Source of the DNA: Fibrobacter sp.
GTDB lineage: Bacteria > Fibrobacterota > Fibrobacteria > Fibrobacterales > Fibrobacteraceae
Assembly: GCA_017959225.1 (NCBI GenBank)
Contig: JAGDBD010000071.1
Location: 1 to 43,067, forward strand
Length of the DNA stretch: 43,067 bases
Direction: 5' to 3'
The position numbers were made by a program, and so were the translations under genes. Below, piece after piece: positions 1 to 43,067 of the stretch (the stretch's first letter is position 1; every line of letters begins with the position of its first letter). The notes beneath the pieces were generated by a model. It ran no database searches, was not told the DNA's origin, and worked only from the letters and a program-made list of their open reading frames with translations.

Positions 1-461
1 AAACCAGTCTCTTGATTGTTTGATATAACACCGTATGCGAACAAAAGCATTCCTGCGGCACTCAAAATAGATGCGCATTGGGTGAATTGCACAACCTGGT
101 AAAAGTCGCTTGCGAAAAGCGCAGTGAAAAGCGTGGCTAAAAGAGTTCCCCAGTTCGCACCCAGCTTGCGCATTAACACGTAGCCGATTGTAAAAAAAGA
201 AATGAAAACGGCGAACATTTCCCCGATATAATACCAACCGATTTTGGGAAATAGATGGTAAAGGGGGAGCAACGCGTAGCCGTAAATGGCGTTTACAAAA
301 ATTAAATGGGGATTGTATTCGGTTCCGAATGCCCCCGTAAGCCTTGCCGCCATAAAATAGTCGTCGATGGCTCCGAACTTGATGTCGCCAAAAAACAGGC
401 AAAGAGCCAAGAAAAATAAATTGATGATGGCAGAAAACGCCAAAGCTTTTTTTATGGGCAT
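1..461 (-). CDS. GT-C-like multipass membrane glycosyltransferase, C-terminus beyond the window edge
   Basis: An open frame on the minus strand runs from ATG at 461 to the window edge without a stop, giving 153 codons. The protein begins MPIKKALAFS and has a hydrophobic helix at about residues 6-24. A loop containing an IDDYFMAARL motif follows, then at least three more hydrophobic helices. An acidic pair in the first extracytoplasmic loop is typical of GT-C enzymes that use polyprenyl-phosphate sugars as donors, so I infer that role. An O-antigen polymerase-like protein is the main alternative. An in-frame stop lies eight codons upstream and 461 is the first ATG after it. No Shine-Dalgarno is visible, but TATATTTC ends 4 nt before the ATG. 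It is divergent from the small gene at 487 and lies in a glycosyltransferase locus with a GtrB-like synthase at 4696-5652 that could supply its donor. Confidence 0.72.
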   Translation of the reverse strand, partial: MPIKKALAFSAIINLFFLALCLFFGDIKFGAIDDYFMAARLTGAFGTEYNPHLIFVNAIYGYALLPLYHLFPKIGWYYIGEMFAVFISFFTIGYVLMRKLGANWGTLLATLFTALFASDFYQVVQFTQCASILSAAGMLLFAYGVISNNQETG

Positions 462-486
462 AGGAGAAATATATATTTATAACGAT
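462..486. promoter_or_regulatory. Overlapping divergent promoters with TAnnTTT boxes
   Basis: Only 25 bp separate the two divergent start codons. On the minus strand TATATTTC (466-473) ends 4 nt before the ATG at 461. On the plus strand TATATTTA (472-479) ends 7 nt before the ATG at 487. Both fit the Bacteroidota-type -7 box (TAnnTTTG). Transcripts from either would have almost no 5' leader. Transcription starts are inferred. Confidence 0.45.
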
Positions 487-726
487 ATGTCGAATTTGAT
501 TTACACACTCATCAATAAAGAAACTCCCCTCTGTGACTTTATCGTTGAGAGTGAAGGCGAACTTGAGCTTTGCAAGATTGTAAAGATGTGTTCGCCGTTG
601 CCGTTTTGGTGCAAAAATGTTGACTCATGGGTTGCCGACAGAAGTGCAGCAAAACATCGAGCTCATGTAAATAGAATCTGCGCCGACGGTTCTAAATGCG
701 ATTTTGACGCCAAGAGGGAATTTTAA
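487..726 (+). CDS. Small protein resembling the N-terminus of HipA-like kinases, possible remnant
   Basis: 79 aa, beginning MSNLIYTLINKETPLCDFIV. The middle segment (CSPLPFWCKNVDSWVADRSA, then AKHRAHVNRI) resembles from memory the N-terminal segment of a HipA-like family in which a short beta-rich start is followed by LPxG...WW.RS.P..R. The rest of such a kinase is absent and the last 15 residues look unrelated, so this may be a decayed or fused fragment. The stop codon overlaps the start of the next gene (TAATG at 724-728), which suggests translational coupling with the GT4. In-frame ATGs further upstream (367, 421, 454) would overlap the divergent membrane gene, so 487 is preferred. It could also be a genuine small protein. 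Confidence 0.42.
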   Translation: MSNLIYTLINKETPLCDFIVESEGELELCKIVKMCSPLPFWCKNVDSWVADRSAAKHRAHVNRICADGSKCDFDAKREF

Positions 727-1793
727 TGCGTTCACAAATTCGTGTTTGTCAGGTTTTGCATGGAATTGTGGGCGGTGGGTCGGAACAAGTCGTTTTGAAC
801 TATTGTTCTCGTATGTCAAATGTCCATTTTGACGTTCTTTACCAATACGAACCGAATTTGCAAATTTTAGAACGTTTTCGTGAAGCCGGGCTGAACTGCA
901 TTCAGATTCCTGATAAAGTTCATCATCCGCTGAAACATTTGTGGGCCATTTTTCGAATTTTTCGAAAGGGCCGTTACGATGTTGTGCATAGCCATTTGGA
1001 TTGGTTTATGAACGGCTATGTGTGTTTTTTGGCGATGCTTGCTGGCGTGAAAAAACGGATCGCACATCACCATCAAGCGTATTCAAAATGGGGATTTCTT
1101 TGCTTTACACTCCGCATGCCTTGCAAACTCTTTGCTACGCATTGGCTTGCTTGCGGAGAAGCTGCTGCTGTCAACGGCTGGGGCAAAAACGCTGTTAAAA
1201 AAAACAAAGTGAAGATTCTTCCGAACGCCATCGATTCGGAACGATTTAAGTTTTGCGAATCTGCTCGTCGAGAAGTTCGTGCAAAATATGGAATTGCAGA
1301 CGACGATTTTGTTGTGGGACATGTGGGAAGGTTTTATCCGCAAAAGAATCACACTTTTTTAATCGATGTATTTGCTGAACTGTATAAGAAAAAATCGAGT
1401 GCAAAACTGTTGCTGCTGGGCGACGGCCCTTTGCAAGAACAGGTTAAACAAAAAGTGAATTCGTTAGGTTTGTCTAACGCTGTTATTTTTGTGGGCTTGC
1501 AAAAAGATACGGCTCCATTTTACAGCGCAATGGATGTGTTTGCTTTCCCGTCGTTGTGGGAAGGGTTGCCGTTGACGCTTGTGGAAGCGCAGTATTGTGG
1601 CTTGCCGTGTGTTGTCAGTCATACTGTGACGAAAGAGGTGGTTGTTTCTAAAGCTTTTGAATTTTTTGATTTGAAATCGGCAAAAGTTTGGACGAATTGT
1701 TTGCAGAAAACATTCCGACAAAACGAGTTGACATCTGACCAATTTAACATTGAAAAATGTATTGGTGAACTAGAAGAAATATATCGCAGCTGA
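726..1793 (+). CDS. Glycosyltransferase family 4 (EpsF-like)
   Basis: 355 aa, cytosolic or membrane-associated, GT-B fold. The N-terminal domain starts with VCQVLHGIVGGGSEQVVLNY (residues 7-26), the glycine loop common in EpsF/PglH-like enzymes. The C-terminal domain has GRFYPQKNH (201-209) with the sugar-nucleotide phosphate-binding R/K pair, the LLLGDGPL strand (229-236), and the E-x7-E motif (E279 to E287 in EGLPLTLVE) of retaining GT4 enzymes. It should transfer a hexose or amino sugar from a nucleotide donor onto a lipid-linked oligosaccharide. The start overlaps the upstream stop, and GAGGG at about 715-719 can act as ribosome-binding site. The GT2 at 1799 follows 5 bp later, so 726-3804 reads as one unit. 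Base composition is visibly AT-rich compared with the rest of the window, as usual for exchangeable polysaccharide loci. Confidence 0.88.
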   Translation: MRSQIRVCQVLHGIVGGGSEQVVLNYCSRMSNVHFDVLYQYEPNLQILERFREAGLNCIQIPDKVHHPLKHLWAIFRIFRKGRYDVVHSHLDWFMNGYVCFLAMLAGVKKRIAHHHQAYSKWGFLCFTLRMPCKLFATHWLACGEAAAVNGWGKNAVKKNKVKILPNAIDSERFKFCESARREVRAKYGIADDDFVVGHVGRFYPQKNHTFLIDVFAELYKKKSSAKLLLLGDGPLQEQVKQKVNSLGLSNAVIFVGLQKDTAPFYSAMDVFAFPSLWEGLPLTLVEAQYCGLPCVVSHTVTKEVVVSKAFEFFDLKSAKVWTNCLQKTFRQNELTSDQFNIEKCIGELEEIYRS

Positions 1794-1798
1794 TAGAA

Positions 1799-2677
1799 AT
1801 GAACAATAAACCTTATTCCATAGCGAGTGTAATCTTAAATTACAATGATGCTTCGACCACATTGTCGTTGGTAAGGCATATTGTGGACTTTGCAGAATTA
1901 GATTACATCGTTGTTGTTGATAACGATTCGTCTGACGATTCTTGGAATAGATTAAGCCTTTTGAAAAATGAAAAGGTTCATCTGTTGCAAGCGGGAAAAA
2001 ATGGCGGGTATGGCGCAGGGAATAATGTTGGAATCAAGTATGCCAAAGAAAAATTAAATGCGGATTACGTTTTGATTTTAAATCCGGATGTGATTGTTGA
2101 AGAAGAATGCATTGCAAAATTAGCGGAAACTTTGCACGAGAAACAGGACGTTGCTGTTGTTTCTGCAAAACAGTCGAATTCACCAGATTGCGCTTGGAAG
2201 AATTGTAACGCATTGCAGTATGTTTTGGCAACAAGCCTTTTTTTTGAAATACTGCTGAAAATCCGCTGTTACTCACCCAAATATTTTGGAAATGAAAATT
2301 TTGTTGAAGTATTTGCGGTTCCAGGCTCACTGCTGATGGTTGATGCAGATAAAATGGTGCAGTTTGGAATGTATGACGAAGATTTTTTTCTTTACTATGA
2401 AGAATTTGTTCTAGCTCAAAAATTTGCGAACGCTGGATTAAAAACGATTTTGCGATTGGATTGTTCGTATGTTCATAATCACCACGTCAGCATTTCGAAA
2501 ACGTATAAACGTTGGTCGGAGCAGCATAAAATTTTGTTGAAAAGTGCTGAACTTTTTTTGCGCAAGTATAAGAAGGTGAATGGGATTCAAATGGCTTTTG
2601 CTAAAGTTTGGTTTGCGTACACCAGACTAGAATTTGCTTTATATGATTTGTATAGAATCATGAGGCCCAAAAGATGA
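1799..2677 (+). CDS. Glycosyltransferase family 2, rhamnosyltransferase-like
   Basis: 292 aa, GT-A fold. The N-terminal nucleotide-binding strand is ASVILNYNDASTTL, followed by VVVDNDSSDDSW and GKNGGYGAGNNVGIKYA, the classic pattern of WbbL/RfbN-type inverting GT2 enzymes. The metal-binding triad is NPD in LILNPDVIV (about residue 100), and a DEDFFLYYEE segment near residue 199 supplies the predicted catalytic base. There is no membrane helix. Start ATG lies 5 bp after the GT4 stop (1793), and its last codon overlaps the next gene (ATGA at 2674-2677), indicating coupled translation. Donor and acceptor cannot be predicted from sequence; rhamnose-type donors are common in this subgroup. AT-rich like its neighbours. 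Confidence 0.87.
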   Translation: MNNKPYSIASVILNYNDASTTLSLVRHIVDFAELDYIVVVDNDSSDDSWNRLSLLKNEKVHLLQAGKNGGYGAGNNVGIKYAKEKLNADYVLILNPDVIVEEECIAKLAETLHEKQDVAVVSAKQSNSPDCAWKNCNALQYVLATSLFFEILLKIRCYSPKYFGNENFVEVFAVPGSLLMVDADKMVQFGMYDEDFFLYYEEFVLAQKFANAGLKTILRLDCSYVHNHHVSISKTYKRWSEQHKILLKSAELFLRKYKKVNGIQMAFAKVWFAYTRLEFALYDLYRIMRPKR

Positions 2678-3804
2678 AGAAGATTCTTTTTATAACTCAT
2701 GATGATTTCAGCAGCGGATCGTCGCGAAGTTTGGTTGCGCAAATCGAATTTTTAAAAAGAGAAAAGAAAATTGATCCAGTCGTGATTACATGGAAAGAAA
2801 ATTCCTTGACCGCGTATTTGCGAAAGCAACAGATTCCGTGCTTTGCGTTAAAGTATGACTTCACGTCGGTATGGACGCAAAATTGCTTTTTGCATCAACT
2901 TAAAAGACCGTATTACCGGTTGATTTATAATTATACCGCGTATTGCAAATTAAAAAAAGAAATCGACTTTTCGGAAATTTCCTTGATTGTGTCCAATTCC
3001 AGCGTGATTGATTTTGGAGCTTATTTGCACCGAAAATTGCAAATTCCACATGTGTGGTATTTGCGCGAATTTGGTGACTTGGATTTTAACGTTTTGCCAT
3101 ATGTTAAAGATTTTCCCCGTTATATAGAAAGCAACTCGGATGGAATTGTAGCGGTTTCTAAAGCGGTGGCTCGGCATTGGCAACATCGAGGCATTCGCAA
3201 AGATATTGCAGTGATTTATAATGGTGTATCTAGCAACGACGTTCCGTTGAAAGAAAAAAATGGGTTGGTGAAGATTTGCATGTGCGGTCGTTTGTGCCCT
3301 ACAAAAGGACAATTTTTAGCCGTTGAAGCGATGGCTAAATTACCAAATAGTGTTTTGAAAAATATCCGTTTAGATTTCTATGGAGTTGGAGAATCTGAAG
3401 CGAAACTGAAGAATCTTGTTAAAGAATACAAGCTTGAAAAGTATATCGCATTCAAAGGATTTTCATCTTCTTTAGATAAAGAATTAATGGATTACGATGT
3501 TGGATTGACTTTGAGCAAGGCCGAAGCATTTGGGAGAACGACTGTCGAATATATGAATCATGCATTGTTTGTAATCGGATCTCATTCTGGAGGCACTCCT
3601 GAATTATTGCAAGATGGCGCGTTTGGAAATCTTGTGGCACCAAATTCACCGGAAGCGGTTGCGAGTGCGATTGAAGAGTATTACAAAAATCAAATAGAAT
3701 GTAAGAAAAAAGCGGTATGCGCACAAATTTACGCTAAAGAAACTTTTTCTGTGAAAACAAATGCAGAAAAGGCCTTTCGCTTTTATGAAAAATTTGCAAG
3801 ATGA
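2674..3804 (+). CDS. Glycosyltransferase family 4
   Basis: 376 aa, GT-B fold. The N-terminus MKKILFITHDDFSSGSSRSL gives the first Rossmann strand and glycine/serine loop. The C-terminal domain carries KICMCGRLCPTKGQ (donor phosphate-binding R and K), DFYGVGESEAKLK, and a KAEAFGRTTVE segment with the E-x7-E retaining GT4 signature. Third gene of the GT run; its ATG overlaps the GT2 stop by four bases. It ends 17 bp before the convergent GT2 at 3821, and I see no intrinsic terminator between them, so the two convergent transcripts may overlap. Role: one sugar-addition step in assembling a surface polysaccharide repeat or LPS outer core. The specific linkage is unknown. Confidence 0.87.
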   Translation: MKKILFITHDDFSSGSSRSLVAQIEFLKREKKIDPVVITWKENSLTAYLRKQQIPCFALKYDFTSVWTQNCFLHQLKRPYYRLIYNYTAYCKLKKEIDFSEISLIVSNSSVIDFGAYLHRKLQIPHVWYLREFGDLDFNVLPYVKDFPRYIESNSDGIVAVSKAVARHWQHRGIRKDIAVIYNGVSSNDVPLKEKNGLVKICMCGRLCPTKGQFLAVEAMAKLPNSVLKNIRLDFYGVGESEAKLKNLVKEYKLEKYIAFKGFSSSLDKELMDYDVGLTLSKAEAFGRTTVEYMNHALFVIGSHSGGTPELLQDGAFGNLVAPNSPEAVASAIEEYYKNQIECKKKAVCAQIYAKETFSVKTNAEKAFRFYEKFAR

Positions 3805-3820
3805 AGCTTTGAATCCTTGC

Positions 3821-4693
3821 TCACTCCGGATGGTTGTTCAAAAAAGCGGTTTGTTGCAGGGACTTTTTCCGGTTGATTTTAATCTGTTTATAATCGACGA
3901 TAATTTTTTTGATATAAGAGAAAAATGCAAGGGATTTGTTCTTGTATAAAAACTTAATACAATCGCAAATTAATCCGTAAATGGCGAAAATGTCGGATCG
4001 TTCAAAACCGCTCATATAGACTAAGGTGCGAATGTATGAAAAGAACATCCTTTTCTCTGCGGTGATTGTCCGGTTTTCTCGATCGTGAACTGCGGCAGCA
4101 CCTGGGACAATTCCGATTTTAAATCCTTTATATCGAGTTCTGTCGCAGTAATTATCGTCTTCACCGTAATGGTGAAACGTTGGAGAAAATCCTCCGACTT
4201 CTAGTAGGCATTTTCTGCTGATCAACCAATGCGCCGCCATGACTCTTTTAACGGAAAGAAGTTGCCCGTCTTGAATGGCTTCTGAATAAACGGTTTCAAA
4301 ATCTCTATCCAGGTTCTTTTCGTTGGCTTGCTTTTGCAATGGAGAAAGAATGCCGTATTTAGGATTGCATTTGTGCGCTTCAATTAAAAGGGTAATTGTA
4401 TTTGGCTTAATCCAAGCGTCTTGATTTAATAAGTATACGTAGTCGTAATTGTTGTCTATCGCATATTGCAAACCGATGTTGTTTGCAGCGCCAAATCCAA
4501 GGTTGTTTTTACTTTGAACTAATTTAATGGATGGGTAATTTTCGGCTATATATTTTAGAGTACCGTCGGTTGACAAGTTGTCAATGACAAATATGTCTAA
4601 TGGAATTTCGGATTCCAGTGTGCTCTGGATACATTTTTTTATCCATTGCATTGCGTTGTATGTAACAAGGATGACAAGAACTCTATCTTGCAT
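3821..4693 (-). CDS. Glycosyltransferase family 2
   Basis: 290 aa, GT-A fold. Visible motifs in order are VLVILVTYNAMQWIKKCIQS, VIDNLSTDGTL, NNLGFGAANNIGLQYA, the NQD metal-binding triad in YLLNQDAWIKP, and GEDDNYCDR, which supplies the predicted catalytic base. The C-terminal part is basic and helical. Start ATG at 4693 lies 2 bp after the stop of the upstream GT2 (4696-5652), so both are probably one two-gene transcript from the promoter near 5660. It converges on the plus-strand GT run. It is WbbL/RfbN-like, the same superfamily as the GT2 at 1799 but clearly a different paralogue. Probably adds a single sugar to the polysaccharide made by this locus; substrate unknown. Confidence 0.87.
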   Translation of the reverse strand: MQDRVLVILVTYNAMQWIKKCIQSTLESEIPLDIFVIDNLSTDGTLKYIAENYPSIKLVQSKNNLGFGAANNIGLQYAIDNNYDYVYLLNQDAWIKPNTITLLIEAHKCNPKYGILSPLQKQANEKNLDRDFETVYSEAIQDGQLLSVKRVMAAHWLISRKCLLEVGGFSPTFHHYGEDDNYCDRTRYKGFKIGIVPGAAAVHDRENRTITAEKRMFFSYIRTLVYMSGFERSDIFAIYGLICDCIKFLYKNKSLAFFSYIKKIIVDYKQIKINRKKSLQQTAFLNNHPE

Positions 4694-4695
4694 TG

Positions 4696-5652
4696 TTAAA
4701 CTCTTTCCCGAATCACGTATTGCGGAGCTTGATTAATGCAGATGTAAACTCTTCCCACGTATTCGCCGATAAGACCGAGCAAAAACATGATCATTCCGCC
4801 TACAAATAAAAGTGTAGCAAGAAGGCTAGCATAACCGACAGGTGCTGCGGCAACCGTCAATTTTTCGTAAATCACATAAAGCCCGCTGGCAAACCCGATG
4901 ATGGCGCAAAGAATTCCCAGGAATGTCGCTGCGCGTAAAGGTTTGACTGAAAAGGCGGTGAATCCGTTGACCCAAAGGGATATTAGTCCGCGGACCGTGT
5001 AACCGGAAGTCCCTTCTAAACGGTGACGGTGGCTGACTGCAACGTTCCCTAAGTTTTTGGTGGTGCGGAAAATAAGCCCGCTGATATAGGGGAATGGATT
5101 TGGATATTGGACGATTTCTTTGACGATAAATTTTTTCATGATGAAAAAACTCGTCGTTTTTAAAGTTGTCGGTTGCCCAATGATCGCTTCTGCCATTTTT
5201 TTGTTGACGTAACTTCCGAATCGGCGGAACAGGTGTTGTGCGGAATGTTCGTAATAGCCGTAAACGACGTCAAAGCCTTCTTCCAGCTTTTCGACAAGTT
5301 TAAATGTTTCACTTGCAGGGGTTTGCCCGTCATCATCAAGGCTGATGACGTAATCGCCATGGGCTTCGGCGTAACCGCCCATGAGAGCGCTGTGTTGCCC
5401 GAAGTTTTTGGCAAAGCAGATTCCTTTGATTTTAGGGTCTTCTTTGGCGAGCATTTTGATTTTTTTCCATACGCCGTCCGGACTGCAGTCGTTGACCTGA
5501 ACGATTTCGGAATCTAAGGTGCATTCTTTTTGCTCTGCATTTTTTCCAGCGACGGTTGCGCGGATTTCGTTTACAACAGTTTCGATTGTGTTTTCACTGC
5601 GGTAACAGGGAATGACAAAAGAAAGTAAAGTCAAATTATTTTGCTCGCTCAT
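4696..5652 (-). CDS. Polyprenyl-phosphate glycosyltransferase, GtrB/ArnC/DPM1-like
   Basis: 318 aa. The cytosolic GT-A domain (about residues 1-225) has LLSFVIPCYRSENTIETVV, the acidic metal-binding run SLDDDGQTP, and FAKNFGQHSALMGGYAEA. Two C-terminal transmembrane helices follow (about 232-258 and 268-298), with the loop preceding the second helix (PVGYASLLATLLFVGG). This architecture is that of GtrB, ArnC and YfdH enzymes, which load a sugar from a nucleotide donor onto undecaprenyl phosphate at the inner membrane. Such lipid-linked sugars are then used by GT-C enzymes, and the partial GT-C-like gene at 1-461 is a candidate partner. With a WecE-type aminotransferase nearby, the sugar may be a 4-amino-4,6-dideoxyhexose; this is inference. 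First gene of the minus unit; TATATTCA ends 4 nt before its ATG. Confidence 0.88.
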   Translation of the reverse strand: MSEQNNLTLLSFVIPCYRSENTIETVVNEIRATVAGKNAEQKECTLDSEIVQVNDCSPDGVWKKIKMLAKEDPKIKGICFAKNFGQHSALMGGYAEAHGDYVISLDDDGQTPASETFKLVEKLEEGFDVVYGYYEHSAQHLFRRFGSYVNKKMAEAIIGQPTTLKTTSFFIMKKFIVKEIVQYPNPFPYISGLIFRTTKNLGNVAVSHRHRLEGTSGYTVRGLISLWVNGFTAFSVKPLRAATFLGILCAIIGFASGLYVIYEKLTVAAAPVGYASLLATLLFVGGMIMFLLGLIGEYVGRVYICINQAPQYVIRERV

Positions 5653-5687
5653 GATTTGAATATAAAAACAAAATTTACATTTAGACT
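5653..5687. promoter_or_regulatory. Divergent promoters between two polysaccharide units
   Basis: The 35-bp gap between divergent starts holds, on the minus strand, TATATTCA (5657-5664), 4 nt before the ATG at 5652, and on the plus strand, TACATTTA (5676-5683), 4 nt before the GTG at 5688. Both match TAnnTT with identical spacing to the start codon. Any transcript would be leaderless or nearly so. Inferred from pattern and position. Confidence 0.45.
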
Positions 5688-6953
5688 GTGAAGAAACTTC
5701 TTTATCCGCTGATTGCGAGCGCTCTGATTACAATTGCACCTTTTTTGATTACGTTCGAAAAAGGACAAGATATTGTGCGCGGTCTTTTTGGATTCAGCGA
5801 ATTTGCTTTGCTATTGCTGTTCGCATGGGTACGGGATCGTTTTAGAGGTGTGGTGCGCATTGTTCTGCTTGCCATTATGTTGATTTTGATGCTTGCGGTT
5901 GCGTATGTAGATTTAGCGAATTTGCTTTCCGCAAAAAATTGGAACATGGGCGTTTATGGTGTGATTCCGATTTTTACGTGTGCCCTTGCTGCTTTGATGA
6001 TGACGAAAGTTTCGAGCTTTACGTTTCCGTCGATCAGCTTTATCGTGTTCGTTTCGCTGGTTGCGCATTTAGCGGTGTTGAATTGGAACGCTTCGCAGCC
6101 CCTTGTGCAGTTTCCTGTGGTGGATTATTTGAGCCGTACTGCGCCGAAACCTGTGGAACGTAAAATTTTGCCGGAGTCTTTTGCGCAAAAATACAAGATT
6201 TTGGATTCGGCATCGGTTACGCGGAATTATGTGGATACGCTTCGAAATAACGTGGTGATTCTAGTGGAAAGTTGGGGCGTTCCCATGGATGAACTCCGTT
6301 TTATAAAGGAGCTGCAAATTTTTGACGGTGTGGTGCAACAGCTCGGTGTACATTCAAGAATGTACAGTCGGACGCGGACTGCTGAACGTGAAGATTTGAT
6401 TTTTGAAATTCTACGGGATTCTTTGACACGTCAAAAGGACACGATTTTTTTGCCCAAGGAATTTGAAAAGAAAGGTTTTAAAACGACCTTCTTCTTTGGC
6501 GGTGATAGTGCGGAACAATGGCGTTACAAGTATATCTACAATATTTTTGAAACGGCTGTTTTTGGCGGGTTCAATCCCAATGCTAGACCTTATGCCGAGA
6601 ATGTTACAAGGTTCGATTCGAGCTTTGCAAAGAAGGCTCTTTCTGACAGTGTGATGGTTTCAAAGATTGATAGCCTTCTTTCGGACTCGTCAAAACGTTT
6701 TGTCGCTTGGACTACGCGCGATACTAAGTTTCCGTTGCAAGGATTGGGTGGTGCGTATCGCGGATCTGCCGATGAAAATGATTCAGCGTATACGGAACGT
6801 TTAATGGGGACGCTTCGCCTGATTGTAAATCTTGCTCGGAAGCATCCGGAGACGCGGTTCGTGGTGCAGGGCGATCATGAGCCGATACTTGCTCCGGTTG
6901 AATTTCAAGAACGTTTTTATAAACGTTGGGTTCCTTTTATTGTATTAAATTAA
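5688..6953 (+). CDS. LtaS/sulfatase-like membrane enzyme (probable phosphoglycerol or phosphoethanolamine transferase)
   Basis: 421 aa. Four or five N-terminal membrane helices (residues 5-23, 37-48, 56-80, 89-105, 114-133) precede a periplasmic alkaline-phosphatase-superfamily domain. Recognisable positions are NNVVILVESWG (metal-ligand Glu194), SRTRTAERED with candidate nucleophile Thr231 as in LtaS, KTTFFFGGDSAEQW (265-278, aligning with the HGGD/FWN motif), WTTRDTKFPL, and RFVVQGDHEPI with the D-H metal ligands near 397. Members move phosphoglycerol, phosphoethanolamine or sulfate groups on envelope polymers. It is shorter than LtaS (about 650 aa) and its domain looks compact. GTG start at 5688 with no Shine-Dalgarno; TACATTTA precedes it by 4 nt. 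It leads the unit ending at 10451. Chemical specificity is unknown. Confidence 0.7.
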   Translation: MKKLLYPLIASALITIAPFLITFEKGQDIVRGLFGFSEFALLLLFAWVRDRFRGVVRIVLLAIMLILMLAVAYVDLANLLSAKNWNMGVYGVIPIFTCALAALMMTKVSSFTFPSISFIVFVSLVAHLAVLNWNASQPLVQFPVVDYLSRTAPKPVERKILPESFAQKYKILDSASVTRNYVDTLRNNVVILVESWGVPMDELRFIKELQIFDGVVQQLGVHSRMYSRTRTAEREDLIFEILRDSLTRQKDTIFLPKEFEKKGFKTTFFFGGDSAEQWRYKYIYNIFETAVFGGFNPNARPYAENVTRFDSSFAKKALSDSVMVSKIDSLLSDSSKRFVAWTTRDTKFPLQGLGGAYRGSADENDSAYTERLMGTLRLIVNLARKHPETRFVVQGDHEPILAPVEFQERFYKRWVPFIVLN

Positions 6954-6968
6954 GGGTGTGAGGGTTTT

Positions 6969-8102
6969 ATGAGCATTCGCATTCCGTTTAACAAGCCGCC
7001 TTTTGTCGGTTCTGAAATTGAATATGTGCGAGCGGCAGTCGCTAGCGGTCGCATTTGTGGCGATGGAGAATTCAATCAAAAATGCCACAAATGGTTGCAG
7101 GAACATACGGGGACTTCGAAAGCCCTTTTGACGACGAGCTGCACGCATGCGCTTGAAATGGCTGCGCTCCTGTGCAATATTTTGCCGGGAGATGAAGTGA
7201 TTATGCCGTCATTTACTTTTGTTTCGACGGCGGACGCTTTTGCAATGCGTGGCGCGAAATGCGTGTTTGTGGATATTCGCCCCGATACGATGAATTTGGA
7301 TGAACGTAAAATTGAAGCAGCGATTACTTCGAAAACCAAAGTAATTGTGCCGGTACATTACGCAGGTGTATCTTGCGAAATGGATACGATTCTTTCGATT
7401 GCGAAAAAGCACAATTTGTTTGTGGTAGAAGATGCCGCGCAAGGGATGATGGCGAGTTACAAAGGAAGAGCTTTGGGGAGCCTTGGTGATTTTGGCTGTT
7501 TTAGTTATCACGAAACAAAAAATTACAGCATGGGAGAAGGTGGGGCTCTTTTGATTCGCGATCCGAAGTTTGCGGATCGTGCGGAAATCATTCGTGAAAA
7601 GGGAACGAACCGTGTGCAGTTCCATCGGGGTGAAGTGGATAAGTATACGTGGGTGGAGCTTGGTTCGAGCTATTTGCCAAGCGAATTGAATGCGGCCTAT
7701 TTGTATGCGGAATTGGAACAGGCGAAGCGGATTTATGATGACCGCATGGCGAGTTGGAATGCGTATTACGAACGTTTGCTTCCGCTGCAAGAAAAGGGTT
7801 TGATTGAACTACCGAAGATTCCGGAAGAATGTAAGCATAACGCTCACATGTTCTACATTAAAATGCCGGATTTGGAAGGCCGTTCCAAAATGATTGCTCA
7901 CTTGGTGAAGAATGAAATTTTGGCGGTGTTCCATTATGTTCCGTTGCACAGTGCTCCGGCGGGGAAACGCTTTGGAAGATTTTTTGGGGACGATGAATTT
8001 ACGACACGGGAAAGCAATCGTTTGATTCGCCTTCCCATGTATTATGGTTTAAAATTGGATGATTTGGAATTTGTTTGTGAGAAAGTGCGCTCATTCTTTT
8101 GA
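6969..8102 (+). CDS. wecE: dTDP-4-amino-4,6-dideoxygalactose transaminase (WecE/RffA)
   Basis: 377 aa, PLP-dependent DegT/DnrJ/EryC1/StrS family. The whole chain follows E. coli WecE as I recall it: IPFNKPPFVGSEIEY at the N-terminus, ASGRICGDG, PGDEVIMPSFTFVSTADAF (73-91), IVPVHYAGVSCEMDT, VVEDAAQGMMASYKGRALG with PLP-binding Asp155, and SYHETKNYSMGEGGALL with Schiff-base Lys184. It converts dTDP-4-keto-6-deoxyglucose to dTDP-4-amino-4,6-dideoxygalactose (Fuc4N) using glutamate. Start is supported by a GAGGG ribosome-binding site at 6960-6964, five bases upstream of the ATG, and the usual N-terminus. It lies 15 bp after the LtaS-like gene and 41 bp before the ATP-grasp gene. No wecD-type acetyltransferase follows; an ATP-grasp ligase takes that position, suggesting a different N-acyl group. 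Confidence 0.93.
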   Translation: MSIRIPFNKPPFVGSEIEYVRAAVASGRICGDGEFNQKCHKWLQEHTGTSKALLTTSCTHALEMAALLCNILPGDEVIMPSFTFVSTADAFAMRGAKCVFVDIRPDTMNLDERKIEAAITSKTKVIVPVHYAGVSCEMDTILSIAKKHNLFVVEDAAQGMMASYKGRALGSLGDFGCFSYHETKNYSMGEGGALLIRDPKFADRAEIIREKGTNRVQFHRGEVDKYTWVELGSSYLPSELNAAYLYAELEQAKRIYDDRMASWNAYYERLLPLQEKGLIELPKIPEECKHNAHMFYIKMPDLEGRSKMIAHLVKNEILAVFHYVPLHSAPAGKRFGRFFGDDEFTTRESNRLIRLPMYYGLKLDDLEFVCEKVRSFF

Positions 8103-8143
8103 TTGCTGCGCATGACCGGGTAACGTGATGATGGAAATATTTT

Positions 8144-9331
8144 ATGTCTAAAAAGCTTCTTCTTCTCGGTGGTGGTCACGCTGAAATCCCTTTGATTCAG
8201 GCAGCGCAAAAGCTCGGTTACTTTGTGATTACCACGGGCAACGCCCGTGAAGGCTTAGGGCATCCCTATGCCGACAAAAATGTTTTTGAAGACTTTTCCG
8301 ATTTAAAAAAGATGCTTGCCCTTGCCGAAGCCGAAGGCGTGGACCGTGTATGTTCCGGATGCAACGACTTCGCATTACTCAGCGCCGCTTACGTCTGCGA
8401 AAAATTAGGCTTGCCCGGTCACGATTCATACGAAACAAGCGTTCAAATCCATCACAAGGATAAGTACCGCGCCCTCGCTACGCGATTAAAAATTCCGACA
8501 CCGAAAGCGATAGCCGTTCATAACGCCGAAGAATTCGAAGCGGCAATTCAAGAAATCCCATTTCCAAATATCATCAAACCGGTAGAACTCACCGGTGGAA
8601 AGGGCATTCACCGTGCAGAAAATGCTTTGGAAGCTCGTGCCGCCTACGCCGAAGCCTTAAAACGCACCAGGGAAGATCGTGTTGTCGTGGAAGAATTTGT
8701 CGTGGGAACGAACCATGGATTTTCTGCGTACTTGCAAAATCAAAAAGTGGTCTTTTATTTTGCCGATAACGAACAGTATTATTTGAACAAGTATATGGTG
8801 AGCGGTGCGAACACTCCGACAACGACAAGTTCACACGCTCAGAAATTACTTTGCGAATATAGCGAACGTATAGCAAAAGCTTTGAACTTGGTAGATGGAA
8901 TTTTGCACATCCAGTACATTGAAAAAGCGGATGGAACTCCTGTAATCATTGAAATTTGCCGTCGTGCGCCAGGAGATTTATACATCAAATTCGTGCAATA
9001 TGCGACTGGAGTGGATTATCCGAAAATGATTGTACAAGGGGAAACGGGAGAATTTTCAAGTGAAATTTTACCGCCACTTGGGACTTTGCCAAAGCCTTTT
9101 TTGCGGCATTGCATTATGGCAAAAGAAAAAGGTGTCGTTCAAGGCGTTTCTTTTGCTCCAGAAATTCAAAAGAATATTGTCGAAAAATTTTTGTGGTTAA
9201 AAAAAGGCGAACTCGTTGAAGATCCCCTTTATTATAAAGCGGGAATCGTTTTTATGCAGTTTTCTTCGGCAGAAGAATTGTATGCACAGACTTCAAAAAT
9301 GACCGAGTTGATTCAAATAGATGTATATTAA
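8144..9331 (+). CDS. ATP-grasp domain ligase
   Basis: 395 aa. N-terminal pre-ATP-grasp Rossmann domain (KKLLLLGGGHAEIPLIQAA, NAREGLGHPYADKN), then an ATP-grasp fold from about residue 105: HHKDKYRALATRLKIPTP, NIIKPVELTGGKGIHRA (146-162, Lys and glycine-rich nucleotide loop), RVVVEEFVVG, and GTPVIIEICRRAPGDLYIKF with metal-binding Glu/Arg near 270. The family joins a carboxylate to an amine through an acyl phosphate (relatives: PurK/PurT, CarB, DdlB, L-amino-acid ligases). Placed between WecE and a sugar-type oxidoreductase, it probably acylates the 4-amino group of the sugar or a derivative with an amino or hydroxy acid; this is inference. AAATATTTT precedes the ATG but no strong Shine-Dalgarno. 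Its stop lies 4 bp before the next preferred start. Confidence 0.83.
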   Translation: MSKKLLLLGGGHAEIPLIQAAQKLGYFVITTGNAREGLGHPYADKNVFEDFSDLKKMLALAEAEGVDRVCSGCNDFALLSAAYVCEKLGLPGHDSYETSVQIHHKDKYRALATRLKIPTPKAIAVHNAEEFEAAIQEIPFPNIIKPVELTGGKGIHRAENALEARAAYAEALKRTREDRVVVEEFVVGTNHGFSAYLQNQKVVFYFADNEQYYLNKYMVSGANTPTTTSSHAQKLLCEYSERIAKALNLVDGILHIQYIEKADGTPVIIEICRRAPGDLYIKFVQYATGVDYPKMIVQGETGEFSSEILPPLGTLPKPFLRHCIMAKEKGVVQGVSFAPEIQKNIVEKFLWLKKGELVEDPLYYKAGIVFMQFSSAEELYAQTSKMTELIQIDVY

Positions 9332-9335
9332 TCCC

Positions 9336-10451
9336 ATGTTCAAAATTGCATTTATCGGTGGCGGAATCAATTCTGCAATTGGCGAAGTTCATCGCGCGGC
9401 GAGTCAAATGGATGGCTTTTTTAAGCTTGTCGCCGGTGCTTTCAGTACCCATGAAGCGGTGAACCGTGAAACGGCGGAAGCTTGGGGTGTTCCTTTAGAA
9501 CGAACTTATGCAAATTACAAGGATCTTTTGGCCTCGGAAAAAGGAAAAATTGATGCGGTCGTAGTCCTTGCTCCGACGGATTTCCATCAAGAAATCATTA
9601 TTGACGCTTTGCGGGCTGGCTTTCACGTTGTGAGCGAAAAGTCTTTAGCCACAAGCGTAGAAGAAGGCGAAGCGATTGCAAAAGTGGTTGCAGAAACCAA
9701 AGGCTTTTTTTGTACCACTTATAATTATACCGGCTATCCGATGGTCCGCGAACTTAAACAGTTGATTGAAGACGGTAAACTCGGAAAAATTCAGCAGGTG
9801 CAAGTGGAAATGCCCCAGGAAGGCTTTATGCGTTTAGGCGCTCAGGGAGAACCTCCAAAGCCTCAAGCGTGGCGGTTAAAAGACACGGTCATTCCGAAGA
9901 TCTCTTTAGACTTGGGCAGCCATTTGCACAACATGGTTTATTTTTTGACGGGAGAGCACCCGTTGCGGATTGTAGCGGATCAGGCGACTTTTGGACTTTT
10001 CCCTCAGATCGTGGACAATGTCGGAGCGCTTGCCAAGTACACAAATCAGGTAAGGGCTCAGATTTGGTTCAGCAAAACGGCGCTTGGAAATCGAAACGGT
10101 TTGCGCATTCGCGTTTATGGAAGCGAAGGGAGCGCGGAATGGTTCCAGTTAGAACCTGAAACGTTAAAAACCTGTGATTTGCGAGGCCATGTGAGCTTGC
10201 GAGATCGCACGGGCGATGTAAAAATTGCGAACCAACCGAGATATAACCGTTTTAAAGCAGGACATCCGGCGGGATTCATCGAAGCCTTTGCCAACTATTA
10301 TGAAGACATTGCGCATTGCCTTGCGGAATTCCAACAAACCGGGACTTTCGAAAGTAAATATGTTTGTGGCATCAAGACTTCTTTAGAAGGGTTGATGATG
10401 ATGCAAGCTGCAGCCCGTTCCGCGAAAACGGATAAATGGGAAAACATTTGA
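9336..10451 (+). CDS. Gfo/Idh/MocA family NAD(P)-dependent oxidoreductase
   Basis: 371 aa. The N-terminal Rossmann domain opens directly with MFKIAFIGGGINSAIGEVHR, a GGG-type dinucleotide loop, which is why ATG 9336 is preferred over an ATG at 9321 that would overlap the previous gene. AVVVLAPTDFHQE and HVVSEKSLATSVEEG (a variant of the EKP motif with Ser in place of Pro) follow. The C-terminal alpha/beta domain contains SLDLGSHLHNMVYFLTGEHP, the conserved catalytic D..H region. Family members oxidise or reduce hydroxyls of sugars and cyclitols. As last gene of the WecE/ATP-grasp unit it may act on the same sugar, as WlbA does on UDP-sugars, or make the acid the ligase uses. Ends immediately before a strong terminator. 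Confidence 0.85.
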   Translation: MFKIAFIGGGINSAIGEVHRAASQMDGFFKLVAGAFSTHEAVNRETAEAWGVPLERTYANYKDLLASEKGKIDAVVVLAPTDFHQEIIIDALRAGFHVVSEKSLATSVEEGEAIAKVVAETKGFFCTTYNYTGYPMVRELKQLIEDGKLGKIQQVQVEMPQEGFMRLGAQGEPPKPQAWRLKDTVIPKISLDLGSHLHNMVYFLTGEHPLRIVADQATFGLFPQIVDNVGALAKYTNQVRAQIWFSKTALGNRNGLRIRVYGSEGSAEWFQLEPETLKTCDLRGHVSLRDRTGDVKIANQPRYNRFKAGHPAGFIEAFANYYEDIAHCLAEFQQTGTFESKYVCGIKTSLEGLMMMQAAARSAKTDKWENI

Positions 10452-10480
10452 AAAAAGCCGAGCGGAACGCTCGGCTTTTT
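10451..10480. terminator. Symmetrical (bidirectional) intrinsic terminator
   Basis: An 8-bp perfect GC-rich stem (10457-10464 with 10468-10475, loop GAA) has six A on the left and five T on the right, so it can end both the polysaccharide operon (plus) and the btuB operon (minus). It lies directly at the oxidoreductase stop and 22 bp from the lipoprotein stop. Confidence 0.92.
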
Positions 10481-10501
10481 GCTTGTGCAAATGGGTGAAA
10501 A

Positions 10502-11974
10502 TTATTCAATCACTTTCACTGTCTTTGCGGAGAATTCCTTCGTGTCGATGGAAGAAATCGTGGAACCGCTCGAAAGGGAAATCTTGCGGATTTCTGCGGT
10601 GTCGTACATGGCAACCCATGCCGAGCTTCCGTCGATTGCAACGAGATCGTACGGGTTATCTGCATTAAGAGCTTCCTGCCATGTGACAGACTTTGTGGAT
10701 ACATCGACATTCGAAATGCTGCCGGAGCTTGCGCGATCGAGAACGAACAACTTTTCGTTAGACTTCACAATTTTTGTGTCGCCAGAGAACTGGATTGCTT
10801 TTTCTGCATCGCAAACGTCGCTACCTTCTACCCAGAAGAGTTTTCCCGAGGAATAATCGGAAACATAGATGAAGGTTTCCCCTTCGACGATGGCAACACC
10901 TGCCGGCTGGTACATGAAGCCTTCATATGTGTCTGGATCGAGATCTTTGAACAAAGCGGTCAAAGTTGTACCATCATAGACGCGGACATTCATATTGCCC
11001 ATTTCAAAAGTGTTCCAATCCATAAATCCGCGGTCACCGATATAGAGATTACCGTCGGTGTGAACGTACAAACCGCCAGATGCATCCGTGATGCCATCGA
11101 TGCTCGTTACGCTCTTGTTTTCAAGGTCCACTTCAACAACAGGAACCGATCCGTAGTACTTGTTGATTGCTACGTAGCCTTTACCCGTCTTGGCATTGAC
11201 TTCGAACAAGGTTGCGCCGCCACCAATTTTGGTGCCGCTCACCCAAAGTTCCGATTTCTTTTTCTTCAGGTCAATCTTTTCAATGCCGCGATTTTCGTCT
11301 GCATCGGTTCCCCAAGATTCGTTGTATTCACCATGGGTTGCCACATAGACGTTACCCTTCACGACCTTTACGGCCGATGGGTTTTTCGTCACAAGCTGAA
11401 TCGTGTCCAGAAGAGTTCCATCGTTCAAATTGTAAAGGGCAAGAAGACCGTTGTCGTTGAAAATGGCTGTATAGCCGTCTGCCGACAAAGTGTAACGCTG
11501 GAACACGGCAAACAATGTATCGCCAGAAACTTCAAGGTCTGCTGCATTGGGAGTCGTAGACAAATAAGTCACCTCAAGCTCAACGGAGCTGCTAGATTCC
11601 GCTTCTTCGCTGCTGCTGGATTCAGCCTTTGCAGAGGAGCTGCTGGACTTGGAAGAAGATTCGCTGGAACTAGAAGCGTTCTTTGCGCTGGAGCTAGAAA
11701 CGTCCTTGGCGCTCGAACTAGAAGAATCCTTTTTAGAACTGGAGCTCGACTTTTTGACTGAAGAAGAGCTGACGTCTTCGGAATCGCTGCTGTCGATTTC
11801 TTCGAGGCATTCTTCGTTGTCGATGCATTCAACGTCCGGCGAAGTACTGCTGCTGTCGCCGCAAGCGGTGAGACCGAAAACGAGAGAGGCTGTTGCGAGT
11901 GCCGCAAGTGATTGCTTCGCTACGCTCGCAATGACGCGGTGTCGATTGGCAATGAGATTTTTCATTTTGTTCAT
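10502..11974 (-). CDS. Ser-linker beta-propeller lipoprotein, BtuG-like candidate
   Basis: 490 aa. Type II signal peptide with lipobox LTACG near residue 38, a poly-Ser/acidic linker (about 45-135) with repeated SSSSxK units, then about 350 residues of short beta-strand repeats resembling YncE/NHL-type propellers: DTLFAVFQRY, GLLALYNLNDGTLLDT, VVKGNVYVATHGE, FEVNAKTGKGYVAINKY, GNLYIGDRG, TFIYVSDYSSGKLFWVEG, EKLFVLDRA, SSAWVAMYDT. It follows btuB by 39 bp under the same cobalamin riboswitch. In Bacteroides, the propeller lipoprotein BtuG caps BtuB and captures B12 with very high affinity, so an equivalent surface role is inferred here. AAGGAAA at 11982-11988 is the ribosome-binding site. The signal peptide n-region (RVIASVAKQS) is encoded by an interspersed repeat. 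Confidence 0.8.
   Translation of the reverse strand: MNKMKNLIANRHRVIASVAKQSLAALATASLVFGLTACGDSSSTSPDVECIDNEECLEEIDSSDSEDVSSSSVKKSSSSSKKDSSSSSAKDVSSSSAKNASSSSESSSKSSSSSAKAESSSSEEAESSSSVELEVTYLSTTPNAADLEVSGDTLFAVFQRYTLSADGYTAIFNDNGLLALYNLNDGTLLDTIQLVTKNPSAVKVVKGNVYVATHGEYNESWGTDADENRGIEKIDLKKKKSELWVSGTKIGGGATLFEVNAKTGKGYVAINKYYGSVPVVEVDLENKSVTSIDGITDASGGLYVHTDGNLYIGDRGFMDWNTFEMGNMNVRVYDGTTLTALFKDLDPDTYEGFMYQPAGVAIVEGETFIYVSDYSSGKLFWVEGSDVCDAEKAIQFSGDTKIVKSNEKLFVLDRASSGSISNVDVSTKSVTWQEALNADNPYDLVAIDGSSAWVAMYDTAEIRKISLSSGSTISSIDTKEFSAKTVKVIE
11910..11936. repeat. Interspersed repeat copy inside the lipoprotein signal sequence
   Basis: The segment contains GATTGCTTCGCTACGCTCGC followed by AATGACG, matching from memory a short interspersed repeat found in many bacterial genomes, whose translation gives VIASVAKQS or HCEERSDAAI. 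Here it is read in frame as VIASVAKQS in the signal peptide of the adjacent lipoprotein. Only one copy is visible in this window. Confidence 0.6.
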
Positions 11975-12013
11975 GTTTTTCCTTTTCTGGCTTTACGCTA
12001 TTTTGCGCGGGGG

Positions 12014-14068
12014 CTAGAACCCCTGTATGAGTGAGACTTTGTATTCCCGGCCTGGAGCTGGGTAAGGTGTATAAATGTTGCGGTATGTTTCGTCCGTGAT
12101 ATTGTTGACGGCAAAGACTAGGCGGGTCTTTTCAAAGGGCTGCCAGGCAAGCGAAGCGTTATAACGGGTTACGGCTGGCTGGCGTGTAAAATTCAAACGG
12201 TCGCTGAAGATAGTTGACCTGTAGTCCATTGTAAAAATCGCGCTTAGGTGCAACGGCAAAAAGATCGTACCTTCTGCGTTGTAACTGTATATAGGTTCAC
12301 CAGGCAAAAGGTTCCCATTGTAAGCTTTGTTACTTCCTTCATCCCGCGGGCTTTGAATTGTCCCATGCAAAACGGCTTGGAAAAAATCCACCGGTCGGCT
12401 GTCTAATTCAAGTTCTACGCCGCGAATCAACGACTGGTCAATGTTAAAAGCTTTCATCAGGTTTGTACTTGTGACCCAGTAGATTCCGTTTTCAGCATGA
12501 GTTTCAAAATAGGTGGCCCGCAGAACGGACCGTTTTTTTGGCGTGGACATATAAATGCCCGCGGCAAACTTCAAAGCGGTTTCGTCCTTTAAATTCGGGT
12601 TCGAAAGCGTTCCTGGGTAAACTCCGTAAAGTTCCATCAATTGAGGCTTTCGGTAAAAACGACCGATCGAAGCGTTTGCGCCGATCCAAGAATCCTTTTT
12701 CCCGAACTTCGCTTGTAACATTCCGCCTAGGCTCAAATCGCGATCCGTGGCGTCGCTGATTAAAGCCGTTCCGGTAGACATCAAAACTTTTCCACCGTCA
12801 ATGTCATCGATGGATTTTAAAAGATTTCCTTCCGCTAAAAGTGAAAACCATTTTGTAAAGGAATATTCCGCATTGCCCGCAATAGAACCTGTGTAACGGT
12901 TCAGCCCAAATTCCTGCAAAGATCCGCGGGATTCCCAACGTTCTGCGCTGCCAGCAAACCGTACAAAGGCTTCGAAATCTTGCAACGAAAGCGTTCCGGA
13001 AATCTCGGGCGAAAGTCTGTAGCCGGCAAGGCCATATTCCCTGTAGGTGTTTGACAGGTAACCGATTTTGTCTAACGGGTAGTACGACGCCGAAACGTTC
13101 TTTTCAAATTTTCCAGTGATTCCGGCTTCGGTAAGAATGCAACCGAAAAGTTCCGGAAATTCCAAGCGGTACAAAAGCTGTGACATGTCGCCTGTAAATT
13201 TCGCCACGTAAGTCTGCGAATCTTCGTGCCCGGGGTTACCAGCTTCCGTATGGGAAATCGATCCCGAAAGAGTGGAAAAGAAACCGTTGCCGTGGAGAAT
13301 CCGGTATTGTGCATTTCCGGAATATTCCGTGAACTGTGCGTTTTGGCGCTTTTCTTTGGTGTCGTCAGAGTCGTTGTAAAGAGTGCCGTTGCGATTGGTG
13401 AATTCGTAATCGTTATCGCTGTGGCGCATGGATGCGGTTGCAGAAAATTGTGCGCTGTCGGTTACGGAAGCGTTGATTTGTGCAGAACCTTCGAAAGTGT
13501 TGTGGGAACCGTAGCTTGCAAAAATTCGACCGGTGGGAGTTTTAGAAGCGTGGACCGCGTTTTTGGATACAAAGTTGATGACGCCGCCGACGCCAGAACC
13601 GCCAAATTTGGCCGGAGTTCTGTCCTTGTAAATTTCAATTTTTTCAATGTTGTTTAAATCGATGGCTCCGATGTTTGGAGCTCCGCCACTGGCGTCGTTC
13701 AGCGGAATGCCATCTAAACAGATCAAAATGTTTCGTGCAGCGATGCCGCGGATGCTGACCGTTTGAAAGCTTCCCATGCCGCCCTGGGTATAGCCTTGAA
13801 TTCCCGAAAGCGAAGAAAGAATTTCTGTTGCAGAAAGCCCACGCCCTTCCCAGGCGGAAGCTGTAATTTCGGTATAATCGGTGCCAACGACAGCGATGCC
13901 GGAAACGGGAGGTGCGGAAATTTCGGAAACGCCTAAGTCTTGTACGGGAGCCGTGTCGTCAACGGCTACATCTTTAGACGTAACTTCGACTTGTGCGAAG
14001 GTATTTTCCCAAGCACAGCACAAAAGGACCGCAACCGTTGCGGTCTTGCAGAATGACGTCGTTCGCAT
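12014..14068 (-). CDS. btuB: BtuB-like TonB-dependent outer-membrane receptor (cobalamin)
   Basis: 684 aa from ATG 14068, which has GAGGAA 3 nt upstream and begins a signal peptide (MRTTSFCKTATVAVLLCCAW, cleavage near TFA). The plug domain has TASAWEGRGLSATEILSSLS, SIRGIAARNILICLDGIPLN and IEKIEIYKDRTPAKFGGSGV, the hallmark plug motifs. About 22 beta strands follow, and the C-terminus ends with a terminal Phe (KVSLIQGF) as required for Bam assembly. The cobalamin riboswitch upstream supports corrinoid as ligand; small size and plug sequence also fit the BtuB group. An in-frame ORF extends to 14206, but that part is the riboswitch and has no leader features. It imports B12 across the outer membrane, powered by TonB-ExbBD encoded elsewhere. 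BtuCDF is not in this window. Confidence 0.9.
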   Translation of the reverse strand: MRTTSFCKTATVAVLLCCAWENTFAQVEVTSKDVAVDDTAPVQDLGVSEISAPPVSGIAVVGTDYTEITASAWEGRGLSATEILSSLSGIQGYTQGGMGSFQTVSIRGIAARNILICLDGIPLNDASGGAPNIGAIDLNNIEKIEIYKDRTPAKFGGSGVGGVINFVSKNAVHASKTPTGRIFASYGSHNTFEGSAQINASVTDSAQFSATASMRHSDNDYEFTNRNGTLYNDSDDTKEKRQNAQFTEYSGNAQYRILHGNGFFSTLSGSISHTEAGNPGHEDSQTYVAKFTGDMSQLLYRLEFPELFGCILTEAGITGKFEKNVSASYYPLDKIGYLSNTYREYGLAGYRLSPEISGTLSLQDFEAFVRFAGSAERWESRGSLQEFGLNRYTGSIAGNAEYSFTKWFSLLAEGNLLKSIDDIDGGKVLMSTGTALISDATDRDLSLGGMLQAKFGKKDSWIGANASIGRFYRKPQLMELYGVYPGTLSNPNLKDETALKFAAGIYMSTPKKRSVLRATYFETHAENGIYWVTSTNLMKAFNIDQSLIRGVELELDSRPVDFFQAVLHGTIQSPRDEGSNKAYNGNLLPGEPIYSYNAEGTIFLPLHLSAIFTMDYRSTIFSDRLNFTRQPAVTRYNASLAWQPFEKTRLVFAVNNITDETYRNIYTPYPAPGREYKVSLIQGF

Positions 14069-14083
14069 CGTTCCTCGCGGCAC

Positions 14084-14228
14084 GTTTCCACAGTTCTTCT
14101 GGCTTGGGGATCGCTCTACGCCGGCTCCTTCACATACTTTGCAGTACATTGGTTTATTGCCGGTTTCGTCCTCCCATACAGCGGCGGGACCGTTCCCGAT
14201 TCTCACGGGATTCTCTCGAAGGTTCTAG
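14084..14228 (-). promoter_or_regulatory. Cobalamin (adenosylcobalamin-class) riboswitch
   Basis: On the minus strand the conserved elements occur in order: a P3-like hairpin CCCGTGAGAATCGGG (14195-14209), the core GGTCCCGCCGCTGTA (14177-14191), a GGGAGGACGAAACC segment (14163-14176), a variable peripheral region, and the B12 box AAGCCAGAAGA (14095-14105). It ends just before the GAGGAA ribosome-binding site of btuB, so ligand binding probably controls translation initiation of btuB and, by coupling or transcript stability, the lipoprotein. Outer limits are approximate. Confidence 0.93.
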
Positions 14229-14280
14229 CTCTCGCTTCGCTTCGGCTTTTCAGGGCATGGAAATCGTTTATTTGTGCGAA

Positions 14281-14302
14281 AAGATAGCTCATTTTCTATC
14301 TT
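14281..14302. promoter_or_regulatory. Inverted repeat between btuB leader and aroD
   Basis: AAGATAG (14281-14287) and CTATCTT (14296-14302) form a perfect 7-bp inverted repeat with an 8-nt spacer. Each arm also contains a TATCTT, so it can read as a pair of opposed -7 boxes: the plus-strand copy TATCTTCT (14297-14304) ends 6 nt before the aroD ATG, while the minus-strand copy (14279-14286) lies upstream of the riboswitch. A divergent promoter is the simplest reading; an operator is the alternative. Confidence 0.45.
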
Positions 14303-14310
14303 CTGTGTAT

Positions 14311-15042
14311 ATGCAACTTTTTGCTGGTATTATCGATCCCGAAACGCTTTCGTCCGTGGAGCAGAATCCAACGGGTGAACTTTCGAAGTCTGCCGCCCTC
14401 TGTTCGGCTCTAGAAATTCGCTACGACCTGTTTTTGCACAGCGGATGCCGGGGCGAAGACTTGCCCGGCCTTTCTGCAAAGGTCCGCTCCCTTTTCCCCA
14501 AGGCACTCCAAATCGGCACGATCCGTTTGCAGCGCGACGGGGGAATGTTCAAAGATTCCTTTGCCGCTGACCGGAACCGCCACTTCGAAAGGATCCTTTC
14601 GGCAACGCTTCACCCGGAAGTGGTGGACATTGAAATCGAAGAGCTGGAAACTCTGCTGCCCAAGGTTCAGCCGGTTTTGAAGACTTCCGGGGCAAAAGTT
14701 CTGGCTTCGCACCACGATTTTTTGAAGGTTCCGACTGTCGCTGAATTCAAAAATTGGATCTCCTTTGCCAAAGAATCCGGGGCAAACGGCTACAAAACCG
14801 CCTGTATGAGCGTTCAAAATGGCGATTTTGAAGAAATTTACCCGCTGATTCAAGAAGAAGCTCCCCGGTTTGAATTCTTTTCCCTTTTCGCTATGGGGGC
14901 TTTTGGGCAGGAATCCCGGGTCAAAAGTCTCTGTTACGGGGCAAATCTCACCTATTGTGCGCTCGGAAAAGCGGTGGCCCCGGGGCAACTTTCGGTGGCG
15001 GAAGCCTTGGAATCCTTCCAAAAACTTTCTCAAAAACGCTAA
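14311..15042 (+). CDS. aroD: Type I 3-dehydroquinate dehydratase
   Basis: 243 aa from ATG 14311, close to the usual 220-250. It dehydrates 3-dehydroquinate to 3-dehydroshikimate, step three of the shikimate pathway, through a Schiff base. Visible signature residues: EIRYDL (35-40), TIRLQRDGGM (70-79, substrate Arg), VVDIEIEELE (104-113, catalytic-site Glu), LASHHDF (131-137) with His134/135 as general acid-base, GANGYKTACM (158-166) with Schiff-base Lys162, and the C-terminal APGQLS (223-228) substrate loop. An in-frame extension to 13993 overlaps the btuB coding start and the riboswitch in antisense and is rejected. A TATCTT box ends 8 nt before the ATG. The gene is followed by a long stem terminator, so it is probably monocistronic. 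Confidence 0.9.
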   Translation: MQLFAGIIDPETLSSVEQNPTGELSKSAALCSALEIRYDLFLHSGCRGEDLPGLSAKVRSLFPKALQIGTIRLQRDGGMFKDSFAADRNRHFERILSATLHPEVVDIEIEELETLLPKVQPVLKTSGAKVLASHHDFLKVPTVAEFKNWISFAKESGANGYKTACMSVQNGDFEEIYPLIQEEAPRFEFFSLFAMGAFGQESRVKSLCYGANLTYCALGKAVAPGQLSVAEALESFQKLSQKR

Positions 15043-15067
15043 AAATCAGCGAAAAAGGCCAAAAAAG

Positions 15068-15127
15068 GCCCGAAAAGGGTGTAAAAGTGCTTTTTCTCTC
15101 ACAATTATACCCAACGGGCTTTTTTTT
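15068..15127 (+). terminator. Extended-stem terminator of aroD
   Basis: Outer stem GCCCG (15068-15072) pairs with CGGGC (15115-15119). An inner stem GGGTGTAA (15077-15084) pairs with TTATACCC (15105-15112) with one G-U pair. Eight T follow (15120-15127). The hairpin is unusually long for an intrinsic terminator and has an interior bulge of four A opposite AA. Confidence 0.75.
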
Positions 15128-15160
15128 ACTAAACTTATTCAGAATTAACAAGGAAACTAT

Positions 15161-15625
15161 ATGCGTCTTTCTGAACGATTTGCAGATAATAGCGTGATCA
15201 TCAACGCAAAAGGTTCGACCAAGGAAGAAATCCTGAACGAACTCGTGGACACGCTTTGCGCTTCTTACAAGCTCGAACATCGCGACGAAATCTTCGATGC
15301 TGTCTGGAAGCGTGAACAGACTCGCTCTACAGGTATTGGTTGTGGTTTGGCTGTCCCGCATGCAAAGATCGACTATGTGGATCGTATGTGCATGGTGGCG
15401 GCGACGGTAGAAAAGGGTATCGACTTTGAAGCCATGGACAACGAACCGGTTCACCTGCTCATTTTGATCGTGAGCCCGGGCAATACGGTCGGTCCGCACC
15501 TGAAGGCTCTTTCGTCGGTCAGCCGGATTCTTGCCAATGCGGAAGTCCGCAAAGACTTGATCGATTCCCAGAATCAGGTGGATTTCCTCGACATTTTGGG
15601 CAAAGCCGAAGACAAGTATCTGTAA
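15161..15625 (+). CDS. PTS fructose/PTS-Ntr-type EIIA protein
   Basis: 154 aa, a single EIIA (PTS_EIIA_2) domain. The phosphorylatable histidine is His67 in GLAVPHAKID, preceded by KREQTRSTGIGCG, both hallmarks of the fructose/PtsN class. FEAMDNEPVHLLILIVSPG and LKALSSVSRILAN complete the fold. With no EIIB/C permease beside it, the likely role is regulatory (PtsN-like phosphorelay) rather than sugar uptake, though a soluble IIA for a distant transporter is possible. AAGGAAA at 15150-15156 is a good ribosome-binding site 4 nt before the ATG. It is followed by its own terminator and then tRNA-Val, so it appears monocistronic. Confidence 0.88.
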   Translation: MRLSERFADNSVIINAKGSTKEEILNELVDTLCASYKLEHRDEIFDAVWKREQTRSTGIGCGLAVPHAKIDYVDRMCMVAATVEKGIDFEAMDNEPVHLLILIVSPGNTVGPHLKALSSVSRILANAEVRKDLIDSQNQVDFLDILGKAEDKYL

Positions 15626-15648
15626 AAATCACTCTTAACGAGATTTGA

Positions 15649-15680
15649 GCCTTGACGCAAAGTCAAGGCTTTTATATTTT
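15649..15680 (+). terminator. Intrinsic terminator of the PTS IIA gene, overlapping a possible tRNA promoter
   Basis: An 8-bp perfect stem (15649-15656 with 15662-15669, loop GCAAA) is followed by TTTTATATTTTT. The same stretch contains TTGACG (15652-15657) and TATATT (15673-15678), 15 bp apart, which could be promoter elements for the tRNA starting at 15692. Confidence 0.85.
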
Positions 15681-15691
15681 TGCGGTGCTTT

Positions 15692-15766
15692 GGACGATTA
15701 GCTCAGTTGGTTTAGAGCGCTGCTTTCACACGGCAGAGGTCACAAGTTCAAATCTTGTATCGTCCA
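15692..15766 (+). tRNA. tRNA-Val(CAC)
   Basis: A complete 75-nt cloverleaf: acceptor GGACGAT (15692-15698) pairs with ATCGTCC (15759-15765), discriminator A15766. The D arm is GCTC/GAGC, the anticodon stem CTGCT/GGCAG with one G-U pair, and the anticodon CAC is at 15727-15729, reading GUG. The T arm is ACAAG-TTCAAAT-CTTGT. The 3' CCA is not encoded (CTT follows), so it must be added by CCA transferase. Confidence 0.97.
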
Positions 15767-15771
15767 CTTCA

Positions 15772-15805
15772 AGAGATTCGGTTTTCCACCGAGTCTCTTT
15801 TTTTT
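15772..15805 (+). terminator. Terminator of tRNA-Val
   Basis: A 10-bp stem with one wobble pair (15772-15781 with 15789-15798) and a 7-nt loop is followed by seven T. It lies 5 nt after the mature tRNA end. Confidence 0.93.
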
Positions 15806-15809
15806 CTTA

Positions 15810-15821
15810 TATATTATCTGT
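15810..15821 (+). promoter_or_regulatory. TATATT promoter box of the LRAT operon
   Basis: TATATT (15810-15815) lies 6 nt upstream of the ATG at 15822 and immediately downstream of the tRNA terminator. No ribosome-binding site fits in the remaining bases, so a leaderless transcript starting at or near the ATG is inferred. Confidence 0.5.
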
Positions 15822-16691
15822 ATGAGCAAATTGATAGACGAATCCAAAATTCCGGAACCACCTGTGGGTTCTCATCTGCTTTCTCCCCGTGCAGGGTTTA
15901 ACCACCACGGAATCTACATCGGCAACGGTCGTGTGATTCACTATTCGGGGATGGCTCGCACTTTAACGCACAAAGACATTGCGCGGCTTCCGGGCCTTAT
16001 CCGCTACGGTTGCGTGGTCAAAACCTCCATTAAGCGTTTTTGCGACGGTCACGGATTTCGGGTGGTGGAACATCCCCATGCGAAGTTTACCGGTGAAGCT
16101 GTGGTGGAACGTGCCAAAAAGCGCTTGTATGAACGTTCTTACTATTTATACAGCAACAATTGCGAACATTTTGCTAATTGGTGCATCGATGACAAGTTTA
16201 AAAGCCCGGCTGTGACCCGTATTTTGGTGGGTTTCGCTGCTATTGGTTTTTTGGTCCATGCCCTCGGCATTTCAAAGCTCACACGTCGGATGCCGATGTG
16301 GGCCCGCGTTCTTTTGAGCGGCATAACGGCTTCGATCGGTTCGTTCATTGTGACGCACTTTACGCTGGACGCTTTGCAGCCTGCGGAAGGCATTCGTGGT
16401 CGTGAACGTCGTAACCGTTATTTCGGGCGTATTGGCGCCCGTTGCGGTTTTGCTTTGGCTCCGATTTTTGCCATTATGGGCATCCGCAAAGATTCAAAAC
16501 TTTCGGAAAGCCTTTTCCCGTTCTTTTTGCCAGTGATCGGAGGACTCGGAACTTATGGAGTCTTCCGCTTAAAGGATACCTTGGATCGGGATCAGCTTCG
16601 AAAGGAGCGCCGCCGCAAAGAAGAACTGGATGCCATGCGCATTGCGGAATCTGCTGAAGAATCTTCTGACATTGAAGAAATTTCACCGTGA
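15822..16691 (+). CDS. LRAT/NC-domain (NlpC/P60-fold) membrane protein
   Basis: 289 aa. The N-terminal half is a circularly permuted papain-like LRAT domain: GSHLLSPRAGFNHHGIYIG (16-34) with His28/29, VIHYSG with a second His, and YLYSNNCEHFANWCID with catalytic Cys114 (NCEHFANWC is the family signature). The C-terminal half has hydrophobic segments near 131-146, 160-180, 210-224 and 235-249, ending in a charged coil (KERRRKEELDAMRIAE). Eukaryotic LRAT-family enzymes are phospholipid acyltransferases or phospholipases; bacterial substrates are mostly unknown. The next gene (TolC) begins within its stop codon (GTGA at 16688-16691), so it is translationally coupled to an efflux system and may supply or modify a lipid-like substrate; this is inference. 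No signal peptide is seen, which suggests a cytosolic catalytic face. Confidence 0.82.
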   Translation: MSKLIDESKIPEPPVGSHLLSPRAGFNHHGIYIGNGRVIHYSGMARTLTHKDIARLPGLIRYGCVVKTSIKRFCDGHGFRVVEHPHAKFTGEAVVERAKKRLYERSYYLYSNNCEHFANWCIDDKFKSPAVTRILVGFAAIGFLVHALGISKLTRRMPMWARVLLSGITASIGSFIVTHFTLDALQPAEGIRGRERRNRYFGRIGARCGFALAPIFAIMGIRKDSKLSESLFPFFLPVIGGLGTYGVFRLKDTLDRDQLRKERRRKEELDAMRIAESAEESSDIEEISP

Positions 16692-18037
16692 TTTGGCCGT
16701 TCACGCAACGATTTGCCCAGTATAAGCATCTCATTCAAGTGAATTTACGATACGAGATGCTTTTTTTGTGTGCCTTTTTAACGGGCACCGGGTTTGCGGA
16801 AAGGGCGCTTTCTTTGGAAGATTGTGTAAAGCTTGCCCGTGAACAGAGCCTGGACATGGAATCCGCAAGGCTTTCGGAACGGGCTTCGGAAGCTTCGTTG
16901 CAGTCGTCCAAAGCGGCCGGTCGACCGACGGTTTCGGCCTATGTCAAGAACACTCTTTACGATTCTCCCTTTGACGGTCAAAGCCAGGACCATTACCGCT
17001 TTAGCATGGGACTTTCCGGATCATATACGATTTGGGATGGCGGTTCAACGAGCATTAACGTGGAAAGTAAACAGCTTTCTTTGGAAGCGAGCAAGTACAA
17101 TACGGAACTCGCAGCGTTGAACGTGCAAGAAAGTGCCATGAATGCTTTTGTAAACGTTCTTGCGGCGCAGGAATCTTTAGAAACGGCGGATTCGGCGCTG
17201 GTGCTTTCGGATTCCCTGGTGAGTTACAACGAGCGCCTGTTTGATGCGGGCTCCATTACGCGAAGCGATTTGGCTCTTGTTAAAAGCGATGCGGCAAGTT
17301 CAAAAGTGAAGCAGATTTCGGCGGCTCAGACGGAACGTTCCGCCAAAACGACTTTGCGTCAAACTTTGGAATTGTCCCGTTCGGATTCGTTAAAACTGAT
17401 CGCTCCCCAGGCCAATTACGAGAAGCCTTCGGACATGGGGACTCTTCCGAGCTTTGAAGAAGTCCTTGTAGAAACCAGAGCGCATTATCCGGGATTCATT
17501 TCGGATAGCTTAAAAGTCCAGGCGGCAGCCAAAGATGTGGAAGTCGCCGGCAAGAACAGTTCCATTTCGGTGACTCTTGGGGCGGAAGCTTCTACTGGTT
17601 TCCAAGCTTGGGAATCGGATCGTTATGCGCGTCAAATGAAGAATGGTTATACCCACAGCATTTCGTTAGGCATCAACATTCCGATTATCGACGGTGGAGC
17701 GACTACGGCAAAAGTGCTTTCTGCCCAGGTAGAAAGTGAACGGGCCAAAGTTTCCCAACGTGAAACCGGCAAAACTTTAGAAAATAATCTGGAACAGCTT
17801 TATATGCAGGCGGAAAGCGCCGATGCCAGCTGGATCGCAGCCATTGCAGGGCTTGAAAGTGCTGAAGAAGCTTACCGTGTGGCTGTGGAACAACGGGCGG
17901 CCGGTTCGATTTCTTTTACGGACTTTTTAGAACAAAAGAATAAATTGCAAAGTGCAAAAAGTACACTGACCCAGGCCAAGTACACGAGCATTCTCGCTCG
18001 GAGTCTTTTGGACCTTTACATGGGGAGGTTCCAATGA
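16688..18037 (+). CDS. TolC-family outer-membrane efflux protein
   Basis: 449 aa. After a hydrophobic signal region (LRYEMLFLCAFLTGTGFA) come two OEP-type repeats of long amphipathic helices: ALSLEDCVKLAREQSLDMES starting near 41, and a second copy starting near 255 (FEEVLVETRAHYPGF). It forms the trimeric beta-barrel/helical tunnel for type I secretion or tripartite efflux. Two starts are possible: GTG 16688, overlapping the LRAT stop, or ATG 16757, which gives a shorter and more typical signal peptide. GTG 16688 is kept because of coupling geometry. Its stop overlaps the adaptor start (ATGA at 18034-18037). Likely partner: the HlyD/MacA protein that follows. Confidence 0.87.
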   Translation: MIWPFTQRFAQYKHLIQVNLRYEMLFLCAFLTGTGFAERALSLEDCVKLAREQSLDMESARLSERASEASLQSSKAAGRPTVSAYVKNTLYDSPFDGQSQDHYRFSMGLSGSYTIWDGGSTSINVESKQLSLEASKYNTELAALNVQESAMNAFVNVLAAQESLETADSALVLSDSLVSYNERLFDAGSITRSDLALVKSDAASSKVKQISAAQTERSAKTTLRQTLELSRSDSLKLIAPQANYEKPSDMGTLPSFEEVLVETRAHYPGFISDSLKVQAAAKDVEVAGKNSSISVTLGAEASTGFQAWESDRYARQMKNGYTHSISLGINIPIIDGGATTAKVLSAQVESERAKVSQRETGKTLENNLEQLYMQAESADASWIAAIAGLESAEEAYRVAVEQRAAGSISFTDFLEQKNKLQSAKSTLTQAKYTSILARSLLDLYMGRFQ

Positions 18038-19326
18038 AAAAAATCGTGAAAATTTTGATTGTTTGTGTTCTCCTTGGCGCCATCGTTTTGGCTGTTCACA
18101 AATTCTTTTTTGCCTCCCAGACCGAAGATGTGGGTGTGATGGTCAGTGAAAAAGTAAAGCGGGTAACCATCCAGACGACGATTTCTTCGACAGGAACGAT
18201 TTCTCCGATGGATACGGTGAGCGTGGGTACTCAGGTCTCTGGAGATATCAGCAAGATTTATGTGGACTTTAATTCCAAAGTGAAGAAAGGCCAAGTGATT
18301 GCGGAACTCGACCGTTCCAAATTGCAGGCGACGCTTTTCCAAGCTGAAATTTCGGAATCCAGCGCAAAGAACGATTACGAACACAAGCTTTCCGTTTATA
18401 ACCGTGTAAAAAAGCTTGCAGAAACCAATAGCGCAAGCCCTGTGGATTTGGAAACCGCTGAATATGAAATGACTGCGGCAAAGCTTTCGTGGGAATCTCG
18501 AAAGAGCGAAGTGCAACAGGCCAAGCTGAACTTAAGCTATTGCATTATCAAAAGCCCGATCGACGGCGTGGTTTTGGAACGCTCCGTGGACGTTGGGCAA
18601 ACGGTAGCCGCTTCCATGAGTGCTCCGACGCTTTTTGTGCTGGCTAAGGATCTTGCCAAAATGCGTGTGATGGCAGATGTGGATGAAGCGGACATTGGAC
18701 AGGTAAAGGCCGGTCAGAAGGTGACGTTTACCGTGGACGCCTTTCAGGACGACACGTTCAGCGGAACGGTGGAATCGGTGCGTTTGAATCCCACGGTGAC
18801 TTCAAACGTGGTAACTTATACGGTGGTGATTACTGCCGACAATTCGGATTTAAAACTTTTGCCGGGTATGACTGCCACGTGTACGATCGTAACGGAAGAA
18901 GTGGAAGATGCGTTGAGCGTTCCGGTGACAGCGATCAAGTTTACACCGGCTGCAGGCACTCCTATGATGGATCCGCGAGAAATGCCGCATCCGGGCAAAG
19001 CGCTAAAAAAGCCTTCGGATAGCGGTGACGATTTTGGTCCGCCGCCGGGCATGATGGGCGGTCCTATGGGCAGCGGAGCTGCTAAAAAAAGTTCCTCTTC
19101 GACGCCGAAGCTCGTTGGAAAGGGCGTTTGGGTAAATATGAATGGAAAGGCTGCTTTCCGCCCGGTGAAAACAGGCATCAACGACGGCGTGAACGTGCAG
19201 ATTACAATGGGCCTTTCCGAAGGAGACTCTGTGGTGGTGCGTCAAGAATCTTTGACAGCTGCAGCGCAAAGTTCACCTGATGCAGTAAGCCCGTTTATGC
19301 CCGGTCCACGTAAAAAGAAAAAGTGA
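18034..19326 (+). CDS. MacA/HlyD-family periplasmic adaptor subunit
   Basis: 430 aa. An N-terminal anchor helix (residues 4-24) is followed by a barrel-sandwich half motif (TVSVGTQVSGDISKIYVDFN, KVKKGQVIAELD, 66-97), a coiled-coil hairpin (about 98-170), the second lipoyl half (YCIIKSPIDGVVLERSVDVG), then beta-barrel and membrane-proximal domains (DEADIGQVKAGQKVTFTVDA, LLPGMTATCTIV). This is the MacA layout. Unusually, a Pro/Gly/Met-rich insertion (about 313-350: GPPPGMMGGPMG and SSSS) interrupts the membrane-proximal domain, and the tail is basic (PGPRKKKK). It couples an inner-membrane pump to TolC, but no MacB or RND pump follows; the next gene is on the opposite strand. Confidence 0.88.
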   Translation: MKKIVKILIVCVLLGAIVLAVHKFFFASQTEDVGVMVSEKVKRVTIQTTISSTGTISPMDTVSVGTQVSGDISKIYVDFNSKVKKGQVIAELDRSKLQATLFQAEISESSAKNDYEHKLSVYNRVKKLAETNSASPVDLETAEYEMTAAKLSWESRKSEVQQAKLNLSYCIIKSPIDGVVLERSVDVGQTVAASMSAPTLFVLAKDLAKMRVMADVDEADIGQVKAGQKVTFTVDAFQDDTFSGTVESVRLNPTVTSNVVTYTVVITADNSDLKLLPGMTATCTIVTEEVEDALSVPVTAIKFTPAAGTPMMDPREMPHPGKALKKPSDSGDDFGPPPGMMGGPMGSGAAKKSSSSTPKLVGKGVWVNMNGKAAFRPVKTGINDGVNVQITMGLSEGDSVVVRQESLTAAAQSSPDAVSPFMPGPRKKKK

Positions 19327-19328
19327 TT

Positions 19329-20084
19329 TTATTTCACAATACCGACTTCGCTGATTTTGGCGAAGCCGTTTATTTTTTCGCCTAAACGGACGTGAACCCA
19401 GCCGTCTTTCACATTGAGCACTTCGATTTCTGTGCCTTCGGAAAGCATGTTCAAGGTCTGGTCTTTATCGCTTGGACCGCTGGTAATGTCGGCGGTTTCT
19501 GCAATGACGACTCCCAAGGAATAAGTATTTTCCCTGTAAATTTTATAGCCGACGCTGCAGGCGAAAACCCCAAGGACCATGGCGACGGGGAAAACGCATA
19601 CGGCAAGAGCCGTTTTGATTTTGGGGTTTGCGGAAAGTACTCGGGCGATGCAAAGGAAGAAAATCACCCAAACGAGCCCGAGAATGATTGCAAGCTGTTG
19701 CTTGAGAGAAAACAGGTGGTGAGCTTCAAAAGCAAAGTTCAGAATGGGATTTTCTTCGTCTTCGGATTCGGAAACTTTGTCTTTGGTCATGCTGCGGGCG
19801 AACTTGAGATTGTAACGGTAATCGCTGTTCGTCGGATCAAAACGGAGCGCCTTTTCGTAGTTCAAAATGGCAAGCCCTAAGCGCTTTTCGCGGAAGTAGG
19901 CATTGCCCAAATTGTAAAACAGATCGCCGTTCTGGAATCCGTTGTCAACGCAATTTTGCCAAGCCTCTGCTGCCGAAGTAAAGTCTCCGGCGGTATAAGC
20001 GGCTGCACCGGTAAATAGGGTTTTGCAATTTTCTGCAAAGAGGGATGCGCTTAAAAGTGCGATACAAAAAAGGAACTTTTTCAT
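19329..20084 (-). CDS. batE: BatE-like TPR and SH3 membrane protein
   Basis: 251 aa from ATG 20084, chosen for the GGAGG site 8 nt upstream and the signal peptide MKKFLFCIALLSASLFA. Two TPR units (about 22-90: GDFTSAAEAWQNCVDNGFQN, LFYNLGNAYFREKRLGLAIL, YEKALRFDPTNSDYRYNLKF) precede two membrane helices (about 123-140 and 151-172) and a C-terminal bacterial SH3-like domain (ADITSGPSDKDQTLNMLSEG, EVLNVKDGWVHVRLGEKING). This is the BatE arrangement of Bacteroidota and spirochaete aerotolerance (bat) operons. Its start overlaps the BatD stop (ATGA at 20081-20084). It is probably membrane-bound with periplasmic TPRs, acting with BatD in envelope stress or oxygen tolerance; the mechanism is not established. 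Confidence 0.85.
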   Translation of the reverse strand: MKKFLFCIALLSASLFAENCKTLFTGAAAYTAGDFTSAAEAWQNCVDNGFQNGDLFYNLGNAYFREKRLGLAILNYEKALRFDPTNSDYRYNLKFARSMTKDKVSESEDEENPILNFAFEAHHLFSLKQQLAIILGLVWVIFFLCIARVLSANPKIKTALAVCVFPVAMVLGVFACSVGYKIYRENTYSLGVVIAETADITSGPSDKDQTLNMLSEGTEIEVLNVKDGWVHVRLGEKINGFAKISEVGIVK

Positions 20085-21853
20085 TTTAAAACCTCCAATG
20101 CGTCGCAAAGGTTTTCAAATTCTTGCAGCGCCTTGGCGCGTTCTTCGGCAGTGGCGTCTACCGGTGCAAATCTAGCGAAGGCGCAGGCTTCTTGCCACTG
20201 TAAAACTTTTTGAATGTTCTCTTCGGAAACGCCTAAGTCTGTCAGGTTCTGCAAAACCTGATTCTTGGTCATGCCGCGGAATTCCCGGTTCGAAAGGTCG
20301 GAAAGGTAACCGATAAGACCGTTTTCGAGGGCGGCGTAAAATGCCTTGCCATCATTTTTTTGAAGGGCGGATTTTGCCGCTGCCGTGTACTGTTTTAAGT
20401 TTTTCTTGGCTTTGGCTTTTCGAACGAGTGCCGCATTGCTTGAATGTTTGCGGTGGGAACGGACGAATGCGCAGAAGATGGCGTACAGTGGAATCGGAAG
20501 GCAAAGGAGAATCCAGAAGGGAGCGGACTTGTACAGGGGAATTTCCAAAGCTTTGACTTCGGAAATGGAATGCATGTAGCGGATGTCTCGGCCCAAATCT
20601 TCAATTTCTTCTTTGGCAGGTGCTGTAAAATTCGGAGTGCTTTGCGTGTAAGCGGTAGCAGAAGCTTCGCCTTTTTCTACGACGATTTTCCACGGGCCTT
20701 CGGTTTTTGTTTCATACTTCTTTTTGGAAGGGTTGAACCAGTTATAAGTGATTTCTGGAATTTCAAATTCGCCCTTCTTTTTGGGGTAAAGGAAAAGACG
20801 GATGTTCTTTGTGGTGATGACTTTGCCGCCGGAAACTTTCTTTTTGAGTTCTGTTTCAGGAGGAACGGATCGGAAGTCCGAGAAGCTTGGAAGTACTGGG
20901 TCTGTAATCGTTCCCGGTTTTCCGTCACCCGAAATTTGAATGGAAAGTGTGAGAGCGTCGCCGAGAGTCAAAGAGTCTTTGTCGAAAGAAGCTTTGAAGT
21001 TATAAGTTCCGACCATGCCGGTGAAATCTTTGGGCTTGTTTTGGGACGGCAACGGAAGAACGGTAATGTTGACAGGTGCGGTTTTCGCTTCGGCTTCTTC
21101 CGGCTCTTGCTGGATGCTTTTGAAGCTCATGGAGAATCCGCCATGGGATTGATTCTTTTCCACCACTTTGGGCTTTCCGACTTTCATGTATTTGAACTTG
21201 AATGCAGGAATCGAAACGGAACCCGCTTTAAGCGGAGAAAGCCAGGCGAATTTTGCACTGCCTTGAGTTTCTCTCGGTGCATCCGGAATGGGGGAAAGCT
21301 TTAATTCGGAAAGGTCTGAACGGTGAGCGATGAAATCGTTTCCGATGTCCATGCTGGTTGCGGAAAGGCTTCCTTGGAAATGTTCAAAGGTGTGGATGGA
21401 AAGCGATACGGAAAGCTGCTCGCCTTCGTAAACGGTTTTCTTGCTGGGGGTAAGCGATACGTTTACAGCGGCATCGTCATACGATTTTTGAACGTCTACA
21501 GCGGGGCGAGAAATTTCATATTCCTGACCGGATACTTTCCAGGTGATGATACCGGCGATGCGCCGTCCGGTTTTTGCGGGAGCGGTTAGCTTAAAACTGT
21601 ACTGGCGAATCGGATAGCCTCTACCGAAGAAATCTTCGATTCGCGTATCGGTCGAATCCATGCCTCGCAAAGTAAATCCATTTTGCGGAACGAACTTGGG
21701 AACATCTCGCACATCGGCGAGTTCACGGAGGGGAACGTTCAAACGAATGTCAAAATTTGCACCCGCTTCGATGCGGTCGGTGCTATAGTCTAAAGTGATG
21801 CGCGCCTGCGCAAAAACAGCACCTAAAAGAACAAAAAAGAGAAAGCGTTTCAT
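20081..21853 (-). CDS. batD: BatD-family protein (oxygen-tolerance)
   Basis: 590 aa from ATG 21853 (MKRFLFFVLLGAVFAQARIT, a clear signal peptide). An upstream in-frame extension to 22045 overlaps the divergent ABC gene and is rejected. The periplasmic part has repeated Ig-like beta domains typical of BatD: RIEAGANFDIRLNV, TVYEGEQLSVSLSIHTFEHF, FTGMVGTYNFKASFDKDSLT (about 310), LGDALTLSIQISGDGKPGT. One membrane helix follows (about 467-486, FWILLCLPIPLYAIFCAFV), then a cytosolic helical tail (ALQKNDGKAFYAALENGLIG). BatD with BatE normally sits beside moxR, batA and batB; those are not next to this pair, so either the operon is split or only D/E are encoded here. TATCTTTT ends 7 nt before the ATG. 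Confidence 0.87.
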   Translation of the reverse strand: MKRFLFFVLLGAVFAQARITLDYSTDRIEAGANFDIRLNVPLRELADVRDVPKFVPQNGFTLRGMDSTDTRIEDFFGRGYPIRQYSFKLTAPAKTGRRIAGIITWKVSGQEYEISRPAVDVQKSYDDAAVNVSLTPSKKTVYEGEQLSVSLSIHTFEHFQGSLSATSMDIGNDFIAHRSDLSELKLSPIPDAPRETQGSAKFAWLSPLKAGSVSIPAFKFKYMKVGKPKVVEKNQSHGGFSMSFKSIQQEPEEAEAKTAPVNITVLPLPSQNKPKDFTGMVGTYNFKASFDKDSLTLGDALTLSIQISGDGKPGTITDPVLPSFSDFRSVPPETELKKKVSGGKVITTKNIRLFLYPKKKGEFEIPEITYNWFNPSKKKYETKTEGPWKIVVEKGEASATAYTQSTPNFTAPAKEEIEDLGRDIRYMHSISEVKALEIPLYKSAPFWILLCLPIPLYAIFCAFVRSHRKHSSNAALVRKAKAKKNLKQYTAAAKSALQKNDGKAFYAALENGLIGYLSDLSNREFRGMTKNQVLQNLTDLGVSEENIQKVLQWQEACAFARFAPVDATAEERAKALQEFENLCDALEVLK

Positions 21854-21889
21854 AACGTTCAAAAGATACAAAAAAGCTATCTTTAGGCC
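21854..21889. promoter_or_regulatory. Divergent bat / ABC promoters in 36 bp
   Basis: The gap between divergent starts contains TATCTTTA (21878-21885) on the plus strand, 4 nt before the ATG at 21890, and TATCTTTT on the minus strand (21861-21868), 7 nt before the ATG at 21853. No Shine-Dalgarno is visible on the minus strand. On the plus strand only AGG is present, too close to the ATG to serve. Confidence 0.5.
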
Positions 21890-23278
21890 ATGTCTTACAA
21901 ATCGTTGGAATCGCTGTTTGAGAAGTATCCGAAAATTCAGATGATTGGCCCTGTGGGGAGTGGAAAATCCCGCTTGCTTCGGGAATATGCCGGAAGGCAC
22001 ACGAACACGGCTCTTTCTTCGACAGAAATTCAACGACGCATTCAACGGGCTTTAGCGCCTTTTTGGCAACAGCGTTTTATTAGCCTTCGCGATGAAGATG
22101 CGCCACGTGTCCGCGATTTGCTTTTGAAACCGAAATTCTTTTTGCATACCGAGCATTATGTAGAAGACGATCCGTTTCCGCCGACAGATCCTGAAAAATT
22201 AAGCGAAGCGCTTACCATGGCGAATTTGCCGGAAACGGTTTTGAAAGTCAAGCTTTTGAGCCTTTCGAATGGGGAACTGCGCCGGATTCTGCTTGCACGC
22301 CTGTGGATGGAATCTCCGGAAGCGATTTTGCTCGACGATCCTTTTGGCGGCTTAGATCCGGAATTTCGAAACCATCTTTCCCGCGGCATTTTGAAAATGG
22401 CCGAAAAAGATGTCAAACTGGCTGTCAGTTTGCAGCGCAAGGAAGAGCTTCTTCCCCAGATTCCCGCTTTTGTTTATGAGAACGGTGAATTCTTTGCTTA
22501 TGACGGGGAGCTTCCCAAGGCTCTCCCCGCCGAAGAGCAATCGGTCGAAAGATCCCGTTATGAAATTCAAACGCTTCATAATCCGGAATCGGTTTCAGAA
22601 ACCCTCTTCGATTTGGAGCAGGTGAATGTGCATTACGGCTCCACGCAGATTATTAAAGATTTGACGTGGCAAGTGAAAAAAGGGGAACATTGGGTGGTCA
22701 TGGGACCGAACGGCGCCGGGAAAAGTACGCTGCTCGCCCTTCTTTCGGCAGACCATCCGCAGATATATTCCAATAACATCACCCTTTTTGGACAAAAGCC
22801 TGGCCACGGCTTGAATGTATGGGAACACAAGGCTCAAATCGGATTCTTTTCTCCGGAACTTGCCACCCAGTACCGTGAAAAGTTGAATATAGAACAAGTC
22901 CTTTGCACGGGATTCACCACGGGCCTTGGGCTTTTTGAAGCTCCCTCGTGGGAAGAAAAAGCGAAGGCGGTCAGCTGGCTCAAGGAATTCGGATTTGCAG
23001 ATGTAACCCGACCTTTTGAAGATCTTTCGGCAACGGAACGCCGACTGATCTTGATTGCCCGTGCAGCAATTCGACCGCCTAAAGCTTTGATCCTTGACGA
23101 GCCGACTCAAGGTATGGATGTGGGATTCCGCGACAAGCTTTTTGACCTGTTGCAGTTCCTTTCGGACAAGACGACCATAATTCTCGTTACCCATTACGAA
23201 GAAGAATGGCCTCCTTGCATGACCCACGTGCTGCGGATGCCGAAGTTCTCCATGGAAAACGGCGCTTCACAGACTTAA
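21890..23278 (+). CDS. ModF-like tandem ATP-binding cassette protein
   Basis: 462 aa with two fused ABC ATPase domains and no membrane segment. Domain 1 (about 1-205): Walker A GPVGSGKSR (20-28), signature LSNGELRRILLAR, Walker B AILLDDPFGGLD. Domain 2 (about 245-460): Walker A GPNGAGKST, a degenerate signature LSATERRLILIAR in place of LSxGQ, Walker B ALILDEPTQGMD, and H-loop VTHYEEEWPP. The order and the ERR variant match ModF (PhrA), a duplicated soluble ATPase often near molybdate genes whose function is unclear. There is no permease or molybdate-binding protein here. It could equally be a translation- or repair-associated ABC-F-like factor, but the linker region typical of ABC-F is absent. 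Confidence 0.83.
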   Translation: MSYKSLESLFEKYPKIQMIGPVGSGKSRLLREYAGRHTNTALSSTEIQRRIQRALAPFWQQRFISLRDEDAPRVRDLLLKPKFFLHTEHYVEDDPFPPTDPEKLSEALTMANLPETVLKVKLLSLSNGELRRILLARLWMESPEAILLDDPFGGLDPEFRNHLSRGILKMAEKDVKLAVSLQRKEELLPQIPAFVYENGEFFAYDGELPKALPAEEQSVERSRYEIQTLHNPESVSETLFDLEQVNVHYGSTQIIKDLTWQVKKGEHWVVMGPNGAGKSTLLALLSADHPQIYSNNITLFGQKPGHGLNVWEHKAQIGFFSPELATQYREKLNIEQVLCTGFTTGLGLFEAPSWEEKAKAVSWLKEFGFADVTRPFEDLSATERRLILIARAAIRPPKALILDEPTQGMDVGFRDKLFDLLQFLSDKTTIILVTHYEEEWPPCMTHVLRMPKFSMENGASQT

Positions 23279-23282
23279 AAAA

Positions 23283-23654
23283 TCAAAAGAGGCGCGCCAG
23301 CAGGCTTCCGGCGTATACGGCAAGAATTCCAAAGAATACGCTGAACGAAACGTACAGGGCGAATTGCAAAACGTTCCCTGTTTTGAATAGTTGCAAACCT
23401 TCGTTTGCAAATGTCGAAAACGTGGTGAAGCCGCCGCAGAAACCGACGGTTAAAAATAGGCGCAGGTTCGGATTAATCACGTTTTCACTTAAACCGTAAA
23501 AAATCCCGATGAAAAGGCATCCGAGCAGGTTCACGGCAAAAGTGCCTGCGGGAAAGCTTCCCGGAAAATAGACGCTCATAAAACGGGAGCATAAAAATCG
23601 GCAGATGCCTCCGAAAAAACTGCCGGCACCTACACAAAGAATAGTCGGTATCAT
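23283..23654 (-). CDS. crcB: FluC/CrcB fluoride ion channel
   Basis: 123 aa, four transmembrane helices, matching the normal length of Fluc channels. It starts at ATG 23654 (MIPTILCVGAGSFFGGICRF); the signature GFCGGFTTFSTF in helix 3 contains the Phe-box and polar-track Thr/Ser residues, and AGTFAVNLLGCLFIGIF in helix 2 carries the conserved Asn. It forms a dual-topology dimer exporting fluoride. A longer in-frame start at 23684 exists but lacks support. No fluoride riboswitch (crcB motif) can be recognised in the 41 bp upstream, which contain TAAATTTT 5 nt before the ATG. Convergent with the ABC gene, 4 bp apart. Confidence 0.93.
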   Translation of the reverse strand: MIPTILCVGAGSFFGGICRFLCSRFMSVYFPGSFPAGTFAVNLLGCLFIGIFYGLSENVINPNLRLFLTVGFCGGFTTFSTFANEGLQLFKTGNVLQFALYVSFSVFFGILAVYAGSLLARLF

Positions 23655-23695
23655 ATTCAAAAATTTAGTATCTTTGAAATTCACAAGAGGTGCCT
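23655..23695. promoter_or_regulatory. Divergent crcB / mrp promoters
   Basis: Minus strand: TAAATTTT (23660-23667) ends 5 nt before the crcB ATG. Plus strand: TATCTTTG (23669-23676), a perfect TAnnTTTG match, ends 19 nt before GTG 23696, and AAGAGG (23685-23690) serves as ribosome-binding site, so this mRNA has a short leader. Confidence 0.5.
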
Positions 23696-24814
23696 GTGAT
23701 AACCGAAGAACAAATCCTCAGAGTTTTATCGAGTGTGCAAGATCCCGATTTAAAAAAGAATATCGTGGAACTTGGTTTTGTGCGAAATATTCAAATTTCT
23801 CCGGAAAACGATGTGACGCTGGATCTTGTGCTCACGACTCCGGCATGCCCGATTCGAGACCGTTTTAAAAATCAATGTGAACAGATCCTTTTGAATTTGG
23901 GGGCCCGTTCTGCGACAGTGGAACTGAAGGCTTCCAATGGTCGAGTGGAAACGGCTCCTGCGCAACAGTTCGACAATGAACTTTTGAAAAACGTCAAACG
24001 GATCGTTGGTGTCGCAAGCGGTAAAGGTGGCGTCGGAAAGTCCACGGTGACGGCGAATCTTGCAATGGCGCTGAGCCTTGCGGGGGCTCGTGTCGGTGTT
24101 TTGGATGCCGATATTTACGGTCCGTCCATGAACATTATGTTCGGTGTGGATGCCGCGCCAGAAATCTTTGACGACAAGACGATTGCCCCGGTGGAAGTCA
24201 AAGGCGGCATTTCGGTTGTTTCCATGGCCATGTTTGCCGAATCGGACAAGGCGACGATTTGGCGCGGTCCGATGGCAAGCCAGATGATTCAAAACTTTGT
24301 CCATCGGGTTCGCTGGGGTGAACTGGATTATTTGCTCATCGATTTTCCTCCTGGAACGGGAGATATTCAGCTGACCCTTACCCAGCAATGCCCGCTGAAC
24401 TGTGCGGTGGTCGTTACGACGCCGCAAGAAGTGGCGCTTGCGGACTGCCGCAAGGGCCTTGCGATGTTTGACAGTGTCGGTGTGCCGGTTGTCGGTATCG
24501 TTGAAAACATGAGCTACTTTATTTGCGACGGTTGCGGAAAGCATCACAACATTTTCCGTACCGGTGGCGGTGAAAGGATTTCCAAGGCTCTCGGTGTGCC
24601 GCTCCTGGGTAAAGTTCCCCTGGAACCCTCTGTCGCTGACTGCGGTGATTTAGGAACTCCGGCTGTACTTCGCTACCCGAACAGCGAAAGCGGCAGAACT
24701 TTTGCCGACATCGCCGAAAAGACGATTCGAGCCATTGCCCGTTTGGAAAACTCAGGCAATACGTTGCACAATTTCAACTACCGCTGGGACGAAATCCCTT
24801 TGGAGGATAAATGA
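23696..24814 (+). CDS. apbC: Mrp/ApbC Fe-S cluster carrier P-loop ATPase
   Basis: 372 aa from GTG 23696, preferred because AAGAGG lies 5 nt upstream; GTG 23690 is the alternative and adds two residues. N-terminal MIP18/DUF59 domain (about 1-85, LDLVLTTPACPIRDR), then the SIMIBI ATPase: GVASGKGGVGKSTVTANLAM (deviant Walker A, near 105-124), LDADIYGPSMNIMFG, IWRGPMASQMIQNFV, YLLIDFPPGTGDIQLT. A CDGCGKHHN segment near residue 280 carries the Cys pair that binds an Fe-S cluster at the dimer interface, plus FRTGGGERI. It binds and delivers Fe-S clusters to apoproteins. The next gene (DUF971) overlaps its stop by 4 bases, an arrangement commonly seen with mrp. Confidence 0.92.
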   Translation: MITEEQILRVLSSVQDPDLKKNIVELGFVRNIQISPENDVTLDLVLTTPACPIRDRFKNQCEQILLNLGARSATVELKASNGRVETAPAQQFDNELLKNVKRIVGVASGKGGVGKSTVTANLAMALSLAGARVGVLDADIYGPSMNIMFGVDAAPEIFDDKTIAPVEVKGGISVVSMAMFAESDKATIWRGPMASQMIQNFVHRVRWGELDYLLIDFPPGTGDIQLTLTQQCPLNCAVVVTTPQEVALADCRKGLAMFDSVGVPVVGIVENMSYFICDGCGKHHNIFRTGGGERISKALGVPLLGKVPLEPSVADCGDLGTPAVLRYPNSESGRTFADIAEKTIRAIARLENSGNTLHNFNYRWDEIPLEDK

Positions 24815-25107
24815 TTCAGCCGTTGAAAATTTTCCGTACAAAGAACGGTGAACTGGGCTTTGACTGGGACGATGGGGCGCGGTCTGTTTTTAAACTGCGG
24901 AATTTACGCCTTGCATGCCCCTGCGCGCTCTGTGTTGACGAAAATACAGGGGAACATTTGCTTGACCCTCGGACGGTTCCGGAAGATATTCGCATTGAAA
25001 GTGTGCAATCCATTGGTCGTTATGCGGTGGGAATTTTTTGGAGCGACGGTCACCGTACGGGGATATACCCTTATGACCTCTTAAAGCATTTGACGGAAGA
25101 AGCATAA
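24811..25107 (+). CDS. DUF971 (GBBH-like N-terminal) protein
   Basis: 98 aa, a single DUF971 domain, homologous to the N-terminal domain of gamma-butyrobetaine hydroxylase. Visible pattern: LGFDWDDGARSVFKLRNLRL, the cysteine cluster CPCALCVDENTGE (about 36-48), and the C-terminal VGIFWSDGHRTGIYPYDLL, which holds the conserved WSDGH motif. The Cys/His set suggests metal binding, and stand-alone forms are frequently adjacent to mrp, so a role in Fe-S cluster handling is inferred. ATG overlaps the mrp stop (ATGA at 24811-24814), indicating translational coupling. A 53-bp gap separates it from the sigma factor, with no terminator visible, so read-through into rpoD is possible. Confidence 0.88.
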   Translation: MIQPLKIFRTKNGELGFDWDDGARSVFKLRNLRLACPCALCVDENTGEHLLDPRTVPEDIRIESVQSIGRYAVGIFWSDGHRTGIYPYDLLKHLTEEA

Positions 25108-25160
25108 AAAACCATATTTTGTAACGTAAGTAAAATAAACTTGGCGTAGGTTGACTCTGT

Positions 25161-26003
25161 ATGAGTGATTTTAATGAATCTTTGTATTTTCGTGACCTAA
25201 ATCGATATCCGACTTTGAAGCCGGAAGAAGAGACTGCGCTGATCACGATTATCAAGAACGGGGAGACGGAAGAAATCCGCCAGTCTGCTTTGCAGCACTT
25301 GATCCGTGGAAACTTGCGCTTTGTGGTGAGCGTTGCCCGTAAGTATCAGGGCCGCGGACTTTCTCTTTTGGATTTGATCAACGAAGGTAACCTGGGACTT
25401 TTCAAAGCGGCGAAGCGTTTTGACAGCTCCAAGGACGTCAAGTTTATCAGCTATGCGGTCTGGTGGATTCGCCAGTCCATTCAGAAGGCTCTTTTTGAAC
25501 AAGTCGGCGCAGTCCGCATCCCGCCCAACAAGCTTACCTTGGTCAACCGCTTTAAGCGCGCCCTCGTGCAGAACGGCGGTGATTATGAACGCACCATGGC
25601 CATGCCGGAATTTGCCGATTCCGAACAGGACATCGTTGAAGTGATGGAAAAGATCGTGGACATTTCCTTGGACGCTCCTATCAATGACGATGGTGCATCG
25701 GGAGATTCCGTAAGTTCCCTCATGGATGTTCTCGGAACGGAAGGCAACCAGGAAGACGAGATGGAAAAGAAGGAGCGCAAAGCTCTGATCGAAGAAACCC
25801 TCAAGTCTTTACCGCACCGGGAAGAGGAAATCCTCCGCATGTTCTACGGTCTCGATGCCGTGGAAGATACGACGCTCAAGGACATCGGTGAAGATCTCAA
25901 GCTCAGCCGCGAACGTGTTCGTCAAATCAAGAACAAGACTCTCCGCAAATTGCAGAAGAACAAAGAAAAGCGCGACCGTTTGAGTGACTTCTTGGAAAGC
26001 TAA
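25161..26003 (+). CDS. rpoD: Short RpoD-family sigma-70 factor
   Basis: 280 aa, with region 1.2 (SLYFRDLNRYPTLKPEEETA), region 2 (LIRGNLRFVVSVARKYQGRG, DLINEGNLGLFKAAKRFD, KFISYAVWWIRQSIQKAL), region 3 (VGAVRIPPNKLTLVNRFKRA), and region 4 (HREEEILRMFYGLDAVEDTT, KDIGEDLKLSRERVRQIKNK). Region 1.1 and the non-conserved insert are missing, as in the principal sigma of Bacteroidota (about 290 aa), which recognises TAnnTTTG -7 boxes. The same box type recurs throughout this window, so this is plausibly the principal sigma. A paralogous stress sigma cannot be excluded. Its stop overlaps the next start (TAATG at 26001-26005). Confidence 0.87.
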   Translation: MSDFNESLYFRDLNRYPTLKPEEETALITIIKNGETEEIRQSALQHLIRGNLRFVVSVARKYQGRGLSLLDLINEGNLGLFKAAKRFDSSKDVKFISYAVWWIRQSIQKALFEQVGAVRIPPNKLTLVNRFKRALVQNGGDYERTMAMPEFADSEQDIVEVMEKIVDISLDAPINDDGASGDSVSSLMDVLGTEGNQEDEMEKKERKALIEETLKSLPHREEEILRMFYGLDAVEDTTLKDIGEDLKLSRERVRQIKNKTLRKLQKNKEKRDRLSDFLES

Positions 26004-27712
26004 TGGCCGTTTCCAAAGCTAAGGCGCGAAGGGCCGCAGTCTTTTTTTTAACGCTCCTCGGTGGAGCTTTTATCGCTCTGTTTGCCTACAATCTCTATTT
26101 AAAAATCGGTCCTCGCCAGCTGGACGTCCCGAATGTTCCCTTTGGGCTTGCGGGTGGAACGCGTCTTGCTGTGGGCGATTTGCCCGATACTCTTGCAGGC
26201 TTTGACCGGATGCCGCTTTCGACGCAGCAGGAACTTCGCCGTGCTGCGGAACTGGAAAAAAACGACAAGTTCGAAGACGCCGCGGAAGTCTATGAAGCCA
26301 TCGCTTTGCAGTACCCCGAAACTTTTTTGGCGGAATGGGGCGTGGTAAATTCTCTTCTTTCCCAAGATTCCCTGCTCCCGATTTGGCAGTCCCAATTGGA
26401 TTTGATGGTGAAGACGCTGCGAAACCGCTTCCCGGAATCTTCGGTCGCTTTTTATATCGATGCGCGGCTTGCTGAAAAGGCGGGATCGGCTTCGACAGCC
26501 CTTGAACTTGCCCGAGTGTCTACGGAAAAATCTCCCGTTTTTGCCGATGCCCGCTTGCTGTACGCTTCTCTCTTGTACAAGGCCGGTCGGTTTGTAGAAA
26601 GCGGTCTAGAGGCTCGCAGTGCCATTAGCCTTTCCCGGGGGAACGAACCCAAGGCTTATGCGCTTCTTGCCAAAATCTATCACGATGAAGGAATTTTGGA
26701 CAGCTGCGAACTTGTGGTGGAATATGCTCTTTCCAAGTTCCCGGTGAATGCAGATCTCCTTTGCATGCAGGGCTATTTGCAAGAATACAAAGGCCGTTTT
26801 GAAGATGCGGAAGGAACCTATCGGCGGGTGCTTGCGATTCGTCCGGGGTATAAACTTGCCGCGGAAGCGTTGCTTTCTTTGGGGCAAAAAGCGCCTCCGG
26901 GTGTGGGTGGCGGTGCTCGCCTTTCGCCACGGGACCGTGTGCAGATCGCGTACGAAATTTTAGAACCTCTGGTGAATTTATATCCGGACAATTTGCCGCT
27001 CCGGGAAGCGTTAGGACGCGCTTATTTGAAGGGTCGTGATTTTGACCGTGCCAAGGCTCAATTTTTAGAAATTCAATCCCGGGATCCGGAATATCCGGAA
27101 ATTTCCCGTCGCATTCAGGAAGCTTCTTCTGCACCCCTTGTCCGTGAAACGCAAAAGAACCTCCTTGCCGATGATCTGAACCGTGTCGTTGACAGTATGA
27201 GAACTTTACCGACGACGGAACATTCTTTTGAATCTATGCTCGGACATTACCTTGTGCGGTACGGCGCTTCGCAGAAGGAATTCTTTAAAAAGTATTCCGC
27301 GGCGAACTTCCGCAAAATCGATAAAAATACTTGGCAGGAATCTTTTTTTGAAGCTCCTTATTTTCACCAGTATACAGTTCTCTTCGATGAAAAAGGACGC
27401 TTTTACGGAGTCCATGTAATCGTTACCGATTCAAACGTTGTGGCAAACAAGACCGCGACGAATACGCCAGAAATTTACACGACCCTTTTGCAATTGAATT
27501 CTAGACTTTCGGGCGTCGGGTCGGAAACGGGTGAAACAGATTGCGATGGCAAAGTGCTGACCGGAGCCACGTGGGAAACCCGCGACAACTTTGAAATGCT
27601 CGCCCGTTTTGCCGGAAAACCGGCGGAAGTCCGCATGATCCGCTTAAACCGCGATGCGATCCCCGATGGAACCCGTCTTTGCGGGTATACGAAATATCTT
27701 TTGATGTATTGA
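26003..27712 (+). CDS. TPR-repeat membrane-anchored protein
   Basis: 569 aa. An uncleaved N-terminal anchor (residues 11-33, RAAVFFLTLLGGAFIALFAY) is followed by about eight tetratricopeptide repeats (about 75-370), for example KNDKFEDAAEVYEAIALQYP, LYKAGRFVESGLEARSAISL, LQEYKGRFEDAEGTYRRVLA, YLKGRDFDRAKAQFLEIQSR. The last about 190 residues (EHSFESMLGHYLVRYG onward) form a separate mixed alpha/beta region with no family I recognise. The start overlaps the sigma factor stop, so it is co-translated with rpoD, an unusual neighbour. Probably a periplasmic scaffold for envelope proteins; function unknown. Confidence 0.8.
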   Translation: MAVSKAKARRAAVFFLTLLGGAFIALFAYNLYLKIGPRQLDVPNVPFGLAGGTRLAVGDLPDTLAGFDRMPLSTQQELRRAAELEKNDKFEDAAEVYEAIALQYPETFLAEWGVVNSLLSQDSLLPIWQSQLDLMVKTLRNRFPESSVAFYIDARLAEKAGSASTALELARVSTEKSPVFADARLLYASLLYKAGRFVESGLEARSAISLSRGNEPKAYALLAKIYHDEGILDSCELVVEYALSKFPVNADLLCMQGYLQEYKGRFEDAEGTYRRVLAIRPGYKLAAEALLSLGQKAPPGVGGGARLSPRDRVQIAYEILEPLVNLYPDNLPLREALGRAYLKGRDFDRAKAQFLEIQSRDPEYPEISRRIQEASSAPLVRETQKNLLADDLNRVVDSMRTLPTTEHSFESMLGHYLVRYGASQKEFFKKYSAANFRKIDKNTWQESFFEAPYFHQYTVLFDEKGRFYGVHVIVTDSNVVANKTATNTPEIYTTLLQLNSRLSGVGSETGETDCDGKVLTGATWETRDNFEMLARFAGKPAEVRMIRLNRDAIPDGTRLCGYTKYLLMY

Positions 27713-27728
27713 TTTGTACTTTGTGATT

Positions 27729-29654
27729 ATGCTTCGCGTTCGAACCTTTGTATTTGCCCTGATTGCTTTCGCATTTTTGACAATGCTCGAAGGTTGCACG
27801 TGCTGCGCATATCTGAACCATATCTTTAATGCGGATCGTAATTACGAAGAAGCGACCCAGCTCGAAAAAGCAAAAGCCGATTCCCTTCCAGGGGATTCGG
27901 AATTTGTCGCCACCGGAGAAGCCGCTAAAAAGTATGACAAGGTGATCGAAAAAGGTTCCCGTGTTTTGGAACGTTTCCCGGATAACGACCGCCAAACGGC
28001 CCGTGCGGTTTTCCTGATCGGAGAATCTTTCCGTCACAAGGGCGAATGGAGCAAAGCGGTTACCAAGTACGATGAATTTGAACGGTATTTCCCCGACCAC
28101 GATTCCATGCCGAAGGTGGAATATGAACGCGCATACTGCCTTTATAAAAATGGGGAATATGACATTAGCCGATTTGCGTTGCAGGCGATTCTCGATGCAG
28201 GGGAAGCTCATCCGTTTTACCATGACGGTTTGAATTTGCTTTCGCTCTTAGAAGAAAAGGGTGATTTTACAGAACAAGCGATTGCTGCCCTCGAAAAAAT
28301 GCTTGCCGATACGAACGGGACTCCTTATATGCGCGGACGTGCGCACATGCGGCTTGCTTCGCTCTACTTTAAAACGCAGAATTATCCGAAAGCTCGGGAA
28401 CATTACCGCGCCAAGGAAATTGTAGAACTGCCCATGGGCGATCAATACTTTGCCGCTTTGCATGCTGCGGAATGCCTAGCGCTAACCGAAGCCTACGCAC
28501 AGGCTGCGGACGAGTACAAGCTCATGATCGAAAATAAAGAGTTCAAATCATATTTGCCCGATCTGTATGTGCGCCGAGGGGAACTTTTGCTGCTTGCTCA
28601 AAATTGGACGGAAGGCGAAAAACTTTTGCACTATGTGACGGGAGAATATGAAAAAACGGAATACGCTTCCCGTGGATTCTTTGACCTTGGTGAATTTTAC
28701 CAGACCGAAAAACGCGCTTACGAACCGGCTTTGGCTTATTACGATTCGAGCTTTATGGCAAAGCCCGTGTCGAGCTGGGGAAGAAACGCTCGGGAACGGC
28801 GGGATGCGTTAAAACGATTGCTTGCGCTTCGAGCACAGGATTCCCTTTCGGATACGACTGCCGATGCAAAAAAGAAATTCTTTGATACGGAATTCCAAAT
28901 TGCGGAACTCTTCTTGTTTAAGCTTTCAGAACTCGACAGTTCCTTGGTGCGTTTGGACCGCATTATTGAAGGGTCGGAAGATTCGTCGATCGTGATGCGC
29001 GCGACTTACGCCCGGGCTTTTATTTACGACGAATTCAAACAGGACGAAGATAAAGCGGAAGAGCTTTACAAAGAAATCATTGCCAAGTATCCTAAAACGG
29101 AATATGCAAAACAGGCCCAAGTGAACTTGGGCGCGAAAGTTACCGTCAAAACTCCGGAAGACGATGCCCACGATCTGTTCTTGATTGCGGAAAGCCTTTT
29201 AGTGGTTGCACAGGCAGTATCCCTTGATCAAATGGATTCTGTGGATTCCGCTTATGCGAGAACTTTGGCCGCTTACGATACGGTTTACCAGACTTATCCC
29301 AAAACACAGGCGGGGATTCAGGCTTTGTACATGAAAGCGATTATCTGGGAAATGAGTCCGGATACAAAAGACAGTGCCGCGTTCGCATTCAAAAAGCTTC
29401 GCAACGAACATCGGGATACTCCATGGGGACGGGATGCGGAAAACCGTTTGCAAACCCGTACGTCCATTACGGAAGAATCCTTGACGCGCTTGCGCAAACG
29501 CGTGGAACAGAACAACGCCTACGTGGAAAAGCTTTCCAAGCAATATTACGACGGACTTGCCGAATCCGAAAACAAAAAGAAAGGCCCGGATATTCAGGTC
29601 GAAGAAAACGAAGAATTGGAAAATTCGTATAACAGTATGTACGATTTTGAGTGA
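27729..29654 (+). CDS. TPR lipoprotein, BamD/YbgF-like repeats
   Basis: 641 aa from ATG 27729. The in-frame TTG at 27714 adds five unsupported residues. The signal peptide MLRVRTFVFALIAFAFLTML ends in lipobox LEGC at Cys23, followed by two more cysteines (CTCC). Many TPR/Sel1-like repeats follow: FLIGESFRHKGEWSKAVTKY, YLFNGEY-type units, LGEFYQTEKRAYEPALAYYD, YDEFKQDEDKAEELYKEIIA, ETKYPKT-like linkers. The repeats are typical of BamD/YbgF/outer-membrane assembly scaffolds, though no exact orthologue is evident. It follows the previous TPR gene by 16 bp and probably shares its transcript. Ends in an acidic tail (EENEELENSYNSMYDFE). The long repeat region and lipid anchor suggest a periplasmic scaffold at the outer membrane. 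Confidence 0.8.
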   Translation: MLRVRTFVFALIAFAFLTMLEGCTCCAYLNHIFNADRNYEEATQLEKAKADSLPGDSEFVATGEAAKKYDKVIEKGSRVLERFPDNDRQTARAVFLIGESFRHKGEWSKAVTKYDEFERYFPDHDSMPKVEYERAYCLYKNGEYDISRFALQAILDAGEAHPFYHDGLNLLSLLEEKGDFTEQAIAALEKMLADTNGTPYMRGRAHMRLASLYFKTQNYPKAREHYRAKEIVELPMGDQYFAALHAAECLALTEAYAQAADEYKLMIENKEFKSYLPDLYVRRGELLLLAQNWTEGEKLLHYVTGEYEKTEYASRGFFDLGEFYQTEKRAYEPALAYYDSSFMAKPVSSWGRNARERRDALKRLLALRAQDSLSDTTADAKKKFFDTEFQIAELFLFKLSELDSSLVRLDRIIEGSEDSSIVMRATYARAFIYDEFKQDEDKAEELYKEIIAKYPKTEYAKQAQVNLGAKVTVKTPEDDAHDLFLIAESLLVVAQAVSLDQMDSVDSAYARTLAAYDTVYQTYPKTQAGIQALYMKAIIWEMSPDTKDSAAFAFKKLRNEHRDTPWGRDAENRLQTRTSITEESLTRLRKRVEQNNAYVEKLSKQYYDGLAESENKKKGPDIQVEENEELENSYNSMYDFE

Positions 29655-29676
29655 TTTTGACAAAATTTGTCAAAAT
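29654..29676. promoter_or_regulatory. Perfect 23-bp palindrome, putative operator
   Basis: ATTTTGACAAA (29654-29664), a single central A, and TTTGTCAAAAT (29666-29676) form a perfect 11-bp inverted repeat just after the TPR gene stop (which it touches) and upstream of the small ORF at 29697. Its left arm contains TTGACA, a -35-like hexamer 21 bp before TATAAT (29684-29689). It is AT-rich and followed by no T tract, so it looks like an operator rather than a terminator. Confidence 0.6.
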
Positions 29677-29683
29677 TCGAATT

Positions 29684-29711
29684 TATAATTGTGCATATGA
29701 AAACTGCACAA
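29684..29711 (+). promoter_or_regulatory. TATAAT box and second inverted repeat over the start codon
   Basis: TATAAT (29684-29689) ends 7 nt before ATG 29697. TTGTGCA (29689-29695) and TGCACAA (29705-29711) form a perfect 7-bp inverted repeat with a 9-nt spacer that straddles the start codon. It could form an RNA hairpin covering the initiation site or bind a second regulator. Confidence 0.5.
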
Positions 29712-29918
29712 AAGAACACTCAATCGAATAATAGCCTTGTAACTGCATTCGCCCGTTATGCGACTTGCGGTTTTGAATCTTTTCGCCACCGCATTGCCGA
29801 CCAGCTCTCGCTGCAAGGCTATGAACTTTCGGAAGAGGATGATGAAACCCTTCTGAGCTATTACCGCCACGGCGAAAACGAAACCTACGTACTCGCCTCT
29901 TTCGGTTATGAAAATTAA
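29697..29918 (+). CDS. Small hypothetical protein, 73 aa
   Basis: 73 aa from ATG 29697 (MKTAQKNTQSNNSLVTAFAR). An upstream in-frame ATG at 29667 lies inside the palindrome and is not favoured, since TATAAT would then lie inside the gene. The rest (CGFESFRHRIADQLSLQGYE, LSEEDDETLLSYYRHGENE) is acidic and has no family I recognise, and there is no membrane segment. It sits alone between the TPR gene and the convergent prmC gene, and its promoter carries two inverted repeats, suggesting tight regulation. It may be a small stress-response or regulatory protein. Confidence 0.6.
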   Translation: MKTAQKNTQSNNSLVTAFARYATCGFESFRHRIADQLSLQGYELSEEDDETLLSYYRHGENETYVLASFGYEN

Positions 29919-29926
29919 TCTCTGGA

Positions 29927-30781
29927 TTACACCGCTTTGTATTCGACAAAACGGAGCTTGTCGTAAAAATCCGGAAGGGCTCGAACCCATTTGAGCCACG
30001 GATAATTCTCGGCTTCCTTTTCGAGGATTGTATCTTCGTATGCTTCCGGACCGATTTCCATGAGGATGATTCCGCCTGGATTCAAATGGTCTTTGGTCTG
30101 TTCCAAAAGTCTGCGGACAAGAGTCAAACCGTCCGGCCCTCCAAAAAGTGCGAGGGACGGGTCGTAATCGCGGACTTCCGGCTGGAGCTTTTCTTTTTCG
30201 GAGTCGGGAATGTATGGCGGGTTGCTGACGATGGCGTCGAACTTTTCGCCTTCCGGTAGAGCGTTCAAAAGATCGCCCTGGAAAAATTCTACGGAAGCGT
30301 CGTTTGCTTTGGCATTTTCTTTGGCAAGTTCCAAGGCTTCTTTGGATATGTCGGTTGCCACAACGCTTGCGCCTTCGATTTCTTTGGCGGCTGCAATGGC
30401 GATTGCGCCTGTGCCCGTGCCGATGTCGGCAATGCGGTAGCTTTCTTTACCGGTCAAGCGTTCTTTTAAGAAATCGATAAGGGATTCTGTTTCGGGACGT
30501 GGAATGAGCGCTCTGCGGTCGCAGTGAATTTCGTGCCCGCGAAAACTGGTGCTGCCAACAATGTGCTGGAGCGGTTCTCGCTTGGCGCGCCTTGCGACAA
30601 GTGGACGCAGAACTTCGAGTTCGCTTTCGGAAAGGGGCTTGTCGAAGTTCAGGTAAAGGTCCATGCGCTTCATCTTTAAGCCGTGGGCAAGGATGTATTG
30701 CGCATCGAGACGCGGGTTCGGAACGCCCTTGTGCTGAAAGAAGGCTGTCGTCTTGTTTAAAATTTCAAGGACGGTGTTCAT
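29927..30781 (-). CDS. prmC: Release factor glutamine methyltransferase
   Basis: 284 aa. N-terminal helical domain (about 1-85) then a Rossmann SAM-dependent methyltransferase: SAM-binding [15 protein letters not shown] (117-131) and the catalytic NPPY motif (187-190, [11 protein letters not shown]), which is diagnostic of PrmC/HemK. It N5-methylates the glutamine of the GGQ loop of RF1/RF2. Its ATG overlaps the prfA stop (ATGA at 30778-30781), so the methylase is co-translated with its substrate RF1, a widespread arrangement. Residues PRPETE (95-100) also belong to the family. Convergent with the small ORF at 29697, only 8 bp apart. Confidence 0.96.
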
Positions 30782-31842
30782 GCGAGCTTTCCGAGAACTT
30801 CCTGGGCGTGAGCCATTTGCAGAGCATCGACGAGCTCCTGAATGTCTCCGGTCATGACGCTGTCAAGCTTATAAAGGGTCAGGTTCACACGGTGATCCGT
30901 GACGCGGTTCTGCGGAAAATTGTAGGTGCGAATTTTGGCAGAACGGTCACCTGTGCCCACGAGAGCTTTACGGCTTGCAGCTTCAGCCTGTTCCTTTTTA
31001 GCGATGAGGGCGTCCAAAATTTTGGAGCGGAGCATTTCCATTGCGTGCAAACGGTTTTGCAACTGCGAACGTTCCGTTTGGCAACTTACCACGACACCGG
31101 TCGGAATGTGGGTGAGTCGAACAGCGGAATCCGTTTTGTTGATATACTGACCGCCTGCGCCCGAAGAACGGTACGTGTCCATGTGAATGTCCGCTTCGCG
31201 AATTTCCACGTCCACTTCTTCGGCTTCGGGAAGAATGGCGACTGTTGCTGCGGACGTGTGAACGCGTCCCTGAGTTTCTGTGTCCGGAACGCGCTGTACG
31301 CGGTGCACGCCGCTTTCGAATTTTAGAGTTCCGTAGACGCTATCGCCTTCGATAAAAACTCGGATTTCTTTATAGCCGCCCACAGTTCCTTCGGATGCGT
31401 CTTGGACGGTCATCTTCCAACCCATGCGGTCGCAGTAGCCGCGGTACATGCGGAACAGGTCGCCGGCAAACAGGGCGGATTCATCGCCGCCGGTGCCTGC
31501 GCGAATTTCAAGGGTCGCATTGCGGAAGTCCCAAGGTTCTTTCGGGACCATCAAAATTTGAAGTTCGTTTTCTAAAGCTTCGAGGCGCTTTTCGATAGGC
31601 GGAATTTCTTCCTTGGCGGCTTCGGAAAGTTCCGGATCGTTTCCGGCGAGAACCTGCTTCCATTCTTGCAGGTCGTTCGAAAGCTGGACGAATTCCTTCG
31701 CCTTTAAGCAACTCTTTTCGAGACCTTTGTACTGCTTCTGAAGCTTGGTGTATTTGGCTTGATCGGCGACTACGTCCGGAGAGGCGAGTTCCGATTCCAG
31801 TTCTTCATATTTTTCGATGACTTTTTGTGCGGCGTCTAACAT
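30778..31842 (-). CDS. prfA: Peptide chain release factor 1
   Basis: 354 aa from ATG 31842 ([20 protein letters not shown]); a TTG three codons upstream is not supported. N-terminal helical domain, then the stop-codon recognition domain with [18 protein letters not shown] (112-129) and the PxT tripeptide (P186-D-T188) in [16 protein letters not shown]. The GGQ catalytic loop is G230-G-Q232 in [17 protein letters not shown]. Reads UAA and UAG. It lies 27 bp after htpX on the same strand with a 10-bp inverted repeat in the gap. TAAATTTG ends 6 nt before the ATG, so it probably has its own promoter. Confidence 0.97.
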
Positions 31843-31845
31843 TGT

Positions 31846-31868
31846 TCCCAAATTTAGAAAATTTGGGA
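31846..31868. promoter_or_regulatory. 10-bp inverted repeat between htpX and prfA, with a TAnnTTTG box
   Basis: TCCCAAATTT (31846-31855), loop AGA, AAATTTGGGA (31859-31868). On the minus strand the repeat includes TAAATTTG (31849-31856), a perfect TAnnTTTG box ending 6 nt before the prfA ATG. No T-tract follows on the minus strand, so a terminator is unlikely. A promoter overlapping an operator-like palindrome is the preferred reading. Confidence 0.55.
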
Positions 31869-31869
31869 T

Positions 31870-32847
31870 TTAGAGTTGTTCAAGGAAGGCGATTCGCTTT
31901 TCAATGGGCGGGTGTGTTGCCGTAAAGAAGCTGAAAAAGCTTCCGTCTTCGGAACTGTCAATAAAAAGCTGCTGCACGGCGGTGTCTTTGAGAGTCGGAA
32001 TGTCGGAATTTCCGGAAATTTTCCGCAGGGCGCTTGCAAGCGCCCAAGGCTTGTGCGTGATTTCTGCACTGCCAGCATCGGCCAAATATTCCCTTTTGCG
32101 GCTGACTGCAAACCGGATAAAGAAAGACAGCAGGTAAGCGAAGTAGCAAAGGATCATCATGAAAAAACAAAGGAGTAGAATAGAGCCTGCGCCTTTACCT
32201 CTTTTACGGCTAGAGCTTCCGACGCTTGCAAATCCGGAACGGAGCAGGTAGTAAAAAAGCTGAGCGAGCAGTAAAAAGATTCCGACGAAAACAATGGAAA
32301 CGATCATGACGCGGGCATCGTTATTTCGAATGTGCGAAAGTTCGTGGGCGATAACGCTTTCGAGTTCGTCATCGTCGAGCTTGTCGATGATTCCCCGGGT
32401 GAGCGCAATGGTATAAGTGCTTTCGTTAATGCCGCTTGCGTAAGCGTTCATGCTGGGAACGTCGATGATCTGAACCTTGGGCATGCTTGTGCCCGTTGCA
32501 ACGCAAAGGTTTTCGATGATATTGTAAACGCGCTTGTTTTCTTTCCGTTCAATGTAGCGGGCGCCTGTGGAATAGCTGATAATGGATACATTGTAAAAGT
32601 AGGCGATGAGAAACCAAGCGAGAACGCAAAGGAAGGCGATCGGCCCGACTTTTGTAAAATAGGTGAATGCATTTTCTTTCCACGGAATGGCGACCATGCT
32701 GTTCAGTTGTTCGCTAAACGCCCAAATGTAGCATGCCGCATAAATTAATCCGAGAACGATTGCCGGAAAAGACAAAAGCATTAACACGCAACTGCGATTG
32801 TTGCGTGTAATCTGCGTTTGCAGCCCAACGTATTTCGGTCGTGCCAT
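31870..32847 (-). CDS. htpX: HtpX-like M48 membrane metallopeptidase
   Basis: 325 aa. Membrane helices near 22-46 and 68-92 precede the zinc-peptidase domain with VIAHELSHIRNND (HExxH, His168-Glu-x-x-His172), and a third ligand Glu is expected in YLADAGSAEIT (about 257). Two more membrane segments sit near 180-200 and 222-245. It is an inner-membrane protease with cytosolic active site degrading misfolded membrane proteins. It follows lemA by 3 bp; LemA-HtpX pairing is common. The C-terminal FFTATHPPIEKRIAFLE is the typical M48 ending. Confidence 0.93.
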   Translation of the reverse strand: MARPKYVGLQTQITRNNRSCVLMLLSFPAIVLGLIYAACYIWAFSEQLNSMVAIPWKENAFTYFTKVGPIAFLCVLAWFLIAYFYNVSIISYSTGARYIERKENKRVYNIIENLCVATGTSMPKVQIIDVPSMNAYASGINESTYTIALTRGIIDKLDDDELESVIAHELSHIRNNDARVMIVSIVFVGIFLLLAQLFYYLLRSGFASVGSSSRKRGKGAGSILLLCFFMMILCYFAYLLSFFIRFAVSRKREYLADAGSAEITHKPWALASALRKISGNSDIPTLKDTAVQQLFIDSSEDGSFFSFFTATHPPIEKRIAFLEQL

Positions 32848-32850
32848 AAA

Positions 32851-33411
32851 TTAGAACTGGACTTTGGGAGCTTCTTCGAGAGAGGCTCTGGATTCCCCGA
32901 CGTCGAACATGGGTTCTTTGTGAAAGCCGAAAGTCGCTGCGAACAAATTCGCCGGGAAAGTCTGTACCTGATTGTTGTATTCCTTGGTTGCGGAATTAAA
33001 GAATCTGCGGCTTGCGGCAAGCTTGTTTTCGATGTCGGCGATTTCTTCCTGGAGCTGTAAAAAGTTCTGGTTCGCCTTCAGATCGGGGTAAGCTTCCAAA
33101 GAAACTTTTAACCCGTTGAGGGCAGAAGTGAGCTTGCTTTCAGCAGCGATTTTTTCGTCAACGGTAGATGCGCTCATGGCACCGGCACGGGCGGCGGTCA
33201 CGGCCTTGAGCGTTTCGCTTTCGTGCTTCACATAGCCTTTGACAGTTTCAACGAGCTGCGGAATCAGATCGTGGCGCTGTTTCAGCTGAACGTCGATATC
33301 CGCGAAGGCGTTTTCTCGGTTGTTGCGCAGGCGTACCAGCGAGTTGTAAATGCTGATGATCGCGAAGATAATGATCACGATTGCGATGATAAGAATCAGT
33401 CCAAGACTCAT
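32851..33411 (-). CDS. LemA-family protein
   Basis: 186 aa. N-terminal membrane helix (4-24) then a four-helix bundle with the family motifs YNSLVRLRNNRENAFADIDV, QLKQRHDLIPQLVETVKGYV (about 47-66) and FPANLFAATFGF near the C-terminus. ATG 33411 has AGAGGG 5 nt upstream. TATATTAC (33453-33460 on the plus strand) lies 41 nt before it, so the leader is longer than for most genes here. It is the first gene of a lemA-htpX unit; LemA proteins are membrane-anchored with an external helix bundle. Role unclear; probably assists HtpX. Confidence 0.92.
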   Translation of the reverse strand: MSLGLILIIAIVIIIFAIISIYNSLVRLRNNRENAFADIDVQLKQRHDLIPQLVETVKGYVKHESETLKAVTAARAGAMSASTVDEKIAAESKLTSALNGLKVSLEAYPDLKANQNFLQLQEEIADIENKLAASRRFFNSATKEYNNQVQTFPANLFAATFGFHKEPMFDVGESRASLEEAPKVQF

Positions 33412-33486
33412 AAGTTCCCTCTGAAAAATCGGAAGAAGTTTTTCTACTGAAAGTAATATATAACATTTCTTTTGTAAAAAAAACTT

Positions 33487-33499
33487 TAATTTATCTGAT
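33487..33499 (+). promoter_or_regulatory. TAATTTAT box before the NERD-like gene
   Basis: TAATTTAT (33487-33494) ends 5 nt before the ATG at 33500. No ribosome-binding site fits between. It matches the window-wide TAnnTT pattern. Confidence 0.4.
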
Positions 33500-34375
33500 A
33501 TGAGTATCGCAGTATTGGCAGTTCTGGTTGTAATTCTCGCCTTCTTAATCTGGGGGTGGGATTTTGTCGTGCTGCGCGATGAACAGGGCCGGTTGCTCAG
33601 CCGAAAGATGCATTTGCAAAAAGCCGATGAAGGCGCGCTGATCGGTCTTGCTTATGGAACTTATACTTTTGAAATCTGGCACCGTGGGCTTTTCCATTGG
33701 AAGCCTCGCCTTGTAAAGACGGTGACGCTTGAACACAATGAAGTTACCGAAAATGAATGGAATTATTCGTTAAAGCTCGCGTCCGATGCCAAATATGTGC
33801 GTTCCATGCCGGATGATGCGAACAAAAGGCATCGCAATGCGGAACTTTTGACGGATTCCGTTTTGCTCCGGGCGTCTAAAGGATCGTTCTTTAAAATTCT
33901 CAACAACGTTTACCTGCTGCGCAACAGCTTAAACGATACGACTCGCATCGATTCTGTTTTGATTCACCCGACAGGAATCTACCTGTTTGAAAATGTGTTG
34001 AAAACAGGATGGATTTACGGGGACGCAAATTCTAAAACGTGGCATGCGACGAAAATGAAGGGAAGCGTGACCAAGGAATCGGATTTTGAAAATCCCATGC
34101 TTCGCAGCGTGCGGAATGAAGAAGCTCTTCGCCGTATGTTCGAAGGTGTGGACTTTGCATCGATTCCGTGCTTTTCGTACATCGTTTTTGACGACAAGGC
34201 TGTGTTGAAAGACATTCCGGAAAGCACGGTGGGACGCAAGTTCGTTTTGAGATCCCAGCTCTTACAGAGCCTTTTGCGCATCTTCAGCTTAGCGACGCCT
34301 GTATTATCTAAAAAAGAAATCGGCGAGTTCGCTGGGGAACTCGCCGTGTTATCCGATCAATTCGAAGACTATTAA
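33500..34375 (+). CDS. Membrane-anchored NERD-like domain protein
   Basis: 291 aa. An N-terminal membrane helix (3-23) is followed by a basic region (about 30-130), then residues about 130-235 resembling the NERD (nuclease-related) domain: FFKILNNVYLLRNSLNDTTR, IDSVLIHPTGIYLFENVLKT (the domain's strand ending in an acid), GWIYGDANSKTWHATKMKGS and FENPMLRSVRNEEALRRMF, which matches the NP..Q/R..H/E.L helix. The canonical ETKN acid motif is only partly kept (FENV), so nuclease activity is doubtful. Flanked by the divergent lemA operon and a convergent OmpP1-like gene, with no nucleic-acid genes beside it. Stop codons of this gene and the porin are 3 bp apart. Other possibility: an unknown membrane-anchored adaptor. 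Confidence 0.65.
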   Translation: MSIAVLAVLVVILAFLIWGWDFVVLRDEQGRLLSRKMHLQKADEGALIGLAYGTYTFEIWHRGLFHWKPRLVKTVTLEHNEVTENEWNYSLKLASDAKYVRSMPDDANKRHRNAELLTDSVLLRASKGSFFKILNNVYLLRNSLNDTTRIDSVLIHPTGIYLFENVLKTGWIYGDANSKTWHATKMKGSVTKESDFENPMLRSVRNEEALRRMFEGVDFASIPCFSYIVFDDKAVLKDIPESTVGRKFVLRSQLLQSLLRIFSLATPVLSKKEIGEFAGELAVLSDQFEDY

Positions 34376-34378
34376 GCG

Positions 34379-35677
34379 TTAAAGCTTAAATTCAAGACCC
34401 GCTGCAATGTTGTGGCTTGTACGGTCGTAAGTTTTGGTGACGCCAGAAGATTCTTTCTTTTTGTAATCTTCATAGATCGTTTCCATGTAACCGAGTTGCA
34501 CTTGGAATTTCGGCGTAAAGCGGAACGCGATACCGCCGCCGATGGACCAGGAATCCGTGACAAAGCTTAAATCGCTGATATAGTCGTCGGTGATGCCGTA
34601 AAGCGTGCGCTGAATGCCTGCGGAAACCGTAAACTGTTCTACAATGTCCGCTTCGATGCCAAAGACGAATTCATTTTCGTCGCCGTCCAAGTCATCTTGC
34701 TTGTCGTTTGCGTAGCTTGCGAAGGTGTCGAAGTAATGGTGGTAACCGACGCCCGTGCGGAGCCAGTCGAACCAGGCGTAGCTTATGCCGACGGAGAGAA
34801 TGGCCGGAAGGTCGTTGTCGGTTTTTGCACCGTCTGTGAATTGAGGCATCATGCTTGCGACGGTTGCGTCGATTTCTTCCGTCTGGGTTTCCATTTCAAT
34901 AGAAGTGTTGTGCTCGTATTTAATGCCGGCAGAAAACTTTTTGTAGTGGAATCCAAGGCTTGCAATCGGTGTGATTCCCCAACCGGTCTGTTCGCAGTCG
35001 AGAAGTGTTTTGGTGAACAGGGCGTTCAACGTTTCGCTATCGATGGAAGATTTCATGGAGCCTTCGTAAGCGTTGTACGCGTAGTTCAAACGCGCTCCGA
35101 GGAATGCGGAGAACTTATCGAAGAAGCGGTAGCTCGCACCGAGCTGCCATGCGTAAACGTACTGCTTTCCGGTGAACTTCGTGCTAAAAAGATCTGTGGT
35201 GTTCGAAATGCCTGCTGCGGCAATGTGCTTTGTCAAATCCGGATTTGCACCGGCTTGAGCAGAAATCATTGCGGAAACGAGCTGGTCGATCATCGGAAGA
35301 CCGTCGTAAAATTTGGCTTCGCCACCGCCACCGATCAAAAAGAAACCGCCGGACAATGCCAAATTGCCGTGATGCCAGTTCATGAGGAGGCTTGGCATTA
35401 CCGGAACAAAGGATTCTCCTTCGTAATCACCGTAGACGTCGGTTTCGATTTCGCGGGTCTGCCAAACGGTTTGGCTGTTGACCGAAGCGTAAAGGCCGTC
35501 TTCTGCGAAAGCGGTACCTGCCGGGTTGTAATAAACGGCCGAGTTCGAAATGGAAGCGTCCTGGGCGAAGTTTCGAACGAATTCCGCGGACTGGTTCGTG
35601 TTGTGCATAATGCCACCAGCGAAAGCGACAGAAGCAAACAGCGGAAGAATCTTGGTGATTTGCATCGGATTTTTCAT
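34379..35677 (-). CDS. OmpP1/FadL/TodX-family outer-membrane protein
   Basis: 432 aa from ATG 35677 (MKNPMQITKILPLFASVAFA, signal peptide cleaved near GGI); a TTG at 35689 adds four residues. The N-terminal hatch begins with NQSAEFVRNFAQDASISNSA then VYYNPAGTAFAEDG, the NPAG motif diagnostic of the FadL/OmpP1 group. About 14 beta strands follow (alternating hydrophobic patterns up to SHNIAAGLEFKL), ending with the C-terminal Leu/aromatic pattern. Probably imports long-chain fatty acids or hydrophobic compounds. The insertion DDLDGDENEFV is species-specific. No strong Shine-Dalgarno was found. Convergent with the NERD-like gene. Confidence 0.87.
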   Translation of the reverse strand: MKNPMQITKILPLFASVAFAGGIMHNTNQSAEFVRNFAQDASISNSAVYYNPAGTAFAEDGLYASVNSQTVWQTREIETDVYGDYEGESFVPVMPSLLMNWHHGNLALSGGFFLIGGGGEAKFYDGLPMIDQLVSAMISAQAGANPDLTKHIAAAGISNTTDLFSTKFTGKQYVYAWQLGASYRFFDKFSAFLGARLNYAYNAYEGSMKSSIDSETLNALFTKTLLDCEQTGWGITPIASLGFHYKKFSAGIKYEHNTSIEMETQTEEIDATVASMMPQFTDGAKTDNDLPAILSVGISYAWFDWLRTGVGYHHYFDTFASYANDKQDDLDGDENEFVFGIEADIVEQFTVSAGIQRTLYGITDDYISDLSFVTDSWSIGGGIAFRFTPKFQVQLGYMETIYEDYKKKESSGVTKTYDRTSHNIAAGLEFKL

Positions 35678-35848
35678 AGTGCGGCGCAAACTAGCTAAAC
35701 GAGCGTTTGATTACAAGATTGTGGCGGGGCTGCAAGTTATTCTTTACATATAAATGAATTCTCGTTTATTTACGAAATGGTGACGTCGAAGTTTGTTGAA
35801 TTTAAATTCATCAACTTCTTGGATTCCGGTCAAAAAATGGGGATTTGC

Positions 35849-35861
35849 TAATTTTTGAAAT
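35849..35861 (+). promoter_or_regulatory. TAATTTTT box before tcdA
   Basis: TAATTTTT (35849-35856) ends 5 nt before ATG 35862, again leaving no room for a ribosome-binding site. The 170 bp between the porin start and here contain no other gene. Confidence 0.4.
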
Positions 35862-36620
35862 ATGAATACGAAATTTGAATTTTTGGCACGTGTCGAAAGG
35901 TTGCTGGGTCCATCGGCTCTTGAAGAAGTGCTGCAAAAGAATGTCATTGTTTTTGGAGTGGGCGGGGTGGGCTCGTGGTGCGTCGAAAGCCTTGTACGTT
36001 CCGGGATTCAAAAAATCACGATTGTCGATAGTGATTGCGTATGCGTTTCGAATATGAACCGTCAGCTGATGGCGACGACAAAAACCGTGGGTGCAGTCAA
36101 AGTGGAAGCCTTAAAACAGCGCTTGCTAGAAATCAATCCGCAAGCAGAAATCGATGCGCGGCAAGAAGTTTATTCTGCGGAAACGGCTGCAAACTTCCAT
36201 TTGGAAAATTACGATTACATCGTGGACGCCATCGATTCTTTAAAGGATAAGGCGCACCTGATTTTAACGGCCTGCAAAACAAAAGCGAAGCTTTTTTCGT
36301 CGATGGGCGCTGCTCTAAAAATGGATCCCACCAAGATTCGCGTGGCAGAATTTTGGCAGGTGCAGGGATGCCCGCTTGCGCGTGCCCTTCGGACCAAGTT
36401 CCGTTCTTCTCACACCATGCCCGCTCGAAAATTTAAATGCGTGTTCAGCGAAGAGCTTTTGCAGAACAAAGGCGGTACCGAAGAATTTGATGCTCGCAAG
36501 GCTCAAATCAACGGCGCGCTTTCGCACATTACCGCTATTTATGGCTTTACGCTTGCGGGGCTCATTATCAAAGATATTGTGGAAAAGAAAAAAGCTCCCG
36601 ATTGCTCGGGAGCCTTTTAA
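35862..36620 (+). CDS. tcdA: tRNA threonylcarbamoyladenosine dehydratase
   Basis: 252 aa, ThiF/MoeB/E1-like superfamily. Nucleotide-binding GVGGVGSWCVESLVRSGI (about 31-48), IVDSDCVCVSNMNRQL with the adenylate-contacting Asp and Arg, YIVDAIDSLKDKAHLI, and FSSMGAALKMDPTKIRVAEF, the TcdA-specific block (as in E. coli TcdA/YgdL). It cyclises t6A37 to ct6A in ANN-decoding tRNAs. The final codons coincide with a terminator hairpin (36594-36618), which encodes KAPDCSGAF before the TAA stop. Start ATG 35862 follows a TAATTTTT box directly. Confidence 0.93.
   Translation: MNTKFEFLARVERLLGPSALEEVLQKNVIVFGVGGVGSWCVESLVRSGIQKITIVDSDCVCVSNMNRQLMATTKTVGAVKVEALKQRLLEINPQAEIDARQEVYSAETAANFHLENYDYIVDAIDSLKDKAHLILTACKTKAKLFSSMGAALKMDPTKIRVAEFWQVQGCPLARALRTKFRSSHTMPARKFKCVFSEELLQNKGGTEEFDARKAQINGALSHITAIYGFTLAGLIIKDIVEKKKAPDCSGAF
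36594..36618. terminator. Bidirectional terminator embedded in the tcdA 3' end
   Basis: An 8-bp stem GCTCCCGA/TCGGGAGC (36594-36601, 36606-36613, loop TTGC) has TTTT after it on the plus strand and six A before it, giving a T-run on the minus strand. It can therefore terminate tcdA (whose last codons it overlaps) and the GH5 gene converging from the right. Confidence 0.88.
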
Positions 36621-36634
36621 GGAAGGGAAGAAGC

Positions 36635-38539
36635 TTAGTTAAGGCCCAAGGCGTCGCTCATGCCTTCGATCAGTGCACCGTTACGGATCACTTCGAATCC
36701 GCCTGTGTAACCCCAGTGCTGCCACGGGACTTGGAGCGTGTCGCAAGCTTCGCGGACTGCGGTGAGATAGTTCAAACGGGATTCGGCTGTAGAACCGACG
36801 TTGTAAGCGCCGAATTCGTTGATGATCACCGGAACCTGATTTTCGACAGCCCACTTCTTGGCCGTGTAAATCTGGTTCAGAATGTAGCCGTTGCTGCCGG
36901 TCTTGTAATAGTTCTTGACTGCGCTCTTGATCCAGCCTACTGTAGAAGCGTTCACGCCAAAGTCAGAAGAATAGACGGACCATTGAGTGGTATCGTATGG
37001 GAACGGAATGTTTTTAATGGAAGCGGCTTCCGTCCAAGAGGCGCTCTGGTGTGTAAAGATGTACGGCTCGTAAGAGTGCACGGCGTAAATGATGTTGTCA
37101 TCGGTAAACGGAGTGCGGCTTGCGAGAAGAGTAATGGAGTACCATTGAGCGTCGCCGAAGATGATCGTGTGCTTGGTATCGACCGTGCGGATGGAATCGA
37201 TCATGCCTTGTGCAGCGATTGTCCAGTTCGCCTGGGTAACCTTACCGTCTTTCATATCCGGTTCGTTCAAAAGTTCAAAGAAAATGTCTTCGCGTTCGCT
37301 AGATGCGTAATGGGCTGCAACGGCTTTCCAAACGCCTCCCATCATGGCAAGGTATTTTTTGTCTGTGGAAGATGCGACGTTGTAAGAGTTATCGTATTCG
37401 TGGTAGTCGATGGTGAGGGACATGCCGTAACGTTCTGTCCAGTTCACAAAGGAGTCGAGCACGATGAAAATGGAGTCGTCCATGACAAGTTCCACGTTTC
37501 CGGTGGTATCTGCCACGTATTCGTCACGGTTGGTGGCGTAAAGGTCCAAGTCGATGGGGAGGCGGAGAGCCTTGAAACCGTTTTCGGCAAGGATTTTCAC
37601 GTCGCTTTCACCGAATTTGAATTCGCCGGTAAACTTGCTTCCGTCTTCTTCAAGCCAGTTTGTAAAGTTGACACCCTTGTCCAAATACTTCATCGCCTTT
37701 TCTTGGAGCGGAGTATTGATAGCGATGTCACCGATCTTCGGAGAAATGACCTGCGGAGCGTGAATGGTCATGTCGGCCTGCTTCGGCGGAAGGTCTGCTT
37801 CCGTAATCAGGTAGATGTCATCGATCATCACGGAATCTACTTTGCCGTTGCCCTTGGCCTGGAAACTGATGTTTGTCACGTTTGCCGGGTTGAACGCAAC
37901 TGCTTCGCCCCAACCGCCCTGGGTAAGGTTATTGAAGTCGATGGTGACGGTTGTCCAAACGTCGGATTTTTTCACGGCGGACAGATGCACGTCATAGTCG
38001 AGAACGTCGGAAGTTTCTACGTGAATGTAGTGAGCAGCACCTTTATAAGAATAGCGGATGCCTGCGTACTTGCTCACGTCGACAGAACTTGGAACTTCAA
38101 AGCCCCAGCCGACATATGGATCATAGGCGTAGGCGCCTTTGTCCAGAGTAAATTCCACTTTGAATGCGTAAGCGGATCCGTTGTCCGTAGGGGATGCAAT
38201 CGGGTTGTCGCTTGCGTCAACAGGAGTTGTAATGACGGAAGCTCCATCGTTGTCGTTATCGTTATAGGTGTACCAGCCGGATCCGATGACCGTTCCGCCG
38301 TCGCCGTCTTCCATGTCGTCTAACAAAAGGCCGTTGACCGGAGCCGCGATGCTTGAGCTGGAAACAGCGGCTTCTTCTGACGAAGAACTTTCTGCGACAT
38401 CGGTCGAAGAGCTTTCTTCAGTAACTTCAGATGCGGAGCTGAGTTCTTCCGGCGCACTGGATTTATCGTCGGAGCAGGCGCTTGTCCATAGGGCAAATGC
38501 GGATGCTGCAGAAATGATTGCTAGGTTGCGAAAGCGCAT
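36635..38539 (-). CDS. GH5 glycoside hydrolase lipoprotein with CBM11-like domain
   Basis: 634 aa from ATG 38539, which has GGAGG 4 nt upstream. Lipobox WTSAC at Cys22, then Ser/Glu linker (23-65). A CBM11-like beta-sandwich (about 70-245) begins LLLDDMEDGDGGTVI and ends VMIDDIYLI. GH5 catalytic domain (about 270-632): LRLPIDL (325-331, the conserved Arg327), FFELLNEPD with acid/base Glu426, HSYEP (His488, Tyr490), and INEFGAY with nucleophile Glu575; WQHWGY near the C-terminus gives the conserved Trp. It cleaves beta-1,4-glucan or related (mannan, xyloglucan) linkages at the cell surface. TATCTTTA lies 27 nt before the ATG on the minus strand, so a short leader with Shine-Dalgarno is expected. 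A typical fibrolytic lipoprotein of this phylum. Confidence 0.93.
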   Translation of the reverse strand: MRFRNLAIISAASAFALWTSACSDDKSSAPEELSSASEVTEESSSTDVAESSSSEEAAVSSSSIAAPVNGLLLDDMEDGDGGTVIGSGWYTYNDNDNDGASVITTPVDASDNPIASPTDNGSAYAFKVEFTLDKGAYAYDPYVGWGFEVPSSVDVSKYAGIRYSYKGAAHYIHVETSDVLDYDVHLSAVKKSDVWTTVTIDFNNLTQGGWGEAVAFNPANVTNISFQAKGNGKVDSVMIDDIYLITEADLPPKQADMTIHAPQVISPKIGDIAINTPLQEKAMKYLDKGVNFTNWLEEDGSKFTGEFKFGESDVKILAENGFKALRLPIDLDLYATNRDEYVADTTGNVELVMDDSIFIVLDSFVNWTERYGMSLTIDYHEYDNSYNVASSTDKKYLAMMGGVWKAVAAHYASSEREDIFFELLNEPDMKDGKVTQANWTIAAQGMIDSIRTVDTKHTIIFGDAQWYSITLLASRTPFTDDNIIYAVHSYEPYIFTHQSASWTEAASIKNIPFPYDTTQWSVYSSDFGVNASTVGWIKSAVKNYYKTGSNGYILNQIYTAKKWAVENQVPVIINEFGAYNVGSTAESRLNYLTAVREACDTLQVPWQHWGYTGGFEVIRNGALIEGMSDALGLN

Positions 38540-38566
38540 AAAGCCTCCCATAAAAAAGGTTCAAAT

Positions 38567-38574
38567 TAAAGATA
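38567..38574 (-). promoter_or_regulatory. TATCTTTA box of the GH5 gene
   Basis: TATCTTTA on the minus strand, 27 nt upstream of ATG 38539, with GGAGG in the leader. The 210 bp between the divergent starts (38540-38749) are AT-rich and otherwise empty. Confidence 0.35.
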
Positions 38575-38765
38575 AAGTAAAAAGGGGAGAATGCTAAAAT
38601 CCAGTTTAGAATTAAATGCTGTTGCGTATCAACTGTATTAATCGCAATAGCGAAAGACCGCGGCTTAAAATTAGTTTGTCTGTTCGGTAAGAAAATGATG
38701 ATTAATTTTTAAGAAATACTGCAGAATCTTTTCCCGTGGAGCTTTTACCATGAAGAATCTCAAAA

Positions 38766-39776
38766 GTGTGTTATGACGGTGATGATGGCAAAAGCAGCGC
38801 TTCCAATGGGGCGGATGATACGGACAAATCGTCATCGTCTAAAGCGAAGGACTCTTCGTCTAGTTCTTCCAAAAATAAAAGTTCTAGCAGTTATAAAGCG
38901 GAAGACGTTTTGCCGGAATCCGGTGCAAATCAGTTTGACAGCCTTTGTGAATATGCGTCTTTCACAGTGGAAACGTCGGGTCCCACGGGTGTCTGGGGTG
39001 ACTTTGGCTATGTAATTCCGTATACTGTGACGAAGTCCAAAACGCAGAATCTTTATTTGGCTTTTGATACTTTGGTCACAAGCATCAATGGTCCATATGA
39101 ATGGACGACCTTTGGCGTTATGATTGCTCAGTATGATTCCGAAAAGAATACATGGGTCCCGGGTACCGAAATCTTTTCAAGAGATACAGGGAATGCTCTG
39201 CCTCTTATAGGTGAACAACATTCAACGGTTAATACCTATGGAGTTTTTGAAAAATTCTCTTTTGATACGGAAGGTACTTGGCTTGAAGAATATGCGACAA
39301 AATCAATAAAGATTGTTGTCTCTTTCTACGCTCCTGGAATTCCAAGTGATAGCTCCGGAACGGGATTGGATTACTATTCGATACCGACGAGTCCGATTGC
39401 GAAAAAACTGTACTACAGTCAGGGAAATCCAAATTGCTCGGTGAAACTGAAAGGATACAACTATTCTGATATCGATAACACGTGTTTTGTTGATAAATCG
39501 ACAGTTTATCAAGGGGATACGGTGTTTTGGAGTCTTCCGAATGCCTATTACGATCTCAGGGATAGGTCTTGGCTCTCTGTAACATCCGTTGCCGGTGAAT
39601 TTGTGGGTGTGTCCGATAAGGCAGAATTTCTTATTGCTTACCCAACATTAGGCGAATTTGAAGAGTCCCTGAAAATAAGACTTTTGCCTGGTGTTGAAAT
39701 CAATTGCAAGGCGTATCCTGGTTGGGTAAACGACGGTTACGCATTTGGTGATGTTTTGAAAGTGTTGGAAAGGTAA
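38766..39776 (+). CDS. Ser-linker secreted protein, N-terminally truncated (signal peptide broken)
   Basis: 336 aa from a GTG at 38766 (MCYDGDDGKSSASNGADDTD), probably not an intact start. 16 nt upstream and in another frame, an ATG at 38750 begins MKNLKSVL then stops. Lipoproteins of this organism normally start M-K-N-L, a hydrophobic stretch, then lipobox Cys and acidic/Ser linker. Here the hydrophobic stretch is missing and the frame changes precisely where the Cys would be, so a short deletion is likely. The linker (SSSSSSKNKSSSSYK) leads to a beta-rich domain with four or five Cys (CEYASFTVE, NPNCSVKLKG, NTCFVDK, INCKAYPGW). No family recognised. It is followed 6 bp later by the GLUG/InlB gene. 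Confidence 0.7.
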   Translation: MCYDGDDGKSSASNGADDTDKSSSSKAKDSSSSSSKNKSSSSYKAEDVLPESGANQFDSLCEYASFTVETSGPTGVWGDFGYVIPYTVTKSKTQNLYLAFDTLVTSINGPYEWTTFGVMIAQYDSEKNTWVPGTEIFSRDTGNALPLIGEQHSTVNTYGVFEKFSFDTEGTWLEEYATKSIKIVVSFYAPGIPSDSSGTGLDYYSIPTSPIAKKLYYSQGNPNCSVKLKGYNYSDIDNTCFVDKSTVYQGDTVFWSLPNAYYDLRDRSWLSVTSVAGEFVGVSDKAEFLIAYPTLGEFEESLKIRLLPGVEINCKAYPGWVNDGYAFGDVLKVLER

Positions 39777-39782
39777 AAATTT

Positions 39783-41912
39783 ATGCTCAAAAAAGTTGTT
39801 TTCGTGCTACTGTCCGTTGCTTGCGGAGTTTTTGCGGAATGGACAGGGCTTATGGATAAACCTGCAACAAGGCTTGTTGACGGTGAAGAATATTATGTGA
39901 TCCAAAATGCGGAACATTTAGCCTGGTTTGCTAATGAAGTGAATTTGGGTTCTACATCGTTAAAGTTGATTTTGGATACGAATATCGTCTTTGGCGAAAA
40001 CGCTTACACCATGTGCACCAAGAATTGGACTCCTATCGGAAACGGCTCTGCATTTTCCGGGGTGATCGATGGTAATGGCTACACGATTTTTGGACTTAAT
40101 GGATCTGGATCTAATGTGGGACTTGTCGGCACTTTAAGCGGCACGATTAAAAATTTGACCATTTCGTATTCCAGTTTTACAGCTTCCGGTACAAATGGAT
40201 TCGCAGGTGCTTTTGCTGGTACAAATAACGGAACAGTTTCTTACAAGGGATCGTCCGGGCAATACAATTACATAGGTGGAATTGTCGGGGATAATTCCGG
40301 AAACGTTGTAGGCTCTAAAAATACGGGAGCGATTACCGGTATTTATGCGGGAGGAATTGTGGGTTATGCTACGGCGGGTTCTACGCAAAAGTGTACCAAT
40401 ACAGGATCTGTTTCAGGATATGATGTTGGAGGAATTGTTGGATATGTCAAAAATGGAATGTCCATTGCTAATTGCGTGAACAATGGAAATGTTACGGGAC
40501 AAAGTTACGGCAGGTCTGGAGGGCTCGCTGGATACACTACGGGGAGTACGTCCCTTTCTTTTAGCACATCCTCTTCCATTACGGTGGGATATTCTGGAAT
40601 GAAGGGGGCTTTGTATGGAACTCTTTATGGGGCTTCTAGTTATACCTATTACGATAAGCGTGTAGGCTTGGGAGCTTATGGTGAAAAAAATCAAAGTGGC
40701 ACGACTAGCAATGTCTCTGGCATGACGACTGCCAATATGCAAAAAGATCTGTTCGCTTGGAATTTAAACACGAAGTTTGGAACGGCATCTAATTCTGGAA
40801 TCTGGTGCAGAACCTCGGGCTATCCACAAATTGCAGACGGAAACTGTAAAGCGACAAAACGTGTAATTTTTGATAACAATGGTCAAACTACAACGGTGTA
40901 TACCAATTCAAAAGGGAACGTCACGCTGCCCGAAGCACCGGACGCTGGCGATGATCAAGTTTTTATGGGATGGTATGACGGAGAAACTTTAATCACAGGC
41001 GAAACGATTGTTTTGAATGACATGACGGCAAAAGCCGTGTTTGCGAATAAAGAAGATCTGTATTATTCCGTTCGCTTCTATAATTCAGATTTGACTCTTA
41101 TCGATTCTCTTTATTTGCAATATGAAACGATCCCTGAATGGAACGGTTCTGTGAATAGGGAATCGACCGCCCAGTATACGTATGAATTCACCGGATGGGA
41201 TAAAGAACTTGCTCCTGTTACTTGCGATGCCGATTACTATGCGGTTTATGATTCTTCGGTAAGAAAGTATGAAGTTGTTTTTGCGGATTATGACGGAACG
41301 GTTCTTGGAAAAGATTCCGTGCCGTATGGAGAAATGCCTTTAGCTGTTCAGGATCCTGAAAGAGCATCGACGAAGAAATATTCTTACGCATTCAAAAGTT
41401 GGAGCCCGGAAATTGCCGCTGTTTTGAAGAATGTTCAATACAAAGCTCTTTATGATTCCGTTCAGTTTAACTGCTCCATTCGTATTGACATGGGGGACTT
41501 TTCGATGGAATCTTCCATCGGATGCGGCAATGCTTTTACACTGCCGACGGTTCCGAAAAAAGACGGCTTTACTTTTGAAGGCTGGTACAATGGGGAAGAA
41601 AAACTCGGAATTGCGGGCGATGAAATTGAAGTGTCGGACGATATGACGATTACGGCAAAGTATTCTGAAATTCCGGACGATCGGACTGTTCTCGCTTTAA
41701 GAAAGGCGGCGTCGCATCTTTTTGTTGCGGTAGATTCTCGCCATTTGCAGATTATGCATGCGCCTATAGGTGTAAATTATGCTCTGTTCGATATGCAGGG
41801 AAGATCCCTTTTGCAGGGAAAAACTGTTCGTTCGGAATTTAGGATCGCTGTGAAACCTGGCCATTATTTGCTTCGGGTGGGAAGCGAAATGCGCCATGTG
41901 ATGGTGAAGTAA
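39783..41912 (+). CDS. Secreted GLUG/InlB-B-repeat protein with probable T9SS C-terminal domain
   Basis: 709 aa. Signal peptide MLKKVVFVLLSVACGVFA (1-18). An N-terminal module (about 20-130, YYVIQNAEHLAWFANEVNLG, NWTPIGNGSAFSGVIDGNGY) continues into GLUG-type repeats (IGGIVGDNSGNVVGSKNTGA, YAGGIVGYATAGSTQKCTNT, VGGIVGYVKNGMSIANCVNN). Four InlB/Listeria-Bacteroides-type repeats follow (about 359-630; FDNNGQTTTVYTNSKG...FMGWYDG; VRFYNSDLTLIDS...FTGWDKE; VVFADYDGTVLGKDSV...FKSWSPE; FTFEGWYNGEEKL). The last about 55 residues (NYALFDMQGRSLLQGKTVRS then GHYLLRV) match the pattern of T9SS/Por C-terminal sorting domains (Y.l.d.qGr....g.......l..G.Y.l.v). Probably a secreted, surface-attached adhesin-like protein. 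It follows the damaged lipoprotein by 6 bp. Confidence 0.82.
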   Translation: MLKKVVFVLLSVACGVFAEWTGLMDKPATRLVDGEEYYVIQNAEHLAWFANEVNLGSTSLKLILDTNIVFGENAYTMCTKNWTPIGNGSAFSGVIDGNGYTIFGLNGSGSNVGLVGTLSGTIKNLTISYSSFTASGTNGFAGAFAGTNNGTVSYKGSSGQYNYIGGIVGDNSGNVVGSKNTGAITGIYAGGIVGYATAGSTQKCTNTGSVSGYDVGGIVGYVKNGMSIANCVNNGNVTGQSYGRSGGLAGYTTGSTSLSFSTSSSITVGYSGMKGALYGTLYGASSYTYYDKRVGLGAYGEKNQSGTTSNVSGMTTANMQKDLFAWNLNTKFGTASNSGIWCRTSGYPQIADGNCKATKRVIFDNNGQTTTVYTNSKGNVTLPEAPDAGDDQVFMGWYDGETLITGETIVLNDMTAKAVFANKEDLYYSVRFYNSDLTLIDSLYLQYETIPEWNGSVNRESTAQYTYEFTGWDKELAPVTCDADYYAVYDSSVRKYEVVFADYDGTVLGKDSVPYGEMPLAVQDPERASTKKYSYAFKSWSPEIAAVLKNVQYKALYDSVQFNCSIRIDMGDFSMESSIGCGNAFTLPTVPKKDGFTFEGWYNGEEKLGIAGDEIEVSDDMTITAKYSEIPDDRTVLALRKAASHLFVAVDSRHLQIMHAPIGVNYALFDMQGRSLLQGKTVRSEFRIAVKPGHYLLRVGSEMRHVMVK

Positions 41913-41956
41913 GATGCGTCAGAATCTCGGCCTTTAACATCAACTTGCTTGTCTGC

Positions 41957-42598
41957 TTAGTATCGAATTGTTTTGGAAGGTTTCTTGTTTAGAAATTTTC
42001 CTGAAGCGTCTCTATTGTGCTTTGGCGTCGTAGTGTTACTTCGATTATAATTAAAATGTTTAATCGCCGAGACATTTGATGCCGAATTAGTGGAAAAGAG
42101 GCCCATAAAAAATCCATATGGTACTGTATATTGCGATGAACAATCTAAAAAAACAGACGCGGAATAATTTTGGACTGAGATTGTGTCGCCTTTATTTATA
42201 CTAAACGTCAGAGGAATGTATACATAGTTAGAATCAAAAGCGTTTTTCATGGCGTTATCAGTAGAACTAATGCTCACCTGTTTAAGCCTTGCTATTTTTG
42301 CGGCAATTTTAGAGGAATCTGCAAGGAGAATTGGGATCTTTCCGTCTACAAAAAAAGTGTCTAGACCAACAGAATCTACAACGCCTTCTAGATCTATGGT
42401 GTTTCGATTCCAATTTATGATATAAGGTTTGTTGGGAATATACTTGGTTGTTTGCATTCCGTGATATTCAATTTCTGGGCAGTGTATTTGCGAATCTGCC
42501 GCTGATGAAGAACTTTTTGAAGCAGAACTGGAACTTGCTGCATCTTGGGCAAAACTTACCTGAGATATAAAGAACAATGCAAGGAAAAGACGTTTCAT
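41957..42598 (-). CDS. Small secreted protein with Ser-rich linker, unknown function
   Basis: 213 aa. Signal peptide MKRLFLALFFISQVSFA (1-17, cleavage before QDAA), then a Ser-rich linker (SSSSASKSSSSAA) and an about 180-aa domain I do not recognise, with Cys in HCPEIEYHG and FLDCSSQYT probably disulfide-bonded. The C-terminus is basic and low complexity (NRSNTTTPKHNRDASGKFLN). It converges on the GLUG gene. ATG 42598 is preceded by TACATTTA (42603-42610), 4 nt away, with no Shine-Dalgarno. Lacks a lipobox, so it is a secreted periplasmic or extracellular protein; no known family. Confidence 0.75.
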   Translation of the reverse strand: MKRLFLALFFISQVSFAQDAASSSSASKSSSSAADSQIHCPEIEYHGMQTTKYIPNKPYIINWNRNTIDLEGVVDSVGLDTFFVDGKIPILLADSSKIAAKIARLKQVSISSTDNAMKNAFDSNYVYIPLTFSINKGDTISVQNYSASVFLDCSSQYTVPYGFFMGLFSTNSASNVSAIKHFNYNRSNTTTPKHNRDASGKFLNKKPSKTIRY

Positions 42599-42610
42599 AG
42601 AGTAAATGTA
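42599..42610 (-). promoter_or_regulatory. TACATTTA box of the small secreted-protein gene
   Basis: On the minus strand TACATTTA (42603-42610) ends 4 nt before ATG 42598; a second TATATT lies immediately upstream. The spacing is the same as at 5688. Confidence 0.4.
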
Positions 42611-42675
42611 AATATAAAATGGTGGAAAAGACGTTCAAACGGAGAAAAAGCGAATTAAAAAGTTGCCAAAATAGT

Positions 42676-42689
42676 TATCTTTAATCAGA
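42676..42689 (+). promoter_or_regulatory. TATCTTTA box before the 34-codon ORF
   Basis: TATCTTTA (42676-42683) ends 6 nt before ATG 42690. It probably drives the region to the window edge. Starts here are uncertain. Confidence 0.35.
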
Positions 42690-42794
42690 ATGCTCACAAG
42701 AATAAAAACGCAAATCCCAGCTGCATCGGAAAAAGAAATCGAAAAATCAAGTTGCTTAATGACCATAGTTTGTTTTTCGGGATTCGTAAAATAG
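42690..42794 (+). CDS. Possible 34-aa leader or small ORF
   Basis: MLTRIKTQIPAASEKEIEKS followed by a 14-residue tail and TAG at 42792-42794. It sits 6 nt after a TATCTTTA box and 8 nt before the ATG of the truncated CxxC gene, so it may be a small coupled peptide. No family and no strong ribosome-binding site. It could equally be untranslated leader. Low confidence. Confidence 0.22.
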   Translation: MLTRIKTQIPAASEKEIEKSSCLMTIVCFSGFVK

Positions 42795-42802
42795 CTGATA
42801 AT

Positions 42803-43067
42803 ATGGACCATGGTAAAGATGTCGAAAGCTCAGATTCCGTTTGGTATCCCTGTAACGAACCCGTTGCACAACGAATGATCCATCATGATTATGACCATTA
42901 TGTGACGCGTGTCGGAAAGTTTTTCTACCCTCATGGAAATGTTAATTTTAGTGAGTGCCCCAACTGCGGTAAACTGAACATCTCTTTTGGCGAAAAATGG
43001 GGCTATCTGAGCAAGACGCTTTTTGCTCATAACCCGTTCCGAGATAAATTTAGTTCAAATTACTCGC
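42803..43067 (+). CDS. Truncated hypothetical protein with CxxC zinc motif (runs off the window)
   Basis: An open frame from ATG 42803 to the window edge without a stop, 88 codons seen. It starts MDHGKDVESSDSVWYPCNEP and includes HHDYDHYVTRVGKFFYPHGN and ECPNCGKLNISFGEK, a CxxC pair likely to bind zinc together with other Cys/His residues. The frame is open upstream to 42659 but contains no better ATG. Codon choice and composition look coding, and the antisense ORF at 42830-43030 is not favoured. No family recognised. Completeness unknown because the C-terminus is outside. Confidence 0.55.
   Translation, partial: MDHGKDVESSDSVWYPCNEPVAQRMIHHDYDHYVTRVGKFFYPHGNVNFSECPNCGKLNISFGEKWGYLSKTLFAHNPFRDKFSSNYS

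Follow-up and report, generated by a model that had tools for sequence, protein, structure and literature searches.

A 43,067-nucleotide stretch of DNA from a gut Fibrobacter (the window) carries genes for a channel of the TolC type and an adaptor resembling MacA, preceded by a gene for an LRAT-domain membrane protein. We put at about even the chance that this cluster is the TolC-MacA half of a MacB-type exporter whose pump genes have been relocated, with the LRAT protein serving as an accessory lipid enzyme that tailors the exported lipid or cargo. The first-pass annotation had proposed an atypical export device; what remains of it is an accessory lipid enzyme and a tripartite exporter of the ordinary MacB type, the genes of which are dispersed.

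Gene cluster in the window

The features of the cluster and its flanks are listed in Table 1. Pfam and TIGRFAM scores upheld the identities first given to the LRAT, TolC-type and MacA-like genes, as the gene coordinates did the overlap of the channel and adaptor genes (ATGA, 18034-18037) and the opposite orientation of the next gene downstream. The terminator-pattern scan of the region returned 8 matches against 6.2 expected, that is, without overall enrichment.

Table 1 Features of the LRAT-TolC-MacA cluster and its flanks (positions of the whole stretch).
Feature	Position	Strand	Basis
PtsN-like PTS EIIA gene, upstream syntenic neighbour	15161..15625	+	PF00359, 118 bits
tRNA-Val (cac)	15692..15767	+	ARAGORN; Rfam tRNA, 69 bits
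Terminator-like hairpin between tRNA and LRAT gene, 12 pairs, T-run	15771..15799	+	Pattern match
LRAT-domain membrane protein gene, 289 aa	15822..16691	+	PF04970, 81.7 bits
His28 codon, predicted catalytic His	15903..15905	+	Invariant in alignments; aligned to HRASLS2 motif His
His40 codon, predicted second active-site His	15939..15941	+	Invariant in alignments
Cys114 codon, predicted nucleophile (NNCEHF)	16161..16163	+	Invariant in alignments
Four predicted membrane helices of LRAT protein, residues ~129-250	16206..16571	+	Hydropathy, AlphaFold
LRAT-TolC junction hairpin, then T-run; predicted GTG start inside	16724..16762	+	RNA fold
TolC-family outer-membrane factor, GTG start re-assigned	16739..18037	+	PF02321, 169 bits; junction alignment, signal peptide
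MacA-like periplasmic adaptor, 430 aa	18034..19326	+	TIGR01730, 192 bits
Adaptor Pro/Met-rich loop, residues ~302-360	18937..19113	+	Adaptor alignment
TPR protein of BatD-type locus, next gene, ends cluster	19329..20108	-	ORF coordinates, Pfam

The LRAT-domain protein

The match to PF04970 (cut-off 24.3 bits) is the only one in the 2.43-Mb assembly. By phmmer the protein matches human HRASLS2 (E 6e-8), with His28 aligned to the His of its motif AHWAIYVG. His28, His40 and Cys114 are invariant in both alignments (12 of 12 and 14 of 14 sequences), and the permuted His ... Cys arrangement with the NCEHF motif, characteristic of the LRAT family, is present. Cys121, placed seven residues after Cys114 as in LRAT, is invariant in the 12 sequences and nearly so in the 14. 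Human PLAAT/HRASLS proteins and LRAT share with it the permuted NlpC/P60 domain and the His/His/Cys set. The Fibrobacter domain has a 12-residue mid-domain insert relative to proteobacterial forms.

The several membrane segments originally noted were recovered by hydropathy and AlphaFold as four hydrophobic segments after the LRAT domain; AlphaFold places helices at residues 129-154, 159-184, 194-220 and 227-285, with pLDDT mostly 50-70 across the membrane part. PLAATs have a single C-terminal anchor, and the four-helix tail distinguishes the Fibrobacter protein from the human enzymes. Foldseek searches with the predicted structure retrieved human PLAAT3/HRASLS2/3 (E 7e-5 to 3e-4), the confident matches covering the PLAAT catalytic domain only, and Pfam detected no ATPase or transporter domain. 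Judged from its sequence and structural model, the protein is a permuted NlpC/P60 enzyme with a predicted PLAAT-like fold and intact active-site residues. Its dN/dS of 0.05-0.08 against three congeners is similar to that of TolC and MacA, so this accessory gene evolves under purifying selection. A role as a known anti-phage gene was considered and dropped, as PADLOC gave no match for the window LRAT or for two plasmid-borne LRATs.

Because the protein lacks a signal peptide and ends in four membrane helices, it would sit in the inner membrane facing the cytoplasm. It is most likely a cytosol-facing phospholipid acylhydrolase or acyltransferase, which may tailor a lipid or cargo for export.

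The LRAT-TolC junction

The overlap of the LRAT and TolC genes assumed at first depends on starting TolC at the earliest GTG in its frame (position 16688), and it was not confirmed. In the junction alignment the GTG at 16739 is kept in all five genomes of the genus, and translation from it yields in each a signal peptide with Lys/Arg ahead of a hydrophobic stretch. With this start the two frames are 47 nt apart, and the overlap is probably a start-codon artefact. The junction hairpin and its T-run were found in four of the five genomes, with RNA fold z of -3.2 here and -5.1, -2.4 and -3.6 in three congeners; in Rfam the segment 15500-17000 gave the tRNA only, plus one sub-threshold chance match, and the hairpin has no family. 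From the 16739 start the frames neither overlap nor abut, and a conserved GTG that leaves a gap carrying a terminator-like hairpin makes translational coupling of LRAT and TolC, claimed in the first-pass annotation, doubtful, though the two might be coupled by another route.

Channel and adaptor

The channel matches the Pfam OEP family PF02321 at 169.3 bits (cut-off 22) and stays below the type I secretion TolC subfamily TIGR01844 (140.9 vs 225.15). The adaptor, a HlyD_D23 protein by Pfam, exceeds the cut-off of the general model TIGR01730 (192.4 vs 94.9). MacA is its top named equivalog, yet below cut-off (NF008606, 135.5 vs 342), and the DevB model TIGR02971 is likewise not reached (73.7 vs 129); its closest solved relatives are MacA chains. 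The Pro/Met-rich stretch reported for the adaptor is real (59 residues, 6 Met and 11 Pro). As a signature of the device it was rejected: among 19 aligned adaptors the loop is short in LRAT-bearing G012, G009 and G007 and long in the three included from the sister genus g2 (G033, G006 and G029), where LRAT is absent. By this alignment the loop is unrelated to LRAT.

Location of the pump genes

The cluster does lack a MacB or RND pump, as first stated, but the genome does not lack MacB: a MacB-type ATPase and permease pair (ABC_tran and MacB_PCD domains) occupies contig C106, 3-1519. The C106 permease is cut by the contig end, the FtsX half being observed in the G014 ortholog, and shares 73-83% identity with the permease found directly after MacA in G012, G014 and G020. 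In LRAT-bearing G012 and G014 the MacB-type ATPase and permease genes lie directly 3' of MacA, and MacB-type genes also follow MacA in G020, whose contig begins inside TolC. The separate pump that the first-pass annotation had offered as one option is therefore the one that the data favour. Of a separate, always co-regulated MacB operon, which it had named as evidence against its reading, the separate locus was found.

Of 60 genomes, 50 have MacA together with the MacB permease, 6 have neither and 4 are discordant. MacB genes adjoin MacA in 17 of the 43 MacA loci read; such linked operons occur in G012, G014, G020, G017, G008, G022 and the outgroups, and not in the window genus (g1). A relocated MacB pair with no adjoining adaptor gene was seen in the g1 loci of G002 and G005 (the two listed in full) and in G009. 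The set agrees with the broad MacB-type (type VII) ABC exporter, in which an ATPase and a MacB_PCD/FtsX permease are linked to a MacA-like adaptor; unlike in the MacB of MacAB-TolC, ATPase and permease are not joined in one chain, being separate frames on C106 and in G014.

It was also suggested that the LRAT protein might itself be the inner-membrane component working with TolC and MacA, an idea that draws on its four predicted helices and on the absence of a pump gene from the cluster. No support for it was found. The operons of G012 and G014 include a complete MacB pair despite LRAT, g2 has the exporter genes without LRAT, and neither the Pfam result nor the structural matches described above suggest a transporter. 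Since an orthologous MacB-type pair exists, here on C106, the LRAT protein is unnecessary as a pump, and this role seems highly improbable.

With three further adaptor loci in the genome (C91, C79 and C85, each beside its own OMF gene), the C106 MacB is a presumed partner of the window MacA. An improbable variant is that the TolC-MacA pair serves several pumps, the MacB pair being one partner, while LRAT would alter the lipids of the inner membrane so that these machines can assemble. The genome does have two near-full-length RND matches, and multi-pump TolC-type channels such as HgdD in Anabaena are described in the accessible part of PMC8277102; the adaptors on C91, C79 and C85, however, need not borrow the window TolC, having OMF genes of their own.

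Synteny and evolution of LRAT

LRAT directly precedes TolC in all 12 long-form LRAT genomes or loci, from six genera, and remains together with MacA in only 7 of the 12. The conservation with TolC and MacA that had been put forward as a check thus stands in full for TolC and in part for MacA. PtsN precedes LRAT in 9 of these loci and tRNA-Val in 9. In g2 the order PtsN-tRNA-Val-TolC without LRAT was found in 8 of 9 loci, and g2 genomes retain TolC, MacA and MacB; the exporter therefore does not need LRAT. In the TolC tree there are three changes of LRAT label, of which well-supported branches require two; this fits one gain and two losses; LRAT was probably lost twice.

Conserved adjacency was not accepted as proof of function. 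PtsN-tRNA-Val is about as well kept on the opposite side as TolC, and the g2 block exists without LRAT, so the 12 of 12 adjacency was weighed lightly; plain synteny may suffice. A serious alternative, to which we assign somewhat over one chance in three, is that an independent lipid or membrane-defence LRAT enzyme was inserted between tRNA-Val and TolC and has been kept by vertical synteny with no export role. The stability of the PtsN-tRNA-Val-(LRAT)-TolC block with or without LRAT, the TolC tree and the hairpin separating LRAT from TolC are all compatible with it. Against it, the LRAT-TolC pair persists in G017 although PtsN and tRNA are absent from the 2.1 kb upstream, and same-strand gaps between the two genes are short, at 11-61 nt, in all of the 12 loci except G007, where the gap is 723 nt.

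LRAT genes elsewhere

Elsewhere LRAT genes are common on viral contigs, and two adjoin viperin genes. No OMF or adaptor gene was found within ~5 kb of LRAT in 25 of the 27 loci read from the plasmid collection. Both this general lack of efflux neighbours and the viral and viperin contexts favour the neighbour-only explanation. The other two loci, from Burkholderiaceae, go against it, as LRAT independently heads MFS-type tripartite operons there: in Paraburkholderia PGU19 it heads a DHA2-OMF-HlyD set, and in B. pyrrocinia LRAT and OMF form one open frame, followed by HlyD and DHA2.

A broader reading, which we consider unlikely, is that LRAT/PLAAT enzymes are a recurrent "lipid-loading" subunit, a cytosol-facing acyltransferase that would make or prime an acylated lipid for export through TolC by a neighbouring tripartite machine. 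It would have arisen separately with the MacB-type ABC set in Fibrobacteraceae and, in Burkholderiaceae, with an MFS set of the EmrAB type, where enzyme and channel can even be encoded in a single frame. The literature searched, mostly open-access journal papers, yielded no paper naming both LRAT and TolC and, among the papers listed, no report of the Fibrobacter cluster.

Discussion

Under the explanation that we prefer, the TolC channel and MacA-like adaptor of the window would belong, as its outer-membrane and adaptor components, to a tripartite exporter of the MacB type (type VII ABC). The ancestral gene order was most likely TolC-MacA-ATPase-permease, and in the window genus the ATPase/permease pair would have moved (to C106 in this genome), leaving a TolC-MacA half that seems pump-less. 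The Cys of the LRAT protein would form an acyl-thioester with a fatty acyl chain from a membrane phospholipid, and the chain would then be hydrolysed or passed to an amine or hydroxyl, so that a lipid or acylated cargo is made or tailored. This product the exporter would handle, if enzyme and exporter are functionally tied.

Among known systems, MacAB-TolC of E. coli resembles the Fibrobacter set in its TolC-type channel, its MacA adaptor and its MacB_PCD/FtsX permease. It differs in that Fibrobacter has separate ATPase and permease genes on another contig and an LRAT gene at the head, and in that the Fibrobacter adaptor and channel score under the E. coli equivalog cut-offs. DevBCA-HgdD of Anabaena, which exports glycolipids (PMC8277102, PMC6161253, as far as the accessible parts go), is likewise MacB-type: its ATPase (DevA) and permease (DevC) are distinct proteins, and the gene for its TolC-like channel lies apart from theirs; the accessible descriptions in these two sources do not mention an LRAT gene, and the Fibrobacter adaptor, as noted, falls below the DevB cut-off. 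In YknWXYZ of Bacillus, according to the accessible part of PMC8277102, a MacB-like transporter and adaptor are accompanied by the four-TM protein YknW, required for assembly. The likeness is the extra four-TM membrane protein beside transporter and adaptor, whereas the Bacillus system is Gram-positive and without TolC. To our knowledge, YknW has no LRAT domain.

Acyl chemistry would also be expected by analogy within the superfamily. LnsA of S. aureus, a permuted NlpC/P60 protein, acts on acyl chains (PMC7387801), as do its relatives Tox-Act1, a phospholipase, and Lnb (PMC12994826), in the sections of these papers available. Unlike the Fibrobacter protein, LnsA, with its signal peptide, and Tox-Act1, acting in the periplasm, work outside the cytoplasm, and Tox-Act1 and DUF4105, the Lnb family, fall in clades other than LRAT (PMC12994826, same sections). 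The same sections of the two papers do not describe LnsA, Lnb or Tox-Act1 beside an exporter.

Should the LRAT enzyme supply the exporter, PLAAT-type lipid chemistry and export through TolC would be linked in bacteria; the many unassigned bacterial LRAT genes would gain a role open to testing, and there would be a hint at the cargo of the MacB-type system in Fibrobacter. If LRAT is a mere neighbour, the cluster is a warning that a three-gene set that looks pump-less may be half of an ordinary split exporter. The window genus with LRAT and g2 without it, sharing the same tRNA-channel block, form a natural with/without pair that makes the question easy to test either way.

Organization of the locus and the LRAT-TolC junction

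The genes recognized in the first-pass annotation, encoding an LRAT membrane protein with a permuted NlpC/P60 domain (PF04970), a TolC-family channel and a MacA-like adaptor, were confirmed in identity, as were the overlap of the TolC and adaptor genes and the opposite orientation of the gene downstream.

Table Features of the LRAT-TolC-MacA locus on contig C61.
Feature	Position	Strand	Remarks
PtsN-like gene		+	first in order, upstream of tRNA-Val
tRNA-Val with terminator-like hairpin		+	between PtsN-like and LRAT genes
LRAT gene	15822–16691	+
Junction hairpin and T-run	16724–16762		strong; straddles the predicted TolC GTG start; RNA folding and hairpin scan
TolC-family gene	ends 18037	+
MacA-like adaptor gene	18034–19326	+
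TPR gene		−	directly after adaptor gene

An overlap between the LRAT and TolC genes had also been proposed, and it holds for the longest TolC frame, starting at GTG 16688. However, another codon, GTG 16739, is kept in all five genomes of the window genus (g1, including G004 and G005) with the cluster, and from it a signal peptide is predicted in which Lys or Arg precedes the hydrophobic stretch (three genomes have NLRYE, the remaining two KSLRIRFLYFK and KRRIG). This start leaves a gap of 47 nt in the window; across the 12 LRAT loci the gap is 11–61 nt in 11, G007 being the exception at 723 nt, several of the TolC starts used being alignment ends and not tested starts. The junction hairpin and T-run, which look like a terminator or attenuator inside the gene start, recur in four of the five g1 genomes, where the hairpin encloses the predicted start codon (z −3.2, −5.1, −2.4 and −3.6). 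The same folding and scan tests did not find it in the fifth, G001, and the hairpin scan of other genera gave in some cases scattered weaker hairpins, none at the start codon with the g1 shape. The 47-nt gap and the hairpin cast doubt on translational coupling between LRAT and TolC.

Distribution of LRAT genes

An LRAT match was found in 14 of 60 relatives (window genome included). In 12 of them it is the long membrane form; G034 and G035 have short proteins encoded away from TolC and MacA. In a phylum sample of 167 genomes PF04970 matched in 17, 15 above cut-off; the neighbour analysis excludes one of them, G135. The long form immediately precedes a co-oriented TolC gene in 12/12 loci, so this association is conserved, while that with MacA is only partly so: MacA follows in seven of the 12, a full MacB set in two. 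PtsN precedes LRAT in nine loci, the remaining three being two contig ends and G017, with none within 2.1 kb. LRAT-TolC adjacency is hardly better conserved than LRAT-PtsN adjacency, and therefore adjacency alone is no proof of joint function.

Sister genus g2 has the order PtsN-tRNA-Val-TolC in eight of nine loci read, with no LRAT match between the tRNA and the channel gene. On a 29-row TolC tree the LRAT label requires three changes, as one gain and two losses (in g2, and in G008/G022 within genus g4) would give. On these grounds, LRAT is an old but dispensable passenger of the PtsN-tRNA-Val-TolC block. The site between tRNA-Val and TolC (window 15692–15822, and loci L145–L152) holds LRAT or is empty across sister genera.

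The LRAT protein

The protein matches human HRASLS2 in sequence (E 6e-8), and its fold matches human PLAAT3 and HRASLS2/3 (Foldseek E 7e-5 to 3e-4). Mean pLDDT of the model was 73.5, mostly 73–96 in the catalytic core, with a weak stretch at residues 40–60, and mostly 50–70 in the membrane helices. His28, His40 and Cys114 are invariant in the 12 Fibrobacteraceae proteins, one of them truncated at the N-terminus by a contig end, and in 14/14 once proteobacterial and cyanobacterial proteins are included. A second Cys lies seven residues past the nucleophile, as reported for LRAT (PMC3142127). Four hydrophobic helices follow the LRAT domain. Hydropathy gave no hydrophobic peak in the first 129 residues, and basic residues number 20 in the N-terminal domain, 6 in the second loop and 10 in the tail versus 3 and 3 elsewhere; this distribution fits a cytosolic catalytic domain. 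LRAT dN/dS against three congeners was 0.05–0.08, similar to TolC and MacA, with dS undefined in one extra comparison and saturated (3.5) in another.

Location of the pump

The gene order in G014 and G012 is LRAT-TolC-MacA-ATPase-permease, and in G020 TolC (contig edge)-MacA-ATPase-permease, the ATPase and permease having ABC_tran and MacB_PCD/FtsX domains. The cluster on C61 indeed has no MacB, as first described, but the orthologous pair of the window genome is at C106:3–1519, the permease cut by the contig end. In the single-contig genome G002 the permease is about 130 kb from TolC-MacA, and no adaptor lies alongside the relocated pair in G002 and G005, the g1 copies with gene lists examined, nor in G009. 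Both MacA (E up to 1e-30) and permease (E up to 1e-20) matches occur in 50 of 60 genomes, neither in six and one only in four. MacB genes adjoin MacA in 17 of 43 MacA loci read, outgroups included, so their dispersal is probably derived. Three further adaptor loci of the window genome (contigs C79, C85 and C91) each have their own channel gene nearby. With these set aside, the adaptor and channel on C61 and the pump on C106 form the natural set, a pairing we infer. The pump is located elsewhere in the genome, not absent. LRAT or a separate pump had been offered as the inner-membrane part; C106 and the G012/G014 operons speak for the latter, and the LRAT protein is accessory.

Beside the relocated pair in G002 (L203:1592–6769), among near-duplicate small genes, are two 457-residue frames sharing their first 70 residues; these look like mobile-element copies, which may have driven the rearrangement. 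Separately, a 1468-residue open frame at C79:14773–19155, present also at G004:C101, has RND pump and outer-membrane factor (OMF) matches, suggesting a pump-channel fusion.

LRAT loci outside the phylum

LRAT relatives turned up in 30 plasmid records, at 33 places, in a protein search, and 27 loci (L118–L144) were read, three records and some second places being left out. Two of the 27 have LRAT beside genes for an MFS pump, an OMF and an adaptor. Paraburkholderia PGU19 has the order LRAT-DHA2-OMF-HlyD, while in Burkholderia pyrrocinia (L118:4932–7040) a single open frame of 702 residues contains the LRAT domain and a NodT-type OMF, and HlyD and DHA2 come after it. Only this one of the 71 plasmid records with a match shows a single place that spans most of the frame, and the OMF could be translated separately from an internal start. 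The two LRAT proteins are 60% identical and were therefore counted as one lineage. The other 25 loci gave no OMF or adaptor with the BLAST queries used, and some had an unrelated ABC ATPase match.

On plasmids of Acinetobacter towneri (L134:4983–6634) and Moraxella osloensis (L141:4980–6661) the gene immediately downstream of LRAT is annotated as a prokaryotic viperin (A. towneri protein versus PADLOC pVip, 302 bits), of which LRAT is possibly an undescribed partner. LRAT genes are also common on IMG/VR contigs (38 loci, L165–L202); at L189:368–2677 LRAT is mid-way in a 770-residue open frame.

Proposed role

The chemistry expected of permuted NlpC/P60 enzymes is the capture of acyl chains via a Cys thioester. 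In S. aureus, LnsA is reported to participate in the N-acylation of lipoproteins (PMC7387801), and PMC12994826 describes Tox-Act1 as a phospholipase and DUF4105 as the Bacteroides lipoprotein N-acyltransferase Lnb. MacB-type exporters are able to transport lipids: heterocyst glycolipids are exported by DevBCA-HgdD, and glycolipids and lipopeptides are credited to MacAB-TolC (PMC8277102). In the simplest joint model, to which we give about an even chance, LRAT would be an inner-membrane acyl enzyme making or trimming a lipid that the TolC-MacA-MacB set would then export. The main rival, somewhat less probable though still a serious contender, is that LRAT is just a neighbour of the export genes with a lipid role of its own, as its dispensability in the block would allow. 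The strongest pointer to an export link beyond mere synteny is that LRAT also adjoins another type of pump in the plasmid loci, as seen in two records. No paper pairing LRAT with TolC was found in the literature searched with both names as whole words. What is new here is a PLAAT-type lipid enzyme adjoining trans-envelope export genes in two phyla, and the occupied and empty tRNA-Val/TolC sites provide a natural comparison with and without it.
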